The notes under the pieces are model-generated. The model was not told the DNA's origin. It made no database searches and saw only the letters and a program-made list of their open reading frames with translations. From positions 97,438,249-97,502,248 of the forward strand of contig OX352762.1 of assembly GCA_947095585.1 (NCBI GenBank): 64,000 bases of DNA, read 5' to 3'. Position numbers and translations under genes: made by a program. Below, piece after piece: positions 1 through 64,000 of the stretch; position 1 is the stretch's first letter; the number at the start of each line of letters is the position of its first letter. The stretch is from Nephrocerus scutellatus. Its lineage: Eukaryota; Arthropoda; Insecta; Diptera; Pipunculidae.

Positions 1-985
1 TGTAAACCGTATAACCGTAAGAAAATGCATTTACCCCAACAAAAACTGGAAATGAGTTGTCAACGGTTCCAGAATTTATGTCAGAACCCGAAATTAACAT
101 TTTGCACTACCAGATGTTGCAACAAACATCTATCCACGCCACATTAGTATTCGTATCGTTCGTTAAGTTGCTGTTCTGGTAAGTTGCTGTTCTGGTAAGT
201 TGCTGCCATGAAATGCGTCTTCTAAGAAGCCAATCAAAAATCAATATAAAAACTCAACCATAAAGTAAACAACATCAAGGCGTATCAAAAATGTTTACCG
301 TTTTGTAAAAAAGATTAGCTCTAGCCTAACCGTCCAAAATCCAACGAAGCAGAAGATAGTTGATAAGCGATACCGAGTCATCGAATACGCAGTATTTGCG
401 TTAACCTTTTCTTTCAATTCTGTTGTTTGCTGCCAACTTTTTAATTTTTTACCGCGTTTTGAGGTCTGCCTCGGTCAAATTAAATTTCAATTTGTTTTGC
501 TTCAGTAATCCTATGTTTGTGTCTCCGCAATTGATATTCGACGGGCGTTTAACTGTGGTTTGATATCACTGTAGGCTACACAGAAGAATAATTAGTATTC
601 TGGCGGCGGTGTGAATCGACCGGACGAGCATTTGGGCCAACTGAAGGGCATTCAAAGCATTGACACTGGGACATGAATTCACGTTATCGAATTCACTTTG
701 TTAATTTACGGCACTTCCCAGCAGAAAGTGACAATAATTATTGTCGGCACTTGAAGTCTGTCCAATACTGCGATGCGTGGTACTTCAATAACCATCAATT
801 AATTAAGTTTCAATGTAGACCTCGATAAATTTACGCGGATTATAATATGCGGGTTCACTTCACTTGGTGATAATTGATGAATATTCCGATGAACTCCATC
901 GAATGCGATTGATGTTGAATATAAACGCAGGTGAGGTTCTTTTTTCTTAAATTCGAAGTGAATTTTAAGTTTATTAGTGTTCTTA
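1..985. other. unassigned flank
   Basis: No reading frame, RNA gene or mobile element was recognised here. The only structure seen is a short tandem repeat at 164-205. The DNA is AT-rich and ordinary for an insect intergenic or intronic stretch. Confidence 0.5.
164..205 (+). repeat. 16-bp tandem repeat, 2.6 copies
   Basis: The unit TAAGTTGCTGTTCTGG occurs at 164-179 and 180-195, followed by a partial third copy from 196. The two full copies are identical, which suggests recent slippage. Confidence 0.85.
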
Positions 986-3900
986 TCTTACTTACCTACT
1001 TATGTCCTATATCCCCTTGTGGGTCCTAGGGCCTCTACTACGCCTACGCGCTATCGCGTGCGGTTCCTGGGAATGAGCTTCAGCTCTCTCTAACTCTTCC
1101 CCAATTGCCATGACTCCTTCTCAACTGTTCTGCGCCATGTATTTCTCGGACGACCGGTTCTTCTACAATCCTGAGATAACGGATTCCATTGCATTTTCGG
1201 AGTGTATGACCAATCCACTGCCACTTCCGTCGTTGGATGGTTGTGCCTATTGGATTCTGACCCGTTCTCTGGTAAATATGTTCGTTAGAGATACGGTTAG
1301 GCCAGAAAACCCTTAATATGTTCCCTAGGCACCTATTTACTCAACGTTTGTAATCTTTTTGTGATAGTAGCGGTCACCTTCCAAGTGCTGCACCCATACA
1401 ACAGCACAGATTCAACATTTGCACGGAACAGTCGCAGCTTGGTGTTTAAGCTGATCGCATTGCTTCGCCATATCACGGACATCATTCCAAACACTGATTT
1501 TGCTTTGCCGATTCGGTTGACAATGTCCTGTTCGGCTCCACCTTCGGTCGAGACAATACTCCCAAGATATTGGAAACTTTCTACTCTCTCTACCGGCTGT
1601 CCAGCAATGTTAACCTGAGTTACTGAGTTATTGCCGAGGTTGATGATTTTCGTTTGGCAGTATTAATTTATGTTGTCATTAAGTGCAGCTCCATTATCCA
1701 GTGTAAGAGTAAACAAACGTCGTTAGCGTAGTCCAGATGTTTGAGTTGAGATTTAAGAGTCCAACGAATTCCTCCGTTTCCAGTAAATAAAGGCTGCACG
1801 AAGTACATCGTTAATCACCAACAAAAAAAATATCGGCGATAGAATGCAACCTTGTCGTACCCCACTAAGGATCTCGAATTCCTCTGACAACTTTCCTCTA
1901 TGCAGCACATGACATTTAGAGCCATCATAGGTTGCTTTAATAATAGCTATTAGTTTATCGGGAATACCTCTCCTGCGCAAGGCGAGCCAGATAAACTGTC
2001 TGTTGACACTGTCAAACGCCTTCTCAAAATCGATGAACAGCAGGTGCAGTGGTGACCGGAACTCAGCGCACTGTTCAATAATGATCCGCAGGGTGTTTAT
2101 GTGGTCTACACAGGAGGATCCAGTGCGGAAACCTGCTTGTTCCCCATCGAGTGTAGGTATCTTCCAAATGTTCCTTAATTCACTCAAATACTACTTTGGC
2201 TATTACCTTTGCAACTGCAGGAAGAATGCAAATGCCTCTCCAGTTTTCGCACTCCATAAGACTACCTTTTTTAGGGAGCTTGACAATCATTCCCTTCTTC
2301 CACTCGTCGGGGAAACTTTCTACCTCCCAAGCTCTCTCTACAAGAGGATATAAAAGCTCTGCTGATGTCGTTGGAGCGGCGCGCAGAAGCTTTGCGGGTA
2401 TACCATCTAGTCCTACCGACTTGTTGTTTTTTTGTAGGTTGATCGCGGTAGCGATCTCATCTTTACTGGGAGTTGAGGTGCAAATTCGGGAAATTGTTAC
2501 TTCCTGCAGCTTCGTTTGATTTGGGTGCATATCGTTGGCGAATACACGGTTAAGGACCGTAGAAGAAACCTGGCATTTTGAGGTCCTTCCATCGCTAGAG
2601 CTGATCCTCATCTGAAACGAGTACGGCACCATCTAGGCCTTTCACCAGATGTTGGCTAGAGCGGTGACCACCTGTCAGCTCTTTGGTGATTCTGTAATCG
2701 TAATGCTATCGCACCTGCTCGCTGCTTCCTCTGTTTCTGAGGCGATGTTGTTAATATAATTGCGTTTGTCACGTCTTACACTACGCTGCACTTCTCTCAT
2801 TTTCCTTCGATACAGGGACTCTAGCTCAATTCTCGCTGCTGCTGGGGTATCTACAATACGAGCTTTAAGCAGCCTACTTTCTTTAATCCGCCTCCAGGTA
2901 TATTCGGTAAGCCACGTGCTGTGCCTTGCCTGGCTCCTACCAACAATACCTTTCGCTCCAGATGTGAAAACATTTTTCTCAGCCTTCCATTGTTATTGGA
3001 TGGTTGTCGGCAGTGAGCTGCGTATTGCTTCCACTCCTTGCGATAAATGATCCCTTAATTGTTGGCGTACTGAGGGGGTCTTTAGCCGGTCGGATGATAT
3101 GGCGGATTCTTTGAACTGATGCAGTACGTAACTGGACAGTAGCAACCATAAGGTGATGATCCCGTACCATACCCATGTCGACTCCTCGTCTGTTTCGGAC
3201 GTCTTAAATATAGTTCCTAAAACGTCGGCTGAACGCCAAATGGTCGATTTGGTTGGATGATGATTGCCTGTCAGTTGACACCCCGCTGACTTTGTGGCAG
3301 GTCTTATGCTCAAACATGGTGCCTCATATGACAAGGTAGTTGGTGTTGCAGAAATCAAAAAATCTTTCACCATTGTCATTTCGTTCGCCGAGGCCGTGCT
3401 TCCGAATCACATGTTTGAGTCCTTCATTGTCGTTGCCTACCTTGGCATTCAAGTCCCCGATCACGGTGACGATATCTCCGTTCGTCGTTGGGTTGAAAAC
3501 AGCGCTTAGCTGATTGTAGAAGTTGTCTTTTTCATCGTCAGTCGAAGGATTCGTTGGGGCGTAAAACTATATGATCGTAACGCGCCGTACTCTAGTCCGA
3601 AATCTGGCCGATATGATCCTATCACCATGTGGGTGCCAGGAAATTAAGCGTCTGTGTGCTGTTGGCGTTAGTAGCAGACCCACTTCAGATTCACGGGAAA
3701 TGCCGGAGGGTTTGCCGGAATAGAGTAGCACAGTGTTTCACGTTGGGGATTGGTAATCTCCCGCGTCGAACCATCTTACTTCTCTCACTATCAGTATGAC
3801 CAAATTATATCGAAGAAACTCACGTTGCAGTTGAAGAAATCTGGCTTTTTGAGGTCCTTCACTCCCTGAGTCAAGGAGCACCCTCACATTCCAGAAACCA

Positions 3901-4015
3901 ATCTTAGTCCGGGTACAATAGCCAAAAGTCATCATTATTTGATCATTACTTATCCGAGGCGTTGTGTCGGTTTCAGTAGCGGGCATTTTTTGGTACCGCA
4001 GGGTGCTAACCCACG
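986..4015 (-). mobile_element. RTE-like non-LTR retrotransposon, near full length, decayed (family A)
   Basis: Read on the minus strand this is a single-ORF retrotransposon of about 3 kb. The N-terminal apurinic-type endonuclease starts near 3,986: motif FWNVRVLLDSGSEGPQ, then EVRWFDAGDYQSPT, and a D-x-N motif (GDLNAKVGND) near 3,440 seen across frames. Reverse transcriptase follows at about 2,632-1,700, with ENWRGICILPAVAKVIAK, then EQAGFRTGSSCVDHINTLR, then FIDFEKAFDSVN, then SGVRQGCILSP. The catalytic box reads YAND instead of YADD near 1,720-1,736. The C-terminal connection domain runs to about 1,040. The tail is a degenerate (TAAG)n repeat at 986-1,005, and microsatellite tails are typical of RTE-type elements. 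Several frameshifts and stops split the ORF, so the copy is dead. The RTE assignment is from motif memory; another endonuclease-RT clade is possible. Confidence 0.85.
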
Positions 4016-4101
4016 TTACATAGACAAGAAACGTTAGACCGTTCGCTCTTGCAATTGTAGCCTACATATATAAGAATTTATACACATAGTTGTCCGGGGA
4101 C

Positions 4102-4367
4102 AACTAGGAGGTAGAGCAAGCACTACATCACGAGCAGTAGTTTCCCGATCAATCGCAATGCAGATCCTCCAAAAAATCTTATCTTAAACTTGCAATTTTG
4201 TTTACTAATTTTGTAAACTAGGAGGTAGAGCAAGCACTACATCACGAGCTGGATTGTTGCACTACTGGCCCAAACCAAGTTTTGAGCAGTCAGTAGTTTC
4301 CCGATCAATCGCAATGCAGATCCTCCAAAAAATCTTATCTTAAACTTGCAATTTTGTTTACTAATTT
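4102..4367 (+). repeat. tandem duplication of a ~111-bp unit
   Basis: A block starting AACTAGGAGGTAGAGCAAGC is present at 4,102-4,212 and again at 4,216-4,367. The second copy carries about 41 extra bases in the middle (4,251-4,291), absent from the first. The flanking parts are nearly identical, so the duplication is recent and one copy then gained or lost the internal piece. No coding content was recognised. Confidence 0.85.
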
Positions 4368-4449
4368 ATAGGTTGTTGTTTGAAAATTTTAAGCAGGCTT
4401 ACAAGTAAAAATTTCTATCAACCTTTTTCTTAAATTCAAGATGACATCG

Positions 4450-4493
4450 GAGAGAGAGAGAGAGAGAGAGAGAAAAAAAAAAGAGAGAAAGAG
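4450..4493 (+). repeat. GA-rich microsatellite
   Basis: A run of (GA)n followed by an A-run and more GAGAGAAAGAG. Confidence 0.95.
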
Positions 4494-5825
4494 TTTTGTT
4501 TTTGCTTAACAAATCAAATCATTTAAGCTTTATAAACTAGCCCCATTACTTATTTACGATAAAATTTATTTTATTTAATTAAAAAACCAATACTTTTAAA
4601 AAACAAAAACATATTACAAAAACTTAGTGTGTTTTTCATTTTGATGACACATGCCCGTTGACGGAAGATTCTAACAAAGACGTGAACATTCCTAACTAAG
4701 TCCCAAACCAAAGTATTTATATCTACGCCACTGTGCATCATTCGGACAAAGTCACAAAGGCGTTACACATATCATCAAAAACCGATTCATAGTCATTGGC
4801 ATTGTCAATCAGTGGACACACTCCAGAAAACAAAGCAATATTCGGGCATTGACATTAATCCTTGCCTTAACATTTAGCGCACACTCAAACGCACATGCCA
4901 CATTCCATAGGACGTGCTTAATGCTTTATGTGGGCGGTGGTTGTCCTGAAACAAGTGGTAGGACATTCTGCAGATATTGTCGCTGGAACATAGTAGACAT
5001 TGGGCTAATTGTGTGTGTGAGTAAAATTGCCGATTTATTCTTTAAGCGATAAGCGATATATTTATCTGTCAGCAAAAATGTGCTCTTTATGAAGTATGAT
5101 GCTTTTTGTGTGTGTCTTGTCTATCATTTTAATTTGCCACCAGACAGGCAAGCAACTCAAATTACGAAATAAAATTGTTTTTTGCCTCTAAGGAATAACC
5201 AACAGACACAAATAACCGTACATCGATGAAAAAATTATTGATGAGCCTCTTACGACCAATTGCTGTTCTTTTATATGTTTACAAGCACGATGCTACCACA
5301 AAGATTGGACATTCACTTTATTAGAAAAGTAACACAATGACACCTGCACCCGATTTACTCTGGCCAGATGGAGTGAAATTTATTTTTTAGCTGACCCTAA
5401 AATAATGTCAATTCCACTCGGTCAGTTCGAAGAAAATTTCAAAATTGTAAATTAACGATGTGCGACACACCACTCAACATAATTTTCTTATTGTTCGAAA
5501 AGTCATATAAGTTTCTTCTTAAACCAATCAAAGTTTTCTTGTTTTACTGACTGAGCCGATGAGATAGAATGGCAGAAAATTAAACAAAATGTATCCAACT
5601 CGAAGAAAACTTTGTACAAATTGCGAAAATTGGTTACGTGACACGAAGGATATTATACATTCGATGGTGCCATCTTTGATTAGATGTAGGTATCTTAATT
5701 TCACATTTTTCTTCTTAATAAATAGTAGTTATCAACGTGCCGTATTTATTATGACTAGTGGAAGTACTATCAAACTTCGACGTCGTGGTTTCTGGTAATG
5801 TTGCCCAATAAAGCAAACGTTAAAT
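4494..5825. other. unassigned AT-rich DNA
   Basis: No gene or repeat family was recognised. Short open frames at 4,849-5,052 and 5,589-5,798 have no recognisable motif or codon structure. Confidence 0.5.
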
Positions 5826-5998
5826 GATCGGACTAGTCCCTTCAAAAAAAGGTTGGCGAGTGGCTAATAATCTCACCATAAACTATTATTATGGAACCAC
5901 AAATCAACCCCGGTAATACAATTCCACAACGACGACCCTACCAACAAAAACGGCAAGAGTTTCTTCATTGAACGTATTCGTACTCTGAATACAATATA
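5826..5998 (+). mobile_element. family B 5'-end fragment
   Basis: Matches the 5' end of the family B copy at 34,858, sharing TAGTCCCTTCAAA, AAGGTTGGCG and the ATCAACC...ACGACGAC blocks. It covers the untranslated leader and the first codons before the endonuclease. The remainder of the element is missing until the RT-bearing piece at 6,536, with about 540 bp of unrelated DNA between. Confidence 0.7.
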
Positions 5999-6098
5999 TA
6001 TAAAATAACATAGTAAAGCGAGCCTCTCAGCTCGCCTTATGGATAGTTGTAATTCAGTCTAAGAACTGAATTATCCTAAAAGGATTTTAGTCTAATGC

Positions 6099-6165
6099 TA
6101 TGCAATGTTAAATGTAATTTTTTGTCATCAAAATAGACCGAAAAAATCACATTTAGCATTGCATA
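6099..6165 (+). ncRNA. microRNA-like hairpin (candidate)
   Basis: A 67-nt hairpin. The arms at 6,099-6,123 and 6,141-6,165 pair over 25 positions with one G-U wobble and one A-C mismatch. The stem continues through GTC/GAC (6,124-6,126 with 6,136-6,138) past a 2-nt bulge to a 9-nt loop. Arm length, loop size and few mismatches fit a Dicer substrate. Nothing in the arms matches a microRNA I know, and a decayed inverted-repeat transposon is an equally good explanation. It lies between two pieces of family B. Confidence 0.3.
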
Positions 6166-6535
6166 CTTGAATTTCGACTCCGAAGACTACCTTGTTGGTG
6201 TGGTGCTCTGAACGTGGATTCCAACACCAAGAAAGACTGCATCCGCGAATCTAATTCTAGTAAACATTGCGGCAACGAAGAGGTCATGTTCAAGACTCGC
6301 CCTAAATGACGAAACAGTATGTCCAATGGATGGAATGATCTGCCTCCTAAAAACGTGAGGAATGTGATGTAAGTTACATTCCTATTTTTTTTTAAATTTA
6401 AATAAAGGGCTTAGCACACCTGATTGCAATGGCGCAAGTCATTCAAGGAGTTCTACCAATAAATTTTAATATATAAAGTGGTGCGAGACTCTGATTTGAC
6501 GGCGAGAACACAAGAGTAGCTTAAGAATCTTTCAT

Positions 6536-8290
6536 CATGATCCAGCGTGTCGCGGGTGGCATGAAATCTGGGGGTGCACATAAATTACAACCAAGCTAAA
6601 AGCACAGCAGAAGATCCAACATTGGTCCCCCATTTACGATAGGAGAGCGCGGCAGCTAGCCGATACACAGTCCAAATATTCGCGGTATGACTCAGTATAC
6701 ACCGCGTTGCACATACTGCAAAGACAAAGAGGGAAATCTGATCGCCGATCTCAAAGGCATCTTAGAGCGATTGGAAGAGCACTTACATCAGTTGTTTTAT
6801 GGCCAGCTAACTGAGGAATTGGAGGCTCCACCAATGACCGAAGACCACACCATGCTGCCGCCACCACAAGCATAGGCGTAGTAAGCAGAGCGATAAATCG
6901 GCTCAAAAATAATAATGCACTGGGATCTGATGGTATCCCAGCGGAGCTGATTAAAACAGGAGACCCCGCAATACACCAAACAAATCACGAACTAATAGTG
7001 CAAGTATGGGAGGAAGAAGCTATGCCAGAAGACTGGCGAAGAGGCATAAGAAAGGAGATATCACAACCTGCAGAAATTATCGTGGTATATTATTATCTAC
7101 GTTGTTGAGTACCGCGTATAAGATTTTCTCCTCTATCCTTCAAGACAGGATAGCCCCATACGCTAAAGTCATCAGTGATCCATACCAGTGTGGCTTCATC
7201 CCAGGCAAATCAACAACTGATCAGATTTACACCCTTAGGCAAATGATGGAAAATGTCTGGAGTTTCAAAACTCACTTCACCATCTTTTTATAGACTTTAA
7301 AGTCGTCTATGTTAGCATAGCCAGAGTAGAACTTTATAAAGCCATGAGAGAATTCGGCATCCCAAATAAACTGACACGACTATGTAGGTTGACCATGACC
7401 AATGTTATAAGCAAAGTAAAAATATCCGGATCACTATCAAGCCAAGTCAACATCTAGAACGGGCTCCGACAAGGGGATGGACTGACCTGCGTCCTCTTCA
7501 ACCTGGCGTCGGAGAAAGTGATTTGAGACTCAGACGTAACGGCGACAGGAACAATCCTCTATATGTCCATTCAAATACTGGCTTACGCAGACGATATTGC
7601 TGGTAGAAACCGATTAGCTGGGCAGGAAGCTTTCATCCAGTTCGACCAGGTGGCACGAAATCTGGGGCTGCATATAAATGAGAGCAAAACAAAGTACATG
7701 GTGGCCACGTCTGTGAGTAGAAGATCCAAAATTGGTCCCTAAATTCAAATAGTGGAGCGCGAATTTGAATTAGTGCAATCCTTCAACTATCTCGGGTCAA
7801 CTGAAGCAGCCGATAACAGCATGGAACCAGAAATACGCGCATGGTTTTTTGAAGCCAAAAAAGCCTACCATAGTCTGTCAAGACTCTTCAAATCAAGAAA
7901 TTTCACCATAACATCCAAGCTGCTGGTATATAAGACAATGGTCATACGAGTTCTTACATATGGATCCGAAACTTGGGTGCTTAGGAAAAAGCATTCTGAC
8001 CTCTTAGCCGCGTTCGAGAGAAAAGTCTTACGTAGAATTGTTGGCCTCGTATGTGAGGAAGGACAATTCTGGAGACTCGGAGAATTAAGCTCGGTAGGCT
8101 CCGGTGGGCAGGACACCTAGCTCGCATGAGCGAAAATGATCCTGCTCGAAAAGTCCTTTGCGGTAGGATTTGTGCTACACGACAGCGAGCGAGAGGCCAA
8201 GCTTACACTGGAAGGATGGCGTAGACCAGGACTCCCACCGTTTAGGGACACCGGTTGTAGAGCCAAATAAGATGATGATGATGATGATGA
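6536..8290 (+). mobile_element. family B RTE-like retrotransposon, 5'-rearranged copy
   Basis: From 6,640 the order is: end of the endonuclease-RT linker, then RT with NRLKNNNALGSDGIPAELIK (frames shift), MPEDWRRGI, YKIFSSILQDRIAPYAKVIS, DPYQCGFIPGKSTTDQIYTL, a degenerate D-box near 7,290, and an intact YADD at about 7,588-7,599 (LAYADDIAG). The C-terminal domain includes YGSETWVLRKK and ends at 8,270. The 3' terminus is (GATGAT)n at 8,271-8,290. The segment 6,536-6,636 is a displaced second copy of the part found at 7,650-7,740, so the copy is rearranged as well as frameshifted. Stops interrupt it in several places and it cannot be active. RTE-like placement rests on protein motifs and the microsatellite tail. 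Confidence 0.85.
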
Positions 8291-8530
8291 GCGCGAATTT
8301 GGAGTAGTACAAATCTTTTACTCGGATCAATTGTAGCTGCCGATTACATCATAGAACCACAAATACTATAACTTAAAGCGAAAAAGCCTACTTTAGTCTG
8401 CTAACCGGTGACCGACGGTGACCTCAGAGATCAAGTGGAAAGTTTTTTGGAGAATTGTTCTTTCGTTCACCGAGGGAAAAGTTTGTCGGAGAATTGTTAT
8501 CCCTGATGTATGTGATAAAGGATGAGAGGC
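8291..8530 (+). mobile_element. family B fragment, tandem to the previous copy
   Basis: Starts right after the GAT repeat with GAGCGCGAATTTGGAGTAGT, equivalent to 7,756 of the main copy, and continues to sequence matching 8,010-8,065. It contains internal deletions and a small internal duplication of the GGAGAATTGTT block. Head-to-tail placement suggests a duplicated or recombined copy. Confidence 0.7.
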
Positions 8531-9525
8531 CTATGTAATGTTTAATTCAGTTTTTCGCACTGACCTTTTCATGAGATATTGCAAAGAAATCTATGAAACC
8601 ATGAACTTCCTTGTACTGGCACAATTGGTGGAGTTCTTCTTGCTTTTGTACTGACAAGTAGTGTTAATGGTAGGAGCGACGAATTGGTCGGAGTGTGGTA
8701 GGGTGTCGAGTCAATATTATTTTGGCCGAGCAACGCCGGTCACTCAACTAGTTAAATTATGAAAGATACGCAATTCTTAGCCGCAGACCTACCCCGCTCT
8801 TGTGCTTCGAATAAATCATATTATACCATTTGCTTCGTTGCTTGAATGTTGTTCCAACAACTTTTTATGGTAGACAGATATAATAAAAAAGGTTTATTCC
8901 AGTGGGTTTTATCTTTGACTACAGTGAAACAATGTTTAAGGCAACAATTATTCTAGCAAAAAAAATTGGTTTTGCAAAAGATCTACATTTGACCCTGAAC
9001 GTCGTCGATGATAATTTATTATTTTATGTATGCTCCTGACGGTAGCTGACAGTCCTCATTCTGTGTCCTAGAACATTTATTGTTTCTTGCACCATGAAGG
9101 ACATTGAGTGTAGAAATAAATCGTAATAAAATTGTAGCGATTACAATGACCTTCATACAAATTCGGACGGACACTACGGATGAAAACTACGATATTTCAA
9201 GTTTGCCGCTGAGGCAATTGGTTATAAATCAGTCAGTCAAAAAGTGAATTCAAAAGGGTCCTTTGTAATAAAATACCGGTATGTGAATCGATTTTGATTT
9301 CGATTTTATGTGATATGTGGCTTGACCGTCACGTAGTTTATTTGCAGAAAATATTTTTCTTACGTGGGCTTACATTTATTGCATTTTTACATGCGAGTCC
9401 ATAAAATGGAGCAAATTTATTTCTGTGCAGCATGTTAAATTAACTTTGTTTAGTAGTTTTGTAATTAAGTTTTTATAAACAGTGTTACATCTTACCTGAA
9501 TTAAAGAACAAATGCAAATAAAGTT
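8531..9525. other. unassigned AT-rich DNA
   Basis: No recognisable gene, RNA or repeat family. Confidence 0.5.
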
Positions 9526-9530
9526 AACAG

Positions 9531-10232
9531 GAGTACTGCTGCTTTTAATAAGTTACTCGAAATCAATATTTATTCCACATAGGATTTCCACACATGTTAT
9601 GCTATATTTAATTGGATCTTCAGATCACGGAAGGATATTGCAAGAATTATGGCAAGAGGTATTTATCACTGGCTACGCTTTTATACAGGGAATTCAATTT
9701 AACACCTTCTGCAGGAGCTGTAAGGAGGAATTTGGAAAAAAAAACTTTCATTCGACATCTTGGCAAATATTCGGCACTAGCAGGGTCCAGACTCCGCATT
9801 ATAAGAAAGCCATTATTTAGACCTGAAAAAGCTTTTTGAGTCTGGGACCATCGAACTAATCTCATACTTGCACGCTACTGCTGCTTTTAATAACCTACTC
9901 GAAATCAATATTTATTCCACATAGGATTTCCACAAATGTTATGCTATATTTAATTGGATCTTCAGATCACGAAAGGATCACGGAAGGATATTGCAAGAAT
10001 TATGGCAAGAGGTATTTATCACTGGCTACGCTTTTATACAGGGAATTCAATTTAACACCTTCTGCAGGAGCTGTAAGGAGGAAAGCGAAAAATAAACTTT
10101 CATTCGACATCTTGGCAAATATCCGGCACTAGCAGGGTCCAGAGTCCGCATTATAAGAAAGCCATTTTTTAGACCTGAAAAAGCTTTCGGAGTCTGGGAC
10201 CATCGAACTAATCTCATACTTGCACGCTACAG
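9531..10232 (+). repeat. ~350-bp segmental tandem duplication
   Basis: The block at 9,531-9,879 recurs at 9,880-10,232 with small indels. Shared stretches include GCTGCTTTTAATAA, TTCCACATAGGATTTCCAC and TCTGGGACCATCGAACTAAT. The second copy has an extra ACGAAAGGATC near 9,968 and lacks a few bases near 10,085. One frame is open for 63-102 codons in each copy. I do not recognise the peptide (it includes NYGKRYLSLATLLYREF). It could be a transposon gag or transposase remnant, but this is not supported by any known motif. Confidence 0.85.
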
Positions 10233-11390
10233 ATTATATTTAAAAGACTATGCAAGAAGACTTTTTATAGGTCTACCGAGGCAGTGGTATCAAATGACGC
10301 ACTCATGCGCTGTGCACAGGGTTGAAATTTGGCCAGCTGGTTACTAGACTACCTCACTGATCGTCAGTTCCAATTAAAATATTCTGGATATCACTTACAG
10401 AACGCTTCAAATATATTCAAGTTAATAGTTGTACTAGAATATTAAGAAGACAATTGCTTCCAATTAGAACACGATGTCAACACAAGAAGGCGAGCTCAAC
10501 GTCTACTATACAGGGTGTATCCGTTAAGGTGGCAAACACTTGAAGGGGTAATTCCTTGGTTAATTTCGCGAAAAAAAATCAAATAATGTTGATCCTGTGG
10601 TTGATCCTAGAGTGGGTCTTGAAGGGTCGTGGTGGTCAACTAGATGAGGGTAGTTTGGTGGGAACGGTGTGTTGGTGGCAGCCTGGCAACGCTGGGTATG
10701 TTTTAGGATTTAATATTTGGTTGGTGTACTAGTATATGATATAACACATAATATAAGTATAAGTTAGTATATAATCAGACTTGCATAGACGTAATGGAAC
10801 ACAGCAGTATAAGCATAGAAACATATAGTTTGTGTAATTGCACAGGGCCCCGCTTGTATTTAATTTAATTTTTTGGGGATTTTTTAATACCGGATTAGTT
10901 AGTTGCAAAAATCAATGCGTTTTGCTCGAACACTGTAATAGTTAGGATGATAAATCTTTAAATTAAATATTTTAAAAAAAGTTATAGACTTTCATCTGCG
11001 TAGCTGTAAGCTTTCAAAGTACCCGTAAATTCATTTTAGGACCACTTTTGTATCTTCTGTTTACAAGCGTAGGGGTTTTATACCATAATGGGCAATAAAT
11101 AGGTATATTTTGAAAGTGGTCAGACTCCTGGGTCAAGAGGTCACCATTTCACAAATTGCATATTATTATGAATTAATTGGAATTTTTAAATAGTAGCGTC
11201 CTGACATTCCTGGCATAACTGTTTGGTATTCAAAAGAATCAAGAACCACTATATTTTTGAAGGGGTCTCATACTTCGGTCTGGAGCTCCCTGATTTTTTT
11301 CACATGCCACTGAACACTGATTAAAAAAAAATATATAATAAAGCTTCGAAAACATTGCCAAGCAAAATTTTTTGTTATTGTGAAAAGTTT
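10233..11390. other. unassigned DNA with an ACAGGGTGT repeat edge
   Basis: At 10,508 the sequence CTATACAGGGTGT followed by GGTGGCAAACACTTGAAGGG resembles the start of the repeat at 51,190, so part of 10,508-10,590 is an interspersed repeat copy. The remainder was not recognised. Confidence 0.4.
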
Positions 11391-11394
11391 TAAA

Positions 11395-11699
11395 AAATGC
11401 CTCCGAAAAAGATATATATTGGAGGAGCAACCACAGAATCGAAAAGAAAAAACCAAAGCAGAAATGTTGAAGCACCCAATCAACGATAAATTCGTATTGA
11501 AGCCAATCGTGTACGAAGTCAAGAGCAGCTGAATCATATGAACGGCGCGACACACGACTACAATGCAACAAACTCAAAGCTTCAAATTCCAGAACAGCGG
11601 AAACATCGGAAGAACGAGACACACGACTACAAAGCAACCAAATCAGAAATCAGAAAAAAAACTTATGCCAAATGTTATTGAAGCATAAGTTTTAGCTAG
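11395..11699 (+). mobile_element. Helitron 3' terminus with remnant ORF
   Basis: The 3' end has the Helitron hallmarks: an 11-bp perfect hairpin (arms 11,658-11,668 and 11,683-11,693), two bases, then CTAG at 11,696-11,699, followed by T. Upstream, 11,395-11,640 encodes across frames an Arg/Glu-rich repeat (ERRDTRLQCNKLKA, then EERDTRLQSNQIR) like the N-terminal repeats that precede the Rep/helicase region in insect Helitron proteins. Rep and helicase domains are absent, so this is a non-autonomous or deleted copy. The 5' TC end was not located. Confidence 0.6.
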
Positions 11700-11869
11700 T
11701 ATATACATATATATATAAGATCACTTAAGCGATCTGATTGCTGCGAATGTCGTGTCGTGTAAAGGATGTTTCAATTGGAATGCCTTATACTTCAAAAAGG
11801 GTTTCTCGGCTATGCGTACAGTTAACTGTGATTTGTATGTCGTTTCAACTCAAGTATCATTTAATCATT

Positions 11870-12385
11870 TGTAATTTATTCTGGGCAAATCAGCAACCTG
11901 AAGTTATTCCATAAATGTCATAACACCAACTTTTTGGTGCGGGTTTCATGGTGGAGGAGATTATTGGCCCAAACCTCTTCTTCAATAAAACTGGCAACAA
12001 AGATCCCTACCAGACGTTTTTTTGAATAAATTAAAAGAGGTTAATTTGTAGCATATGTTGTTTCAACGAGACTGCTACATGCCACTTAGCTGGTAAAACA
12101 ATTGAGTTATTAAAGTCGAATTTCGGTGACAGTGTTACCTCCAGAATTTGAGCAGTCAGTTTGCCGCATCGTTCGTGTGATTAGGCGCCTATGCGCTAAA
12201 GACTATGTCCCGTTAACGGTATGTGCCTATAATCCAGAGACTTTGTATGACCTCAAAACCCACACCGAAGGCGAAATTGACAATATACCGGCCTATTTAT
12301 AATAAAAAGTCATGAAATGCTTGGTTAAGATACTTAAATGATGTTATATTACATAATTAATCATATCGATAGTATTTTGACCCGA
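11870..12385 (+). mobile_element. Tc1/mariner-superfamily (IS630-like) transposase remnant
   Basis: Across shifting frames the order of blocks matches the C-terminal half of a DDE transposase common in insects: FWAN.QPEVI, FGAGFMV.EIIGPNLFFN, a degraded ATCH block (ETATCHLAGKTIELLKSNFGD), then a PPRSCD-like stretch and the C-terminal GEIDNIPAYL..KVMKCLVKIL. At least four frameshifts or stops are present. The N-terminal DNA-binding half was not found. It begins just after the Helitron end at 11,699. Confidence 0.65.
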
Positions 12386-15101
12386 AATAATTTTTTTTTA
12401 TATCTTAAAGACAGGCTTTTTTAGCATTTTAGGTATTACCTATCATACACGTAACAAAAATATTTAAAAAAAATATATTTTGCAAGATACTTGGTACGAG
12501 ATATCACATTTTTTTCTATTACCAAAAAATAAACGAATTTTATTTATATATATATATATAGTATTCCTAAGCGATTTGAATGAGATTTATGTGATTCCAT
12601 AGTATGTCGTACTATCAAATTGGCTTTATGGTTATGTTTCAAAATCGGTGTTGCGTATTTAATTACTAAAATTTTCGAAAAGTCTACACAGCACTGCAGC
12701 ATAACTATTTCGTTTCTCACCACTTTAAATTATTATATCTAGTTTCAATAATATTCGAATATTTGGTAATATCATAAAAACGCGGTACCCATACGCACTG
12801 GTGTTTTAAGCCGGATGTATTTATTTTTGCTAAACCGATTGTAATTTTAAACGAAATCATGCAACCCGTTCTCACGTTTCAGGCCGACCTATAAGTGACT
12901 TCGGCAACAATTTGTGCGTGCAACAACTCGGCTCGGCAACAACTTATCTAGTGGGAAAAAGTTTAACAGCTGGCTTCAGTAAAAAAAAAATGTCGCCAAA
13001 GATCGAAAAACCCACTAATGAGTGAAGAACACAAATAATAAAAAAAAATTAATATTGGCTTAAGGTGTTGTTCGCGCAGCGTCAGCTACAAATTATTATT
13101 TGAAAAGGAGGGTGGCAGCAGCGGATGGTTATTGGCTGCGCTAAGCTACACCAAAAGTATCCGAATGTGTGTACCTTTCTAGCTATGGCGCGTTTTTTTT
13201 CTTCACTTTTTTGTTGCTTCTAGCATTCGTTTTCAGTGTAATACGTTGGAGTCGCCCTTGTCTCCGTTCAAGCGGTGTTAGGCAAGTGCTATACCTAGCA
13301 CAGCTCGCTTCTGTTTGCCAAATGCAACAAACTATTAATTTAATCGGGTGAAGCGAGCGACGCACCAAAGATGTTTAAATGTTTCCCGCAAGAAAACTTC
13401 GATTGAATGAGTAGATAAATGTGAGTGCCCTTCTATCTACGTGAATGTGAAGCAGCACCTCCAGAACAAAGAATAATTCTAACTACTGTTATCATACTTA
13501 CAATTATGTCCAGGGCATAAATAATCATTTTTGCGTTTGCTTTGTCTAACATTTTGTCTTCTAGAGAACTTTATTGTCGCTTGTGTTCTTCGTTCCTTCC
13601 ATATATCCTTGGCTGGATCTCCTTTAAAAAAATGTCATGACAAACAGGACAATATTTAGGTCCTGTAGAGGCATTACACTCGTTTGCATGGAAGCACGAA
13701 CGATTTTATGTACAAGGAAATAGAACTTGTCTTAATTGGTTTCTTGGGCTATGTAATTGATTCAGCGTATATTGATGAGTTAGTAATTGCTGTTCGAATA
13801 CGACGAATAGAATTGGTGACATTGACCAGGCTTCGTGAACTTAATATTCGCTCTTACACAGAAATATCAGAGGTAGTAGTTAAGAGTATAAGTAATTGTT
13901 GCAATTGTTTTACTGCATTCTTTGCGTACTCTTGCGATTGGTCGGACTGCACCTCGACCGCCACCCGCGGGATCATAGATAGAAATTAAATAAAATGTAA
14001 GTACGCAAGTCATGTCCAATTGAACAGAAAAGGTGAAGTTTTATTTAATGATACGATGCTTACGAAATATGTAAAACGTGTATTTATATTACATTTTCTT
14101 AATTATTTATTGTGTTCTTGTCAGTAAAATCAATTATGGTTGTTTGCCTAGTTGTGTGTGTTCAGTGACAAGCTTACACGAAGCTGCTTTTAAACTACTT
14201 TGCTGAAAATCAGTTTTTGTTGCTGGAAAGATATTTTTTTAAGTTAAAACCACACACTGAGAGTATATCGGCGACAGAAGTAGAAAAGTAGGCATACTTA
14301 TTAGAAAATCATGTGTAAATGAAACTATTACTTCGTAATGCAAGGCGTTGACTCTTACAACAGATATTAATTTAAAATCTAAGATCTGATGCCGGTGCAT
14401 TCTTTGTTCTTTAAATGTGCAATTCCTTAGCTAATGCTATGAGCTTACTAACGCCATTTAATAAAACTATGCTCACACTGACGGTCTGCTATTTTGAACT
14501 TTTTTGTGCATTAAGTTTTTTATTTATAACTAGCGGAAATACTCGGCATTTCCCCGCTGCCCCATCCCGCCCACTGACCATAGAGCCACCAATGAAACAA
14601 TAGAATAGACACTAATATCGGCAAAAATAACAAAAACAGTCTCAAATTTAAAATTAAGTTTTTTTCTTTTATTTCAAGTTGTGCTTTATACCCCAGTGTT
14701 TATGAAAGTTTATTGTTTTATTTTTCATCACTTAACATCACTAAGAAAATTTTCAAGATTACTTTTTGGATATGCTTGATTTGCTGGATTTGAATATATC
14801 TTTGAAACGTGATAATTATTGATATTGGACAAGACCGAACACAGCTCTGATTGATAAAGAAAGCTATCTACTTTCTCAACATTCTGTACGGAATAGCTTA
14901 ATTATTGCTGGAGTTCAAAGATATTTGGTCGTGGCCATATACATTCTCTGTCACATCCGCTAGATTTAATCTGCATTGAAAGTGAAAAGACGCAAATTTT
15001 TCAATATTTTATAATATTTAACTTTAAAAGCAGAATTTTTTTAGGATTATCAATTCAGTAGTTGTGCATGACTTTTTTCTTTGTAAGCCGTGGTGCTACA
15101 A
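12386..15101. other. unassigned AT-rich DNA
   Basis: Contains a TA microsatellite at 12,544-12,560. At about 14,528-14,655 lies a diverged copy of an interspersed repeat whose core CACTAATATCGGCAAAAATA also occurs near 53,960. Open frames at 13,169-13,351 and 13,684-13,989 show no motif. No host gene was recognised. Confidence 0.45.
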
Positions 15102-15310
15102 ACGAAAAATTAGAATTCAAATAACTAATTAAAATTAAAAATAATAACGATAACATGAATTTTTTCAAACCAACCACTCAATAGTGAAACGTGAATCCGT
15201 TATGTTTATCCGTTACGTTTCACTATTGAGTGGTTGGTTTGAAAAAATTCTTGTTATCGTTATAATTATATTTTTAACTTAAATTAGTTATTTGAATTCT
15301 AATTTAACGT
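15102..15310. mobile_element. long palindrome, foldback or MITE-like
   Basis: Inverted arms of about 91-96 bp (15,102-15,192 and 15,215-15,310) are about 90% alike and are separated by 22 bp. The inner ends, AATAGTGAAACGT and its complement, are perfect. The outer parts carry a few indels. The structure fits a small foldback or MITE element; no target duplication was clear. It lies just upstream of the 5' edge of a family C copy. Confidence 0.75.
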
Positions 15311-15348
15311 TTCTATTCTCGATCTCGACGGTTCGTTAATTTTATATT

Positions 15349-15382
15349 GTGAAATGAATTCTCAGTTTGAAATTCATTTCAC
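15349..15382. repeat. perfect 12-bp hairpin
   Basis: GTGAAATGAATT at 15,349-15,360 is followed after 10 bases by its exact reverse complement at 15,371-15,382. It sits between the long palindrome and the truncated 5' edge of the family C copy, so it may be part of the same insertion. Confidence 0.8.
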
Positions 15383-15383
15383 A

Positions 15384-16866
15384 GGCATGCTTTCGATTTT
15401 ACAAACTGCAACTGAGGAAAACCGAACAAAATTTTAACGAGCCAGAAATGATTGCAATGCCCATTTTCGGTGAGTCAAATTCACCTACGACCAAAAATTG
15501 AGGCAAAAAATACTACAATGTCCCAAAGGTAGTAAATTGGTCATTCGTGCAGAGAATCAAAACTACAGCCTCATCGTCGATTCCAACACTCCTTTTTAAT
15601 GACATTCCAGTTGTCAGCTTTATAGATAAGGCCAATCTGTTTGCTGCTTATTTTGCAGCTAGCTCCATGCCTCCAGATTGTGCATTGCTGCCTCCTGCAC
15701 CGCAGAGTATTGAACACTCTAAATGACAGATAATCATTCGTACTTGTGCAGTTGCCAGAGTTTTAATTGATCTCATCACTCACAAATCCGCTGGGCCAGA
15801 TGGTATTTTTCCAATAGTTCTGAAAAGGTGTTCTTCCAAGCTGGCATTACCTTTGCATAAGCTTTTCCATCTATCCTTTTCTTCTGGGCTCTTCCCGAGA
15901 AGTTGGAAAACAGCCATTTTGTCCAGCCCTTACCCAAAAAAGGTGAGCCGTCGTCTCCTTCTTCGTACCGACCCATAGCACCATAGCACATCCATTCTTT
16001 CAATGGTCATGGAAACGCTGATCAATTTTCAGCTCTAGAAATATCTTGAAACCAACGAAATCCTTAGTGACTGGCAGTATGGATTTCGTGAGCAACGTTC
16101 TATCGGTTATTTGATGGTATATCTCAACGAACAGTGGAATTAATTCGGAGAAAGCAAAGCTGTTGCACTCGATAGTTCTAAGGCATTTGGCAGAGTTTGG
16201 CATCAAGCTCTTTTGTCCAAAATGCGTGCTTATGGAGTCGATGATAAACTGCTTCACATTAGAAGCTATATTTCGGACCACTCAATTCAAGTTGTATTGG
16301 ACGGTTTCAATTCAAAAGTACATTACCTAAATGCTGGCGTTCTCTAGGGCTCCGTTTTGTCCCCGACACTATTTCTCATTTTTATTAATGATCTCTTATC
16401 TATGACTTCTAATAAAATTCACTCCTTCGCTGACGACAGCACTCTCAGCTTCTTACATTAGTTTGAAGAACGTCCCTCCACTACTCATGTGAAACTCAAA
16501 CAGCTACATATGTTAAGCACATTAAATTCTGACCTAGACATCATAATACAATGGGGAGAAAACAATCGAGTAGAATTTAACGCTTCCAAAACCCAATCCT
16601 GTCGTCTAAGTGAATCCCAAATCCCATGCCAATCGCAATCTCTCGCAATTCTCGGTATGTGCGTTATCGTCGCTTTCCTGACTATCACTGTTTTATCGTT
16701 TCTTCCACTAGCGGTGCTCAAGAGAAATAGCCAGCTGCATGCACCTCTCCTTGAATTCAAAATACAAGCTCATAGACATCTCCTCTTCTCTCCTCCTTCT
16801 TTTCCTTAACGCTCACGCTGTGCCAAGTCTATAGGTGAGCATTATAAGGCTGCGCGAATTATAAAA
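15384..16866 (+). mobile_element. family C jockey-like retrotransposon, 5'-truncated (C1)
   Basis: This copy covers the end of the endonuclease region, RT and part of the 3' end. Visible pieces are a THKSAGPDGI-type block near 15,780, YRPIA near 15,968, a WQYGFREQRSIG-type block near 16,075, ALDSSKAFGRVWHQALLS near 16,167, and the catalytic box HSFADDSTLSF intact at about 16,420-16,455. The 3' region ends with the family-typical untranslated part, including CTTAACGCTCACGCTGTGCC. The region between about 16,660 and 16,760 is deleted relative to other copies. Frameshifts and stops make it inactive. Jockey-like is a motif-based assignment; CR1-type placement is the alternative. Confidence 0.85.
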
Positions 16867-19800
16867 AAAGGGAGTTATACACGCGCCCCAAAGCTTGTAA
16901 GAAGAAAGTATACAGTTTATTTAATTAAATAAGAAGTTGCTATATTAAATGTTTATTGTTATTTGTTATAGATAACTTATGTATATGAATGGTTATGGCT
17001 TTTATACAATTTATTGCAAAGTTTGAAAAAAGTCATTTTTTGAATAAAAGCTTCAGGCGTTGTTATCCAAAATTTTGTCTTTTTTTTTACTTACAATAAT
17101 ATTAGTGATAAATAGACATAAATTACATTATATAGTTGCGCCCCCTACAAATAATCCTGCCGGTGCAAATGTTGACAGCAGGAGGAGGAATTCATAAGTC
17201 CTCACTCTAGTCTATGCATTATATTTATGCACTAATAGTTTTGTTTCTCTTTTTTGCAAGCTAACCAAGAATAGAATACTAAAATTCAAACGATAAACTT
17301 TAAGTATGCCTGTCTGTCAAAGGTACTACAGGTATTACCCGTGCCTAAGTGATTAGTTCAAACCGAATCCACCACACAAGGGACAAATTGCGGAATGCAA
17401 TTTTAATTGATTAATTGAAATATGAATCATTCTTCTTGGTATCGCCTATTCTCCAGAGATGTCTCCAATTGACTACGACCCAAAGACCGAAAGCGAATTG
17501 TATGTTTTTATCTAAAAATAGGTAATAGCAATCTTGAAACACCGATGGAGCAAATATATTGCGGTTGAGGATTATGGTGTTAGGAGATTACATTGAGGAA
17601 AGAAATATCAATGAACCGCTACAATGTTGTGTTTTATGACTTGACATGAAAATTCCGATCAACTGTTGTATTGGAATGTAAGTTATGTTTACCATTTATA
17701 TCTAACAAATTCATTTGCATATGTCTCGTCATATATGACATTCATTCAAATGAATTAAAATTGTCGACTAATACAAAAGTCGCACATTCTCTAAAAAATA
17801 TCTTCTTCAATTTAAACAGCATTTAATGATCGATATTTTAAGGTTTTGAAAACGGATGAATAAAGAAAAACACAACCAACACCATAAAACACTTCAATTT
17901 GGAAGGATTACACAGATCTGAAATGCAGATAGATTTGCGTTTTCGGTTAGATGCTCATTGTCGGTTGGTTGGCAGTCAAAAGCAATGTTGTGCGCCTGAC
18001 CTTAACCCCTTGGGTAATTTGTTTTTCACTCGGTCTCGACATTTTTTCATTTATCTCTTTTGCATTGTTATTTTTCAGCACGAGTGTGCGAATAGATTCT
18101 CGCTGCAAATGTGAATTTGCCAGTGATTGTTGTGTTGTTGTATAGCATCACTGTTGGTCTTGTTGTACCCAACCATATTATCCTCGCTATTGTCCTAGTT
18201 CAAAAGCACGTGACCTTAGCATTTGGTCGTAGCCGGTGTGTTTCTATGCAGTAATCTATTGGAGACACAACCTTAATGACTGCAATATATATACAGTATA
18301 TAACTTTTTATACCATTTATACCACTAAAGCAGTTCAATTGTCTTCGATTTACTCTGTCCATTCCACTCTGTCTCTTACCTGTCTTTTACTATATGTGTT
18401 ACGACAATCCAAGACTCCTAGAGTAGTATTCAATTTAATTGTGATTTGTGCAAGGAGTTAAATCGAGATACTGCCGATCAGAATGAATGTTTTCCTGCTG
18501 ATGAGAACTATACAGAAAAATCCTGATAAAATATTAAAATATTTTACAGGACGCAGGTGCACTCAGGCTGAAAAGCTGTACTGTGTGTTGGAACCATGTG
18601 AAGTGCAGGAAGGCTCCTCAGAAACTGGAAATTATTTTCGAAGATTTAATGAAATTTCATCGTAGATATTGCTTTTAAATTGATTGTACACCAAGTGGGA
18701 ATTATTGTGGCTTATCGCGCGCGGTAAACATTATAAATGCGAGTGTTTAATTCGTTTATCCGATTTATTAAAGGTCGAAGGTCGATTATTTTGTAGTTCT
18801 TGTTGTTTTTTTCAGTAAGCAAAATTAATAGACAACTGTAACAAAATAAATAACAACAAGAAAAAAGTAACGTCTTATATAGGTAAACCACCGATTTTTA
18901 CTTCAACGTAGCAATCAATTCGTTTGTGTCAACCTTCTTGTCGTTATTTTTCAACATAAATAATATTGCAAAGATAATATTGGAATAAGCAATATCTGAA
19001 ACCGTAATTTACATTATGTAATAGTACAGTCCAACCTTAGAATGAAACGTTAAATGACTTTTTGTAAGCCCTGACGAGTTCCCATTAATTTTCTCCAAAC
19101 TTTCCCAAAATTATTCAATTATTCTTCAACCATACATTTTCCTCCTACTTCCGGATTGAATCAGTAAATCTTTCGAGACCTGCCATCTACAGAACGATCC
19201 ATTTTGTCTCTTAAGAACCGCAGTAATTAATGATTTTCTTTCCATACGAAACTGAAGGACATTAATTTCAAGCATCACACGATGAAATCGCGTGAGAATT
19301 ATGCGGACAGGGCAATAAACCCATCAAGCGAAGGCACAAACAAACAAATCTCACAGCTCAGTAAGTCCAGAAAAGAATTAAACCAAATCAAAAAAAGTTC
19401 AATATCCCCTTCATTCCCAGGGAAAACCCTAACCTTAAAGGAAATGCGAGAAAAATATTCACTGATGACTTATGTACTGTGATGACGAAGAATTTGTCCT
19501 TACCCAGAACACGAATACAAGGACACGTACTTCACTAACACGCGCACATAAAACCATTGTACTCATGCTTACATACATACAAAAGAGGAAGGAAATCAAT
19601 GTCATGTCATCTCTTCCTTGACAATTTAATTCAGTGATTATATTCCTGTAGGCGAAGAATAGACAAAGCTCTAACTTTGAACGCTAAAGCATAAATTATT
19701 AACTGAGATTTGTTTATATTTTTTATTATCAACATGCAGTCCGTCCGTTTGCAGAATCTAGAAAGACCATCAACCAGAAGCTATTGTTTAGTTTCAAGAA

Positions 19801-20239
19801 CAATTTAAGTGTAGCGATTGAGGCAAACTGCATTGAGGCCTTTTTATTACATTTGCTTAAATGATTGGCTTGGCTATGAAAAGTTGATCTTATTAAGAAG
19901 GATTAAATGTAATGATTGTTAATGTCGTGTTTATTGTTTTTCTACTGATTTTATTTAAATATATATTTTTGCTGAAAATATTGAAGAAAGTGCAATAAGA
20001 TTTAGTTCACGTGAACAAGAGATCATACACCTTTTCCTAAGTCATATTATGTCTGTTCGATCCGCTCAAATTTGAAAACGTTCCTCGAGCTCCTTGAAAT
20101 GAGCACAGGTTTTAAGTATTCCAACAATACGTGAACTTCTGTATTTTAGAATGCCTGGTTTAAGCTGCTCTCATACAAATATTTTTCGAAAAGTCAAGTA
20201 AGCGCTTACTAGGCGTGCGAGTAGCAAGCAAAGAACCAA
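16867..20239. other. unassigned AT-rich DNA
   Basis: No gene or known repeat was recognised over about 3.4 kb. Short open frames at 17,899-18,145, 18,276-18,461, 18,483-18,665 and 19,282-19,482 lack motifs and are probably chance. This could be intronic DNA. Confidence 0.45.
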
Positions 20240-23200
20240 TGCAACCATTTTGATGGAGGGAAACCATAATTTGTTTAACTCTGCATTGGGTAACCAGGAT
20301 CCTGCGAATCCCTCAGCTGGTCTGCCAGCGGCCTCGGTATCGGATATGCAGGCCCAAGCATCATCGATGGCTGAGATGTCTGGCCAAGGTCTCAGAGGCA
20401 GCAAGCTACTGGCTATGGGTGAGGATTCACTTTTTAGTGCGTCATCATCGTAGGGCAACGCGTTGACTGAGTCTTCTCTTGGAAAATGACACAGGTTTAG
20501 ACTCGGCGGTCACCTAATGAGCTAATGAGTTTCAATCTGATGGATCTCTTCTTAAGGGAGGAGAGGTGGTTGGTCGAGGACATAGTACTATCACTGCTTG
20601 ATCATCCAAAGCAGTGATAGTTTAAACTGGTCTGACAGACAGTACAGGAAACCGAAGAACAGTAACTACCTATATTCCTAAACAAGTGTCCAAGGGCTTC
20701 TCGTCACCGAGAACGAGTAATCCTGTAACTCGGAATATCTCTTAGGTACGGGAGAGAGTCTGTTACAGACCTCTAGGAATAATCGGATCCGGGGAATTTG
20801 TCAAATACTCATGTAGCCAATGAGAAGAAGAGTAATAGGAAGAAAATGAAAAGTCAATCAATTTCTGACTTGACTTCGTAATCTCTGACTACAGAAAAGA
20901 ACACAAGACTTGCAACAGAAATGGGCTGCTTATGCCCAGTTGTTCAAAAGCTTTAAAACTTGCTGAGGTAGACAAGTCGACACAGAGTCGCAGAGCTATT
21001 CTTAAATAGAGGCTAAAGTATTAACAGCTACTCTTGTATCAGCGAGGAAGGATGAAGGCAAGATGTCCAAAAAATAACTTGACTTTGTCCACGAACGCTT
21101 TTGGAAATTTGTGGTCGAAAAAAAAACACTGACATTCGAGGTCGAGGTGGATCAGGGCACCATAAAAGTGTAATGCTCCTTCAAATGGCTTTCATCAAAG
21201 GTGGGAGCTTTACCTTTGAAGGCAGTACCTTTTCGTCAGCAGAGGGGAATATCAAAAGCTGATAAAGGTGACAATCCGCTTGCTTGGAAAACTCCAGAAA
21301 CCTGCGGAAATTGTCGGAAGACTCCGAGCCCAAAATGAGGGTCTTGATACAAATAAATGGCGAGTCTACTCACAGAAAGAGTGTGCATCCCTGCTCACAA
21401 GATTCTGAAAGAAAGGTTCGGATTCTGTTCCTACTACTTCCTTGGTCGTGCAGTGCTCATAAAGGGAAGTGTCGGGGATAAAGGGAAAAAATTATTGACA
21501 CTGTCTATAATTTTTACTCAGATTAACTTGCAGCATAGCAAATAGCCGGCTACTGCTCTACTATGCAATAGTCATGCGAAGTTGCAAACATCACCTGAAA
21601 TATTCCTTGTGCAATAGCCATGGGTATATCGTGGACGTATCTATGACTCAGGAATGATTAATTGGGGCACTGTCTTTTATCGTGAAGGCAGTAATCGTCC
21701 TCGGGCCAATATCTAAGCCAATTTACTGCGACAGTTCTGTTCTCAAGATATTATCGCAGTTGAAATATCTTATCAGAGTTCTCAGCATACCGTCAGGGGA
21801 AGCAGCAAATGCAACAACAGAGAACTTCACCTGTTGGACTATTTACTTTCCACAGACTTAGTAATAAATAACATTGGCAATGAGGCAAAATTTATGAACA
21901 GTCAGAGGAAAGAAGTAATTGATATAACTCTGTCAAACTACAAGATGATCAACCAATGGAAAGTGATAAAAGATCATTGTGCGACCATCGATATATACCC
22001 AATAATGCTGCAACATGGTGGTATTAGACTTTTAGACGAGCTATAACTGATTTATACATCTAGTTTGTCCTTCGGGTATGTTCTTACATGTTTATGCAAT
22101 GTTAGAGTAGCGTATATCCCAAAACCAGGCAAAAGTGACTACTCACTAGCTAAAAGTTTCAGATCAACCAGTCTTACATCATTTGTGCTGAAAGGTCTTG
22201 ACCGCTTGAGATGTATATTAGCTTGGTAAATCCTGGGAGTCTTCTCTTCATGATCTTCTTTTCAGGTTTGAAAAGAGCATGATGAACGGAGCCTTCACCA
22301 TAGGAGTGTTTATTGATATTGAGGGAGCTTTTGACAACGCTACCTTTGACTAGATGTGCAACTCTGCTGAGGGGCATGAAGTGGACCTTAACCAGATGAA
22401 TTGACTACATGCTTTCCTGCCAGCTTCTTCAGACAGGTGAGAATATGGATGATAAAGTTACGGTCGAAGTGGCCAAGGGATGCCCACAAGGTGGAGTCCT
22501 TTCTCTGCTTCTATGGTGCCTTAATGTCGATTTTTGCTCGAAGAAGTTGGTCAATTAGATATACACATACAAGCTTATGCAGACGATGTATATCTTATTT
22601 CATCCAATAAAACTGTCAGAGCCGCCTATATAAATCTACAGACTGCTATGAATCGGTCGGATAATTGGTGTAGCGGAAATGGATCAGCGGTAAATCCGAG
22701 TAAAACTACTACATTTTTATTTACTCGTAAACGTAAATTCGATGGTCTTATTCCTCCTGTACTAAAATGGTTTCACTTTGCCAATCTCCACGGAATTCAA
22801 ATATCTAGGAATAATTCTAATCTGCAAGATGATGTGGAAGAAGAAAAGCTCAGTTTACATTTATTCAATGTAAAAGAGCATTTGGTAAATCATGGGGACT
22901 GAGTCCGAAAATAGTACAGTGGTTGTATTTAACGATAATCAGACCCATTCTCACCGCAGTAGTTTGGTGGCCAAGAAATTGTCTGAAATTGGCTAAGAGG
23001 ATACTACACAAATTGCAAAGGAACTTCTGCCTGGGAATAACGAGTGCAATGCGCTCTACATCGGCAGATGATCTCAATACACTGCTAAATCTGCCATCTC
23101 TGGATATAGTTATTCAGATTAAAGTTGTAAAAGCTATGTGTCGACTTCGCAACATTGAGGTCTGGCATTATGAGCATAAGAGTGGGCATGGAAACATATT

Positions 23201-23470
23201 CCAAAAGGTTTCGGAACAAATTCCTACGATGCCTGTGGATAGTACTGTACCATTTCTTATGTTCAAAAGAGGGTATAAAGTTCAATACCCTAGCAGGGAA
23301 AGTTGGAAAAATTCAACTTAGATCCTTGGAAATTCGAAATCATATTCTACACTGACGGTTCTCTTACCGATGAAGGAACTGATGCAGGATGGTTCTTAGA
23401 TAAGAATTCTAATGAGGCATTCGTACTTGGAAAATGACCAACTGTTTTTTAAACAGAAATATTTGCTATT
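20240..23470 (+). mobile_element. LOA/I-like non-LTR retrotransposon, decayed two-ORF copy (D)
   Basis: A gag-like ORF1 piece starts near 20,250 (MMEGNHNLFNSALGNQDP). Its C-terminal part near 21,280-21,480 has the LRAQNEGLDTNKWRVYSQKE block seen in LOA/I-type ORF1. The endonuclease C-terminus is near 21,830-22,010 (LLSTDLVINN, VIDITLSNYK). RT fragments follow: IPKPGKSDYSLAKSFRSTSL at 22,110, GCPQGGVLS.L near 22,480, and YADD at about 22,578 (QAYADDVYLISS). A connection domain with NPSKTTTFLFTRKRK follows, then the start of RNase H (FYTDGSLTDEGTDAGWF) near 23,345. Frameshifts are frequent. Clade placement (LOA versus I or R1) is uncertain; the RNase H favours LOA or I. Confidence 0.8.
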
Positions 23471-23601
23471 TTACAAGTTGCCAACTGGGATGTATCTTAA
23501 AAAATACAAGGACGAATCTTTGCAAAAGGTAGTAAAAGGCAAGCTGCTCTACTAGTACTGGAATCACCTTGTGTAAATTCGAATACATAAAGGAATAACA
23601 G

Positions 23602-23632
<31 letters not shown>

Positions 23633-24510
23633 TTAGTTTAAGTACACAGTAATACATACAACATACGAGTAGTCTTAATAAATATAAAATAATGTGCTGT
23701 TGTCTTTAAATAGCAAAATAAATAAGTTGTCGATAAAAAAAGGAATAATTTATCGCCCCCATTTAAATGCAACTGAAGCAGTCAAAACCTCGATAAAGGT
23801 CAATAGAATTCCGCTTTTTACGGTATTTATCAATGTCATTCAATAAAAGGTGAACGCATGTCCCAATTTATACATTAGTTCAAATACTCGTGGAGTTTAC
23901 GAAAAACAACACTTGAAAGAATCAGGGGGCAAGGTTACGGCTCGCTCATTTTCAGAGAATTTTAAAATTATTTGCAAACTTGTCGAATTATGTGTATATA
24001 ATATGTATATAGGAATGTTCACAAGGTAAATGTAAAGCCATAGGGTGTCGCTAATTCTCTTTACATATTTCCCCTAACATAAACACATACTTGTACAAAA
24101 CTTGCTCGGTAAAAATAAAATAAAAATATATAATTGAAAAAAAATAACTACCATCGCCATGCCATTGTAGAAATGTAAGCTCCCATTTGCTCCATACGAA
24201 CCAACAAAGGAATAAAGCATAAGGAAAGCGAAACGTGCAACCTACAATTATTAGCAAGAAGGTTCCTTCCTCTGTTCCCACTATGCCGGTTTCTATTTTG
24301 AATTGCATCTACACATACGTTTATCTTTTAGTAATACATATGGGTGTGAGAAAAAGTTTACTTGGCTGGTATGTGGCTAAAAAGATTCCGACTGATCAAG
24401 ATTTCAAAGTCCACACATAAATTATTTTACAGCGTAGGTCTTCAATGTTTAATGGGGTTCCATTCCATAGTATATCCTATTAACATTTTTGGGCAACTAT
24501 GAAGAATTTA
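23471..24510. other. unassigned AT-rich DNA with TA microsatellite
   Basis: A (TA)n run lies at about 23,603-23,621. The rest shows no gene. Minus-strand frames around 23,466-23,657 and 24,051-24,308 are hydrophobic, from AT-rich codons, and are not convincing. Confidence 0.5.
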
Positions 24511-24512
24511 GT

Positions 24513-24640
24513 TTGGGCGCAGTGGCTCTAGTGATTAGTGTGTTGGACTTCTGACGACTCCACCTCTCGCGAATTTCTGACAAGCGGCTGAGAGTCACGG
24601 AAAACTTCTCAATTTGCGAAATCATTAGATTCGTTCGTCT
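24513..24640 (+). mobile_element. tRNA-derived SINE fragment (family S2)
   Basis: GTTTGGGCGCAGTGGCTCTA is a box-A-like start. Box B is deleted. Then come CCACCTCTCGCGAATTT and GTCACGGAAAACTTCTCAA, shared with the complete SINE at 34,026-34,290. It ends where the next LOA/I-like element begins. Confidence 0.7.
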
Positions 24641-26640
24641 TAAAGACTATCGAAAAGATTATCGACAATTATATAAGGTCGAAAGTACTGGGAAGAGAAC
24701 CTCTACAAACCAATCAACATGCGTACAGAGCGTGCAGATCTACGAAGACCGCACTGTGGAAGCTGACGGAATGTATAGAGTGGTCCCTTGCCAGTAAGGA
24801 ATCTGCTCTGGAGAGAAAGAAGGTAAATATCACAATCACTAAGTGGATGTGCGAGATGCTGCGTAGCAGAACAGTGAAAACCATAGTTTGTGATGAGACC
24901 ATTATAGTGAGCAAAACAAGAGGATGTCCACAAGGAGGGGTACTGTCCCCCTTTTATGGGGCATCCTCGTAGATGAACTATTTCAGCGACTAGCTAATGA
25001 GGCAAGAACTTATTCCCAAGGCTACGCGGACGATATAGTCGTCGTGTCGAAAGAAGTGGTACTTTAGTTGAACCCAAACAAAACCACACTGGTACCCTTC
25101 ATCAATAGACGGAAGCTGGGCGAATGCACCCGGTTACCCTCAATGGGGAAGAAATTACTATCAGCAAGGAGGTTAAATACCTGGGACCGATATTTGTTAG
25201 TAGACTGCTATGGAATAAACACCAACACCCAGTACTGAAAAAATCTAAAAGTTCACTTATGGTGGGCAGAAGGGTGGCAGGAAAACCCTGGGGAGTTAGT
25301 CCTAGGATAATGCACTGGATGTACACCATGATAGTTATTCCAATGATTACTTATGGAGCAGTTGCATGGGTGAATAGAATCAAGGTAAGCAACATGAGAA
25401 GGGAATTGGAAAATGTGTAGAGGCTGGCTTATGTTTTAATTAGAGGAGCCATGAGGACCTGCCCTCGGCGGGTATGGAGGTAATCCTTGGGCTACTCCCA
25501 CTACATTTAGTGGTAGAGAGCCAATCCGAGGAAACCAAGTTACGTTTGAGCAAGGTACGCTGCTTCACGGACGTTATGGCAAGGGTATAAGTGGAATCAC
25601 TAACCAAACAGGTTCCGTTACCCAGCATGCCTTGTGACAACATGGTTCAAGAAAACCTTTAAAGTCAAAATGAGCACCAAGAAGGAATTCAGATCTGAAA
25701 CTGAATACCAGACACATCCGAGAGCCATAAATTGGTATACGGATAGGACAAAGAAAGCAGAAGGCATGGGTGCGGGAGTCCATGGGCCAAAAACTAAGTA
25801 GTCTGAAGCAATGGGGCAGTACCCGAGCATAATCCAGGCAGAAGTACATGTACTGTACAGAAGTGCAGTACTTTAATCTGTAAAGAAACTACGTAAGGGA
25901 GAAATTGCCATCATGACAGACAGCCAAGCTGCGCTTAAAGCCCTAGATGCATTCTACATCACGTCCAGACTGGTGGAGGAGTGTAGGGCGAAGCTTAAAG
26001 GACTTGGCGAAAAAACAAGGTACGCTTGTACTAGGTGCCAGGACATACTGGCAAAGAAGGCAACGAAGCAGCGGATAGGCTCGCTAACAAAGTGGCAGAA
26101 ACTCTGCTTGTAGGGCTAGAACCATTCTGTGGGATAGGGTACAGCAGAATAGGTAAGACAGCTGCTTCCGTAAGATGGGATAATCTCCCAATCCTACGAA
26201 ATGCAAAGGAAATGATGGGGAACTATGACCCAAAGAGGTCACGCTCGATATTGGGACTTAGTAGAAGTAATGTAAGAATCCTTACGGGTGTCCCAAGTCA
26301 TGACAAGTGCACCTAAAGAAATAAAAACAAGAAGAGGATGGCAACTGCAGGATTTGTGGGGAAGTGGAGAAAACCACGTGACACCTTCTCAATAAATGTG
26401 GGGCAACGATCCGACAAAGGAGAGACCATATGGGAACTCACGCGGTCTCGGAGTTTGCACGCTGTTTACTGAACCCACACCATATCATTTAGTTAATAGG
26501 AGCCATTACTATGGAGGGGGTTCTATAAGGACGACTATCTACTGTCTCTATGCACTAGTTAGGGGGAACGCGATAGATCCAAATGGGTCACGGTGCAATT
26601 GGTAAATACCCATTTGAATCATCATCATCATCATCATCTT
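24641..26640 (+). mobile_element. LOA/I-like retrotransposon, 5'-truncated, with RNase H (E)
   Basis: Begins inside RT (TIEKIIDNYIRSKVLGREP, QTNQHAYRACRSTKTALWKL). The segment that would hold the FLDIEGAFDN box is missing. The copy continues with TRGCPQGGVLSP near 24,925 and YADDIVVVSKE near 25,025. The connection domain is open at 25,124-25,420 (LNGEEITISKEVKYLGPIF). RNase H blocks follow: INWYTDRTKKAEGMGAGV near 25,730, MTDSQAALKALDAF at 25,913 and a GHTGKEGNEAADRLANKV block at 26,039. The tail is an (ATC)n repeat at 26,616-26,640. Stops and shifts show it is inactive. Confidence 0.8.
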
Positions 26641-27590
26641 CATTAGAAGCGAGAAAATCTGCTGTACTAGATAGTATTCCTACAAAAGATTTGAAGTGTG
26701 TTCTTTAACGCTGGCTTTATCTTTGCGTAAGCATTTCCATTTCTTCTATTCTTCTGGATTCATATCAAAAAGGTTGAAAAATCTTTTTTACAGCATGTAA
26801 AGGCGATCTCTACGTCTTTCCTGGTATCAACCTATCAACCTCACTTTGTACTTTCCAAGGTCATGTAAACTTTGAATATTCGTCAGCTTTTGTAATAACT
26901 TGAATTATGGAAAATCCTTAGCTACCAACAGTATGGTTTAAGAAAGCAACTTTTTACTGATTTCCACATATCACCAAAAAGAGTATCTAGTCTATTTAAC
27001 AATTTGGTGAAAGTAAGGTTGTTGCACTTGATATTTTCAAGGCATTGGACAGAGTCTGGCATCAAGCTCTTTTTCCGAAAATGATTGTCTATGAAATCGA
27101 TAAAATCTGCTTGATTGGACTAGTAGCTACTTTTCTGACCGTTCATTACAGGTGGTATTTGACGATTTCAAATCTAATGTTCACCGCATTAATGCTGGTG
27201 TTTCCCAATTCTCTGTTTTGTATCCGGCAGTCGTTTTCATTGATGCTATGTTGTCCGCTAATTACAATCCAATTTACTCTCAGATTTTCACATCAGTTCA
27301 AAATTTCTGCAAGTTCCTTTGCATGTAGAACTTGAACAGCGTATGTTAATAAAGACAAATTTTTACCTTGGCCATAATAAGGTCTACACAACAAATTGGA
27401 ATTGAATGCTTCTATATTTCGCCTAGAATTGGAATACAATTGTGTTGTCTGCTCCAGGTGCTCTGAAACCGTATTGCGTCTACTAGATACAATACAGAAC
27501 CGCACAATAAAATATATTGGTGAGCAAAATATCGCGAATACAAAAGACTCCCTTGAGCAACATTGGAATGTTTCCTGCTAGCCACTGGAA
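26641..27590 (+). mobile_element. family C jockey-like fragment, highly diverged (C2)
   Basis: Matches family C from the RT thumb region onward: TATGGTTTAAGAAAGCAAC near 26,932, DIFKALDRVWHQALFPKM near 27,030, then a QLYS/ENVIQNRTIKYIG-type connection block near 27,480-27,530 and a SLEQHWNVSC end at 27,550-27,580. Large parts between 27,300 and 27,400 are missing, including the FADD region. It is one of the oldest-looking copies in the window. Confidence 0.75.
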
Positions 27591-29324
27591 TACAAAATAT
27601 GAGGTTTGTATAGGGCGCAAAAAAAACTTGAACGGCCCTGTATATATGGAATTTAATTTTGTAAAATGATATGTTTGGCACTGCACCATCGTCGCAACGT
27701 TCCATGATGCAGAACGACATTTATTTTCAAAAACAATTTTATCTTAGAAATTAGATTTTAGAGAATGTAATGGATTCAATCGTCATGGATGTGAGAATGT
27801 AGTAGTCAACTGTAGTTGTTTATGGGCACATTATCCTAAAGACAATGGAGATGATAAGGTCAAGGGATTTTCAACAGCCATTAAAATTGTAAATTAAAAC
27901 AGAACCATTATGAAGCAAGGAAGGGACGACTTGCATACATAAGAAACATAAAAATGACCTTCGTCATAGTGATTTAATTAAGAACACATTAAAGGAAATG
28001 TTTGTGCTTTATTCTTTCTTTCTGAAGGTATCTTGGCATTCAAAGTTTATGAAATGATATTCTCTATAGAAGTTTTCCTTTTTCCTAAAAAGACTTTCTG
28101 ATATCAATGTAGTCTATTATTGGTACTAGATACATGCACCGCCTAAAAAATAGATATTCAAGAAGGAGATTAGGGGACAGCAAAGCGTTGGAAGTCTCCT
28201 CACTCGGTGTCATTGCCCGAATTATTTATTCAGAAAACGTTTCAAAAAACCTATATAGAAAAACTTTTTGCTGTGTTGTTGTTTTTCATTCGAATTTTCC
28301 TCTGCTGTATACAAAAATCAAGCGGAAAATCAAGTACATATATAAACAGAATCCGGCGAGAACTTTTAACAAAAGAAACAAATTTCCACACCTACAGGGA
28401 AAACGATAAGACTAATAATTGTGGAGTTTGTGTATTTTTTTCAAATCGGTTCATCGTCATCAAATCAGAGTTCAGTACTGAAATTTTTTTTTGCTCTTCA
28501 AATTCCATTGGTTAAAGAAATATGTTTTTACTTTTCCGGTTGCCAATCTAATTCTGTACTTGTGTCTACGTTTCAAAACGTGAGATATACTTGTAGACAC
28601 TATTTTTGTCAGATTATCGATGACAGTTCAAGTTGTAAGGATATAAGACACCATAATGTCGACGAATTTGCTGAAGGGCACAGCATGACGCTTCACTTTA
28701 TTTCTGTTGTTGACATATTTTGTTTTCTCGAGTCAATTGAATTTTGTCGATTTGCTTAAGTATAACTTATGATGCTTTCAGTCGACGATCCTTCAATATT
28801 CTAAGCATATGTGTAATATGATACTAGTACCACAGATATTGACATATGCTCTTCAGGTTACATTAAGCGGATGTGAGATGGTTATAAATGTGTACTTAAC
28901 TAAATGAAACTAAAGTTTTTGCGACATTTAGCCTTTTAGATATTCATTGCACACCAATAGCTTATGCTCAAAAATCAAGGGTGAAATACAGTCAGGATTT
29001 TTCAAAGGCAAGCCATGAATATCAAAGAAATCAAACATTTATCACATAATAAAGAAGTAGTAAATAAGTACCATCGTGTTAGTAATTCGAGTGAAGTTAG
29101 TGAGTTGATGAAACTGATAACTCTTCACAATTAAGTACGTGTGGATAGCTACGAAACGCCATTTATGTATCTTGTACATCTTTAAATAATTTATGCACGT
29201 AGTTATGTTTTCTAGCTACTTCTATCATGTTTTATATATTAGATTTAAGACTGTAAGGGATATTTTATTTTCTCGTTAAACGGCAAAAAAAAGAATCTTT
29301 TTTTTATTATTTATAATTCACGCA
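27591..29324. other. unassigned AT-rich DNA
   Basis: No recognisable gene. A short stretch at 27,610-27,660 (GGGCGC then AACTTGAACGGCCCTGTATA) looks like an interspersed-repeat edge. Overlapping frames at 28,134-28,759 have no motif. Confidence 0.45.
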
Positions 29325-31650
29325 CGCTTAAAGGGGTTTGAACCCTTATTATGCTCGGCTATATGCTTGGCACAACGTGGGCGTTAAGGAAAAGGAGGAA
29401 AAAAGAGAAGATGTCTTTGAGCTTGTGTTTAGAATGCCTGTGGATCATAGTGATGTGGGAAGACAGAGTTTGGCAGAGCATTCCACATACGTGGTGTACG
29501 GCTGAAGAACGAATCCCTGAAGTTAACTGTATGTCCGAAGATATGCTTAAGGTAAACAGATGAGTATTTAGAGCGCCACGAGTATTGCGGTTGAATTCAA
29601 GGAGAGGTGGCATGCAGCTGGCTATTTCTCTTGAGCACCGCTGGTGACAAGCAGGAAACGTTCCTGTGGTGTTCAAGCGGATCTATTGATTTCGCCATAT
29701 TTGCGTCAACGATAAGTTTTATCGCGCGGTTTTGTATTCTATCTAGCTGATGCAAGGTAGTTTTAGGCGCATCAGACCAGATATGGCAATTGTACTCAAG
29801 TTTAGGGCGAATAAAAGCCTTGCAGATAGTAGCGAGATCAGAGGGAGTGAAATATTTCTTGCACCGGGTTATAAAAACATAAACATTTTGCAGCATTTTT
29901 GGTGACAGTAAATATGTGGTCACTCCAACGAAGCATGTCGTCAACGCACATACCGAAAATTGCAAGATTTTGAGTTTCCTTGATGCAAGTGCAATTCATG
30001 GATAATGGCATGGGATTTAGGATTCGCTTAGATGATAGGAGACAGCATTGGGTTTTGGAAGCGTTAAATTCTACTCGATTGTTTTCTCCCAATTTTATTA
30101 TTAAGTCAAGGTTAGAATTTAACGTACTTAACATTGGTAGTTGTTTGAGTTTCACATGGGAAGTAGAGGGACCTTCCTCAAACTTATGTAAGAAGCTGAG
30201 AGTGCTGTTGTCAGCGAAAGAGTGAATTGTATTAAAAGTCACAGATAAGAGATCATTTTTAAAAATGAGAAATAGTGTCGGGGACAAAGGACCAGTTCCA
30301 CTGTTTGGTGAGATATACCATCAAATCACCAGTAGAACGTTGCCAACAAAATCCATAATGCCGGTCACTATGATCCGCGTTTCCATGACTTTGGAAAGAA
30401 TAGATGTAAGTGCTATGGGTCGGTACGAAGATGGAGACGAGGGCTCGGGTATTGGGTATAGGCTGGACAAAGGCTGTTTTCCAACATCTCGGGAAGAGTC
30501 CAAAAGAATAGGATAGATAGAAAAGCTTACGCAATGGTAATGCCACCTTGGAAGAACACAATTTCAGAACTATTGGGGAAATACCATCTGACCCAGCGGA
30601 TTTGTGAGTGTTTAAAACTCTAGCAATTGTACGAGTACGAATGAATATCTGTTCCATATATTATTCAATATTTGGAGGTGCAGGAGGCAACAATGCACAA
30701 TCTGGAAGCGTGGAGCTAGCTGCAAAATGCGCAGCAAACAAATTGGATTTGTCTATAGAGCTGATAAGTGGAATTTTATTAGAAATGAGCGTTGGCATCG
30801 ACGACTAGACTGTATTTTTGATTCTTTTCACGAAGGATCAAAAATTGTTACTACCATTGGGACATTGCAGTTTTTTTGCCTCAACTTTGGTCATAGGCGA
30901 ATTTGACTCGCCAAAGATGGGCACTACCATCATTTATGGCTCGTTTAAAATTTGTTCGGTTTTCCTCAGCAGGGTTTGCTTTGTAAAACCGAAAGCATAC
31001 CTCTCTAATCCTAGAAGCCGCTTTACAGCTCGATTCATACCATCCATTTTCCTTTGGTTTAACAGACTTATTCCTGAAAGGGATAAATTCTCTCATACCA
31101 ATAGGGATGATGTTTGTGATTGCATCAGCGGCGGTATCCACGTTGCTATCGCGAAACAATAGCGACCAGTTAATTCCCCCAAAGAAGTTGTTAAGGCCGT
31201 CCCAATTGGCTTTCTCGTGTTTCCATACTGTTTCTTGGGAGTTTTTTCTCTAACTGCATGGTTTATTAACGAGAAATGAGCTGATATAAGATAATAGCCA
31301 GACGAGCCTAGGCGATAATACATTGACGGAGTAATTATCAGGACGAGAGGTAAGGAACAAGTCAGGGTTGTTTGCAGAATGATTTGCAATGTCAAGCATT
31401 CGCGTAGGCTCATTGTGATTCAACACAGCGAATAACTCAACACATCTTCCTTTGGGTGTTGTCTGGTCAGAATGGCGATGCCACCAAGAATTGTGTACAT
31501 TGAAATCGCCCGCAATAACGATTTCATTTTTACGATGTTTACGATTACGATGATGAATTCTTAAAATTGAATCAGACAGTGCATCAAACTCGTTTTGAGT
31601 TGAAACACTGTCTAAGTGGGGGTTCCTGTCGGCAACTTCCGAAGAATGAT
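29325..31650 (-). mobile_element. family C jockey-like retrotransposon, longest minus-strand copy (C3)
   Basis: Read on the minus strand from 31,650: the endonuclease C-terminal half with NEIVIAGDFNVHNSWWHRHS near 31,540-31,480 and a SSGYY-type SSDH-equivalent near 31,310. Then come linker and RT pieces: NTHKSAGSDGISPIVLK at 30,620-30,570, SYRPIALTSILSKVMET near 30,410, and HSFADNSTLSFLHKFEEGPS, in which the catalytic FADD reads FADN, near 30,230. The connection domain holds KLEYNCHIWSDAPKTTLHQL. The 3' end matches the family consensus at 29,330-29,390. A deletion removes much of the RT palm between 30,310 and 30,370. It is 5'-truncated and frameshifted. It lies downstream of the host exon at 32,034 on the same strand, probably in that gene's next intron. 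Confidence 0.85.
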
Positions 31651-31739
31651 TATTTTATTTTTTATCTCCGTTTTCTACCCCTTTTTCAATATTAGTATTT
31701 ACATTTGCAAAAAAAAATCGAAACAAATTACAATGTTAC

Positions 31740-31880
31740 ACTCGTAGGACACCGGTTTGATTCCCGATGCGCAACAAAAATTCACATATTTTTCTCACTA
31801 AACTGATCATCTAGATTTCAAATACACATCGTACGATGTGGACAGTGCAGCATCTGTTTTTACATATATATATAGAGCAT
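31740..31880 (+). mobile_element. tRNA-derived SINE fragment (family S1)
   Basis: Contains the box-B-like CGGTTTGATTCCCGATGCG, then TTTTTCTCACTAAACTGATC and ATCTAGATTTC, shared with the full copy at 42,088-42,302. The box A half is missing and the 3' part is diverged. Confidence 0.65.
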
Positions 31881-32033
31881 TTACATGAGCACAATATTGT
31901 AGTTTTTCGGGTGTAAGCTTTTAGCTTTACCTATCACATCTCTACTTCTATCCCAATATTTCTAGGCTGTGTCTAGGCATTAAAAGCCCGCAATTTTTTT
32001 GAAGCATGCGCCAATTATTAAACCAAAACTTAC

Positions 32034-32514
32034 CTGTGATATTTTCTTGCCGTTTTCTATCACACATTCTAGGTAATCCTCATCTTCGTCAATATTTCCC
32101 TGATTAGCTCCCATTATCCGATTGCCCGCCATCAGTCTGTCATCGTCTTGTTGTAGTTGTGCTACTGTCGACTCGGCGCCAATGTGATTCGCTCTCAAAT
32201 ACTTCCGAACTGGGACGGATGTATCCGATGACGTCATCTCTGTTGTAGTAGCTGCCAAAGGGCTGAACAGACTCGTAGAATCCTCATCCGCCGCACCCTC
32301 CGATTGCTGTATACTGCTGTGACGATTGTGTTGATTTGTTGACTGATTTTTTGATTGAAATGCGGGTGTCACCGGGTGATGATGTGAATAGGACGTGTGA
32401 AACATTTGACTGCCAACGCCGCTTCCGTAGGATGGATACTGATATGAACTAAGTCCTCCGGCTCCGGTGTTTGGTCCATTTAGACGTGTGGTCCGGTACA
32501 TGGGACGGGTAGGA
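32034..32514 (-). CDS. host gene, internal coding exon 2 (unidentified protein)
   Basis: The exon is bounded by a splice acceptor (ACTATTTGTAG just upstream on the minus strand, AG at 32,516-32,515) and a strong donor GTAAGT starting at 32,033. It codes one base plus 160 codons without a stop and ends in phase 0. The protein is low-complexity and probably disordered. It is rich in Ser/Thr/Gln/His/Gly, with a Tyr/Gly/Ser patch (GGLSSYQYPSYGSGVGS), a His run (SYSHHHP), a Gln/Asn-rich part, and an acidic patch ending GNIDEDEDYLECVIENGKKI. No domain was recognised, so the function is unknown. Codon use is balanced and, unlike everything around it, there is no transposon motif. Alternative: a very old domesticated fragment, which I think unlikely. 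Confidence 0.75.
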
Positions 32515-32608
32515 CTACAAATAGTAAAAACAGTTATTTTTAAAAGTCTTAAATAATTCTGAAACATTTATATAAATACAGTCTTCCTATACATACTAGT
32601 ATCCATAC

Positions 32609-32688
32609 TTGGGAGATTCACTCTCATTTCGACGCCTGGAGGACGTCATTATTGAATTTGCCCGGTCTCCTCGGGCGGCTGCCATCAT
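32609..32688 (-). CDS. host gene, first coding exon
   Basis: Starts at an ATG-ATG pair (32,688 and 32,685) and codes 26 residues, including AAARGDRANSIMTSSRRRNE, then two bases of a split codon. The donor is GTATGG at 32,608. Joining to the acceptor at 32,515 restores the split codon (AA plus T, Asn) and keeps the frame open into exon 2. The intron is only 94 bp, typical of flies. The N-terminus is basic (RRR) and Ser-rich, with no signal peptide or membrane segment. An upstream out-of-frame ATG (about 32,704) would give a short overlapping uORF. A spliced start further upstream cannot be excluded. Confidence 0.6.
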
Positions 32689-33599
32689 GTAAGTCCACAT
32701 GACGATTCATGACATTCACTGGCAAAATGAAATCAACGGCAAACAAATTTTAGTCCAAACGATTTTCCAGATGTAAGAACTGCGACGGCTACGAATGGAA
32801 TTTACTTCATAACCTACTCACGATGACACACAATTGATTGACGTACTGACTCCGAGGAGAGCCAGAATAGAAAAGTTTCCAGCTGTGTAGTTGCTTGATA
32901 GTTGACAGTATTAACAAATTGTTGTCACAAAGAGTTTTTTGTTGTTGTTGTCGTTTTGTTATCTGCAGCATATATTATACATGGCGTACAGGAAGCGGCC
33001 TCCTACCTTTGAAACTTCAATGTCTGATAAAAGGCAAATTCATTAAATGCAAATTGCCTCAATTAACTCTGAAACAAAAACAAGAATACTCAATAAACCA
33101 CAATGCATCGACATTTAATTAATTTTACGCGTAGAAAACGATTGGGTGCTTCAAACGAGGAAATCATTCTCGCGCAAATGTGAAATTTAATTAAAAGAAA
33201 TGTTATTCCCTTTTCATGCGGGTTAGCGAAGTCACAGGCTGGTGGAACACGTGCAATAGAGGAGATTACATTAAAACTTTTGGCTTACGTGTTGGGTAGG
33301 TTTATGTGTAAATTTTTGAATTCGATTGCAAAAGTTCATCGTACATCGTAAGCATGACCTGCTCTGCTACACATGTAGAATAATAAAACATATTTTATAA
33401 ATATTCGCAGAAAGTGCATTTTTAAGGGAACTATCCTTAAATAAATGAAACACCAATGAAAATATTTATAACAGATTTATGGCGGCGGATGATGGAGTTG
33501 AAAAAAGGATGTCTTTAAACTTCATATTTGAGAATACATATGACTTGCACTGTATCGATATACATACATATACTTATGTTAACTAATTTCTACTCTTAG
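32689..33599. other. upstream flank of the host gene, unassigned
   Basis: If translation starts at 32,688 this holds the 5' UTR, promoter or an upstream intron. No clear TATA box or initiator was identified. A (TTG)n-like patch lies near 32,937-32,952. Confidence 0.4.
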
Positions 33600-33847
33600 T
33601 TATTTCGATCAAAAATTTGTTTGAAAATTGGACACATTCTTTAGCTTTTGTTGAAAATTATGACCTCTACACAAGTCAAATTATTTCATTCGTCGATACG
33701 ACAGTACGTCCGATAATTGACTTAACACCCGTGGGCTCGAGTTTAGGCCCGAGTATTCCGGATGGTTTGGAAGGTAGGCGAGATGCCCCTGATTATTATT
33801 ATTTAACACCGCTTGTGGAAAAAGCTATAAATCAGACCAAGCAGTGA
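33600..33847 (+). CDS. candidate 3'-terminal exon, unidentified protein
   Basis: A frame is open for 82 codons after a plausible acceptor (TTTCTACTCTTAG ending at 33,599) and stops with TGA at 33,845. There is no ATG near its start, which fits an exon better than an independent small gene. The C-terminal half has protein-like composition (LTPVGSSLGPSIPDGLEGRR, then DAPDYYYLTPLVEKAI). I do not recognise it, and no partner exon was found on the plus strand. A remnant of an unknown transposon is the main alternative. A family C fragment begins about 20 bp after its stop. Confidence 0.3.
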
Positions 33848-33867
33848 TATTCTTACAATATTCAAGC

Positions 33868-34750
33868 TAGTCGATGGTTGTCGCGAAATATCCGTCACCA
33901 AAAAGTTTTATCGTGCGGTACTCTATTCTGTCTAGTAAATGCAATATGGTCTTGGAAGCACCTGACCAGACAATACAGTTGTTTTCAAGTTTTGTTTAAA
34001 TATACGACCTGTAAATAGTAGCCTGTGGGCCCCGTGGCTCAGTGGATAAGAGCATGACTTCTGAGCAGGAGGTTCGTGGTTCGAACCCCAGTAACACCAA
34101 AAGTATTTTTCACGGTGTACCACCTCTCGCGAATTTTCAAGAGTAATAACTTGTCACGGAAAGCTTCTCAAATCGCCGCTCGGATACGCATTAATTCCAT
34201 TTTGTGTGGCAAAAAATACATGCTGAACACAAATGGTTGCGAGAAGCTGGTTCTTGGACCGCAACGGTCTGTAGCACCGAATATTGTTATTAAATAATAG
34301 CCAGGTCAGAGTTGTTCTTACACCACTTTTAGAAAAATCTAACATTTCTCTGAAAATGTGATTGCTTATATGTGGCCGTTCCAACAATATTAGGTTTAAA
34401 TAATTTAAATTCTACTCTATTTTGTAATCCCCATAAATGGGTATGCTGTCACATTCAGAATTTAAGGAGCTTAACAAACAATATGTTTAAAGTTACAATA
34501 GAATGAATTGGATTTAAGAAAGAGTGCCTTAGACAAAATGGAGCCCTGGGGAACACCAGCATTTCTGCGATTATAGATTCCAAAACGTTCAATACAACCT
34601 GGAATGAATGGTGAGAAAGGTAGCTACAAGTCCAATGAAGCAAAGTTTTATTGATTCTATAAGTACTAATTTTCGAATAAAGAGATTGATGCCGGACTCT
34701 GTTAAAAATATCGAGTGCAATAGCCATCAGCAGAATAGGGCGAATAACAC
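33868..34750 (-). mobile_element. family C jockey-like fragment, split by a SINE (C4)
   Basis: The 33,868-34,025 part matches the connection domain of C3 (29,690-29,830), and 34,303-34,750 continues the same element through RT. The latter encodes ALDIFNRVRHQSLYSKI near 34,720 on the minus strand and an AGVPQG-equivalent near 34,550. The interrupting 265 bp is SINE S2. The catalytic FADD stretch near 34,480 is destroyed. Confidence 0.8.
34026..34290 (+). mobile_element. tRNA-derived SINE, complete, with target duplication (S2)
   Basis: A tRNA-like head (GGGCCCCGTGGCTCAGTGG, box A) is followed by a perfect box B (GGTTCGAACCCC, from 34,078), then a 3' body with CCACCTCTCGCGAATTT and a short GTTAT-like tail. 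It is flanked by 12-bp direct repeats, TAAATAGTAGCC at 34,014-34,025 and TAAATAATAGCC at 34,291-34,302 (one mismatch). The host C4 sequence reads through cleanly when the insert is removed, which fixes the boundaries. It would be transcribed by RNA polymerase III. Confidence 0.85.
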
Positions 34751-34857
34751 AGAATGCTCTAGAATTGCAGGTGGCTCTACCTATCTCCTACTGATGGAAG
34801 TGTGATCAAACCTCCACGTGGTGGCCGCCAGTAATTTTCATCCAAATACAGGAAAAG

Positions 34858-35472
34858 CTAAATAATCTGGATAGTCCCTTCAAACTAAGGTTGGCGCGAG
34901 GCCAATAACCTCGCCCGTAAAAAACGTTCATCACGGAACCCAAAATCAACCTCGGACACACTGATGAACGACGACGACTATGGCAACGAAAACGGCTAAA
35001 CGATTTAGGAATTTTCTCCTGGAACGTACGCTCACTCTATTGAACTCGAGCTGCACAGCTGCTAGCCGATAACCCGTCTAAATATAAGGCATAACAGCAA
35101 TCCAGAAGATGCCGTGCACGGGAAATCATGTGCTCGGGGTTACCGTTATCGGCTTATAAGCAATAAATGAACGGCTATGGACCCTTTGCTATCATCCAAA
35201 TAGAGGAGGCGGCACGAAATCTGGGGCTGCACATAAATGAGAGCAAAACAAAGTACATGGTGGCCACGTCTGCGAGTAGAAGATCCAACATTGGTCCCTC
35301 AATTCAAATAGTGGAGTGCGAATTTGAAGTAGTGCAATGTGAAGACAGCGAAGCCGGCCAAGCCTACGCTGGAAGGATGGCGTAGACCGGGTCGCCCAAA
35401 GGACCGGTGGAGAGACTTTTTGCGGAAGCCCAGGACCGGACCCCGGTTGTAGAGCCAAATATGATGATGAAA
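34858..35472 (+). mobile_element. family B copy with both ends but large internal deletions (B3)
   Basis: The 5' part (34,858-35,160) carries the leader and the endonuclease start (across frames SWNVRSLY, the APE-type first motif). It then jumps, near 35,195, to the post-YADD region (LGLHINESKTKYMVATS). A second jump near 35,335 leads to the last 120 bp and the GATGATGA tail at 35,460-35,470. Keeping both termini while losing the catalytic core is what a non-autonomous derivative would look like. Confidence 0.8.
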
Positions 35473-35885
35473 GGGGTGCGAAACAGTATAACATTACAAT
35501 TTGAACAGCTAATCCTAAGGTTCCATGTTTTGCAGTATGCACGAAATTCATCGAATTTGCATTGGTAATTTCCTTCAATTTCCTCGACTCTCGAGCCGTG
35601 TACGTATAGCATAATGTCGTCAGCACAAGCAAGGGACGCATCCATTTCCTTCAGCACTTCGGAAATAAAAATATTAAACAGAATTGACGCCAGTTGACAT
35701 CTGAAATCAATTTGGTCAAATTGGTTCCACTGTATCATCTCTTTTTCGTCGCACACGTTCAAAATTGACTTGCTAATAACCACTTCTAAAACTTTCCCGA
35801 TATTTGGCCTCTAATTCGTCGGATCAGAAGGATCTTTACCTTTTTTTATTACTGGAAAAACCTTCGATGTTTTTCAACCACTCGG
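35473..35885 (-). mobile_element. another jockey-like RT fragment (family L)
   Basis: On the minus strand from about 35,880 there is a PVIKKGKDPSDP-like start, YRPISGK-equivalent remains, then after a deletion CQLASILFNIFISEVLKEMD and an ADDIMLYVHGSRVEEIEG block (FADD-equivalent reads CADD) near 35,620. The connection domain starts KFDEFRAYCKTWNLRI. It is clearly different from family C. It abuts the 3' tail of the B3 copy. Confidence 0.75.
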
Positions 35886-37589
35886 GAAGTAGTGATTATT
35901 GATTATTTTTTAATATTAAACACAAAACGGGTTCCTATATATGGAAAATTTTGATAAATCTGCAGTTAGCTCAATGAGAATTTCTGTTTTTGTTTTCCGT
36001 TGTTGTTCGTATTCTTTTATTCCAAAGACTATTTTTATGCAAATTGGCTGTATATCTGTCAGTCAATAATTAACTTGAGATTCAACCACTTTGTTTATTA
36101 TTTTCCATGAGGTATACAATTAATGGCATTGGGAAATTTCCCACCATGGAATCGGCTTTAAGCACGTAGATTTCTTCGGCCTTTCTTAGCCAATGAGCCA
36201 GAACACTCCAGGAATCAGACACTGGGATTTATTTGCGATGAGAATTGATTGTCCGGTAACCATGTTGCAAACAGGAATTTCAATTTCAATAATACTTAAG
36301 CAACAGTGTTCTTGATTGCGCTTTTCCTGCTGTGTAAGCACACTAAATCCTCTACGAAGGTGTCCTTGCAATCGATAAACCAAGGACATATATAAATTGT
36401 CGCTGTTCTGAAATGCGATTTCCAAGTCTGCTCTCTCGACTCTTGGCAAATTATCAAGGCATTCATTTTATCTTCAATTTTATTTTCACTATGGACAACA
36501 TGAATGAGATTTTATTTATTTTCAATATTTACGCAAAATAAGCAGCTCAAGGTTGGTTGAGTTCTTATTGCAAATGTGAGTGCTTACTTTGAAGATCGTT
36601 TTTAATATGAGAGCTAAAAAACTTCACGCTGTTGATTGTTTTAAGTAAAATAAAACTGAACGTACAAGATGAGACAAAAAATCTTATATCGGAACAGGAA
36701 AGTTTGTAACTATTTATTTACGCAAAGTGGATATTAATTAATTGTTTATAACAATGAATTAAATAAAATAAAATTCTTTTCATATCCATAGATTGCGTTC
36801 TTCTTTTGAATAGCGTCTCAAAAAATGTATTGATACACATTTTATATCCCTACATTGCAGTGAGATTCGTCGCCGCTTACAGCAATGTATACAACACAAG
36901 AATAAGAAAATAGGTTATTTTCCAGAAATTAAATGACTAAGTCTTTTAGTTTAAAATGCATTTACTTTTTACGTAGTCTTCTTTCGTAGTCTATGATTAC
37001 TTTTATTCTAATTGTTTCTCTAATAAAAGTATTCCATACCAGAAGTACGGTTTAAAAATAATTGCAAAATTCCCAACTACGCTAGTATTACCCAATGAAC
37101 AAAAATGCTTTCCAGCCATAAATTTCTGTGGATTTGAAATAGATGAAATAGGAAGATGGAGCCAAATCTGGAGGGATGTTATTCCATCACTTCAAAATCC
37201 TCTTTTGGTCTTTGGGCCACCCCCTCAAAAACTTATTCAACCTTTATAACTTACGTTACAAATCAGTCTTTATTGTATACCATTTCACTCAGGTAATCAA
37301 TAAAAAGATTTCTGTTTTCGTCACATTCTCAGAAAACAATGGCCGTAACCTTTCTGGCAGATAAAATATAGTTCGCCATTTTTTTGGTACAAGTCCACCC
37401 ACTGCTTTGTTTTCTGATTTATTTATTTCCAGTAGTGATGGATGCACGTCTCACCCATATTAAGAAATTGGCGCACAAAATTAGATCAATTTAAGCACTG
37501 TTGAAAAATTTGTCAGCTGGCCACCATTTAACAAATGCAAGAGCCAATCTTCCACAAAAGCTTTTTCTTATTTAATTCTTAAATGGGAG
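35886..37589. other. unassigned DNA with one odd minus-strand frame
   Basis: At 36,186-36,449 (minus) a frame of about 90 codons is open with varied composition (FQNSDNLYMSLVYRLQGHL, LTQQEKRNQEHCCLSIIEIE). It has no ATG at its start and matches nothing I recognise. It may be a transposon remnant. The remainder is featureless AT-rich DNA. Confidence 0.35.
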
Positions 37590-38931
37590 ACTCTAACTCT
37601 CGTCCTGATAAATACTCCTTCAATGTATTTTCAGGTTCGTCAGACCATTGTGTAGTATCAGCTAATTTCTCGTAAATAAACTACGCAGTTAGACAAAAAA
37701 CTCCCAAAAAACAGTATGGCAATACGAGAAAGCCAATTGGGACGGCCTTAACAACTTCTTTCGGAGTATTAACTGGTCGCTATTGTTTCGTGATAGCAAC
37801 GTCGGTGTCACCGTTGATGCAACTACAAACAACATCCTTATTGGTATAAGGGACTTTATTCCTTTCAGGAATAAGTCTGTCAAACCAAAAAAGGATGGAT
37901 GGTATGACTCGAGCTGTAAAGAGGCTTCTAGGATTAGAGAGGTATGCTTTCGGTTTTACAAAGCAAGCCCTACTGAGGAAAACCGAGCCAGAAATGATAT
38001 TGCAATGCTCATCGCTGATGACTAAAAATCGAGGCATAAAATACTACAATGCCCCAAAGGTAGTAAAAATGTTTGGTCATTCGTGAAAAGAATCAAAAAT
38101 GCAAAAATGTCGTCAATTCCAACGCTGATTTATAATGACACTCCAGATCTCAACTCTAAAGACAAATCCAATATGTTTACTGCACATTTTGCAGCTAGCT
38201 CCATGATTCCAGATTGTGCATTGATGCCGCCTGCACGTCCGAGTATTGAACACTTTATGGGACAGATCTTCATTCGTACTCGTGCAGTTAATAGAGTTTT
38301 AAACGACCTCAACACTCACAAATCCACTGGCCCAGATGGTATTTCCATATTAGTTCTGAAGAGGTGTTCTACCAAGCTGGCATTACTATACCGAAAGCTT
38401 TTCCATATATCCTATTCTTCTGGACTCTTCCCGAGAAGTTGGAAAACAGTTTTTGTCCAGCCTATACCCAAAAAAGGCAAGCCGTCGTCTCCTTCTTCGT
38501 ACCGACCCATAGCACTTACATCCATTCTTTCCGAGGTCATGGAAACGCTGATGATTTTTCTGCTCATGAACTATCTTGAAACCAACGAAATACTTTGTGA
38601 CAGGCAGTATGGATTTCGTGGGCAACGTTCCACTGGTGATTTGATGGTATATCTCACCGAACAGTGGAACCGGTCCTTGCATCCATTTGGTGAAAGCTGT
38701 TGCACTCGACATTTCCAAAGCATTTGGCAGAGTTTGGCATCAAGCCCTCTTGTCCAAAATGCGTGCTTATGGAGTCAATGAAAAACTGCTTCATTGGATC
38801 AGAAGCTATCTTTTGGACCGCTCAATTCAAATTGTATTGGATGGTTTCAAATCTGAAGTACATCTCATAAATGTTGGCGTTCCCCAGGGCTTTTTTTTTT
38901 GTCCCCGACACTCATTCTCATTTTTAAATTC

Positions 38932-39790
38932 TCTATATTAACGTGTGCCCGTGGCTGGCTGGCTGGCAGACAGGCACAACAAATATGGTGATAAATTTTT
39001 ATCCCACTTCCTAAAGCCCGATTTTTTGAAACTTTGCACGCATTTGTATCTCCCATGACAACACTTTTTATTAAAATTTGAGGCCCTTCGGGTCTCGGGA
39101 TCAGGACACTTCCATACAAATTGTTTACAAATTTTTTTCTTTAAACTTTATACGCGTATGTATCTCCAATGGACAAAACTTTTTGTAAACATTTGGAAGT
39201 GATCGGGCCCCGTGGTCTAGGGGCACCCATACAAATTTTATAAAAAAAAAAGTACCCGATTTTCTTCAAATTTTATACGCATGTGAATATTCAATGGACA
39301 ACACTTTTTGTAAAAATTTGGAAGTCATCGGGCCCCGGGGTCGGGGCGCGGCCATTCAAATTTTGTAAAAAAAAGTACCCGATTTTCTTCAAATTTTATA
39401 CGCATGTGTATCTCCGATGTACAACACTTTTTGTAAAAATAAATTTTGGCGTGATCAGACCCTCAGACCCCGGTTTCGGAAGGTCCCATAAAAATTTTTA
39501 AAAATCCGATCCGATTTTCTTTCCTATGTCCTATGGACAACGATTTTTGTAAAAATTTGAAAGTGGCCCCAGGTACGAGGGGCTTCAATATGAATTTTTA
39601 AAAATAAGCCCGAGTCTCTTTAAATTTTATACACAAGTGTATCTACGATGGAAACACTTTGTGTAAAAATGTTGGGGTAATCAGGATAAGGCGGCTCCCA
39701 ATTTTTTTTTTTTAAATTGTTATCCGATTTAATTCAAACTTTGCACATTGTGTATTAATTAGAGAATTTACACGAACAATTTTAATTTTT
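38932..39790 (+). mobile_element. TIR repeat (family H) with an internal six-unit satellite
   Basis: Starts at AAATTCTCTATATTAAC and ends near 39,771 with a diverged inverted copy (TTAATTAGAGAATTT). Other H copies end with AATATAGAGAATTT, the exact complement of the start, so this is a terminal-inverted-repeat element. Between the ends, 39,030-39,745 is a tandem array of six ~105-125-bp units, each with a TTTATACGCATGTGTATCTC-like start and ACAACACTTTTTGTAAAAAT. The other H copies carry only one such unit. No coding capacity is present. Confidence 0.7.
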
Positions 39791-40300
39791 ATTTGTTGTT
39801 TTTATTATTAGTGATCTATTATCTGTGACTTCTAATCCAATTCACTCTTTTGCTGACAAAAGCACTCTGAGCTTCTCATATAAGTTTGAGGAACGTCCCT
39901 CCACTTCTCAAGTGGAATTCAAACAACTTCTTATGTTAAGTACGTTAAATTTTGACCTGGACTGTATAATAAATTGGAGGGAAAACAATCGAGTAGAATT
40001 TAACGCTTCCAAAACCTAATACTGTCTCTTGTCGTCTAAGCGAATCCCAAATCCCATGCAATTATCCATGAATTGCACTTGCATCGAGGAAACTGAAAAT
40101 CCTGCAATTCTCGGTATATGCGTTAACGACAAGCTTCGTTGGAATGGCCACAAATTTTCCGTCGCCAAAAATGCTGCGAAATCTTTAGGTTTTCTAACTC
40201 GGTGCAAGAAATATTTCACTTCCTCTGATCTTGCTACTATCTACAAGGCTTTTATTCGCCCTAAACTTGAGTACATTAGTCATATCTGGTCTGATGCGCC

Positions 40301-40688
40301 AGCTTTTTTTTTATGAAAACTTATTGCCATGGGAGAACTCCCTGAATGAATTGTGTCACGGAAATAAGGTGGGCTATGCCCTTTATTAAAATTAAAAATA
40401 AAAAAACGAAGGAATGTTTTAATTTAATTTCTTAGAATTCTCTTGAAAAAGCAAAACGGAAAAAGATCAGGAAACTAAAAATGACGCGAGTCCAATGCTT
40501 TTATCAATGCATCATGGTCAGGGAAAACTACAAAAAAACCCTGACCAAGAAAATATTACATTTAATTACGAAATTGAGCCTTGAAATTTTTCTTGGAACC
40601 TCTGTAGTGGAATTCTGTCCTTCTGCAACTTGACGTCTTTCTTGAAAGCCAACAACTCGACTGTGAAACGTACCGGATTCGTCTGTAG
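40301..40688. mobile_element. insertion of unknown type inside family C copy
   Basis: This block interrupts the connection domain of C5 and replaces about 80 bp of it. It starts with a T-run and contains a perfect 9-bp hairpin (TGGTCAGGG at 40,515-40,523 with CCCTGACCA at 40,539-40,547). I do not recognise the family. A T-run at one edge could be the tail of a minus-strand SINE. Confidence 0.5.
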
Positions 40689-41095
40689 TACCAATAGATT
40701 CGCTTGAACACCGCAGGAACGCTTTCTGCTTGTCACTGTTTTATCGCTTCTTCAACAAGCGGTGCTCAAGAGAAATAGCCAGTTGCATGCCATCTCTCCT
40801 TGAATTCAGCCGTAATACTCGTGGCACCATGAATGCTCTTCAGGTAACCTTCAAGCCAATGTTCGGAGGTACACTTAAGTTCAGAGATTCTTTCTTCAGC
40901 CGTACAATACGTATGTGGAATGCTTTGCCAAGCTCTGCCTTTCCACGTCACTATGATCCACATGCATTCAAAACACAAGCTCATAGACATCTCCTCTTAT
41001 CTCCTCCTTTTCCTTAACGCCCACGCTGTGCCAAGCATATAGCCAAGCATTATAAGGGTGCGAATCACAAATTATAATAAAAAACATCTAACCCA

Positions 41096-42079
41096 ATTAA
41101 ATAAAAATCATACCCATTCTAAATTAATGGAAATTATTGAAAAATGGTGAAAAGAAGATAGATTTAATAAATTTAAATAAAACCCTCATATCGAACTAAG
41201 TTATTTTCATAACTCTCCTTTTTCATTAATGGGTGAAAACGAAAGAATTGAAAGACAGAATGAAAAATTTCATAATAAAAATTCAAACAATGTAAAAACA
41301 TTACTGCAGTGACAATAACAAAAAATAATATGTATCAGGATTTAAATGTAAGTAAAATTTGGAGGTTCTGAGTTTAATTCTATTTTCGCTAAAAATTGTA
41401 ATATCGGTTTCGGGACTCCCTTTATTGACGCGAGTTGATTTGGCATACTACAAAAAGAAAAAGTAAACAAAACAAAGTCATACAGTGATAAAAGGAATTT
41501 TATGATTGAGTTTTTTTCATTTATCTATATAGGAAGTACTAAAAAAAAAATTAAAGACAAAATTGAAGGGAAACAGATACACCTAAGGGTTTAATTGAAA
41601 TTGCATCTGATGTTTACTGATGTAACACCAGTATGACTCAGGAAATAACCAAAATTAATTTAGTTGCTAATGGATGGATGGATGACGGAAGCTAGGATAT
41701 AAATAATCCAATGGCTGCCATGATTTCGTATTGGCTGGTTCACAAAGCTCATGAAATTTTAAAAAATTTGTTGTTTTTTGTTGTGGGACACTCTTATACT
41801 CCATCTTTGTATCTTTGGGTGCATTGAGAGTTGCTTAAAAAGTCCTTGCTTAATATTTTTATTTTTACTTAAATATTTTTCGTCATCACCGGACTGTTGT
41901 TAAACATGTCACAGAATTCCAGTTTTTTGCTGAAAATCTTTGAAAAGATTATGTATTTCGACCTGCATGATCACGGCATTACTGTGAAGGAATCGCACCA
42001 GCGACCACTTAACTAATTGCCGAAAAGCAATTTATTATTTTCAAACTTACTTCTAAAAGAATGTTTGTGAAACGACTTC
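41096..42079. other. unassigned AT-rich DNA
   Basis: No gene or repeat was recognised. Confidence 0.5.
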
Positions 42080-42087
42080 CGTAAATG

Positions 42088-42302
42088 TCGGTGGTGGAGT
42101 GGTTAGAAAGTTGTCACCCACTCAGAGGAGGACAATAGGTTCGATTCCCAGCACGTCCAAACAACGCACGAATTTTTCTCACCGCACTAATCATCTAGAT
42201 TCTAGGTACACTTAACAACATAGGATTAGCAGTTGACACATACTGTTGTCTTCACATGTACGATTGAGGTTATCTATAACATGACATATAATGACAGCAC
42301 GA
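42088..42302 (+). mobile_element. tRNA-derived SINE, complete (family S1)
   Basis: Box A (GTGGTGGAGTGGTTAGAAAG) lies just inside the 5' end and a canonical box B (GGTTCGATTCC) at 42,140. A body follows with TTTTTCTCACCGCACTAATC and ATCTAGATTCTAGG. It is flanked by an 8-bp duplication CGTAAATG at 42,080-42,087 and 42,303-42,310. The tRNA-like part does not fold into a working tRNA. S1 has a different body from S2. Confidence 0.8.
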
Positions 42303-42310
42303 CGTAAATG

Positions 42311-43180
42311 GAAAACTTTTATCCATTACAACGAAAACACACGATATGTATTTTTTTAATAAGATGTTTCAACAAACCATTGGACGGTTTACTTTGCCCT
42401 CGTAAGGCAGGTCATCTTAAAGACTAAAGTTTCTTTTATGTCAATATTGATATCATCAGAATTATTCTGGAAAAACTTTGATGTAAAAAAGAAAATGCAA
42501 ATGCACTTGACACAAATTTCTAAAAGATTGTAAAATACTCATTGTGCAAATTGCCGAGACTAAGAACGTGCACAAAACTGAGTCCATAAATGGTATAAGT
42601 TTATAAATACAGATGAAAAAATACTATACCACAAGCATGACATCTCTGTATTTCAGGATGACAGTCTTGAAAATACGACAATGCAGGGACTAAAAATGGA
42701 GCATTTTTCTCCCCATGTTTTTTTGGATTTAATTTTTTTTTCTTTAATGCATTAAAGTATCGCCAGATATGGAACGAATGACGTCATCTATCTAAATGAT
42801 AATTTGCAATTTAATGAAATTGTAAATTGAAATTAAATGAAATGACCTTCACAATGAATATCAAACAGTTGTCGTTTGCATAATGTCCTTCTGTCAGGTT
42901 GTAATAACTTTTTCAAACGATTATGTTTGTAATCCTTTGACTTAGGTAGTGCTGTTTATGTATATATGGAAGTATGAAAATAGAATATTTTATCCAGTTT
43001 TAGAGCATAGCACAACAAAGACGATAAGATTATGATTAGAGACCTACCATGGGGCGTTATATATTTATATTCCATGTTTTTCTTGACTTCTGTTCTTACC
43101 ATATGTATATATGTATGTGCTTCAAAATTAGGACTGACAAATACGATATATAAGAAGACGCAGGATTTCCTGCAGGATAT
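42311..43180. other. unassigned AT-rich DNA
   Basis: No gene or repeat was recognised. Confidence 0.5.
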
Positions 43181-45770
43181 ATCACTGTTATGTTAGGTGG
43201 ACAACGAAAAGGCTGCAAAATCCGGAGGTCCAATGGGACACTGGGGTGGGTTGAAAGCCGAAGAGCCGTTGCATAACAATATGTCCCTGGAGTGCATGGA
43301 AGCTCTAGATAGCACGGGATATAAGGTCAAGTACGGCATTAGGCAGGCCAAGGTGAAGGTTTTCCGGATCACTCCTGATGAGGAAGATCCTAAGGAGGAC
43401 GCGTCCTCCGGTTTGCTAGAGGGTCTGAGAATAGATGAAGGTACATCTATTGATGGCCCGGATTCTCCCCCAACCTTGTAATGGCGACGGTATCTAAGGC
43501 ACTGCAGATCAACCTGAAGCATTCGAGATGTGCCTCGGACAATCTGCAGGTATTCCTAAGAGAGGAAAACTTGGACATCGTATTGATACAAGAACCATGG
43601 GTCTGAAGTCATGGGTCTTTGCTACGAAGAGTATAATCTCTTTTACAAAAAAAAAAACTAGGGTAAGCCGAGATCTTGCGTCTTAGTTAAGAACCATATT
43701 AACGCTTTCCTTTGTCCTAACTATAGCTCGTCGGACTTAACAGCCGACAAAGCAGAGGAGACCCTTGCCACCTTTCTCAATATAGAAGGTGCCTTTAACA
43801 ATGTTCACATTGATGCCATTCAGGAGGCTCTCACTTCGTTAGGAGTAGAGCAACTCCTAAAACGGTGGATCATGTCCATGCTAAGTTGCATGGCAATCTA
43901 TGGCTGCTAGTTATAAACAAGGTCATCAGGACACTTGATATAGAAAGGACGAAGGTTGTCGCGTATACTTGCATCAGGACAGTACCTTTCCGTAATCAGT
44001 GAGGTCATGGAAAAGGCTCTAGGCAGGGTTAGCTCCTGGAATACTGGTTGTGGCCTATGGATTAACTCTGGCAAAACTGAAATAGTACATTTCAACACTA
44101 AGTCGAAAATACCGGACTTTGCCCTGCCAAAGCTCAATGCCCAGAGACTTACGCTTACCTCAGAAGCAAAATATCTCGGCGTAATCTTAGCCAGGAAGTT
44201 CAGCTGGAAGTAAAATATAGAATTTAGGGCTAAGAAAGCTTGCATTGCCTTATATGCTAGCAGCAAAACCAATGGCAAGAAATGGGAACTGCAGCCGAGA
44301 ATGGCTATGTGGCTGTACACAGCAGTGGTGCGTCCTATTTTTACCTATGGTGCGCTGGTCGCTGGCCGGCGATTAATGAAAAGTACAATGCCAGCAAGCT
44401 AGGTAGAATACAGAGATCAGCAACTGTTGGCATAACTGGAGCACTTCGGTCCTGTCCCACCGAGGCGCTTAGCATAATCCTACACTTACTACCATCCGAC
44501 CTATTTATTAAATACGTTGCGGCGTGAAACGCGGTCTGGCTCAGAGAGTTTTGGTGGTTTGCTAACAAACCGTACGGCCACTGCAATATACTGCAGGTGT
44601 TGCTAAAAGAGAAGATACCATCTTCAACCGACTACTGCACTCCTAAACTTCATTTCAATCCTAGCTTTGCCGTTGAGTTTCCACCTCGTGAAAGTTGGAA
44701 GGACGGGAGAACTGTGGAGCTCTTGTAACTCTACTCACCGATGGATCCAAGCAATGTAATGGAGTCGGTGCTGGAGTTTACTCTGAAAACCTTTATGTTT
44801 CAACGTACTACAATCTACCTGACTCTGCTAGCAACTTCCAGGCGGAGATATTAGCTATAAGAGAGGCATGCAGGGCCCTATCTTACAATACCGCAATAGC
44901 TGGCAAAGTCGGCATATCCATATCTGCCATTAAAGTCATTATTGTGACAAGCAACAATTCTAAGCTCATTAGGCAGTGCGAGGCCGAACTGGCTTCTATA
45001 AGCCAATGCATAGACCTGACCCTAGTTTGGGTGCCGGGGCACAGCAATGAAAAAGCGGACGTACTGGCAAAGAAGGGCGTGACACTGGACACGGACTGCG
45101 CTGAGACAGTCTGCTGTTCTTTGAGCTCCGTTAGGGAACGTATTCTTTCCTTCTTTACCACCGAAGCATAGCTAAGGTGGTGCAATTTGACCAATTGTAC
45201 CACGTCAATAGCGATGTGGCCTTCCTTTAATAAAAACAAATCCACCGAGCTTATCTCCAGATCTCGGAAAAATATATCCAGAGTGGTTGCCATAACCACG
45301 GGCCACTGGCCGGTGGGCAGCCACGTAGTCAAACTGGGAATCCCTCACAATTCCTTTTGAAGGAGCTGCTTAGATGAGAATGAGAAAGAAACACTCATTA
45401 ATTTTCTTTGCAAGTGTCCAGCCCTTGCGGCTCTTTGTTTCCGCAAACTGAGCATTCCCTTCATTTTTGACCTGAAGGAGCTTTTTATAGTACCTCAATG
45501 CTACAGTTTTGATATAACTATACAATATCTTTTTTCTCTTTTTCTTCTCCGTTCCATTGGGTCTCCTGAGGACTGTGGCAGCAAAACGGCGCACTAAAGC
45601 GCTATTTGAGGATCTCGCCAAGTCGGCAAGGATCGCCACTCTACCTACCGATATCACTGCTTTAACTAATGTAATGAAGATAAGAAAAATACTGAAGGCT
45701 TCCTCGTACATGGAGTCATTGAAATTCCAGGGTGTTTGGAAATGTCTTTCGTTTTTAAATCGTTGTTCGT
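43181..45770 (+). mobile_element. LOA-like retrotransposon with RNase H, internally deleted (F)
   Basis: 43,197-43,481 is the end of ORF1 (GPMGHWGGLKAEEPLHNN...). ORF2 begins at about 43,490 with an endonuclease start (ALQINLKHSRCASDNLQVFL, then IQEPWV near 43,590). A deletion near 43,740 removes the rest of the endonuclease and early RT. RT resumes with FLNIEGAFNNVHIDAIQEAL (DIEGAFDN-type box). The YADD region is lost near 43,900-43,960. The connection domain is at 43,956-44,530. RNase H is open at 44,695-45,171 (LLTDGSKQCNGVGAGVYSEN, NFQAEILAIREACRAL, WVPGHSNEKADVLAKKG). The active-site DSQ-like region reads TSNNSK, so RNase H too has lost a residue. The 3' cysteine-bearing part continues to about 45,770. 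Confidence 0.85.
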
Positions 45771-47655
45771 AATACTCTTAGGTTTGGATTAATAAGAAAA
45801 TTGCAATAAAATGCTTACTTTTTTTTGTACATAAAATGGCCATAAAAGTAATTGCTTAACGACTTTTTTAAGCTATGTTCTAATTTTAGTTATCTGTTTT
45901 TGTACGACTATACACTATTTTGATTCCAATTTACTCGTAGTTAAACGCAAATCTATCCATGAGATGAAAATATAAGTGATATAAATTTAATTTCGCATCA
46001 AAGTTTGAGCTTACACCAATGGTGCACAATTAGTTATATACAGCAAGGACTCATTAATCCCGAATCCCGAATCATTAATTTTGAATGCATAACCGTTTGA
46101 GTTGAGTTCATAAAGCTTCTGAACGAGACTATCAACATATTAAAAACCTCGGAAGAGTTATGCTGGATTTGCTGGATTTTCTTCAAAATAGATGAACGTC
46201 TGACATTCAAGGATTAAAAGCACGCTGAGGAAGACAACCAATTCACACGGATAGGCAAATCTTCTGACTGCATACGTCTCACCTAGACACAATACTTCTA
46301 CCAAAGTCTCATTTCTCACACAAGTTCAAGAATTCTCTTTTCTAGAGTCCGCTTTCGGGAGATGCTCCTTTCATATTTAAATGAGAACTTGGCGAACAAC
46401 ATTTTTGTTTTTCAGAGCAATTGCATTCAATTAATTCTGTTTTAGTACGAAGGCCACCATCGTAGAAGGCTATAGCCGTCATCATGAGTATCTTCAGATC
46501 ACAATGGAACAATGCAACACGCAACTTTGCACTTGAACTTACGAATATCTAGTAGTGTGATTACACGAGAAGTTACAACTAAAACGCTGAGAATCTGTGC
46601 ATGTTCGACCTGTCTGCGAGTCCGTAATTTATTTCTTAATCGCGCATGAAAATGTGATTCGACTTTAATTACAAATTCCGGGAACTACTCTTAAAAATAC
46701 TTTATATCTATTTTAACGACGCAGTGTCCTTGTACATTGTGTCGTCTCCGTTGAAGCAGTGTAAGAGAAGCTGTAATTTTCATTTGGTGCAGTGCCACCA
46801 CTTCATTTAAATTTAAAGGAATGCGAGAATAATTGATATATATTTTCCTTCATATTATTGTATATTGTATATATAATCAGATGTGAAATTATTATAAATG
46901 GAATTTTGTATTGATCGTATTTAGACTATCGGTTAATTTCCGAAAAGAATTCTACTGTCAAAGCCAAAACTTTTCGAGTGACCTTAATTAGGAATTAAAA
47001 ATGTGTGATAATATATCAGCTGAATAATATTTAAAATACACAATTTTAATATGAAAGAGATGTAAATAGTACATTAAAACAATATTAGCAGTAAAGCCAC
47101 CGGAATGTGTGCGTAAATATTACTGAAGTTACAAACACTTTGTATATTCACATAGAACTCTCCGTACGAAAAGGTCCAAGCCTGAAGCGTCTAGAGCCAT
47201 AGCATAACATAAGCTGACTACTAAATGTAAACATTTGCAGCTTTGAAACTATGCACCTCATACAGAATGTTCTCGAGTTGACATATTATAAGGTCAATAT
47301 TTAGTTGAGGAAATTCCTAATTTCTGATATGGGTCTGTTAATTGTAATCGGATACGAAATAAATTTAAAGAAATTATGGCTCATCTTGTGGCAGCAAAGA
47401 TCTGATGAGAGATAAAGTTGCCCTTACAAATTTATGATTTGCATTAATGGCCCCTTTTAGATTTCGTTTGCTCTAATAGATGTTATTTGGATTTTACAGT
47501 TATATAAATGGATACTGTTTAAAAACTGTTTTGATTGTGGATGATCACCATTTAAAAGTGACTTTATAACCTCTGAAGGGTTATATTTTTAATGTGAACT
47601 TTCATTTGCTTCAATACATTTGAAAACTCCGGAAAATCTGTAATTTACGACCATA
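45771..47655. other. unassigned AT-rich DNA
   Basis: No gene or known repeat family was recognised over about 1.9 kb. Confidence 0.5.
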
Positions 47656-47659
47656 CCAC

Positions 47660-47995
47660 CTACGGAAACGAATTCAGCATAGTCTGTTCGAAGCGAATAT
47701 ATAACGTCCGCCTTTTCTTTATTGACCCACAGAAGAGTATAGTTGGCCGCACCATTGTCCTAAGACTCATCAGAATCTTCAGATTAAAATGATACTCTAT
47801 TGAGAGTCGATTTTGATCAGCCTCTAAGCGTGATTGACGTTGTTCTGATGTTTCTGTCTGCCATCTTTCATCTACCCTTTCATTTGTTATCTCAATCGAA
47901 GATACACATGTGTACAAATGTGTATCTTCGATAACAACACTTTTTGTAAAAAAGTGATTGGGGCTGAGGGATCTGATTTCTCTAGTGTCTTCCAA
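47660..47995 (-). mobile_element. Helitron-like ORF remnant fused to a family H palindrome
   Basis: The minus-strand frame contains ETSEQRQSRLEADQNRLS near 47,860-47,810, resembling the repeated N-terminal motif of insect Helitron proteins (compare 11,395-11,640). Upstream in the same frame the sequence comes from a family H-like piece (47,895-47,990). That piece holds a perfect 15-bp palindrome: arms 47,895-47,909 and 47,918-47,932, 8-base loop. The long ORF is therefore a chimera of two repeats. Confidence 0.5.
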
Positions 47996-48515
47996 ATTAT
48001 GGCGTTTTTACCTTGTGAAAGGTGAAAGTGTGCCCCAAAAATACCTTCGAAGGTTTGATTAAAAAACCACTAAATTTTTTTTTCCAATAACATGTCTACT
48101 TAAAAACAATGATATCCTTTTTTGATTCTATTTGTGTTAATAAAATATTCAAGCGTGTTTTTTAAAGCTAGCTAGCCAGTCGTTCATTTAGACGATTCCC
48201 AGCCAGCCAAACCCAGCCAGTTTAATATCCCTCCATGTTGGTACATGTGATTTCGCACCTATGACATTAGCAGTCAACTGTCAAAATATTTACCACTCAA
48301 ATAAGTTCTTTTTTCTTTAGTTGTGAAAACAATAATTTCGAGAATCTATTCAATGGATAAGTTAAAGAGGTATGCATTCATAACATAGCTGATTATATTT
48401 GTGAAACATCTTAAGTAGTTCAAATTACAAGTTTTATGTGGAATGCTAGATTCCTCCAGTGAAGAGTAACCTGAATTCTTTGAAACCTTTTTCGGCGATA
48501 CTTTAAGCTCCGAAT
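47996..48515. other. unassigned DNA
   Basis: No gene recognised. A GCTAGCTAGCCAG and CAGCCAGCC-rich patch lies near 48,168-48,222. Confidence 0.45.
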
Positions 48516-48519
48516 ATTA

Positions 48520-49240
48520 ATCGGAAGAGATGAAAAAGCATCTAACAATTAATAATTTTATGGATGTAATTGATGCATTAAGTGATGATGACGAGGCGTT
48601 TGACTAAACAATACTTAACATGTAAGTTTTGATTATATCCTTCACTAGGAATATGTACTATTTTTCTCTGTATATTTTAGTATCCCACGCTGAATCTGTA
48701 TTTTCTCCAGATTCACACCATGGGAGCAAATGTAGAATTGGTACAAGGAAAGAGCTTTACATTTATGTGTGGTATATAAGCAATACCATCACTTTCAGAA
48801 AACTGGGGAACTTGTTTGGAGTACCAAATTCTTCTGCCTGGATAGCTGTTCGTCGCGCTTGCAAGGCTCATAGAGAACAGAGAGTAGTATATTAAATAGC
48901 CTCAAGGAAATGCTGTGGCATACAACTGCAGTAAATTTGAAGCAAAAAAGAAAATTCCTGGAGTTCTCGGTATAATCGATTGCACGCACATCCCGATTGC
49001 AGCTCCAAAATTGAATAAAGAGTGCTTATAAAACCAAAAGCATAACTTCACAATAGTTATGCAAACAGTCGTTGATGCAGGCAAAAATTCATCGACGTTT
49101 ATTGTGGTTAAGCCGGATCGTTTCGCGACAGCATAATGTTTCGAAGATCAGCCTAATACAGAATAACCGACTCACATTATTCGCAGCTGTTTTCGTCAAA
49201 TACTTTCATTTTGGGGAACTCAGCGTATCCTGCTACGAAC
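48520..49240 (+). mobile_element. PIF/Harbinger transposase remnant
   Basis: Across frames, the blocks LGNLFGVPNSSAWIAVRRAC (48,808), IPGVLGIIDCTHIPIAAPKL (48,955), VVDAG..FIDV near 49,068, and SFRDSIMF (49,118) and LFAAVF (49,180) follow the order of Harbinger-type DDE transposases. IIDCTHI carries the first catalytic Asp. Several frameshifts are present. The C-terminal third is missing because an RTE-like family A copy is inserted at 49,243. Confidence 0.75.
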
Positions 49241-49242
49241 TG

Positions 49243-49640
49243 GTTTACTTACTTGCTTATGTCCTATATCCCCTTGTGGGTCCTAGATCCTCTACTACGC
49301 CTACGCGCCTTCGCGTGCGGTTCCTGGCAATGAGCTTCAGCTCTCCCCAACTCTTCCCTAATTGCCGTGACTCCTCCTCAACTGTTCTGCGCCATGTATT
49401 TCTCGGACGACCCGTTCTTCTACCATCCTGAGATAACAGATTCCATTGCATTGTGTAGTTTTCTATGGAACTGTCGCCTTTTCGGAGTGTATGACCAATC
49501 CACTGGATGACATCGGCTCGAAATCGGGACCGGTGGAGAGACTTTTTGCGGGAGGCCAGGACCGGACCCCGGTTGTAGAGTTAAATATGATGATGATGAT
49601 GACCAATCCACTGCCACTTTAGTGCATTGATCGCACATGA
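49243..49640 (-). mobile_element. family A RTE-like 3'-end fragment (A2)
   Basis: Begins with a CTTACTTGCTTATG repeat (the TAAG tail on the minus strand). It matches 986-1,245 of the long copy, encoding on the minus strand GRPRNTWRRTVEEESRQLGK. It is broken at 49,505 by a family B insert and resumes at 49,601. It is 5'-truncated at about 49,640. Confidence 0.85.
49506..49600 (+). mobile_element. family B 3'-end insert with target duplication
   Basis: A 95-bp piece, the last part of family B (AGAGACTTTTTGCGGGAGGC, CGGACCCCGGTTGTAGAG) with its GATGATGAT tail. It is flanked by the 13-bp direct repeat GACCAATCCACTG (49,493-49,505 and 49,601-49,613). The uninterrupted target is visible in the family A copy at about 1,208-1,220. 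A 5'-truncated insertion of this kind is the usual product of target-primed reverse transcription. Confidence 0.9.
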
Positions 49641-49644
49641 TCCA

Positions 49645-50112
49645 AGGTCATGGAAACGCTGATTAACTATCAGCCCATAAAATATCTTGAAACTAACAAA
49701 ATCCTTAGTGACCGCAGTACGGCTTTCGTGGTCCGTATATCTCTGGTGCTATATCTCACCGAGCTGTGGAACCGGTCTTTGCATCAATTTGGTGAAAGCA
49801 AAGCCGTTGCATTTGATATTTTCAAGGCATTTGACAGAGTTTGGCGTCACTCTTTTAACCAATATGCGTGTTTATGGATTCGATGAAAAACTGCTTCATT
49901 GGTTTAGAAGTTATCTGCTGGACCACTTAATTCAAGTTGTTTGGGACGGTTTCAAATCTGAAATTCATCGCATAAATGCTTGGTGCTCGCCAGGGCTCTG
50001 TTTTGTTCCAAACAGACTTTCTCATTTTTGTTAATGCTTTCTTCTTCTAATCCAATTCACTTTTTCACCGATGACAACACTTTCAGCTTCTCACATAAAT
50101 TTAAGGAAATAT
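49645..50112 (+). mobile_element. family C jockey-like fragment (C6)
   Basis: Covers RT from the METL block (AAGGTCATGGAAACGCTGAT) through AFDIFKAFDRVWRH near 49,805-49,850, a LLDHLIQVVWDGFKSEIHRI block near 49,915, and the catalytic stretch FTDDNTFSFSHKF near 50,065 (FADD reads FTDD). Two frameshifts. It runs into a family H copy at about 50,113. Confidence 0.8.
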
Positions 50113-50400
50113 AATAAATTTAGTTTTAATTTTGAAACAAAAAGGTATATAAGCCTCTTGACCCTGCAGCCCCATCGTTTACAAATGTTTATTTAAAATG
50201 TTGTAACTGGAGGTACGCATGTGTGCGAAGTTTGAATAAAATTGGGTTAATTTTGACGAAGTTTATATGGGAACACCTGGAGCTTCCAAATTTTTATAGA
50301 AAGTGTTTTCATCGGAGATACGGAGATAGATTGTAAATTGATCATAAGATTTTATGTCAGCTGCAAACAAACAAACACATCCGTACGCGATGTTAAATAT
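50113..50400 (+). mobile_element. family H copy, single internal unit
   Basis: Contains one GTACGCATGTGTGCGAAGTT unit, an ACAAACAAACACATCCGTACG block and the terminal AATATAGAGAATTT at 50,388-50,401. The 5' terminal repeat is not clear. It is inserted in family C copy C6. Confidence 0.65.
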
Positions 50401-50401
50401 A

Positions 50402-51189
50402 GAGAATTTAAAGTGAAAGTGGAAGAAGTCACATATCACTAAATTGTCGTAATGGAAGAGCTATTTTTTGCCCAAGTCATCATCTCAACAATCTCTCGTA
50501 CATTCACTCGGCGATAAGCGATTTGAATTTTTTTGAGTTCTTCCATCATCACTTAAGTCCATTGGAATTGTGTTACCTTCAAAATACCAAATAATTCAAC
50601 GAATTCTGTAGAACTTATTTATATTTTAACGTAATGCAATTTCGAAACAATAAACGTAATTATAAAGAGTAATTATTTCAGAATTTTTATTGATATTTAA
50701 AGTGTAATTTGCCGAAACAATATTTTGTTCCACTCTGTTATGCGCAATCATTTTCTGGTCATAAAAAAATTATTACGATTACGGATAAACATAATCGCAT
50801 AATACTGTACGCTGATACAGTGTGAAGCCAAAACTATAAAGCTTTTGTATGTTTGCATTATTCATGCCTTTTCATATGCAATGGTGCCGCCAAGACGCGT
50901 ATTTACATTGTTATTTGTTTGTCCTTTCTGTTCATTCATTCATGAAAAAAAAAATTTTTTGAAGTAAAATTGATTCAAATTTCAATTTAAAATACCGAAA
51001 AACTAGCAACACGACTGGAATTGGAATTAGATTATTTTTACTAAAATTGTAAAATTCTGGACATTTGCAATTTGGACAAATTGTTGGGAGATGGTTTTGC
51101 TGTCTTTTTCACATCAAGATTACTTCAGTTATGTTTGTTTTCTTTACACTTCTTGAAATACCATCATATGTAACGAATGCAGAGTTGAT
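50402..51189. other. unassigned AT-rich DNA
   Basis: No gene or repeat was recognised. Confidence 0.5.
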
Positions 51190-51990
51190 AGTGTAAATAA
51201 GGTGGCAAATACTTAAAGGTGTGATTCCTTGGTTATTTTCGTGAAAAAAATTGTTCGGGATGGGGGGTCTATTTTCACCACCTGCGGTGAACGTAGCGTT
51301 TTAAAACGAAGAGGCGTACTTTTGACCTTACATCACTTCACATCCTATAACTCTTGCACGCTTCTAGCTACAAGGTCAGTGTTGGTTTCTTTTGATAGAA
51401 AAATAAATCGTAAAGGCCAAACAATGTAAATTTTTTTAAATTCTTTAAACCATTACCGATATAAACGTCGTCAAATTCAAAAAAAAAATTTAATTTTTTT
51501 TAAATTTTATTTTCAAACGCGATTATTTTGAATAATGCTCGCGGATAATTTTTTTTGACAAACCCAGTATTAAAGCCTATTAAAGTGTCAACAAATCCAC
51601 CTTACAATATTTATGCATTCGGTGAACAGGATCAGGGTGAAAATTGAAAGTTTGTAAAAATGAACGAATACGTACTTTTGACCTTACATGACTTCACACT
51701 CTACAACTCTTGAACGCTTCCAGCTATTAGGTTACTATTGGTCTTTTTTTTAAAAAAATTCAATTTTTAAGATCAAACAATGTACATTTTTTAAATTAGT
51801 TAAGCCATACCTATATGAAGGTCGTTAAAATCAAAAAAAAAAATTTAAAGTGTATTTACCAACACGATTATTTCGAGAAATGCTATTGGATAAATTTTTT
51901 TTGATAAATACGGTATAAAAGCCTATTCAATTTCCTACAAATCTATGGCATAATATTTGTGCATTCTCAACAAGAGCGATATAGTGCGGG
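51190..51990 (+). repeat. interspersed repeat with 355-bp tandem duplication
   Basis: The entry (GGTGGCAAATACTTAAAGG) resembles 10,520. Inside, CGTACTTTTGACCTTACAT starts a unit at 51,316 and again at 51,671. Both units share CTCTTG.ACGCTTC.AGCTA, the TCAAACAATGTA-type block and AAAGCCTATT. The two units have diverged by roughly a fifth. No coding content. Confidence 0.75.
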
Positions 51991-52082
51991 TTGTGTTGCT
52001 ACTACTACGTATAAGAAGAGTTGCATGCCGTCTTAGTGTTCCTGCAACAAAATTACACTTAAAACTGATGCACTCCTTCGAC

Positions 52083-52251
52083 TTCACTCCAGTTCATAAT
52101 CTTCCTCAGACAAACTTGCCAATAAGGACCTAATTTTGTGAGTGGACACATGAAGATGGTGGTAAAAATGGACACGTAAAAATGGAGTCCACTCACAAAA
52201 TTAGGTCCTTCTTGGGAAGTCTGTTTGAAGAAGATTATGCACTGGAGTGAA
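52083..52251. mobile_element. 169-bp inverted-repeat element
   Basis: Arms at 52,083-52,146 and 52,187-52,251 are about 64-65 bp and about 90% complementary (inner 20 bp or so perfect: AGGACCTAATTTTGTGAGTG), with a 40-bp centre. Foldback or MITE-like, no coding capacity. Confidence 0.75.
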
Positions 52252-52279
52252 CACTATAATGTAGTCCCAACCTTGTTAT

Positions 52280-52610
52280 GCTGTCGAGGTCCGAATTTAA
52301 CGTGCTTAACATACTTTGTTGTTCAAGTTCTGCTTGCGACGAAGAGAAAGCTTGAAATCATATGAAAAGTTAAGAGTGCTGTCGTCAGCGAAAGAATTAA
52401 TTGGATTGGATTAGAAGTGGCGGATCGGAGATCATTAATGAAAATGAGAAAGAGTGTCGGAGACAAAACAGAGCCTTGGAGAACACCAGCGTTTATACGG
52501 TGAACATTGGATTTTAATCCGTCCAATACGAGCTGAATTGAACGGTCAGAAGCGTAGTTACTAATCCAATTGAGCATGGCGTTATTAATCGTTTTATCTT
52601 GCGTTCATTG
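52280..52610 (-). mobile_element. family C jockey-like fragment (C7)
   Basis: The minus-strand frame 52,577-52,323 reads LNWISNYASDRSIQLVLDGL, then HRINAGVLQGSVLSP (PQG reads LQG) and TLFLIFINDLRSATSNPI. The catalytic FADD part follows near 52,385 in a shifted frame. 5' and 3' truncated. Confidence 0.8.
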
Positions 52611-52904
52611 ATTATCGAATGAAATTTTTGTTTGTTTTGGCATCGCCTGAAGCTGGTTGGTATTTTATTACCAATTAGTGCCCGGAGAAACCGGATATTT
52701 TGATGATGTGTGTCTAGTAAATCTCCGCATACCGATTGAGAAATATAAATTTAATACAAAATTCAATATTCTCCACCATTTTCTTCATTTTAGAGAAAGA
52801 CCTCAGGAATGAAAATTAATGCTTTTGGGGAGCTGTACGATATTCCGAATTCTCGAGATTTCCCAAAAATACACTCTTCACATTTGTATTTAAAATACAT
52901 TTAT

Positions 52905-53180
52905 ACTAGGTGTGCCCACGGCTTCGCTCGCCCACCACCTTCGCCAACACCACAGTCGGACCAAAGCCCCTTCTCCCGTTGACCAATGCAGTTCCCGCAA
53001 TAGACCAACACCTCCCCCGCCCACCAAACAGCGAGAAAGTGTTGTCAATCGAGATACACATGTGTGCAAAGTTTAAAAAAAATCGGGTTTTAAGAAGTGA
53101 ATTTAAAAATTTATCACAAAATTTAATGGCAGCCACAGACAAACAAACATATCCGGACGCGAAGTTAATATAGAATATTT
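52905..53180 (+). mobile_element. family H copy
   Basis: Starts TACTAGGTGTGCCCACGGCT, has one ATACACATGTGTGCAAAGTT unit, an ACAAACATATCCGGACGCGA block and ends with a TTAATATAGAATATTTTAA variant of the terminal repeat. Confidence 0.65.
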
Positions 53181-53480
53181 TAAAATAAATTAAGCGAATG
53201 GTGAAAAAATAGAAACAATAATTTGGAACAATAAATCAAACAAAACTGTGAGTATTGAAGCAATGCGAAAATTATAACAACGTAATGAAACATATATGTA
53301 AGGTAACTACGCCCACTGGACGTATCGAAGCAATATTCACACCATGTGTTCATTTAGTGCTCCGATAAATTGCTATATATATTTTTCACACGCCCATAGA
53401 CGAAAGCGACTGTTTCGTACGCTATAAACTAGCCTCGAAAGTAGCCCATAACAACAATAGTTATGTTATGATATAAACGT

Positions 53481-53711
53481 CTTTTGTTATTTACTGCAAT
53501 CTCAGCGAACACATTGCGCATGAGCAAGAATTCTCTTTTGTTTGTCGTTTGTGATTTCTGCTTCTCTCTCGATTTAGCAGAAAAACCGGTTTGGACGCGT
53601 GAAAAATTCATTTCTTTGTTATTTACTGCAGTCACAGCGAACACACATTCTCACATTTCTGCTTCTCTCTCTCGATTTAGCAGAAAAACTGGTTTGGACG
53701 CGTGAAAAATA
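53481..53711 (+). repeat. tandem duplication, ~100-127-bp units
   Basis: Unit 1 (53,481-53,607) and unit 2 (53,611-53,710) both run from TTTGTTATTTACTGCA through a TTCTGCTTCTCTCTC block and GATTTAGCAGAAAAAC to GGTTTGGACGCGTGAAAAAT. Unit 1 has about 27 extra bases in the middle. The phrase CCCATAGACGAAAG precedes this region at 53,395 and recurs at 53,825, suggesting a larger repeat family. Confidence 0.8.
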
Positions 53712-53823
53712 GCGTACACGACTTGCAGAAAAGTGCTCATCGTGCTCGTTAGATTGCCGAGCTTCGACCTCGCACGATAAAGTCCACTTTCCTTGCTCGT
53801 TCTGTAATATACTATTTTACAAT

Positions 53824-54010
53824 CCCATAGACGAAAGTTTCGGCCCGGCGTTTCCTCCACCCAACTGACCATCCGCCCAATGACCACCCTCCCACTGATA
53901 ACCCTCCCTCTGACCCACCTCCAACAATCTAACACCTCAGCCTCACAGCAAACTATATAATCGATACTAATATCGGCAAAAATAACAAACAGTTTCAAAT
54001 TTATATAAAA
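53824..54010 (+). repeat. interspersed repeat sharing a core with 14,528-14,655
   Basis: CCCATAGACGAAAGTTTCGG opens it, then a CCA/CCC-rich stretch, then the core ACTAATATCGGCAAAAATAA also present at about 14,613. No coding content. Confidence 0.55.
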
Positions 54011-54569
54011 AGAAAATGTACGCTGCCAAGAATAGCTAAGTACTTGTTTTAGATTATAAATAAAACGGAATTTAAACCCTCCGATAAGTGGTTTTCGTTT
54101 GGCATAACTATGCTTACTTCTTGCACACATCACCGAAGCATCCTAAACAAAAAATCAATTGATATGATTGATTTGTGTAGGAAACAAACAAACATGCTTT
54201 CATTTTTATATAATATGTAACGCATATTTTAGGTTAGGCCCGCCACCAACCCATTAAAAGCATTCCCGTACAAAACTCAAATTGTTATTTTTCCGATTTT
54301 TCGGCTTTTCCTTTGGGGTTTTCCGAAACCTTTTTTTGTATATGTTAAATATTAATATCAGCCACCGCGGCGGTAAGAAGAAGGTGGTGATTGTGAGCCT
54401 ATCGAAGTGCCCGGGAACAGCTTGTATATATATATTATATATATATATAGAATACGTACAATATATTTGTACATTAATACGTGAAGAGAAAACTTTGTAT
54501 GAGATTTGGCATAGTTAAAGTTTATATGGAGAAGGACAGCAGAAAGCTAAAACTTACGAGTATATATAA

Positions 54570-55122
54570 CTAGCTGAAGTGCCCGGCCTTGCCCGTGGCC
54601 TTGGACCCACCTATCGACCCCATTGGATACCCAGGAAAAGAAAACACATGTATTTAAGACAAATGAGAAATTATTAATTTTTTTAATTCATCTTAACGCC
54701 AGCGGATAGACAATGTTTTTTGTTTTTTTTTATTTGAAGTAAAAACGTACAAAATTCGGTGTGCCAACTCGGGAGCAAGCGTAAAAACGCAAAAATTAAC
54801 GGTCGTGAAAAGACCAACATTACGAAGTCGAACCAACATAGCAACAAAACGAAAACGAAACCCACATTTTCCACCTATCGAGTCCAAATTTTGCGAAAGA
54901 CTTTATTTCAATTTAAATATTATATGGTGTGAATTTGAGCCAAGTCCATAAATAAGAAAAAAGCGACCCCACCGCCACCTGCTGATCCGATCGTTAGCAA
55001 ACCTTTACAGGATTACCCGCTGGGCTAATCTGAAGATTGCCTGAAAATTTTATCAAAACCGGTGAAGCCTGTTTGGAGTACATACGGAACATACATACAC
55101 ATCGATTTTCATATATTAGTTT
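54570..55122 (+). repeat. ACTAGCTG-type interspersed repeat
   Basis: Begins TATATAACTAGCTGAAGTGC with a CCCGTGG block and ends with TATCAAAACCGGTGAAGCC and ACATACATACACATCGATTT followed by CATATATTAG. Repeats with this type of start and end are widespread in insects. It is preceded by a TA-rich stretch at 54,424-54,450. Confidence 0.5.
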
Positions 55123-56060
55123 TAAATTTTTAAAATTTTAAAACAACAGTCAAACAACACACGCTAATGACACATTTGAACACGCTCACAGCTGACGTAA
55201 TAGAACAAAATTCAATAAAATTATATGAAATGATGATATATACTCGTATATACTGTTTGACAAAAGCACCGCAATAACGTTCAAACTTTAAAATTTAATG
55301 AAATATGGTCGGATCTCGATTATAAACGGGTCTCTAGTTAGATTTATTTGTTGTTTTACCATAGAACCATAGTTTTTTCTTTTTAGATTAATCTAAAATT
55401 TGTTGAGCGTGAACTTGTTGTAATATTGGCCATTAATTAATTTCCAACACCAAATAACGCCAACGACATGTGGCTTATACTGATTTTTGAATAAACATTA
55501 TCTATGCAGGATTCCCAATGTTTCGACTGGATCACATCTGGTATAATTGTAGATTGTCCTTGAATCTGCAGTATCCAGCAGAGCAGCTAGTATACATCAC
55601 TGCTCCCAATTTTGCATTGGAATTAAACAAAACTGAACAACACACTTAACAAAACTTGCGTCCTTTCCGTTCTTAAATATTGCACCGACGTTATGCTTGC
55701 AAAACCTCCATATTTGTATTTTAGTATTTACCATGAGTATGCAAATAATTTGATCAATTCTAATAATTAGATTCAGTTGCAATGTGACTACGTTGCAGTG
55801 TGCAAGTATATATTATGAACAGAAAACTAATGCATTTATGTAACTGTTGGTCGATTAAATATTCATATTTATGGACATATTTACCAATATCAATTTCAGT
55901 GCATTGAAATTTTATTGGAATTAGAATTGTGGTTTGCATGTCAAATATGTTTCATTGTTTTTCTGTGTTATAGGGGAATTAACAAATTCTCTAAAAAATA
56001 GTATAAGCAACAAATTTTAATTTTTGCTTACTAATAAGAAGGAGTTTAGGTTTCTTACCG
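55123..56060. other. unassigned AT-rich DNA
   Basis: No gene or repeat was recognised. Confidence 0.5.
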
Positions 56061-56061
56061 A

Positions 56062-56690
56062 AAAAACAACAGTAGGTAGGTAGGTGCAAGTTCATCTGCA
56101 ACAGAATGAAAAATTAATAAAACAAACCATAAAAATAAAAATTTTTCATGTAAATTCTTTAATTATATATACTTATTTACACTATAAATACTCACAAATA
56201 ACAAGTAAATCTAAAAAAAACTTCATTTTTATTTTTTTTGTATACATCGATACTATAATTTACTATAATTGTTTGTTTGTTTGTTTGGTAATAATCGCCA
56301 TATTAATTGTTTTTGAGGTCGGTCCTATTTCAATGTATTTTCTTTTTTCCACACGTGACTCGAGACACACGTCACACGCAGGATATCAAAATTCTCCCTT
56401 GACATTGAACAGGTCACAAAATTTCAGCTCTATAGGTCGTGCGAAAGCTGGTTAAAAAGGACATCAAAAAACGAAAAAATGGCGTCATGTCCAACCATCA
56501 CACGAGCAACATGCAAAACGTAACATACCTCACAGGCGGTATATAAAAAATGCTCACAAAATTTCGTGTGAAATGTGGTTAAAAAGACCTCAAAGTAGTC
56601 GAAAATACAGAGAAAAAGGGGTACAGTCAAGTAAAATAAAAGTTTTTAAAAAACACATGCGAAGCACGGCGTACTTTTATAGTTAAGAAT
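56062..56690 (+). repeat. interspersed repeat family J, copy 1
   Basis: Shares with 56,940-57,275 the blocks GAGGTCGGTCC (56,315), GGATATCAAAATT, ACATTGAAC.GGTC.CAAAATTT, TATAGGTCG and GGTTAAAAAGGAC. An internal near-duplicate of the AAATTT...TGGTTAAAAAGACC segment lies at 56,555-56,600. No coding capacity. Confidence 0.65.
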
Positions 56691-56749
56691 AATAACAAGA
56701 CCCCTGCTGTTAAGCAACGCTGCACGAATGGCCAGATTAAAAAAAACAT

Positions 56750-56937
56750 ATTTTTTTAGGAGCCCACACGGGGCTCGATAACTGAATTTAAAAAGAATGT
56801 GTTGTCACAGGAAATATACATTTGTAAAGTTTCAATAAAATCAGGCTTTGGGAAGTTGGTTAAAAATTGATCGCACGATTCCACGACAAGCAGGCAGGCC
56901 GACAGTCTAATCTAATATAGAGAATTTAAAACAAGTA
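56750..56937 (+). mobile_element. family H copy, truncated
   Basis: Ends with TAATATAGAGAATTT and contains an AAATATACATTTGTAAAGTT unit. Lies between two J copies. Confidence 0.55.
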
Positions 56938-56939
56938 AA

Positions 56940-57275
56940 TTTAAAACAACTTTTTCGGGTACAAATTTGTATGTATAGATCGACACACGCCATACGCTAC
57001 ACAGTTGTATTATTTGTTAATAACCGCAAAATTATCTGTTTTTAAGGTCGGACCTTAATCACACGCGCCACACGCGCTACACGCGCCACACACGCCACAC
57101 GCTCCACACTCGCCATATGCGGGGTATCAAAATTGGCTTCTGACATTGAGGTGCTCAGAAAATTTACTCCTCTAGGTCGGCGAAAGGTGGTTAAAAAAGA
57201 CCAACAGACAATGAAAGGTAGTCAAGTTAAATAAAAGGTTTTAAAAAAGAAAACACCTTGCCCGTTGCAGAAAAA
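56940..57275 (+). repeat. interspersed repeat family J, copy 2
   Basis: Matches J copy 1 in order, with AAGGTCGGACC, GGGGTATCAAAATTGG, ACATTGAGGTGCTCAGAAAA, CTAGGTCGGCGAAAGGTGG and AGTCAAGTTAAATAAAAGG. It contains a GC-rich minisatellite. Confidence 0.65.
57060..57118 (+). repeat. CACACGCGC minisatellite
   Basis: About six degenerate copies of a 9-10-bp CACACGCGC/CTACACGCGC unit inside repeat J copy 2. Confidence 0.85.
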
Positions 57276-57439
57276 TTTCCTGGCTCTTTTTCTAATTTAG
57301 AAAAACTAGTTAACAAGAACCAAGAGAAATCAAAGCTTTTCAACGGGACACATTTTTTGTTTGTGATAAAAAGTTTGCTAATTCTCTGGCTATCTTAACT
57401 TTTATGTGAACATTAAGAAAAGTCAGACCCATATATACA

Positions 57440-57640
57440 CTTATACTGGGTGTCCACTGATTCGTGCACAATATTTTGGGAAATGATTCTGGGGTATATC
57501 CTGAGAAAAAAATCGTTCTACAGTAAGGGTCGTTTCGACTTCTTCGGGGTCCTCTTTAACCAACTTTCACACGATTCTGCAAGTGACGCGTGTCGCGAGT
57601 GTAAAAGTGGAAAGTTTTCATTTTAGCCTCTAAAAAAGAA
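57440..57640 (-). repeat. interspersed repeat family J, inverted copy
   Basis: TCTTTAACCAACTTTCACAC is the complement of the GGTTAAAAAGA region of family J, and ACACTTATACTGGGTGTCC marks the edge. This copy points opposite to the other two. Confidence 0.5.
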
Positions 57641-58340
57641 AATGTGCTTATGTCTATGCATACATAAAAGTGTATACCCGAAAAACTGAGGTTTTTTTTA
57701 CATTTACTTGTTTTTTAATTTCAATCGAATTCTTGGTAAGTTAGTTTGTTTGTTTTGTGGGAACTTGAAATAAAAAGTAATTTAAACTTTTGTGTTACTT
57801 GCGTACATGCTCTAAGCTACCTTTCCAGCTCGCTATAGTTGTTAATGCGTAAATTCTTACATATCGATACCAGACAAACAGGAACCAAATTATAATTCCA
57901 TGTACTGTTATTCCAATAAAATTTAATAGCTTTCTGAAGTAATCCTATTATTTTCTGCCTGTTGATATATAACATTGTCTGCAATGACTACGATCATATT
58001 GCGTAGCAATTTTCTTTTTAATTATATTTGTTTGCGCATTGGCTCTTTTGTAACATTGTAGAAAAAAAATTAATTGTTTCGAAATTGAAAAAACTTAAGT
58101 AAACGTTTGACCCCAAACTTGAACGACCGACGCTTCATGAATTTTTGGTAGACAATTGACTCATTAGCCGTGTCCTGTGTAAGGATCCCTCCATATCCTC
58201 AGTCATCTCTTGGAATGGAAAACGATTCCTCATGAGCGCTAAGAGTATTTTCTTTTTATTTCGATTTTCTAAGACTAACATACTTTGCATTCGTTATCAC
58301 TAGACAGCGCAGCGCGAATTTTAAGTAGTATAATACATTA
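57641..58340. other. unassigned AT-rich DNA
   Basis: No gene or repeat was recognised. Confidence 0.5.
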
Positions 58341-58745
58341 ACTATCTCATTAAGCGAATCTTAAATTCAAAGCCATTGTCCATGAATAGCACTTACATCG
58401 AGGAAACTGAAAAACTAGCAATTCTCGCTATGTGCGTTAACGACAAACTTCGTTGGAATGACCACATATTTACCGTCGCCAAAAATGCTGCGAAATATTT
58501 AGGTATTCAAACCCGGTGCAAGAAATATTTCACTCCCTCTGATCTGGCTACTACGAGACAACTTGAGTACAATTATCATATTTGGTCTGGCGCACCTAAA
58601 ATAACTTGCTATATAGAATACAAAACCATACGATAAAAATTATCGGTGACGAAAACATTGCGAAATCAATAGATTCGCTTAAACAACTCAGAAACGTTTC
58701 CTGCTTGTCACTATTTTATCGATTTTCCCACCAGCGGTTCTCAAG
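58341..58745 (+). mobile_element. family C jockey-like fragment (C8)
   Basis: The post-RT connection domain: NSTYIEETEKLAILAMCVND, KLRWNDHIFTVAKNAAKYLG, RCKKYFTPSDLATT, then after deletions QNHTIKIIGDENIAKSIDSL and a NVSCLSLFYRFSHQRFSR end. It is cut at 58,745 by family B. Confidence 0.8.
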
Positions 58746-59070
58746 AGCCTACAAAGCCAACTATAGTCTGTTTAAACTGTTCACATCCAGGAATTTTATT
58801 ATATAACTGATGTATAAGAAAATGGTCTCACCAGTAATTACATTAGGATTCGAGACTAACGTGTTTAGCTAAAAGAACTCTGACCTGTTATCCGCGTTCG
58901 GGAGGAAAGTCTTACAGATAATTGTTTGCCCGCATGTTACATGGATCGACGATTTCGGACACACCATAATGACGAGATGTACAAGCGTTACTTCGATGTC
59001 TCGACGTATTGAAGTCAATTAAGCTCGGTAGGCACCGGTTGGCTGGACAGTAACTGACTATTGGATAAAC
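58746..59070 (+). mobile_element. family B fragment inserted in family C (B5)
   Basis: Matches 7,862-8,113 of the main B copy: AGCCTACAAAGCCAACTATA, CTGATGTATAAGAAAATGGT and a GAACTCTGACCTGTTATCCG block, then AATTAAGCTCGGTAGGCACC. It has a 65-bp insertion or diverged part near 58,945-59,010. Confidence 0.7.
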
Positions 59071-59079
59071 GTGAGTATC

Positions 59080-60970
59080 TGCCGGTAAGGCTATACCCCA
59101 CGGTACTCTTCGGGCACGGATTAGTTAAACGAAATTCACCGTCTATCTGCTTTATTCACAGAAGCCCTTAATTAGACAATGTCTCAACTTGTAATGAGTT
59201 AGAGGCACTGTCTGACTCTATTACTAGAATTTTATTACTTGAACCATTTTCTGAAATCGTCATTGCAGGCGATTTCAATATACGTTGGTTTTGCCATACA
59301 CATCACTACTGGGAAGGGATGTTGAGTTATTTGCTGATTTAAACAATTTTGCTCAGCTTGTAAATAGCCCACTAGAAGTAAAGACATTGTAAGTCATAAC
59401 GCTAATACCCTCGACTTGATTCTTACCTCTCATCTTAACAAATACACCGTCAGTGTATCAAATCCACTATAGGCTCGTCAGCCCAATATGTAGTATCAGC
59501 TAATTTCTCGTTGTCGAACCACGCAGTTAAAGAAAAAAACCCTTAAAGAAAAGTATGGTTACATGAGAAAGCCAACTGGGATGGCCGCAGCCATTTCTTT
59601 AGGAGTATCAGCTGGCCACTTAATTCCAATAGTGGGTTGGATGCCATTTCTGATACGATCACAAGCATAACCTACGAGGGTCTCTTCCTGGACAAACCGA
59701 AGGAAAATTCTGGGTTTGTCTTAAGCTGCAAAGAGGCTTCTAGGAACCGGGAGGTATGCTTTCGGAACCAAATTTAGACAAGTCAGGAATGATTACAATG
59801 CCCACCTTAGATGAGTCAAATTTAACTATGACCAGAAATTGAGAATATACCTCAATGTCCCAAAGAACTAAGAACTTTTGGTCATTCGTGAAACGAATTA
59901 AAAATACTGTCTCGTCTTCAATTCCAAAGCTCATTTACAATGACATTCTTGGTTTGGTTCTGCTTGGTTCACACTTCGCAGCTAACTCCACGCTACCAGA
60001 TGTCGCGATGTCGAATCCTCTATGGCAAAGATCTACTTTCGTACTCGTAAAGTAGCTAGGGAATTAAATGATTTATTCATAAATCTGCTAAAAATGGTGG
60101 TATTCTTGCTATTGTTTTGAAGATGTGTTCTTCAACGTTGGCTTTGCCACTGGGCAGGCTATTATATTTCTCCTATTTTACTGGAGTCTTCTTAAGCATT
60201 GGAAAACAGCTCTTGTTTAGCCTGTTCCTAAAAAAGGCGAACCGTCATCTCTTTCCTCGTACCGACCCATTGCGCTACCTTCCATACTTTATAAAGTCAT
60301 GGAAACGCTGATTTTCTCATTTTCATTAATGATCTCCTACCCGCTACTTTTAATCTGATTCATTCTTTCACTGACGACCGCACTCTTATCTTTTCATATG
60401 AGCTCGCGCCCTCTCCAATCCCCTCTTCATCACAAGTGTAACTTGAACAACAACGTATGTTAAGTAAGTTAAATTCTGACCTTGCCAGCATAATAAGATG
60501 GGGACTACACAATACAGTGAAATTTAACGCTTTCAAAATCCAATGCAGTCTTCTGTCCTCTAAGCGTAATCTTAACCCCAAACATTTATCCATAAATGGA
60601 TCTTGCATCAAAGAAACTGAAAAACTCGCAATACTCGGTATGAGCGTCTGCAACAAGCTTCATTGGAACGACCGCATATTCCTATATTTCCTAAAGCGGT
60701 CAAGATGTACTTCACTCCCTCAGACCTGGCTACTTTTTAGAAGGCATATATTCGCCCTAAGCTTGAACAGAACTGTATTGTCTGGGCAGATACCCCCAAT
60801 ACGAAATTGCATATCCTTGACAGATTTCAGAACCGCGCGATAAAACTTATTGGTGACGTAAATATCACGAAAACATTCAAATCGCTTGAACATCGTAGGA
60901 AAGTTTCATGCTTGTCACTGTTTTATCTTCACGTATGTCACGTGTGTAAATTATATAGACAAAAAAGATG
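59080..60970 (+). mobile_element. family C jockey-like retrotransposon, decayed (C9)
   Basis: Endonuclease remains from about 59,100 (GDFNI.W near 59,270; SSAQYVVSANFS near 59,475), linker, RT start (PLGRLLYFSYFTGVF, YRPIALPSIL-like near 60,255). A deletion at 60,310 takes out the palm. Then come FSFSLMISYPLL-type remains, HSFTDDRTLIFSYE (FADD reads FTDD) near 60,370, and connection blocks to 60,960. Many stops. Confidence 0.8.
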
Positions 60971-61530
60971 TGTCAGTTTAACTTACTGATGGGATCAGGG
61001 CCTATCTTACACCCTTGCCTATTTATGGGATGATGGCAGTCTGTTGTATAATGCCTAGCTCTATGCCGAGCATATACTCGCCGTAGCTATACCAATATTT
61101 AATAAAATACATTAATGCACCAACGCAAACACCCTACCCGAATTTGGGTAATAAATCACAGCTACTACAATGATCATGATCAGAACGAGCTGGGTCCACA
61201 ACCAAAAGTTGGCGCAGTTTCGAGTAATTAACTTCGTCTGTCAGCACCTGTAACTTCCCGTAGAACCAATGCGACATGGTGAGATCTGACATCAATTCGT
61301 TCGGTATGCGTGCCCGGGAGCTTGATGAAGCAGACCCTATCATCAAGACATCAATCCGGAACCTTGAATAACATTATTTACCACTAGGATAGTAAACTAA
61401 ACTAGACTTTCTCGCAATCGACCTAAAAATTGTGTGATCGAATGCAGTGTCTTGAAGACATTCTAATTAATAGCAGTCCAGCTATTTTATGTCCCAAAGT
61501 GTCCAAGTATCCTACCCATTGATAGAGTAG
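60971..61530. other. unassigned, possibly family C 3' UTR then unknown DNA
   Basis: 60,971-61,110 may be diverged family C 3' sequence. A 70-codon minus frame at 61,134-61,346 has no recognised motif. Confidence 0.4.
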
Positions 61531-61532
61531 GA

Positions 61533-62005
61533 TACCCAGCTTCCATGAGATGCTGCTCGAAAAATGTACTTTTTTTCGGTGGTATTGATGGGACTCAACA
61601 GCGATGTATGACTATTCTAGGCCTATTCCACTAGCGAAATTCCACCAGACACAATTCCACTGGGCACAATTCCACTTGGCATAATTCCACTGGGCACAAT
61701 TAATCTTGGCACAATTCAACTTTTTGATAATCAAAAGCATTTAGGGTGGTAATTCGCGAGCGCGATTGTTTTTTTTTTGTACAATTAGAACCATGCCAAC
61801 GGAATTGTGCGAAGTGGAATTGTGTCCAGTGGAATCGAGTCTAGTGGAATCGGCCGGTTACCGGTATGACAAGTCTATGCTGAAATGATGGTATAGACAA
61901 GGACGCTCAGAGTTCAGGGATAGTAAACTAGATGATATCGGCTGGTTGGAGAGATTTTTTTGCCGAACAATAGGACCGTACCCCTATAGAAAGAAGTATG
62001 ATGAT
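61533..62005 (+). mobile_element. family B 3'-end fragment, interrupted (B4)
   Basis: Matches the end of family B: TCCATGAGATGCTGCTCGAA and CAACAGCGATGTATGAC, then after the insert ACAAGTCTATGCTGAAATGA and a TTGGAGAGATTTTTTTGCCG block, with a GATGAT-like tail at 62,000. It is more diverged than the other copies. Confidence 0.75.
61613..61863. mobile_element. 251-bp inverted-repeat element with 7-bp target duplication
   Basis: Flanked by GTATGAC at 61,606-61,612 and 61,864-61,870. The ends share the inverted GGCC(T/G)ATTCCACTAG. Subterminal regions carry repeated ATTCCACTGGGCACA-type motifs in one arm and their complements in the other. The centre is AT-rich. No ORF. This fits a non-autonomous cut-and-paste element (MITE); a 7-8-bp duplication would be compatible with hAT-like machinery, which is inference. 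Confidence 0.8.
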
Positions 62006-62658
62006 ATTGGTAGCTATTCAATTCACAAATGCATCCATGTACATTTATCATTCTCATTACTGTACAGACTCAGATTTCCTGCAGCCCAATAATTTCAATC
62101 GCTGATACCAATAACATCAGCGGAAGTTACGTTGCTATGATAATAATCATCTTAATAGGCTCAATGCTACGTAATTATGTAAACATCATGCAACATCAAC
62201 TAATTTCTGCATTTATAAATATTTATCATATTACACATGTCCTACCATGTGGGAATAAAATTTGTCTAGAATTTGTTATCCGTCTCCAAAATAACCATAG
62301 GCATCCCCATTTCAGCTATCAAAAGCCCATCACGACAGCGGTCAGTACCCTTCAGAGAATCTAATTCAAATTAACTCACGCGCCGTGCACGCATGTATAT
62401 GCGATGCTTTTGAAATTAATATCGTCACGTGTTTACTGACTGTTGAATGACAATGCTGTGACAGAAAAAATAATAACATCAAATTAGTGTGGTTGTGTTT
62501 GAGTTCTTGTTGTGTGTTTTTCATTTTACGAGGATATGACACACCCAAAAGTTTGATAGTATAGCTGCCATTTTCGATGTTTGATTTCAATATAACCGAT
62601 TAGGTGTTCTAAGAAATTATTCTGCATTAGATGCTGGTTAGGTGGTAGCGGTTTCTAT
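62006..62658. other. unassigned flank of the LTR
   Basis: No gene recognised. The 111-codon frame at 62,029-62,364 has no known motif. Confidence 0.45.
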
Positions 62659-62692
62659 TGTAACGAAGTTGGTTAAATACCACTTCGCTACA
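62659..62692. repeat. hairpin at the LTR 5' edge
   Basis: TGTAACGAAGT pairs with ACTTCGCTACA with one A-C mismatch. After a bulged T, GGT/ACC closes a 5-nt loop. The GGT..ACC tip resembles the tips of the three hairpins at 63,213-63,415. Confidence 0.6.
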
Positions 62693-62743
62693 AACCATAT
62701 GTCTAAAGTAATTGCTATACAAAAACAAACCCAGTCACTCGAT

Positions 62744-62777
62744 ATATAATGCAAAATTAACCTATTTTGCATTATAT
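62744..62777. repeat. perfect 14-bp hairpin in LTR
   Basis: Arms 62,744-62,757 (ATATAATGCAAAAT) and 62,764-62,777 are exact complements with a 6-nt loop. A further 7-bp hairpin GGTTCAA/TTGAACC lies at 62,826-62,847. Confidence 0.85.
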
Positions 62778-63017
62778 CAATTTAGCGCAATACGAGTGTA
62801 CTCGGCCGGTATGCAGTACGTATAAGGTTCAATCCGGCGGTTGAACCAACGAAATTATTTTTTGCGGGAAAAGGGTTTTTCGCCCAATGAATGATAGAAA
62901 TTTATCAATGATATTATTTATAATCAAATAATTTTTCCAAAAAGGGTGAAAACAAAATTCCCAAGGAATTCAACTATTAAGACACACTTATATGCTCCAA
63001 TCAATCAACAAGAATCA

Positions 63018-63095
63018 GAATAGAACATACTACGGCACGGTAGTAAAATCTATTCAAGAGTAGACTATACTGCGGCAAGGCAGCTATACCTACTC
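63018..63095 (+). repeat. pair of covarying hairpins in the LTR, 40-nt period
   Basis: Unit 1: outer stem GAATAG/CTATTC (63,018-63,023 with 63,050-63,055), inner TACTAC/GTAGTA, loop GGCACG. Unit 2: outer stem GAGTAG/CTACTC (63,058-63,063 with 63,090-63,095), inner TATA+CTGC with GCAG+TATA and one bulge, loop GGCAAG. The outer stems differ by a compensated A-T to G-C change. Confidence 0.75.
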
Positions 63096-63212
63096 AAAGG
63101 GAAGAAAGCGTTGTGGTTCACAGCAAATTCCCCCTTTACCGACAGCTTTTCGCTGACTACTGTTCTCCACGAACAGCCCCTTTTTTGGTGACAAGGCTAG
63201 CCGAGTCATATT

Positions 63213-63415
63213 AATGTAACACGTTGCCGAGGTTGTAAAACCAGACAACTGTGCTGCATTATATACTCGTACTTTCTTTGTCTAGGTCAATATAACAAAA
63301 TTGTCAAGGTTGTAAAACCGGGCTAATTTTGTTGTGTTGTACACCCATACTTACTGTGTCTATTGCAGTATAGCGAACGATCGAGGTTGTAAAACCAGGT
63401 AGTATCGCTATATTG
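63213..63415 (+). repeat. three covarying hairpins in the LTR, exact 77-nt spacing
   Basis: The tip GGTT-GTAA-AACC starts at 63,231, 63,308 and 63,385. Stem 1: 63,213-63,226 with 63,246-63,260, 12 Watson-Crick pairs, one U-G, one mismatch, one bulge. Stem 2: 63,288-63,302 with 63,325-63,339, 13 Watson-Crick and two U-G. Stem 3: 63,366-63,376 with 63,405-63,415, 10 Watson-Crick and one G-U. The stems have little sequence in common (for example CAATATAACAAAATT and CAGTATAGCGA), while the tip and the linkers are conserved. This is evidence for selected structure, not sequence. Confidence 0.85.
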
Positions 63416-63717
63416 TAATTTACAAGACACTAAGCAGTCCGCTTGCTCCCAGTGTGGTAGCTATCCCCCGGACCTCGCTTGCTTACTCGTATAGTAATTC
63501 ACTATACCGCGCTGTTCCGTAGAACGCTGCTCGTGTGCTCTAGTAGCAACCACTTAAAGAGCAGAAGCCGCCCATCAACCCCCTTTTCCGCAGTCGAATA
63601 CTCTCGGCTGCAATCAAGTTCCCCTGGTTTCCCCGTACCGAGTACGTACAAACCAACGTATCGTAAGTTTATTTAAGTATATTTATATGTAAGTACGTAT
63701 AGACTAAGAGATCAAGA

Positions 63718-63723
63718 AATAAA
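63718..63723 (+). promoter_or_regulatory. poly(A) signal in LTR
   Basis: AATAAA about 115 bp before the LTR 3' end, a plausible R-region cleavage signal. Confidence 0.6.
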
Positions 63724-63842
63724 GAAGAATTGTAATTTTATATCGAAAACCAACAATCTTTTAATTTGTAACGACGAGCGAGAAGGAGAAAGAACCCTGG
63801 GTGACCGGCGAGCGTCACCCGAGCAAAAGACTGTTACAAATT

Positions 63843-63860
63843 TGGCGCCCGAGCAGGGAC
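63843..63860 (+). promoter_or_regulatory. primer-binding site, lysine-tRNA type
   Basis: TGGCGCCCGAGCAGGGAC differs at one base from the 18-nt site complementary to the tRNA-Lys 3' end used by lentiviruses. It starts minus-strand DNA synthesis. It lies 4 bases past the proposed LTR end. Confidence 0.85.
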
Positions 63861-64000
63861 GACTAGAATAGTCGTATCACCGTCCGACCAGAAATTAGAT
63901 AAGCATATGTATTAGATAAGCATATAATACCAGACAACTAGAATAGTTGTATCACCGTCCAACCAGCAGCTAGACAAGCCTAAAATACCATACGATTAGA
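63859..64000 (+). repeat. leader tandem repeat with covarying hairpins
   Basis: Immediately after the primer site: ACGACT-AGAAT-AGTCGT (63,859-63,875), then ACAACT-AGAAT-AGTTGT (63,934-63,950), then ACGATT-AGA cut by the window end (63,992). The loop is identical. Stem bases change in pairs (G-C to A-T). Repeat spacing is 75 then 58; the 17-nt difference equals a 17-nt internal duplication (63,894-63,910 and 63,911-63,927). The position matches retroviral packaging or dimerisation leaders. Confidence 0.8.

What the first reader, a model, noticed from the sequence alone, without database searches (positions are those of the whole stretch)
63213..63415. Three LTR hairpins with unrelated but self-complementary stems around one conserved tip
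The tip GGTT-GTAA-AACC recurs at an exact 77-nt period. The 11-15-bp stems beneath differ almost completely between units, yet each pairs with its own partner arm, with four G-U wobbles and only one true mismatch in total. Tandem duplication followed by neutral drift would leave similar, mismatched stems. Repeated compensatory change points to selection for structure, probably as RNA because wobble pairs are tolerated. The conserved tip suggests a bound protein or a loop-loop contact. I know of no such described element in Osvaldo-like LTRs.
Basis: partly seen in the sequence, partly recalled or inferred. Interest (0 to 1): 0.88.

Follow-up and report, generated by a model that had tools for sequence, protein, structure and literature searches.

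The report
Triple RNA hairpin in insect retrotransposon
A young, multi-copy insect retrotransposon carries three repeated hairpins in its long terminal repeat whose stems changed a lot yet stayed base-paired around one fixed tip, which points to a selected RNA docking element whose partner is still unknown.

Summary
Three hairpins with tip GGUU-GUAA-AACC (a GNRA loop) stand exactly 77 nt apart in the LTR of a complete, young Ty3/gypsy element. The stems are diverged tandem duplicates, not unrelated: distances are 0.35, 0.35 and 0.59, yet 48 of 51 stem cells stay paired, and 8 of 21 predicted pairs changed on both sides. Simulated drift reached that in 0 of 5000 runs per setting. Tandem repeats in three sister LTRs show no own-arm pairing advantage. 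All 45 copies examined keep the spacing and a GNRA loop; none of 65 loci from 22 sister families has the tip. Against: no compensatory pair was seen between copies and two single copies break a pair, depletion of changes in the array is not significant, and hairpin 1 folds better on the minus strand. Best reading: a family-specific RNA element selected for structure, a three-site docking array, perhaps for Gag; the function is inferred. Main rivals: another RNA role, or hairpin conversion by template switching.

The parts
62659..63838 (+). 5' LTR of a complete Ty3/gypsy-type element (second LTR at G000:C2:97508708-97509887, outside the window)
   Evidence: Second LTR 100% identical and CTAT repeated on both outer flanks
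62655..62658 (.). 4-bp target-site duplication CTAT (left copy)
   Evidence: The same 4 bases follow the second LTR
63189..63284 (+). Hairpin unit 1 with outer helix; tip 63231-63242
   Evidence: Fold and outermost pair 63190-63282
63285..63342 (+). Hairpin unit 2; tip 63308-63319
   Evidence: Fold and outermost pair 63285-63342
63350..63434 (+). Hairpin unit 3 with outer helix; tip 63385-63396
   Evidence: Fold and outermost pair 63350-63434
63843..63860 (+). Primer binding site TGGCGCCCGAGCAGGGAC (Lys type; tRNA match recalled, not computed)
   Evidence: Sequence; a one-base variant of it lies at 113 sites in the genome, 0 in the reversed control
62743..62749 (+). TATATAA, the one TATA-like word found in 62640-63900; start site not known
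   Evidence: Word scan
63718..63723 (+). AATAAA, the one poly(A)-signal word found in 62640-63900
   Evidence: Word scan
63860..63874 (+). Leader hairpin 1 CGACTA-GAA-TAGTCG (a second, separate hairpin series)
   Evidence: Fold
63935..63949 (+). Leader hairpin 2 CAACTA-GAA-TAGTTG; a third begins at 63993 and ends beyond the window
   Evidence: Fold, and the third unit read in L159

Best explanation
The array is an RNA element of the retrotransposon's transcript. A hairpin with a GNRA-capped tip was tandemly duplicated inside the LTR; the three copies then diverged, while selection kept each stem paired and kept the tip (GGUU-GNRA-AACC above a purine internal loop) and the 77-nt spacing nearly fixed. 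Shown here: structure, duplication, pairing kept beyond drift, the same spacing and a GNRA loop in 45 copies, and no such tip in 65 loci of sister families. Inferred: stems serve as spacers, and the three tips are equivalent docking sites used together. The likeliest partner is the element's own Gag, for choosing or dimerising its genomic RNA (I give this particular function about 0.35); a host RNA-binding protein acting in export, translation or 3'-end use is next.
For: Units align by sequence alone (72% mean column identity). 8 of 21 pairs changed on both sides, 3 on one side, 3 broken cells. 48 of 51 stem cells paired; 0 of 5000 drift runs reach this at each of four transition fractions; 2 of 15 tip columns vary. 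90.6% of cells paired against 27-40% when slid; covariation score reached by 8 of 500 shuffles. Own-arm folding -22.3 against -12.1 swapped; no advantage in three sister-family repeats. Stem changes are transitions:transversions 10:2, 11:1 and 17:3 against 7:5, 5:12 and 9:18 outside. The array's z is -7.2 on + and -4.4 on -. 45 of 45 arrays keep 77/77; 131 of 135 tips are GUAA and 4 GCAA. Variants in diverged copies are mostly structure-compatible: N of GNRA, U-A to U.G, an internal-loop base.
Against: Only three paralogous units carry the covariation; one shuffle measure is not exceeded (further pair types, 406 of 500) and percent paired is reached by 31 of 500. No compensatory change between copies was seen; two single-copy variants break a pair, 63251 and 63367. 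The array has 4 of 36 change events against 7.6 expected, P 0.10. Hairpin 1 is weaker and folds better on the - strand. The LTR is also the most structured stretch on the - strand. G-U against A.C is only 6 to 2. There are no transcript, binding or packaging data; the start site is unknown.
Confidence: 0.55

Rival explanations
1. The same selected RNA array, but not for Gag: a host factor binds it for nuclear export, translation, localisation or poly(A)-site choice.
For: The array lies between the one TATATAA and the one AATAAA found in 62640-63900, so it may sit in R and in both untranslated ends (inference). A mouse retrotransposon, MusD, has a structured RNA transport element (PMC3362945, passages).
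Against: Absence from 65 sister-family loci fits an element-specific partner somewhat better than a general host factor (inference). No data on either.
Confidence: 0.3
2. Hairpin conversion without selection: during replication or reverse transcription one arm is copied onto the other (template switching), restoring pairing around a stable four-base loop.
For: The mechanism is described for RNA genes and enriched at GNRA four-base loops (PMC8794818, passages). A conserved tip with changing stems is what it would leave.
Against: Stem differences are mostly transitions, as expected through G-U steps, and differ from those outside stems in two of three comparisons (Fisher 0.19, 0.001, 0.0005; the outside columns of unit 3 align poorly). 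G-U pairs and a shared internal loop persist, where copying would make perfect stems. Two diverged sister-family repeats were not so converted, though their palindromes are short.
Confidence: 0.15
3. A DNA-level element: paired inverted repeats for a DNA-binding protein, an insulator or a cruciform.
For: Both strands fold better than shuffles (z -7.2 and -4.4); hairpin 1 is better on -. Tandem repeats in gypsy-type elements can be insulators (PMC3286476, passage).
Against: Stem sequence is free while pairing is kept, unlike a DNA motif; hairpins 2 and 3 are much weaker on -; G-U outnumbers A.C 6 to 2, a weak bias.
Confidence: 0.08
4. Chance: tandem duplicates of a palindromic repeat, with no function.
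For: Several sister LTRs hold tandem repeats with small palindromic tips.
Against: 0 of 5000 drift runs per setting; flank shuffles 34, 0 and 0 of 5000; no own-arm advantage in three sister repeats.
Confidence: 0.03

Closest known systems
GACG-hairpin pair in the 5' untranslated region of murine-leukaemia-type retroviruses (Konings 1992; only the title seen, in the reference list of PMC7599994; the rest recalled)
   Same: Repeated hairpins with one fixed four-base loop in the RNA of an LTR retroelement
   Different: Loop GUAA/GCAA, not GACG; three copies at a fixed 77-nt period inside the LTR; diverged but compensated stems; insect element
RNA transport element of the mouse retrotransposon MusD (PMC3362945, passages)
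   Same: Structured cis-acting RNA of an LTR retrotransposon
   Different: Described as a kissing loop plus pseudoknot, not as three parallel hairpins; export not tested here
Tandem repeats in LTR retrotransposons, such as the gypsy 5' insulator and repeats in Culex elements (PMC3286476, passages)
   Same: Tandem units in non-coding parts of an insect LTR element
   Different: The passages seen describe DNA repeats, not compensated hairpin stems
Template-switch-generated hairpins (PMC8794818, passages)
   Same: Conserved four-base loop with correlated changes in the two arms
   Different: Here changes are mostly transitions with G-U pairs and a shared internal loop kept

Membership tests
Ty3/gypsy (Metaviridae) | Two LTRs; protease, RT, RNase H, integrase in that order | tested here: met
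   LTR pair; Pfam on two pol pieces; Retrotrans_gag
Osvaldo lineage | LTR of about 1-2 kb (997-2055 bp in Culex, PMC3286476 section 13) | tested here: met
   1180 bp
Osvaldo lineage | 4-bp target-site duplication (most rows in the table of PMC3286476; Isis-like in PMC3630058) | tested here: met
   CTAT on both outer flanks
Osvaldo lineage | PBS complementary to tRNA-Lys | tested here: inconclusive
   TGGCGCCCGAGCAGGGAC looks like a Lys PBS from memory; no tRNA sequence was compared
Osvaldo lineage | Groups with Osvaldo, Ulysses and woot in an RT/integrase tree | not tested
   No reference proteins were at hand; no tree was made
Retroviral GACG-hairpin pair | GACG loops | tested here: not met
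   131 of 135 loops GUAA and 4 GCAA in 45 copies
Retroelement packaging signal | Binds Gag and is needed for encapsidation | not testable with these tools
   No binding or particle data
Retroelement RNA transport element | Drives export of unspliced RNA | not testable with these tools
   No export data
Any described RNA family (Rfam 15) | Reaches a family's gathering score | tested here: not met
   62400-64000: one match up to E 1, on the other strand, at 15.5 bits against a cut-off of 65

The most novel reading that the evidence does not exclude
A self-made three-site RNA docking array: one family of an insect LTR retrotransposon duplicated a GNRA-tipped recognition hairpin inside its LTR and lets the stems evolve freely as paired spacers while tips and spacing stay fixed, so that its Gag (or a host protein, or receptor helices elsewhere in the RNA) binds the three tips together. 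It arose within one family and may have helped that family to spread recently.
Probability: 0.3. Interest if true: 0.72.

Novelty: new variant of a known kind. Interest (0 to 1): 0.56.

Why it matters
If true, three paralogous hairpins inside one RNA show which parts of a recognition element are fixed (tip, internal loop, spacing) and which are free (stem sequence). The family is young and near-identical in copy, so its RNA can be probed directly, and the short hairpins are ready baits for Gag or host proteins. It is also a case in which selection and template switching, two sources of compensatory change, make different predictions that can be tested.

Tried and rejected
Phage records: no match. 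PBS patterns in viral contigs: 0 loci, then 31 loci without LTR similarity. Gag piece in viral contigs: 15 stretches matched a pattern, none a relative. A window ORF as protein query: no hit. Rfam: nothing at threshold. A pattern for other tip variants in the genome: 0. Idea that sister families have compensated tandem hairpins too: one search found repeated palindromic tips in several, but their arms are near-identical or show no own-arm preference; rejected. Depletion of changes in the array: right direction, not significant. A microRNA precursor was set aside by reasoning only: here the loop is conserved and the arms vary.

Full report
WHERE IT LIES. The window is G000:C2:97438249-97502248 of a 613-Mb genome in 9 contigs. 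The LTR at 62659-63838 belongs to a complete element: a 100% identical second LTR lies at C2:97508708-97509887, and CTAT stands on both outer flanks, a 4-bp target-site duplication. A gag frame begins 380 nt after the LTR and matches Pfam Retrotrans_gag; two pol pieces give protease, RT, RNase H and integrase in gypsy order. Named gag relatives come from Photinus, Musca and Apolygus (3 named rows of 25), so the host is an insect, probably a fly (inference). LTR length, TSD and PBS type fit the Osvaldo lineage as described in PMC3286476 (section 13; passages) and PMC3630058 (passages). No phylogeny was made, and the PBS-tRNA match is recalled.

THE OBSERVATION. The tips lie at 63231-63242, 63308-63319 and 63385-63396. 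The loop GUAA is of the GNRA class (class recalled). On + the z-scores are -3.0, -5.5 and -7.3; on - they are -4.2, -1.6 and -3.4. With the tip fixed, 34, 0 and 0 of 5000 flank shuffles fold as well. The array 63185-63440 has z -7.2 on + and -4.4 on -; outer helices extend hairpins 1 and 3. By energy alone hairpin 1 is not rare (4.9% of other 64-nt windows on +), hairpin 2 is (0.19%). The most structured 1.2-kb stretches of the window start at 62465-62721 on + and at 62449-62625 on -, so the LTR stands out on both strands, more on + (mean z -0.90 against -0.53).

DUPLICATION AND COMPENSATION. MAFFT without structure gives 72% mean column identity: the units are diverged tandem copies. RNAalifold on that alignment predicts 21 pairs, 8 with both sides changed, 3 with one side changed, 3 broken cells. 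With unit 2's structure imposed, 90.6% of cells pair against 27-40% when slid; of five shuffle measures, three are reached by 8 of 500 shuffles, percent paired by 31 and further pair types by 406. Leaving out the four invariant tip pairs, 48 of 51 cells are standard; the others are A.C, G.A and C.A. Drift from a perfect stem at the observed distance gives 33-38 of 51 on average and reaches 48 in 0 of 5000 runs at each of four transition fractions. The pairs were those predicted from these sequences, which favours the observed value; the simulation has no such choice. 2 of 15 tip columns vary.

CONTROLS. Each 5' arm folds best with its own 3' arm; seen from 3' arm 1, 5' arm 3 is slightly better (-17.1 against -16.8). 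On average own arms give -22.3 and swapped arms -12.1. In three sister-family LTRs with tandem repeats the difference is -0.4 (4 units, arm identity 0.66), +1.5 (3 units, 0.61) and 0.0 (5 units, 0.87). Those repeats were picked by short palindromic tips and are not long hairpins, so they show what LTR repeats do by default rather than matching ours exactly. Stem differences are transitions:transversions 10:2, 11:1 and 17:3, against 7:5, 5:12 and 9:18 outside (Fisher 0.19, 0.001, 0.0005); outside columns of unit 3 align poorly. This fits single steps through G-U and speaks against copying of one arm onto the other, the mechanism of PMC8794818 (passages).

COPIES. The genome search scored 40 of 1501 candidates, at 99-100% identity; 30 came as loci and 10 were fetched. 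A Lys-type PBS pattern has 113 sites; I fetched 70 (30, 40), some overlapping or neighbouring. They fall into 23 groups: ours with 5 loci (93-99% identical), and 22 others with 65 loci, none with the tip. The covariance model hits only our group. The others share at most the LTR end and PBS region with ours in blastn. All 45 arrays (40 + 5) keep 77/77; of 135 tips 131 are GUAA and 4 GCAA, the latter in unit 1 (each array was read on both strands, hence 90 there). Many copies are LTR pairs of one element and not independent. Among the 40 close copies, 46 distinct variants occur in the LTR; in the array: 63202 C>T (2 copies, C-G to U.G), 63236 T>C (1, loop), 63251 G>T (1, breaks a pair), 63347 A>G (1), 63367 A>T (1, breaks a pair), 63421 T>A (15, unpaired). 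Among the 5 diverged copies, 4 of 36 events fall in the array (7.6 expected, P 0.10): 63236 T>C in three, 63248 A>G (U-A to U.G), 63320 G>A (internal loop, to the base of the other units), 63194 A>T. No compensatory pair was seen between copies. A search with a diverged copy listed 41 places, whose sequences could not be fetched.

MECHANISM. Fixed: tip, purine internal loop, spacing. Free: stem sequence. That is how a multivalent docking site with stems as spacers should look. The array lies between the one TATATAA (62743) and the one AATAAA (63718) found in 62640-63900. If transcription starts near the former, the array is in R and at both RNA ends; if later, still in the 3' end of the RNA. 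Gag recognition for packaging or dimerisation is the most economical role for a family-specific element; export, translation or 3'-end control by a host factor is next. All of this is inference. GNRA loops can dock into RNA helices (recalled); no receptor was sought.

KNOWN OR NEW. No Rfam family reaches its threshold. Nine paper searches showed, in the rows listed, no report of such an array in an Osvaldo-like LTR; most subscription papers are not held, so this is weak. The nearest known kind is the repeated hairpin with a fixed four-base loop in retroviral RNA.

VERDICT. Observation confirmed with corrections; selection on RNA structure likely; function open.

Noticed in passing
window 63860-64000 and L159 (leader after the PBS): A second hairpin series follows the PBS: CGACTA-GAA-TAGTCG, CAACTA-GAA-TAGTTG and, beyond the window, ATACGATT-loop-AATCGTAT; the stems again differ in step (no shuffle test was run). 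A stem CGACT/AGTCG next to the PBS also occurs in the sister loci L208, L212, L222, L239 and L244.
   Followed up: partly
window 63028-63085; L249 and L265 near 63016-63026: Two small hairpins about 40 nt apart, CTAC-GGCACG-GTAG and CTGC-GGCAAG-GCAG, also differ in step; copies L249 and L265 have a 40-nt insertion just beside them, perhaps another unit of the series.
   Followed up: no
window 62743-62777: A perfect 14-bp inverted repeat ATATAATGCAAAAT / ATTTTGCATTATAT overlaps the TATA-like word.
   Followed up: no
window 62659-62692: The first 34 bases of the LTR form an imperfect inverted repeat, folding well on the - strand (z -4.4 to -4.9 in overlapping 64-nt windows).
   Followed up: no
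G000:C1:49147811-49150588 (L206-L208) and G000:C3:70084306-70162928: PBS sites recur at a 1377-nt period and, on C3, at steps of mostly about 6.4 kb: tandem arrays of LTR elements or LTR-PBS units.
   Followed up: no
L265 (G000:C4:35425603 and 35425632): The LTR end plus PBS is duplicated head to tail at a 29-nt step in one copy of our family.
   Followed up: no
L205, L206, L217 (sister-family LTRs): Their LTRs hold tandem repeats with short palindromic tips at steps of 73, 108/109/74 and 97/141 nt, without own-arm preference.
   Followed up: partly
L159:3060-4181: The gag N-terminus resembles a SAP domain, below Pfam's cut-off (E 0.062).
   Followed up: no
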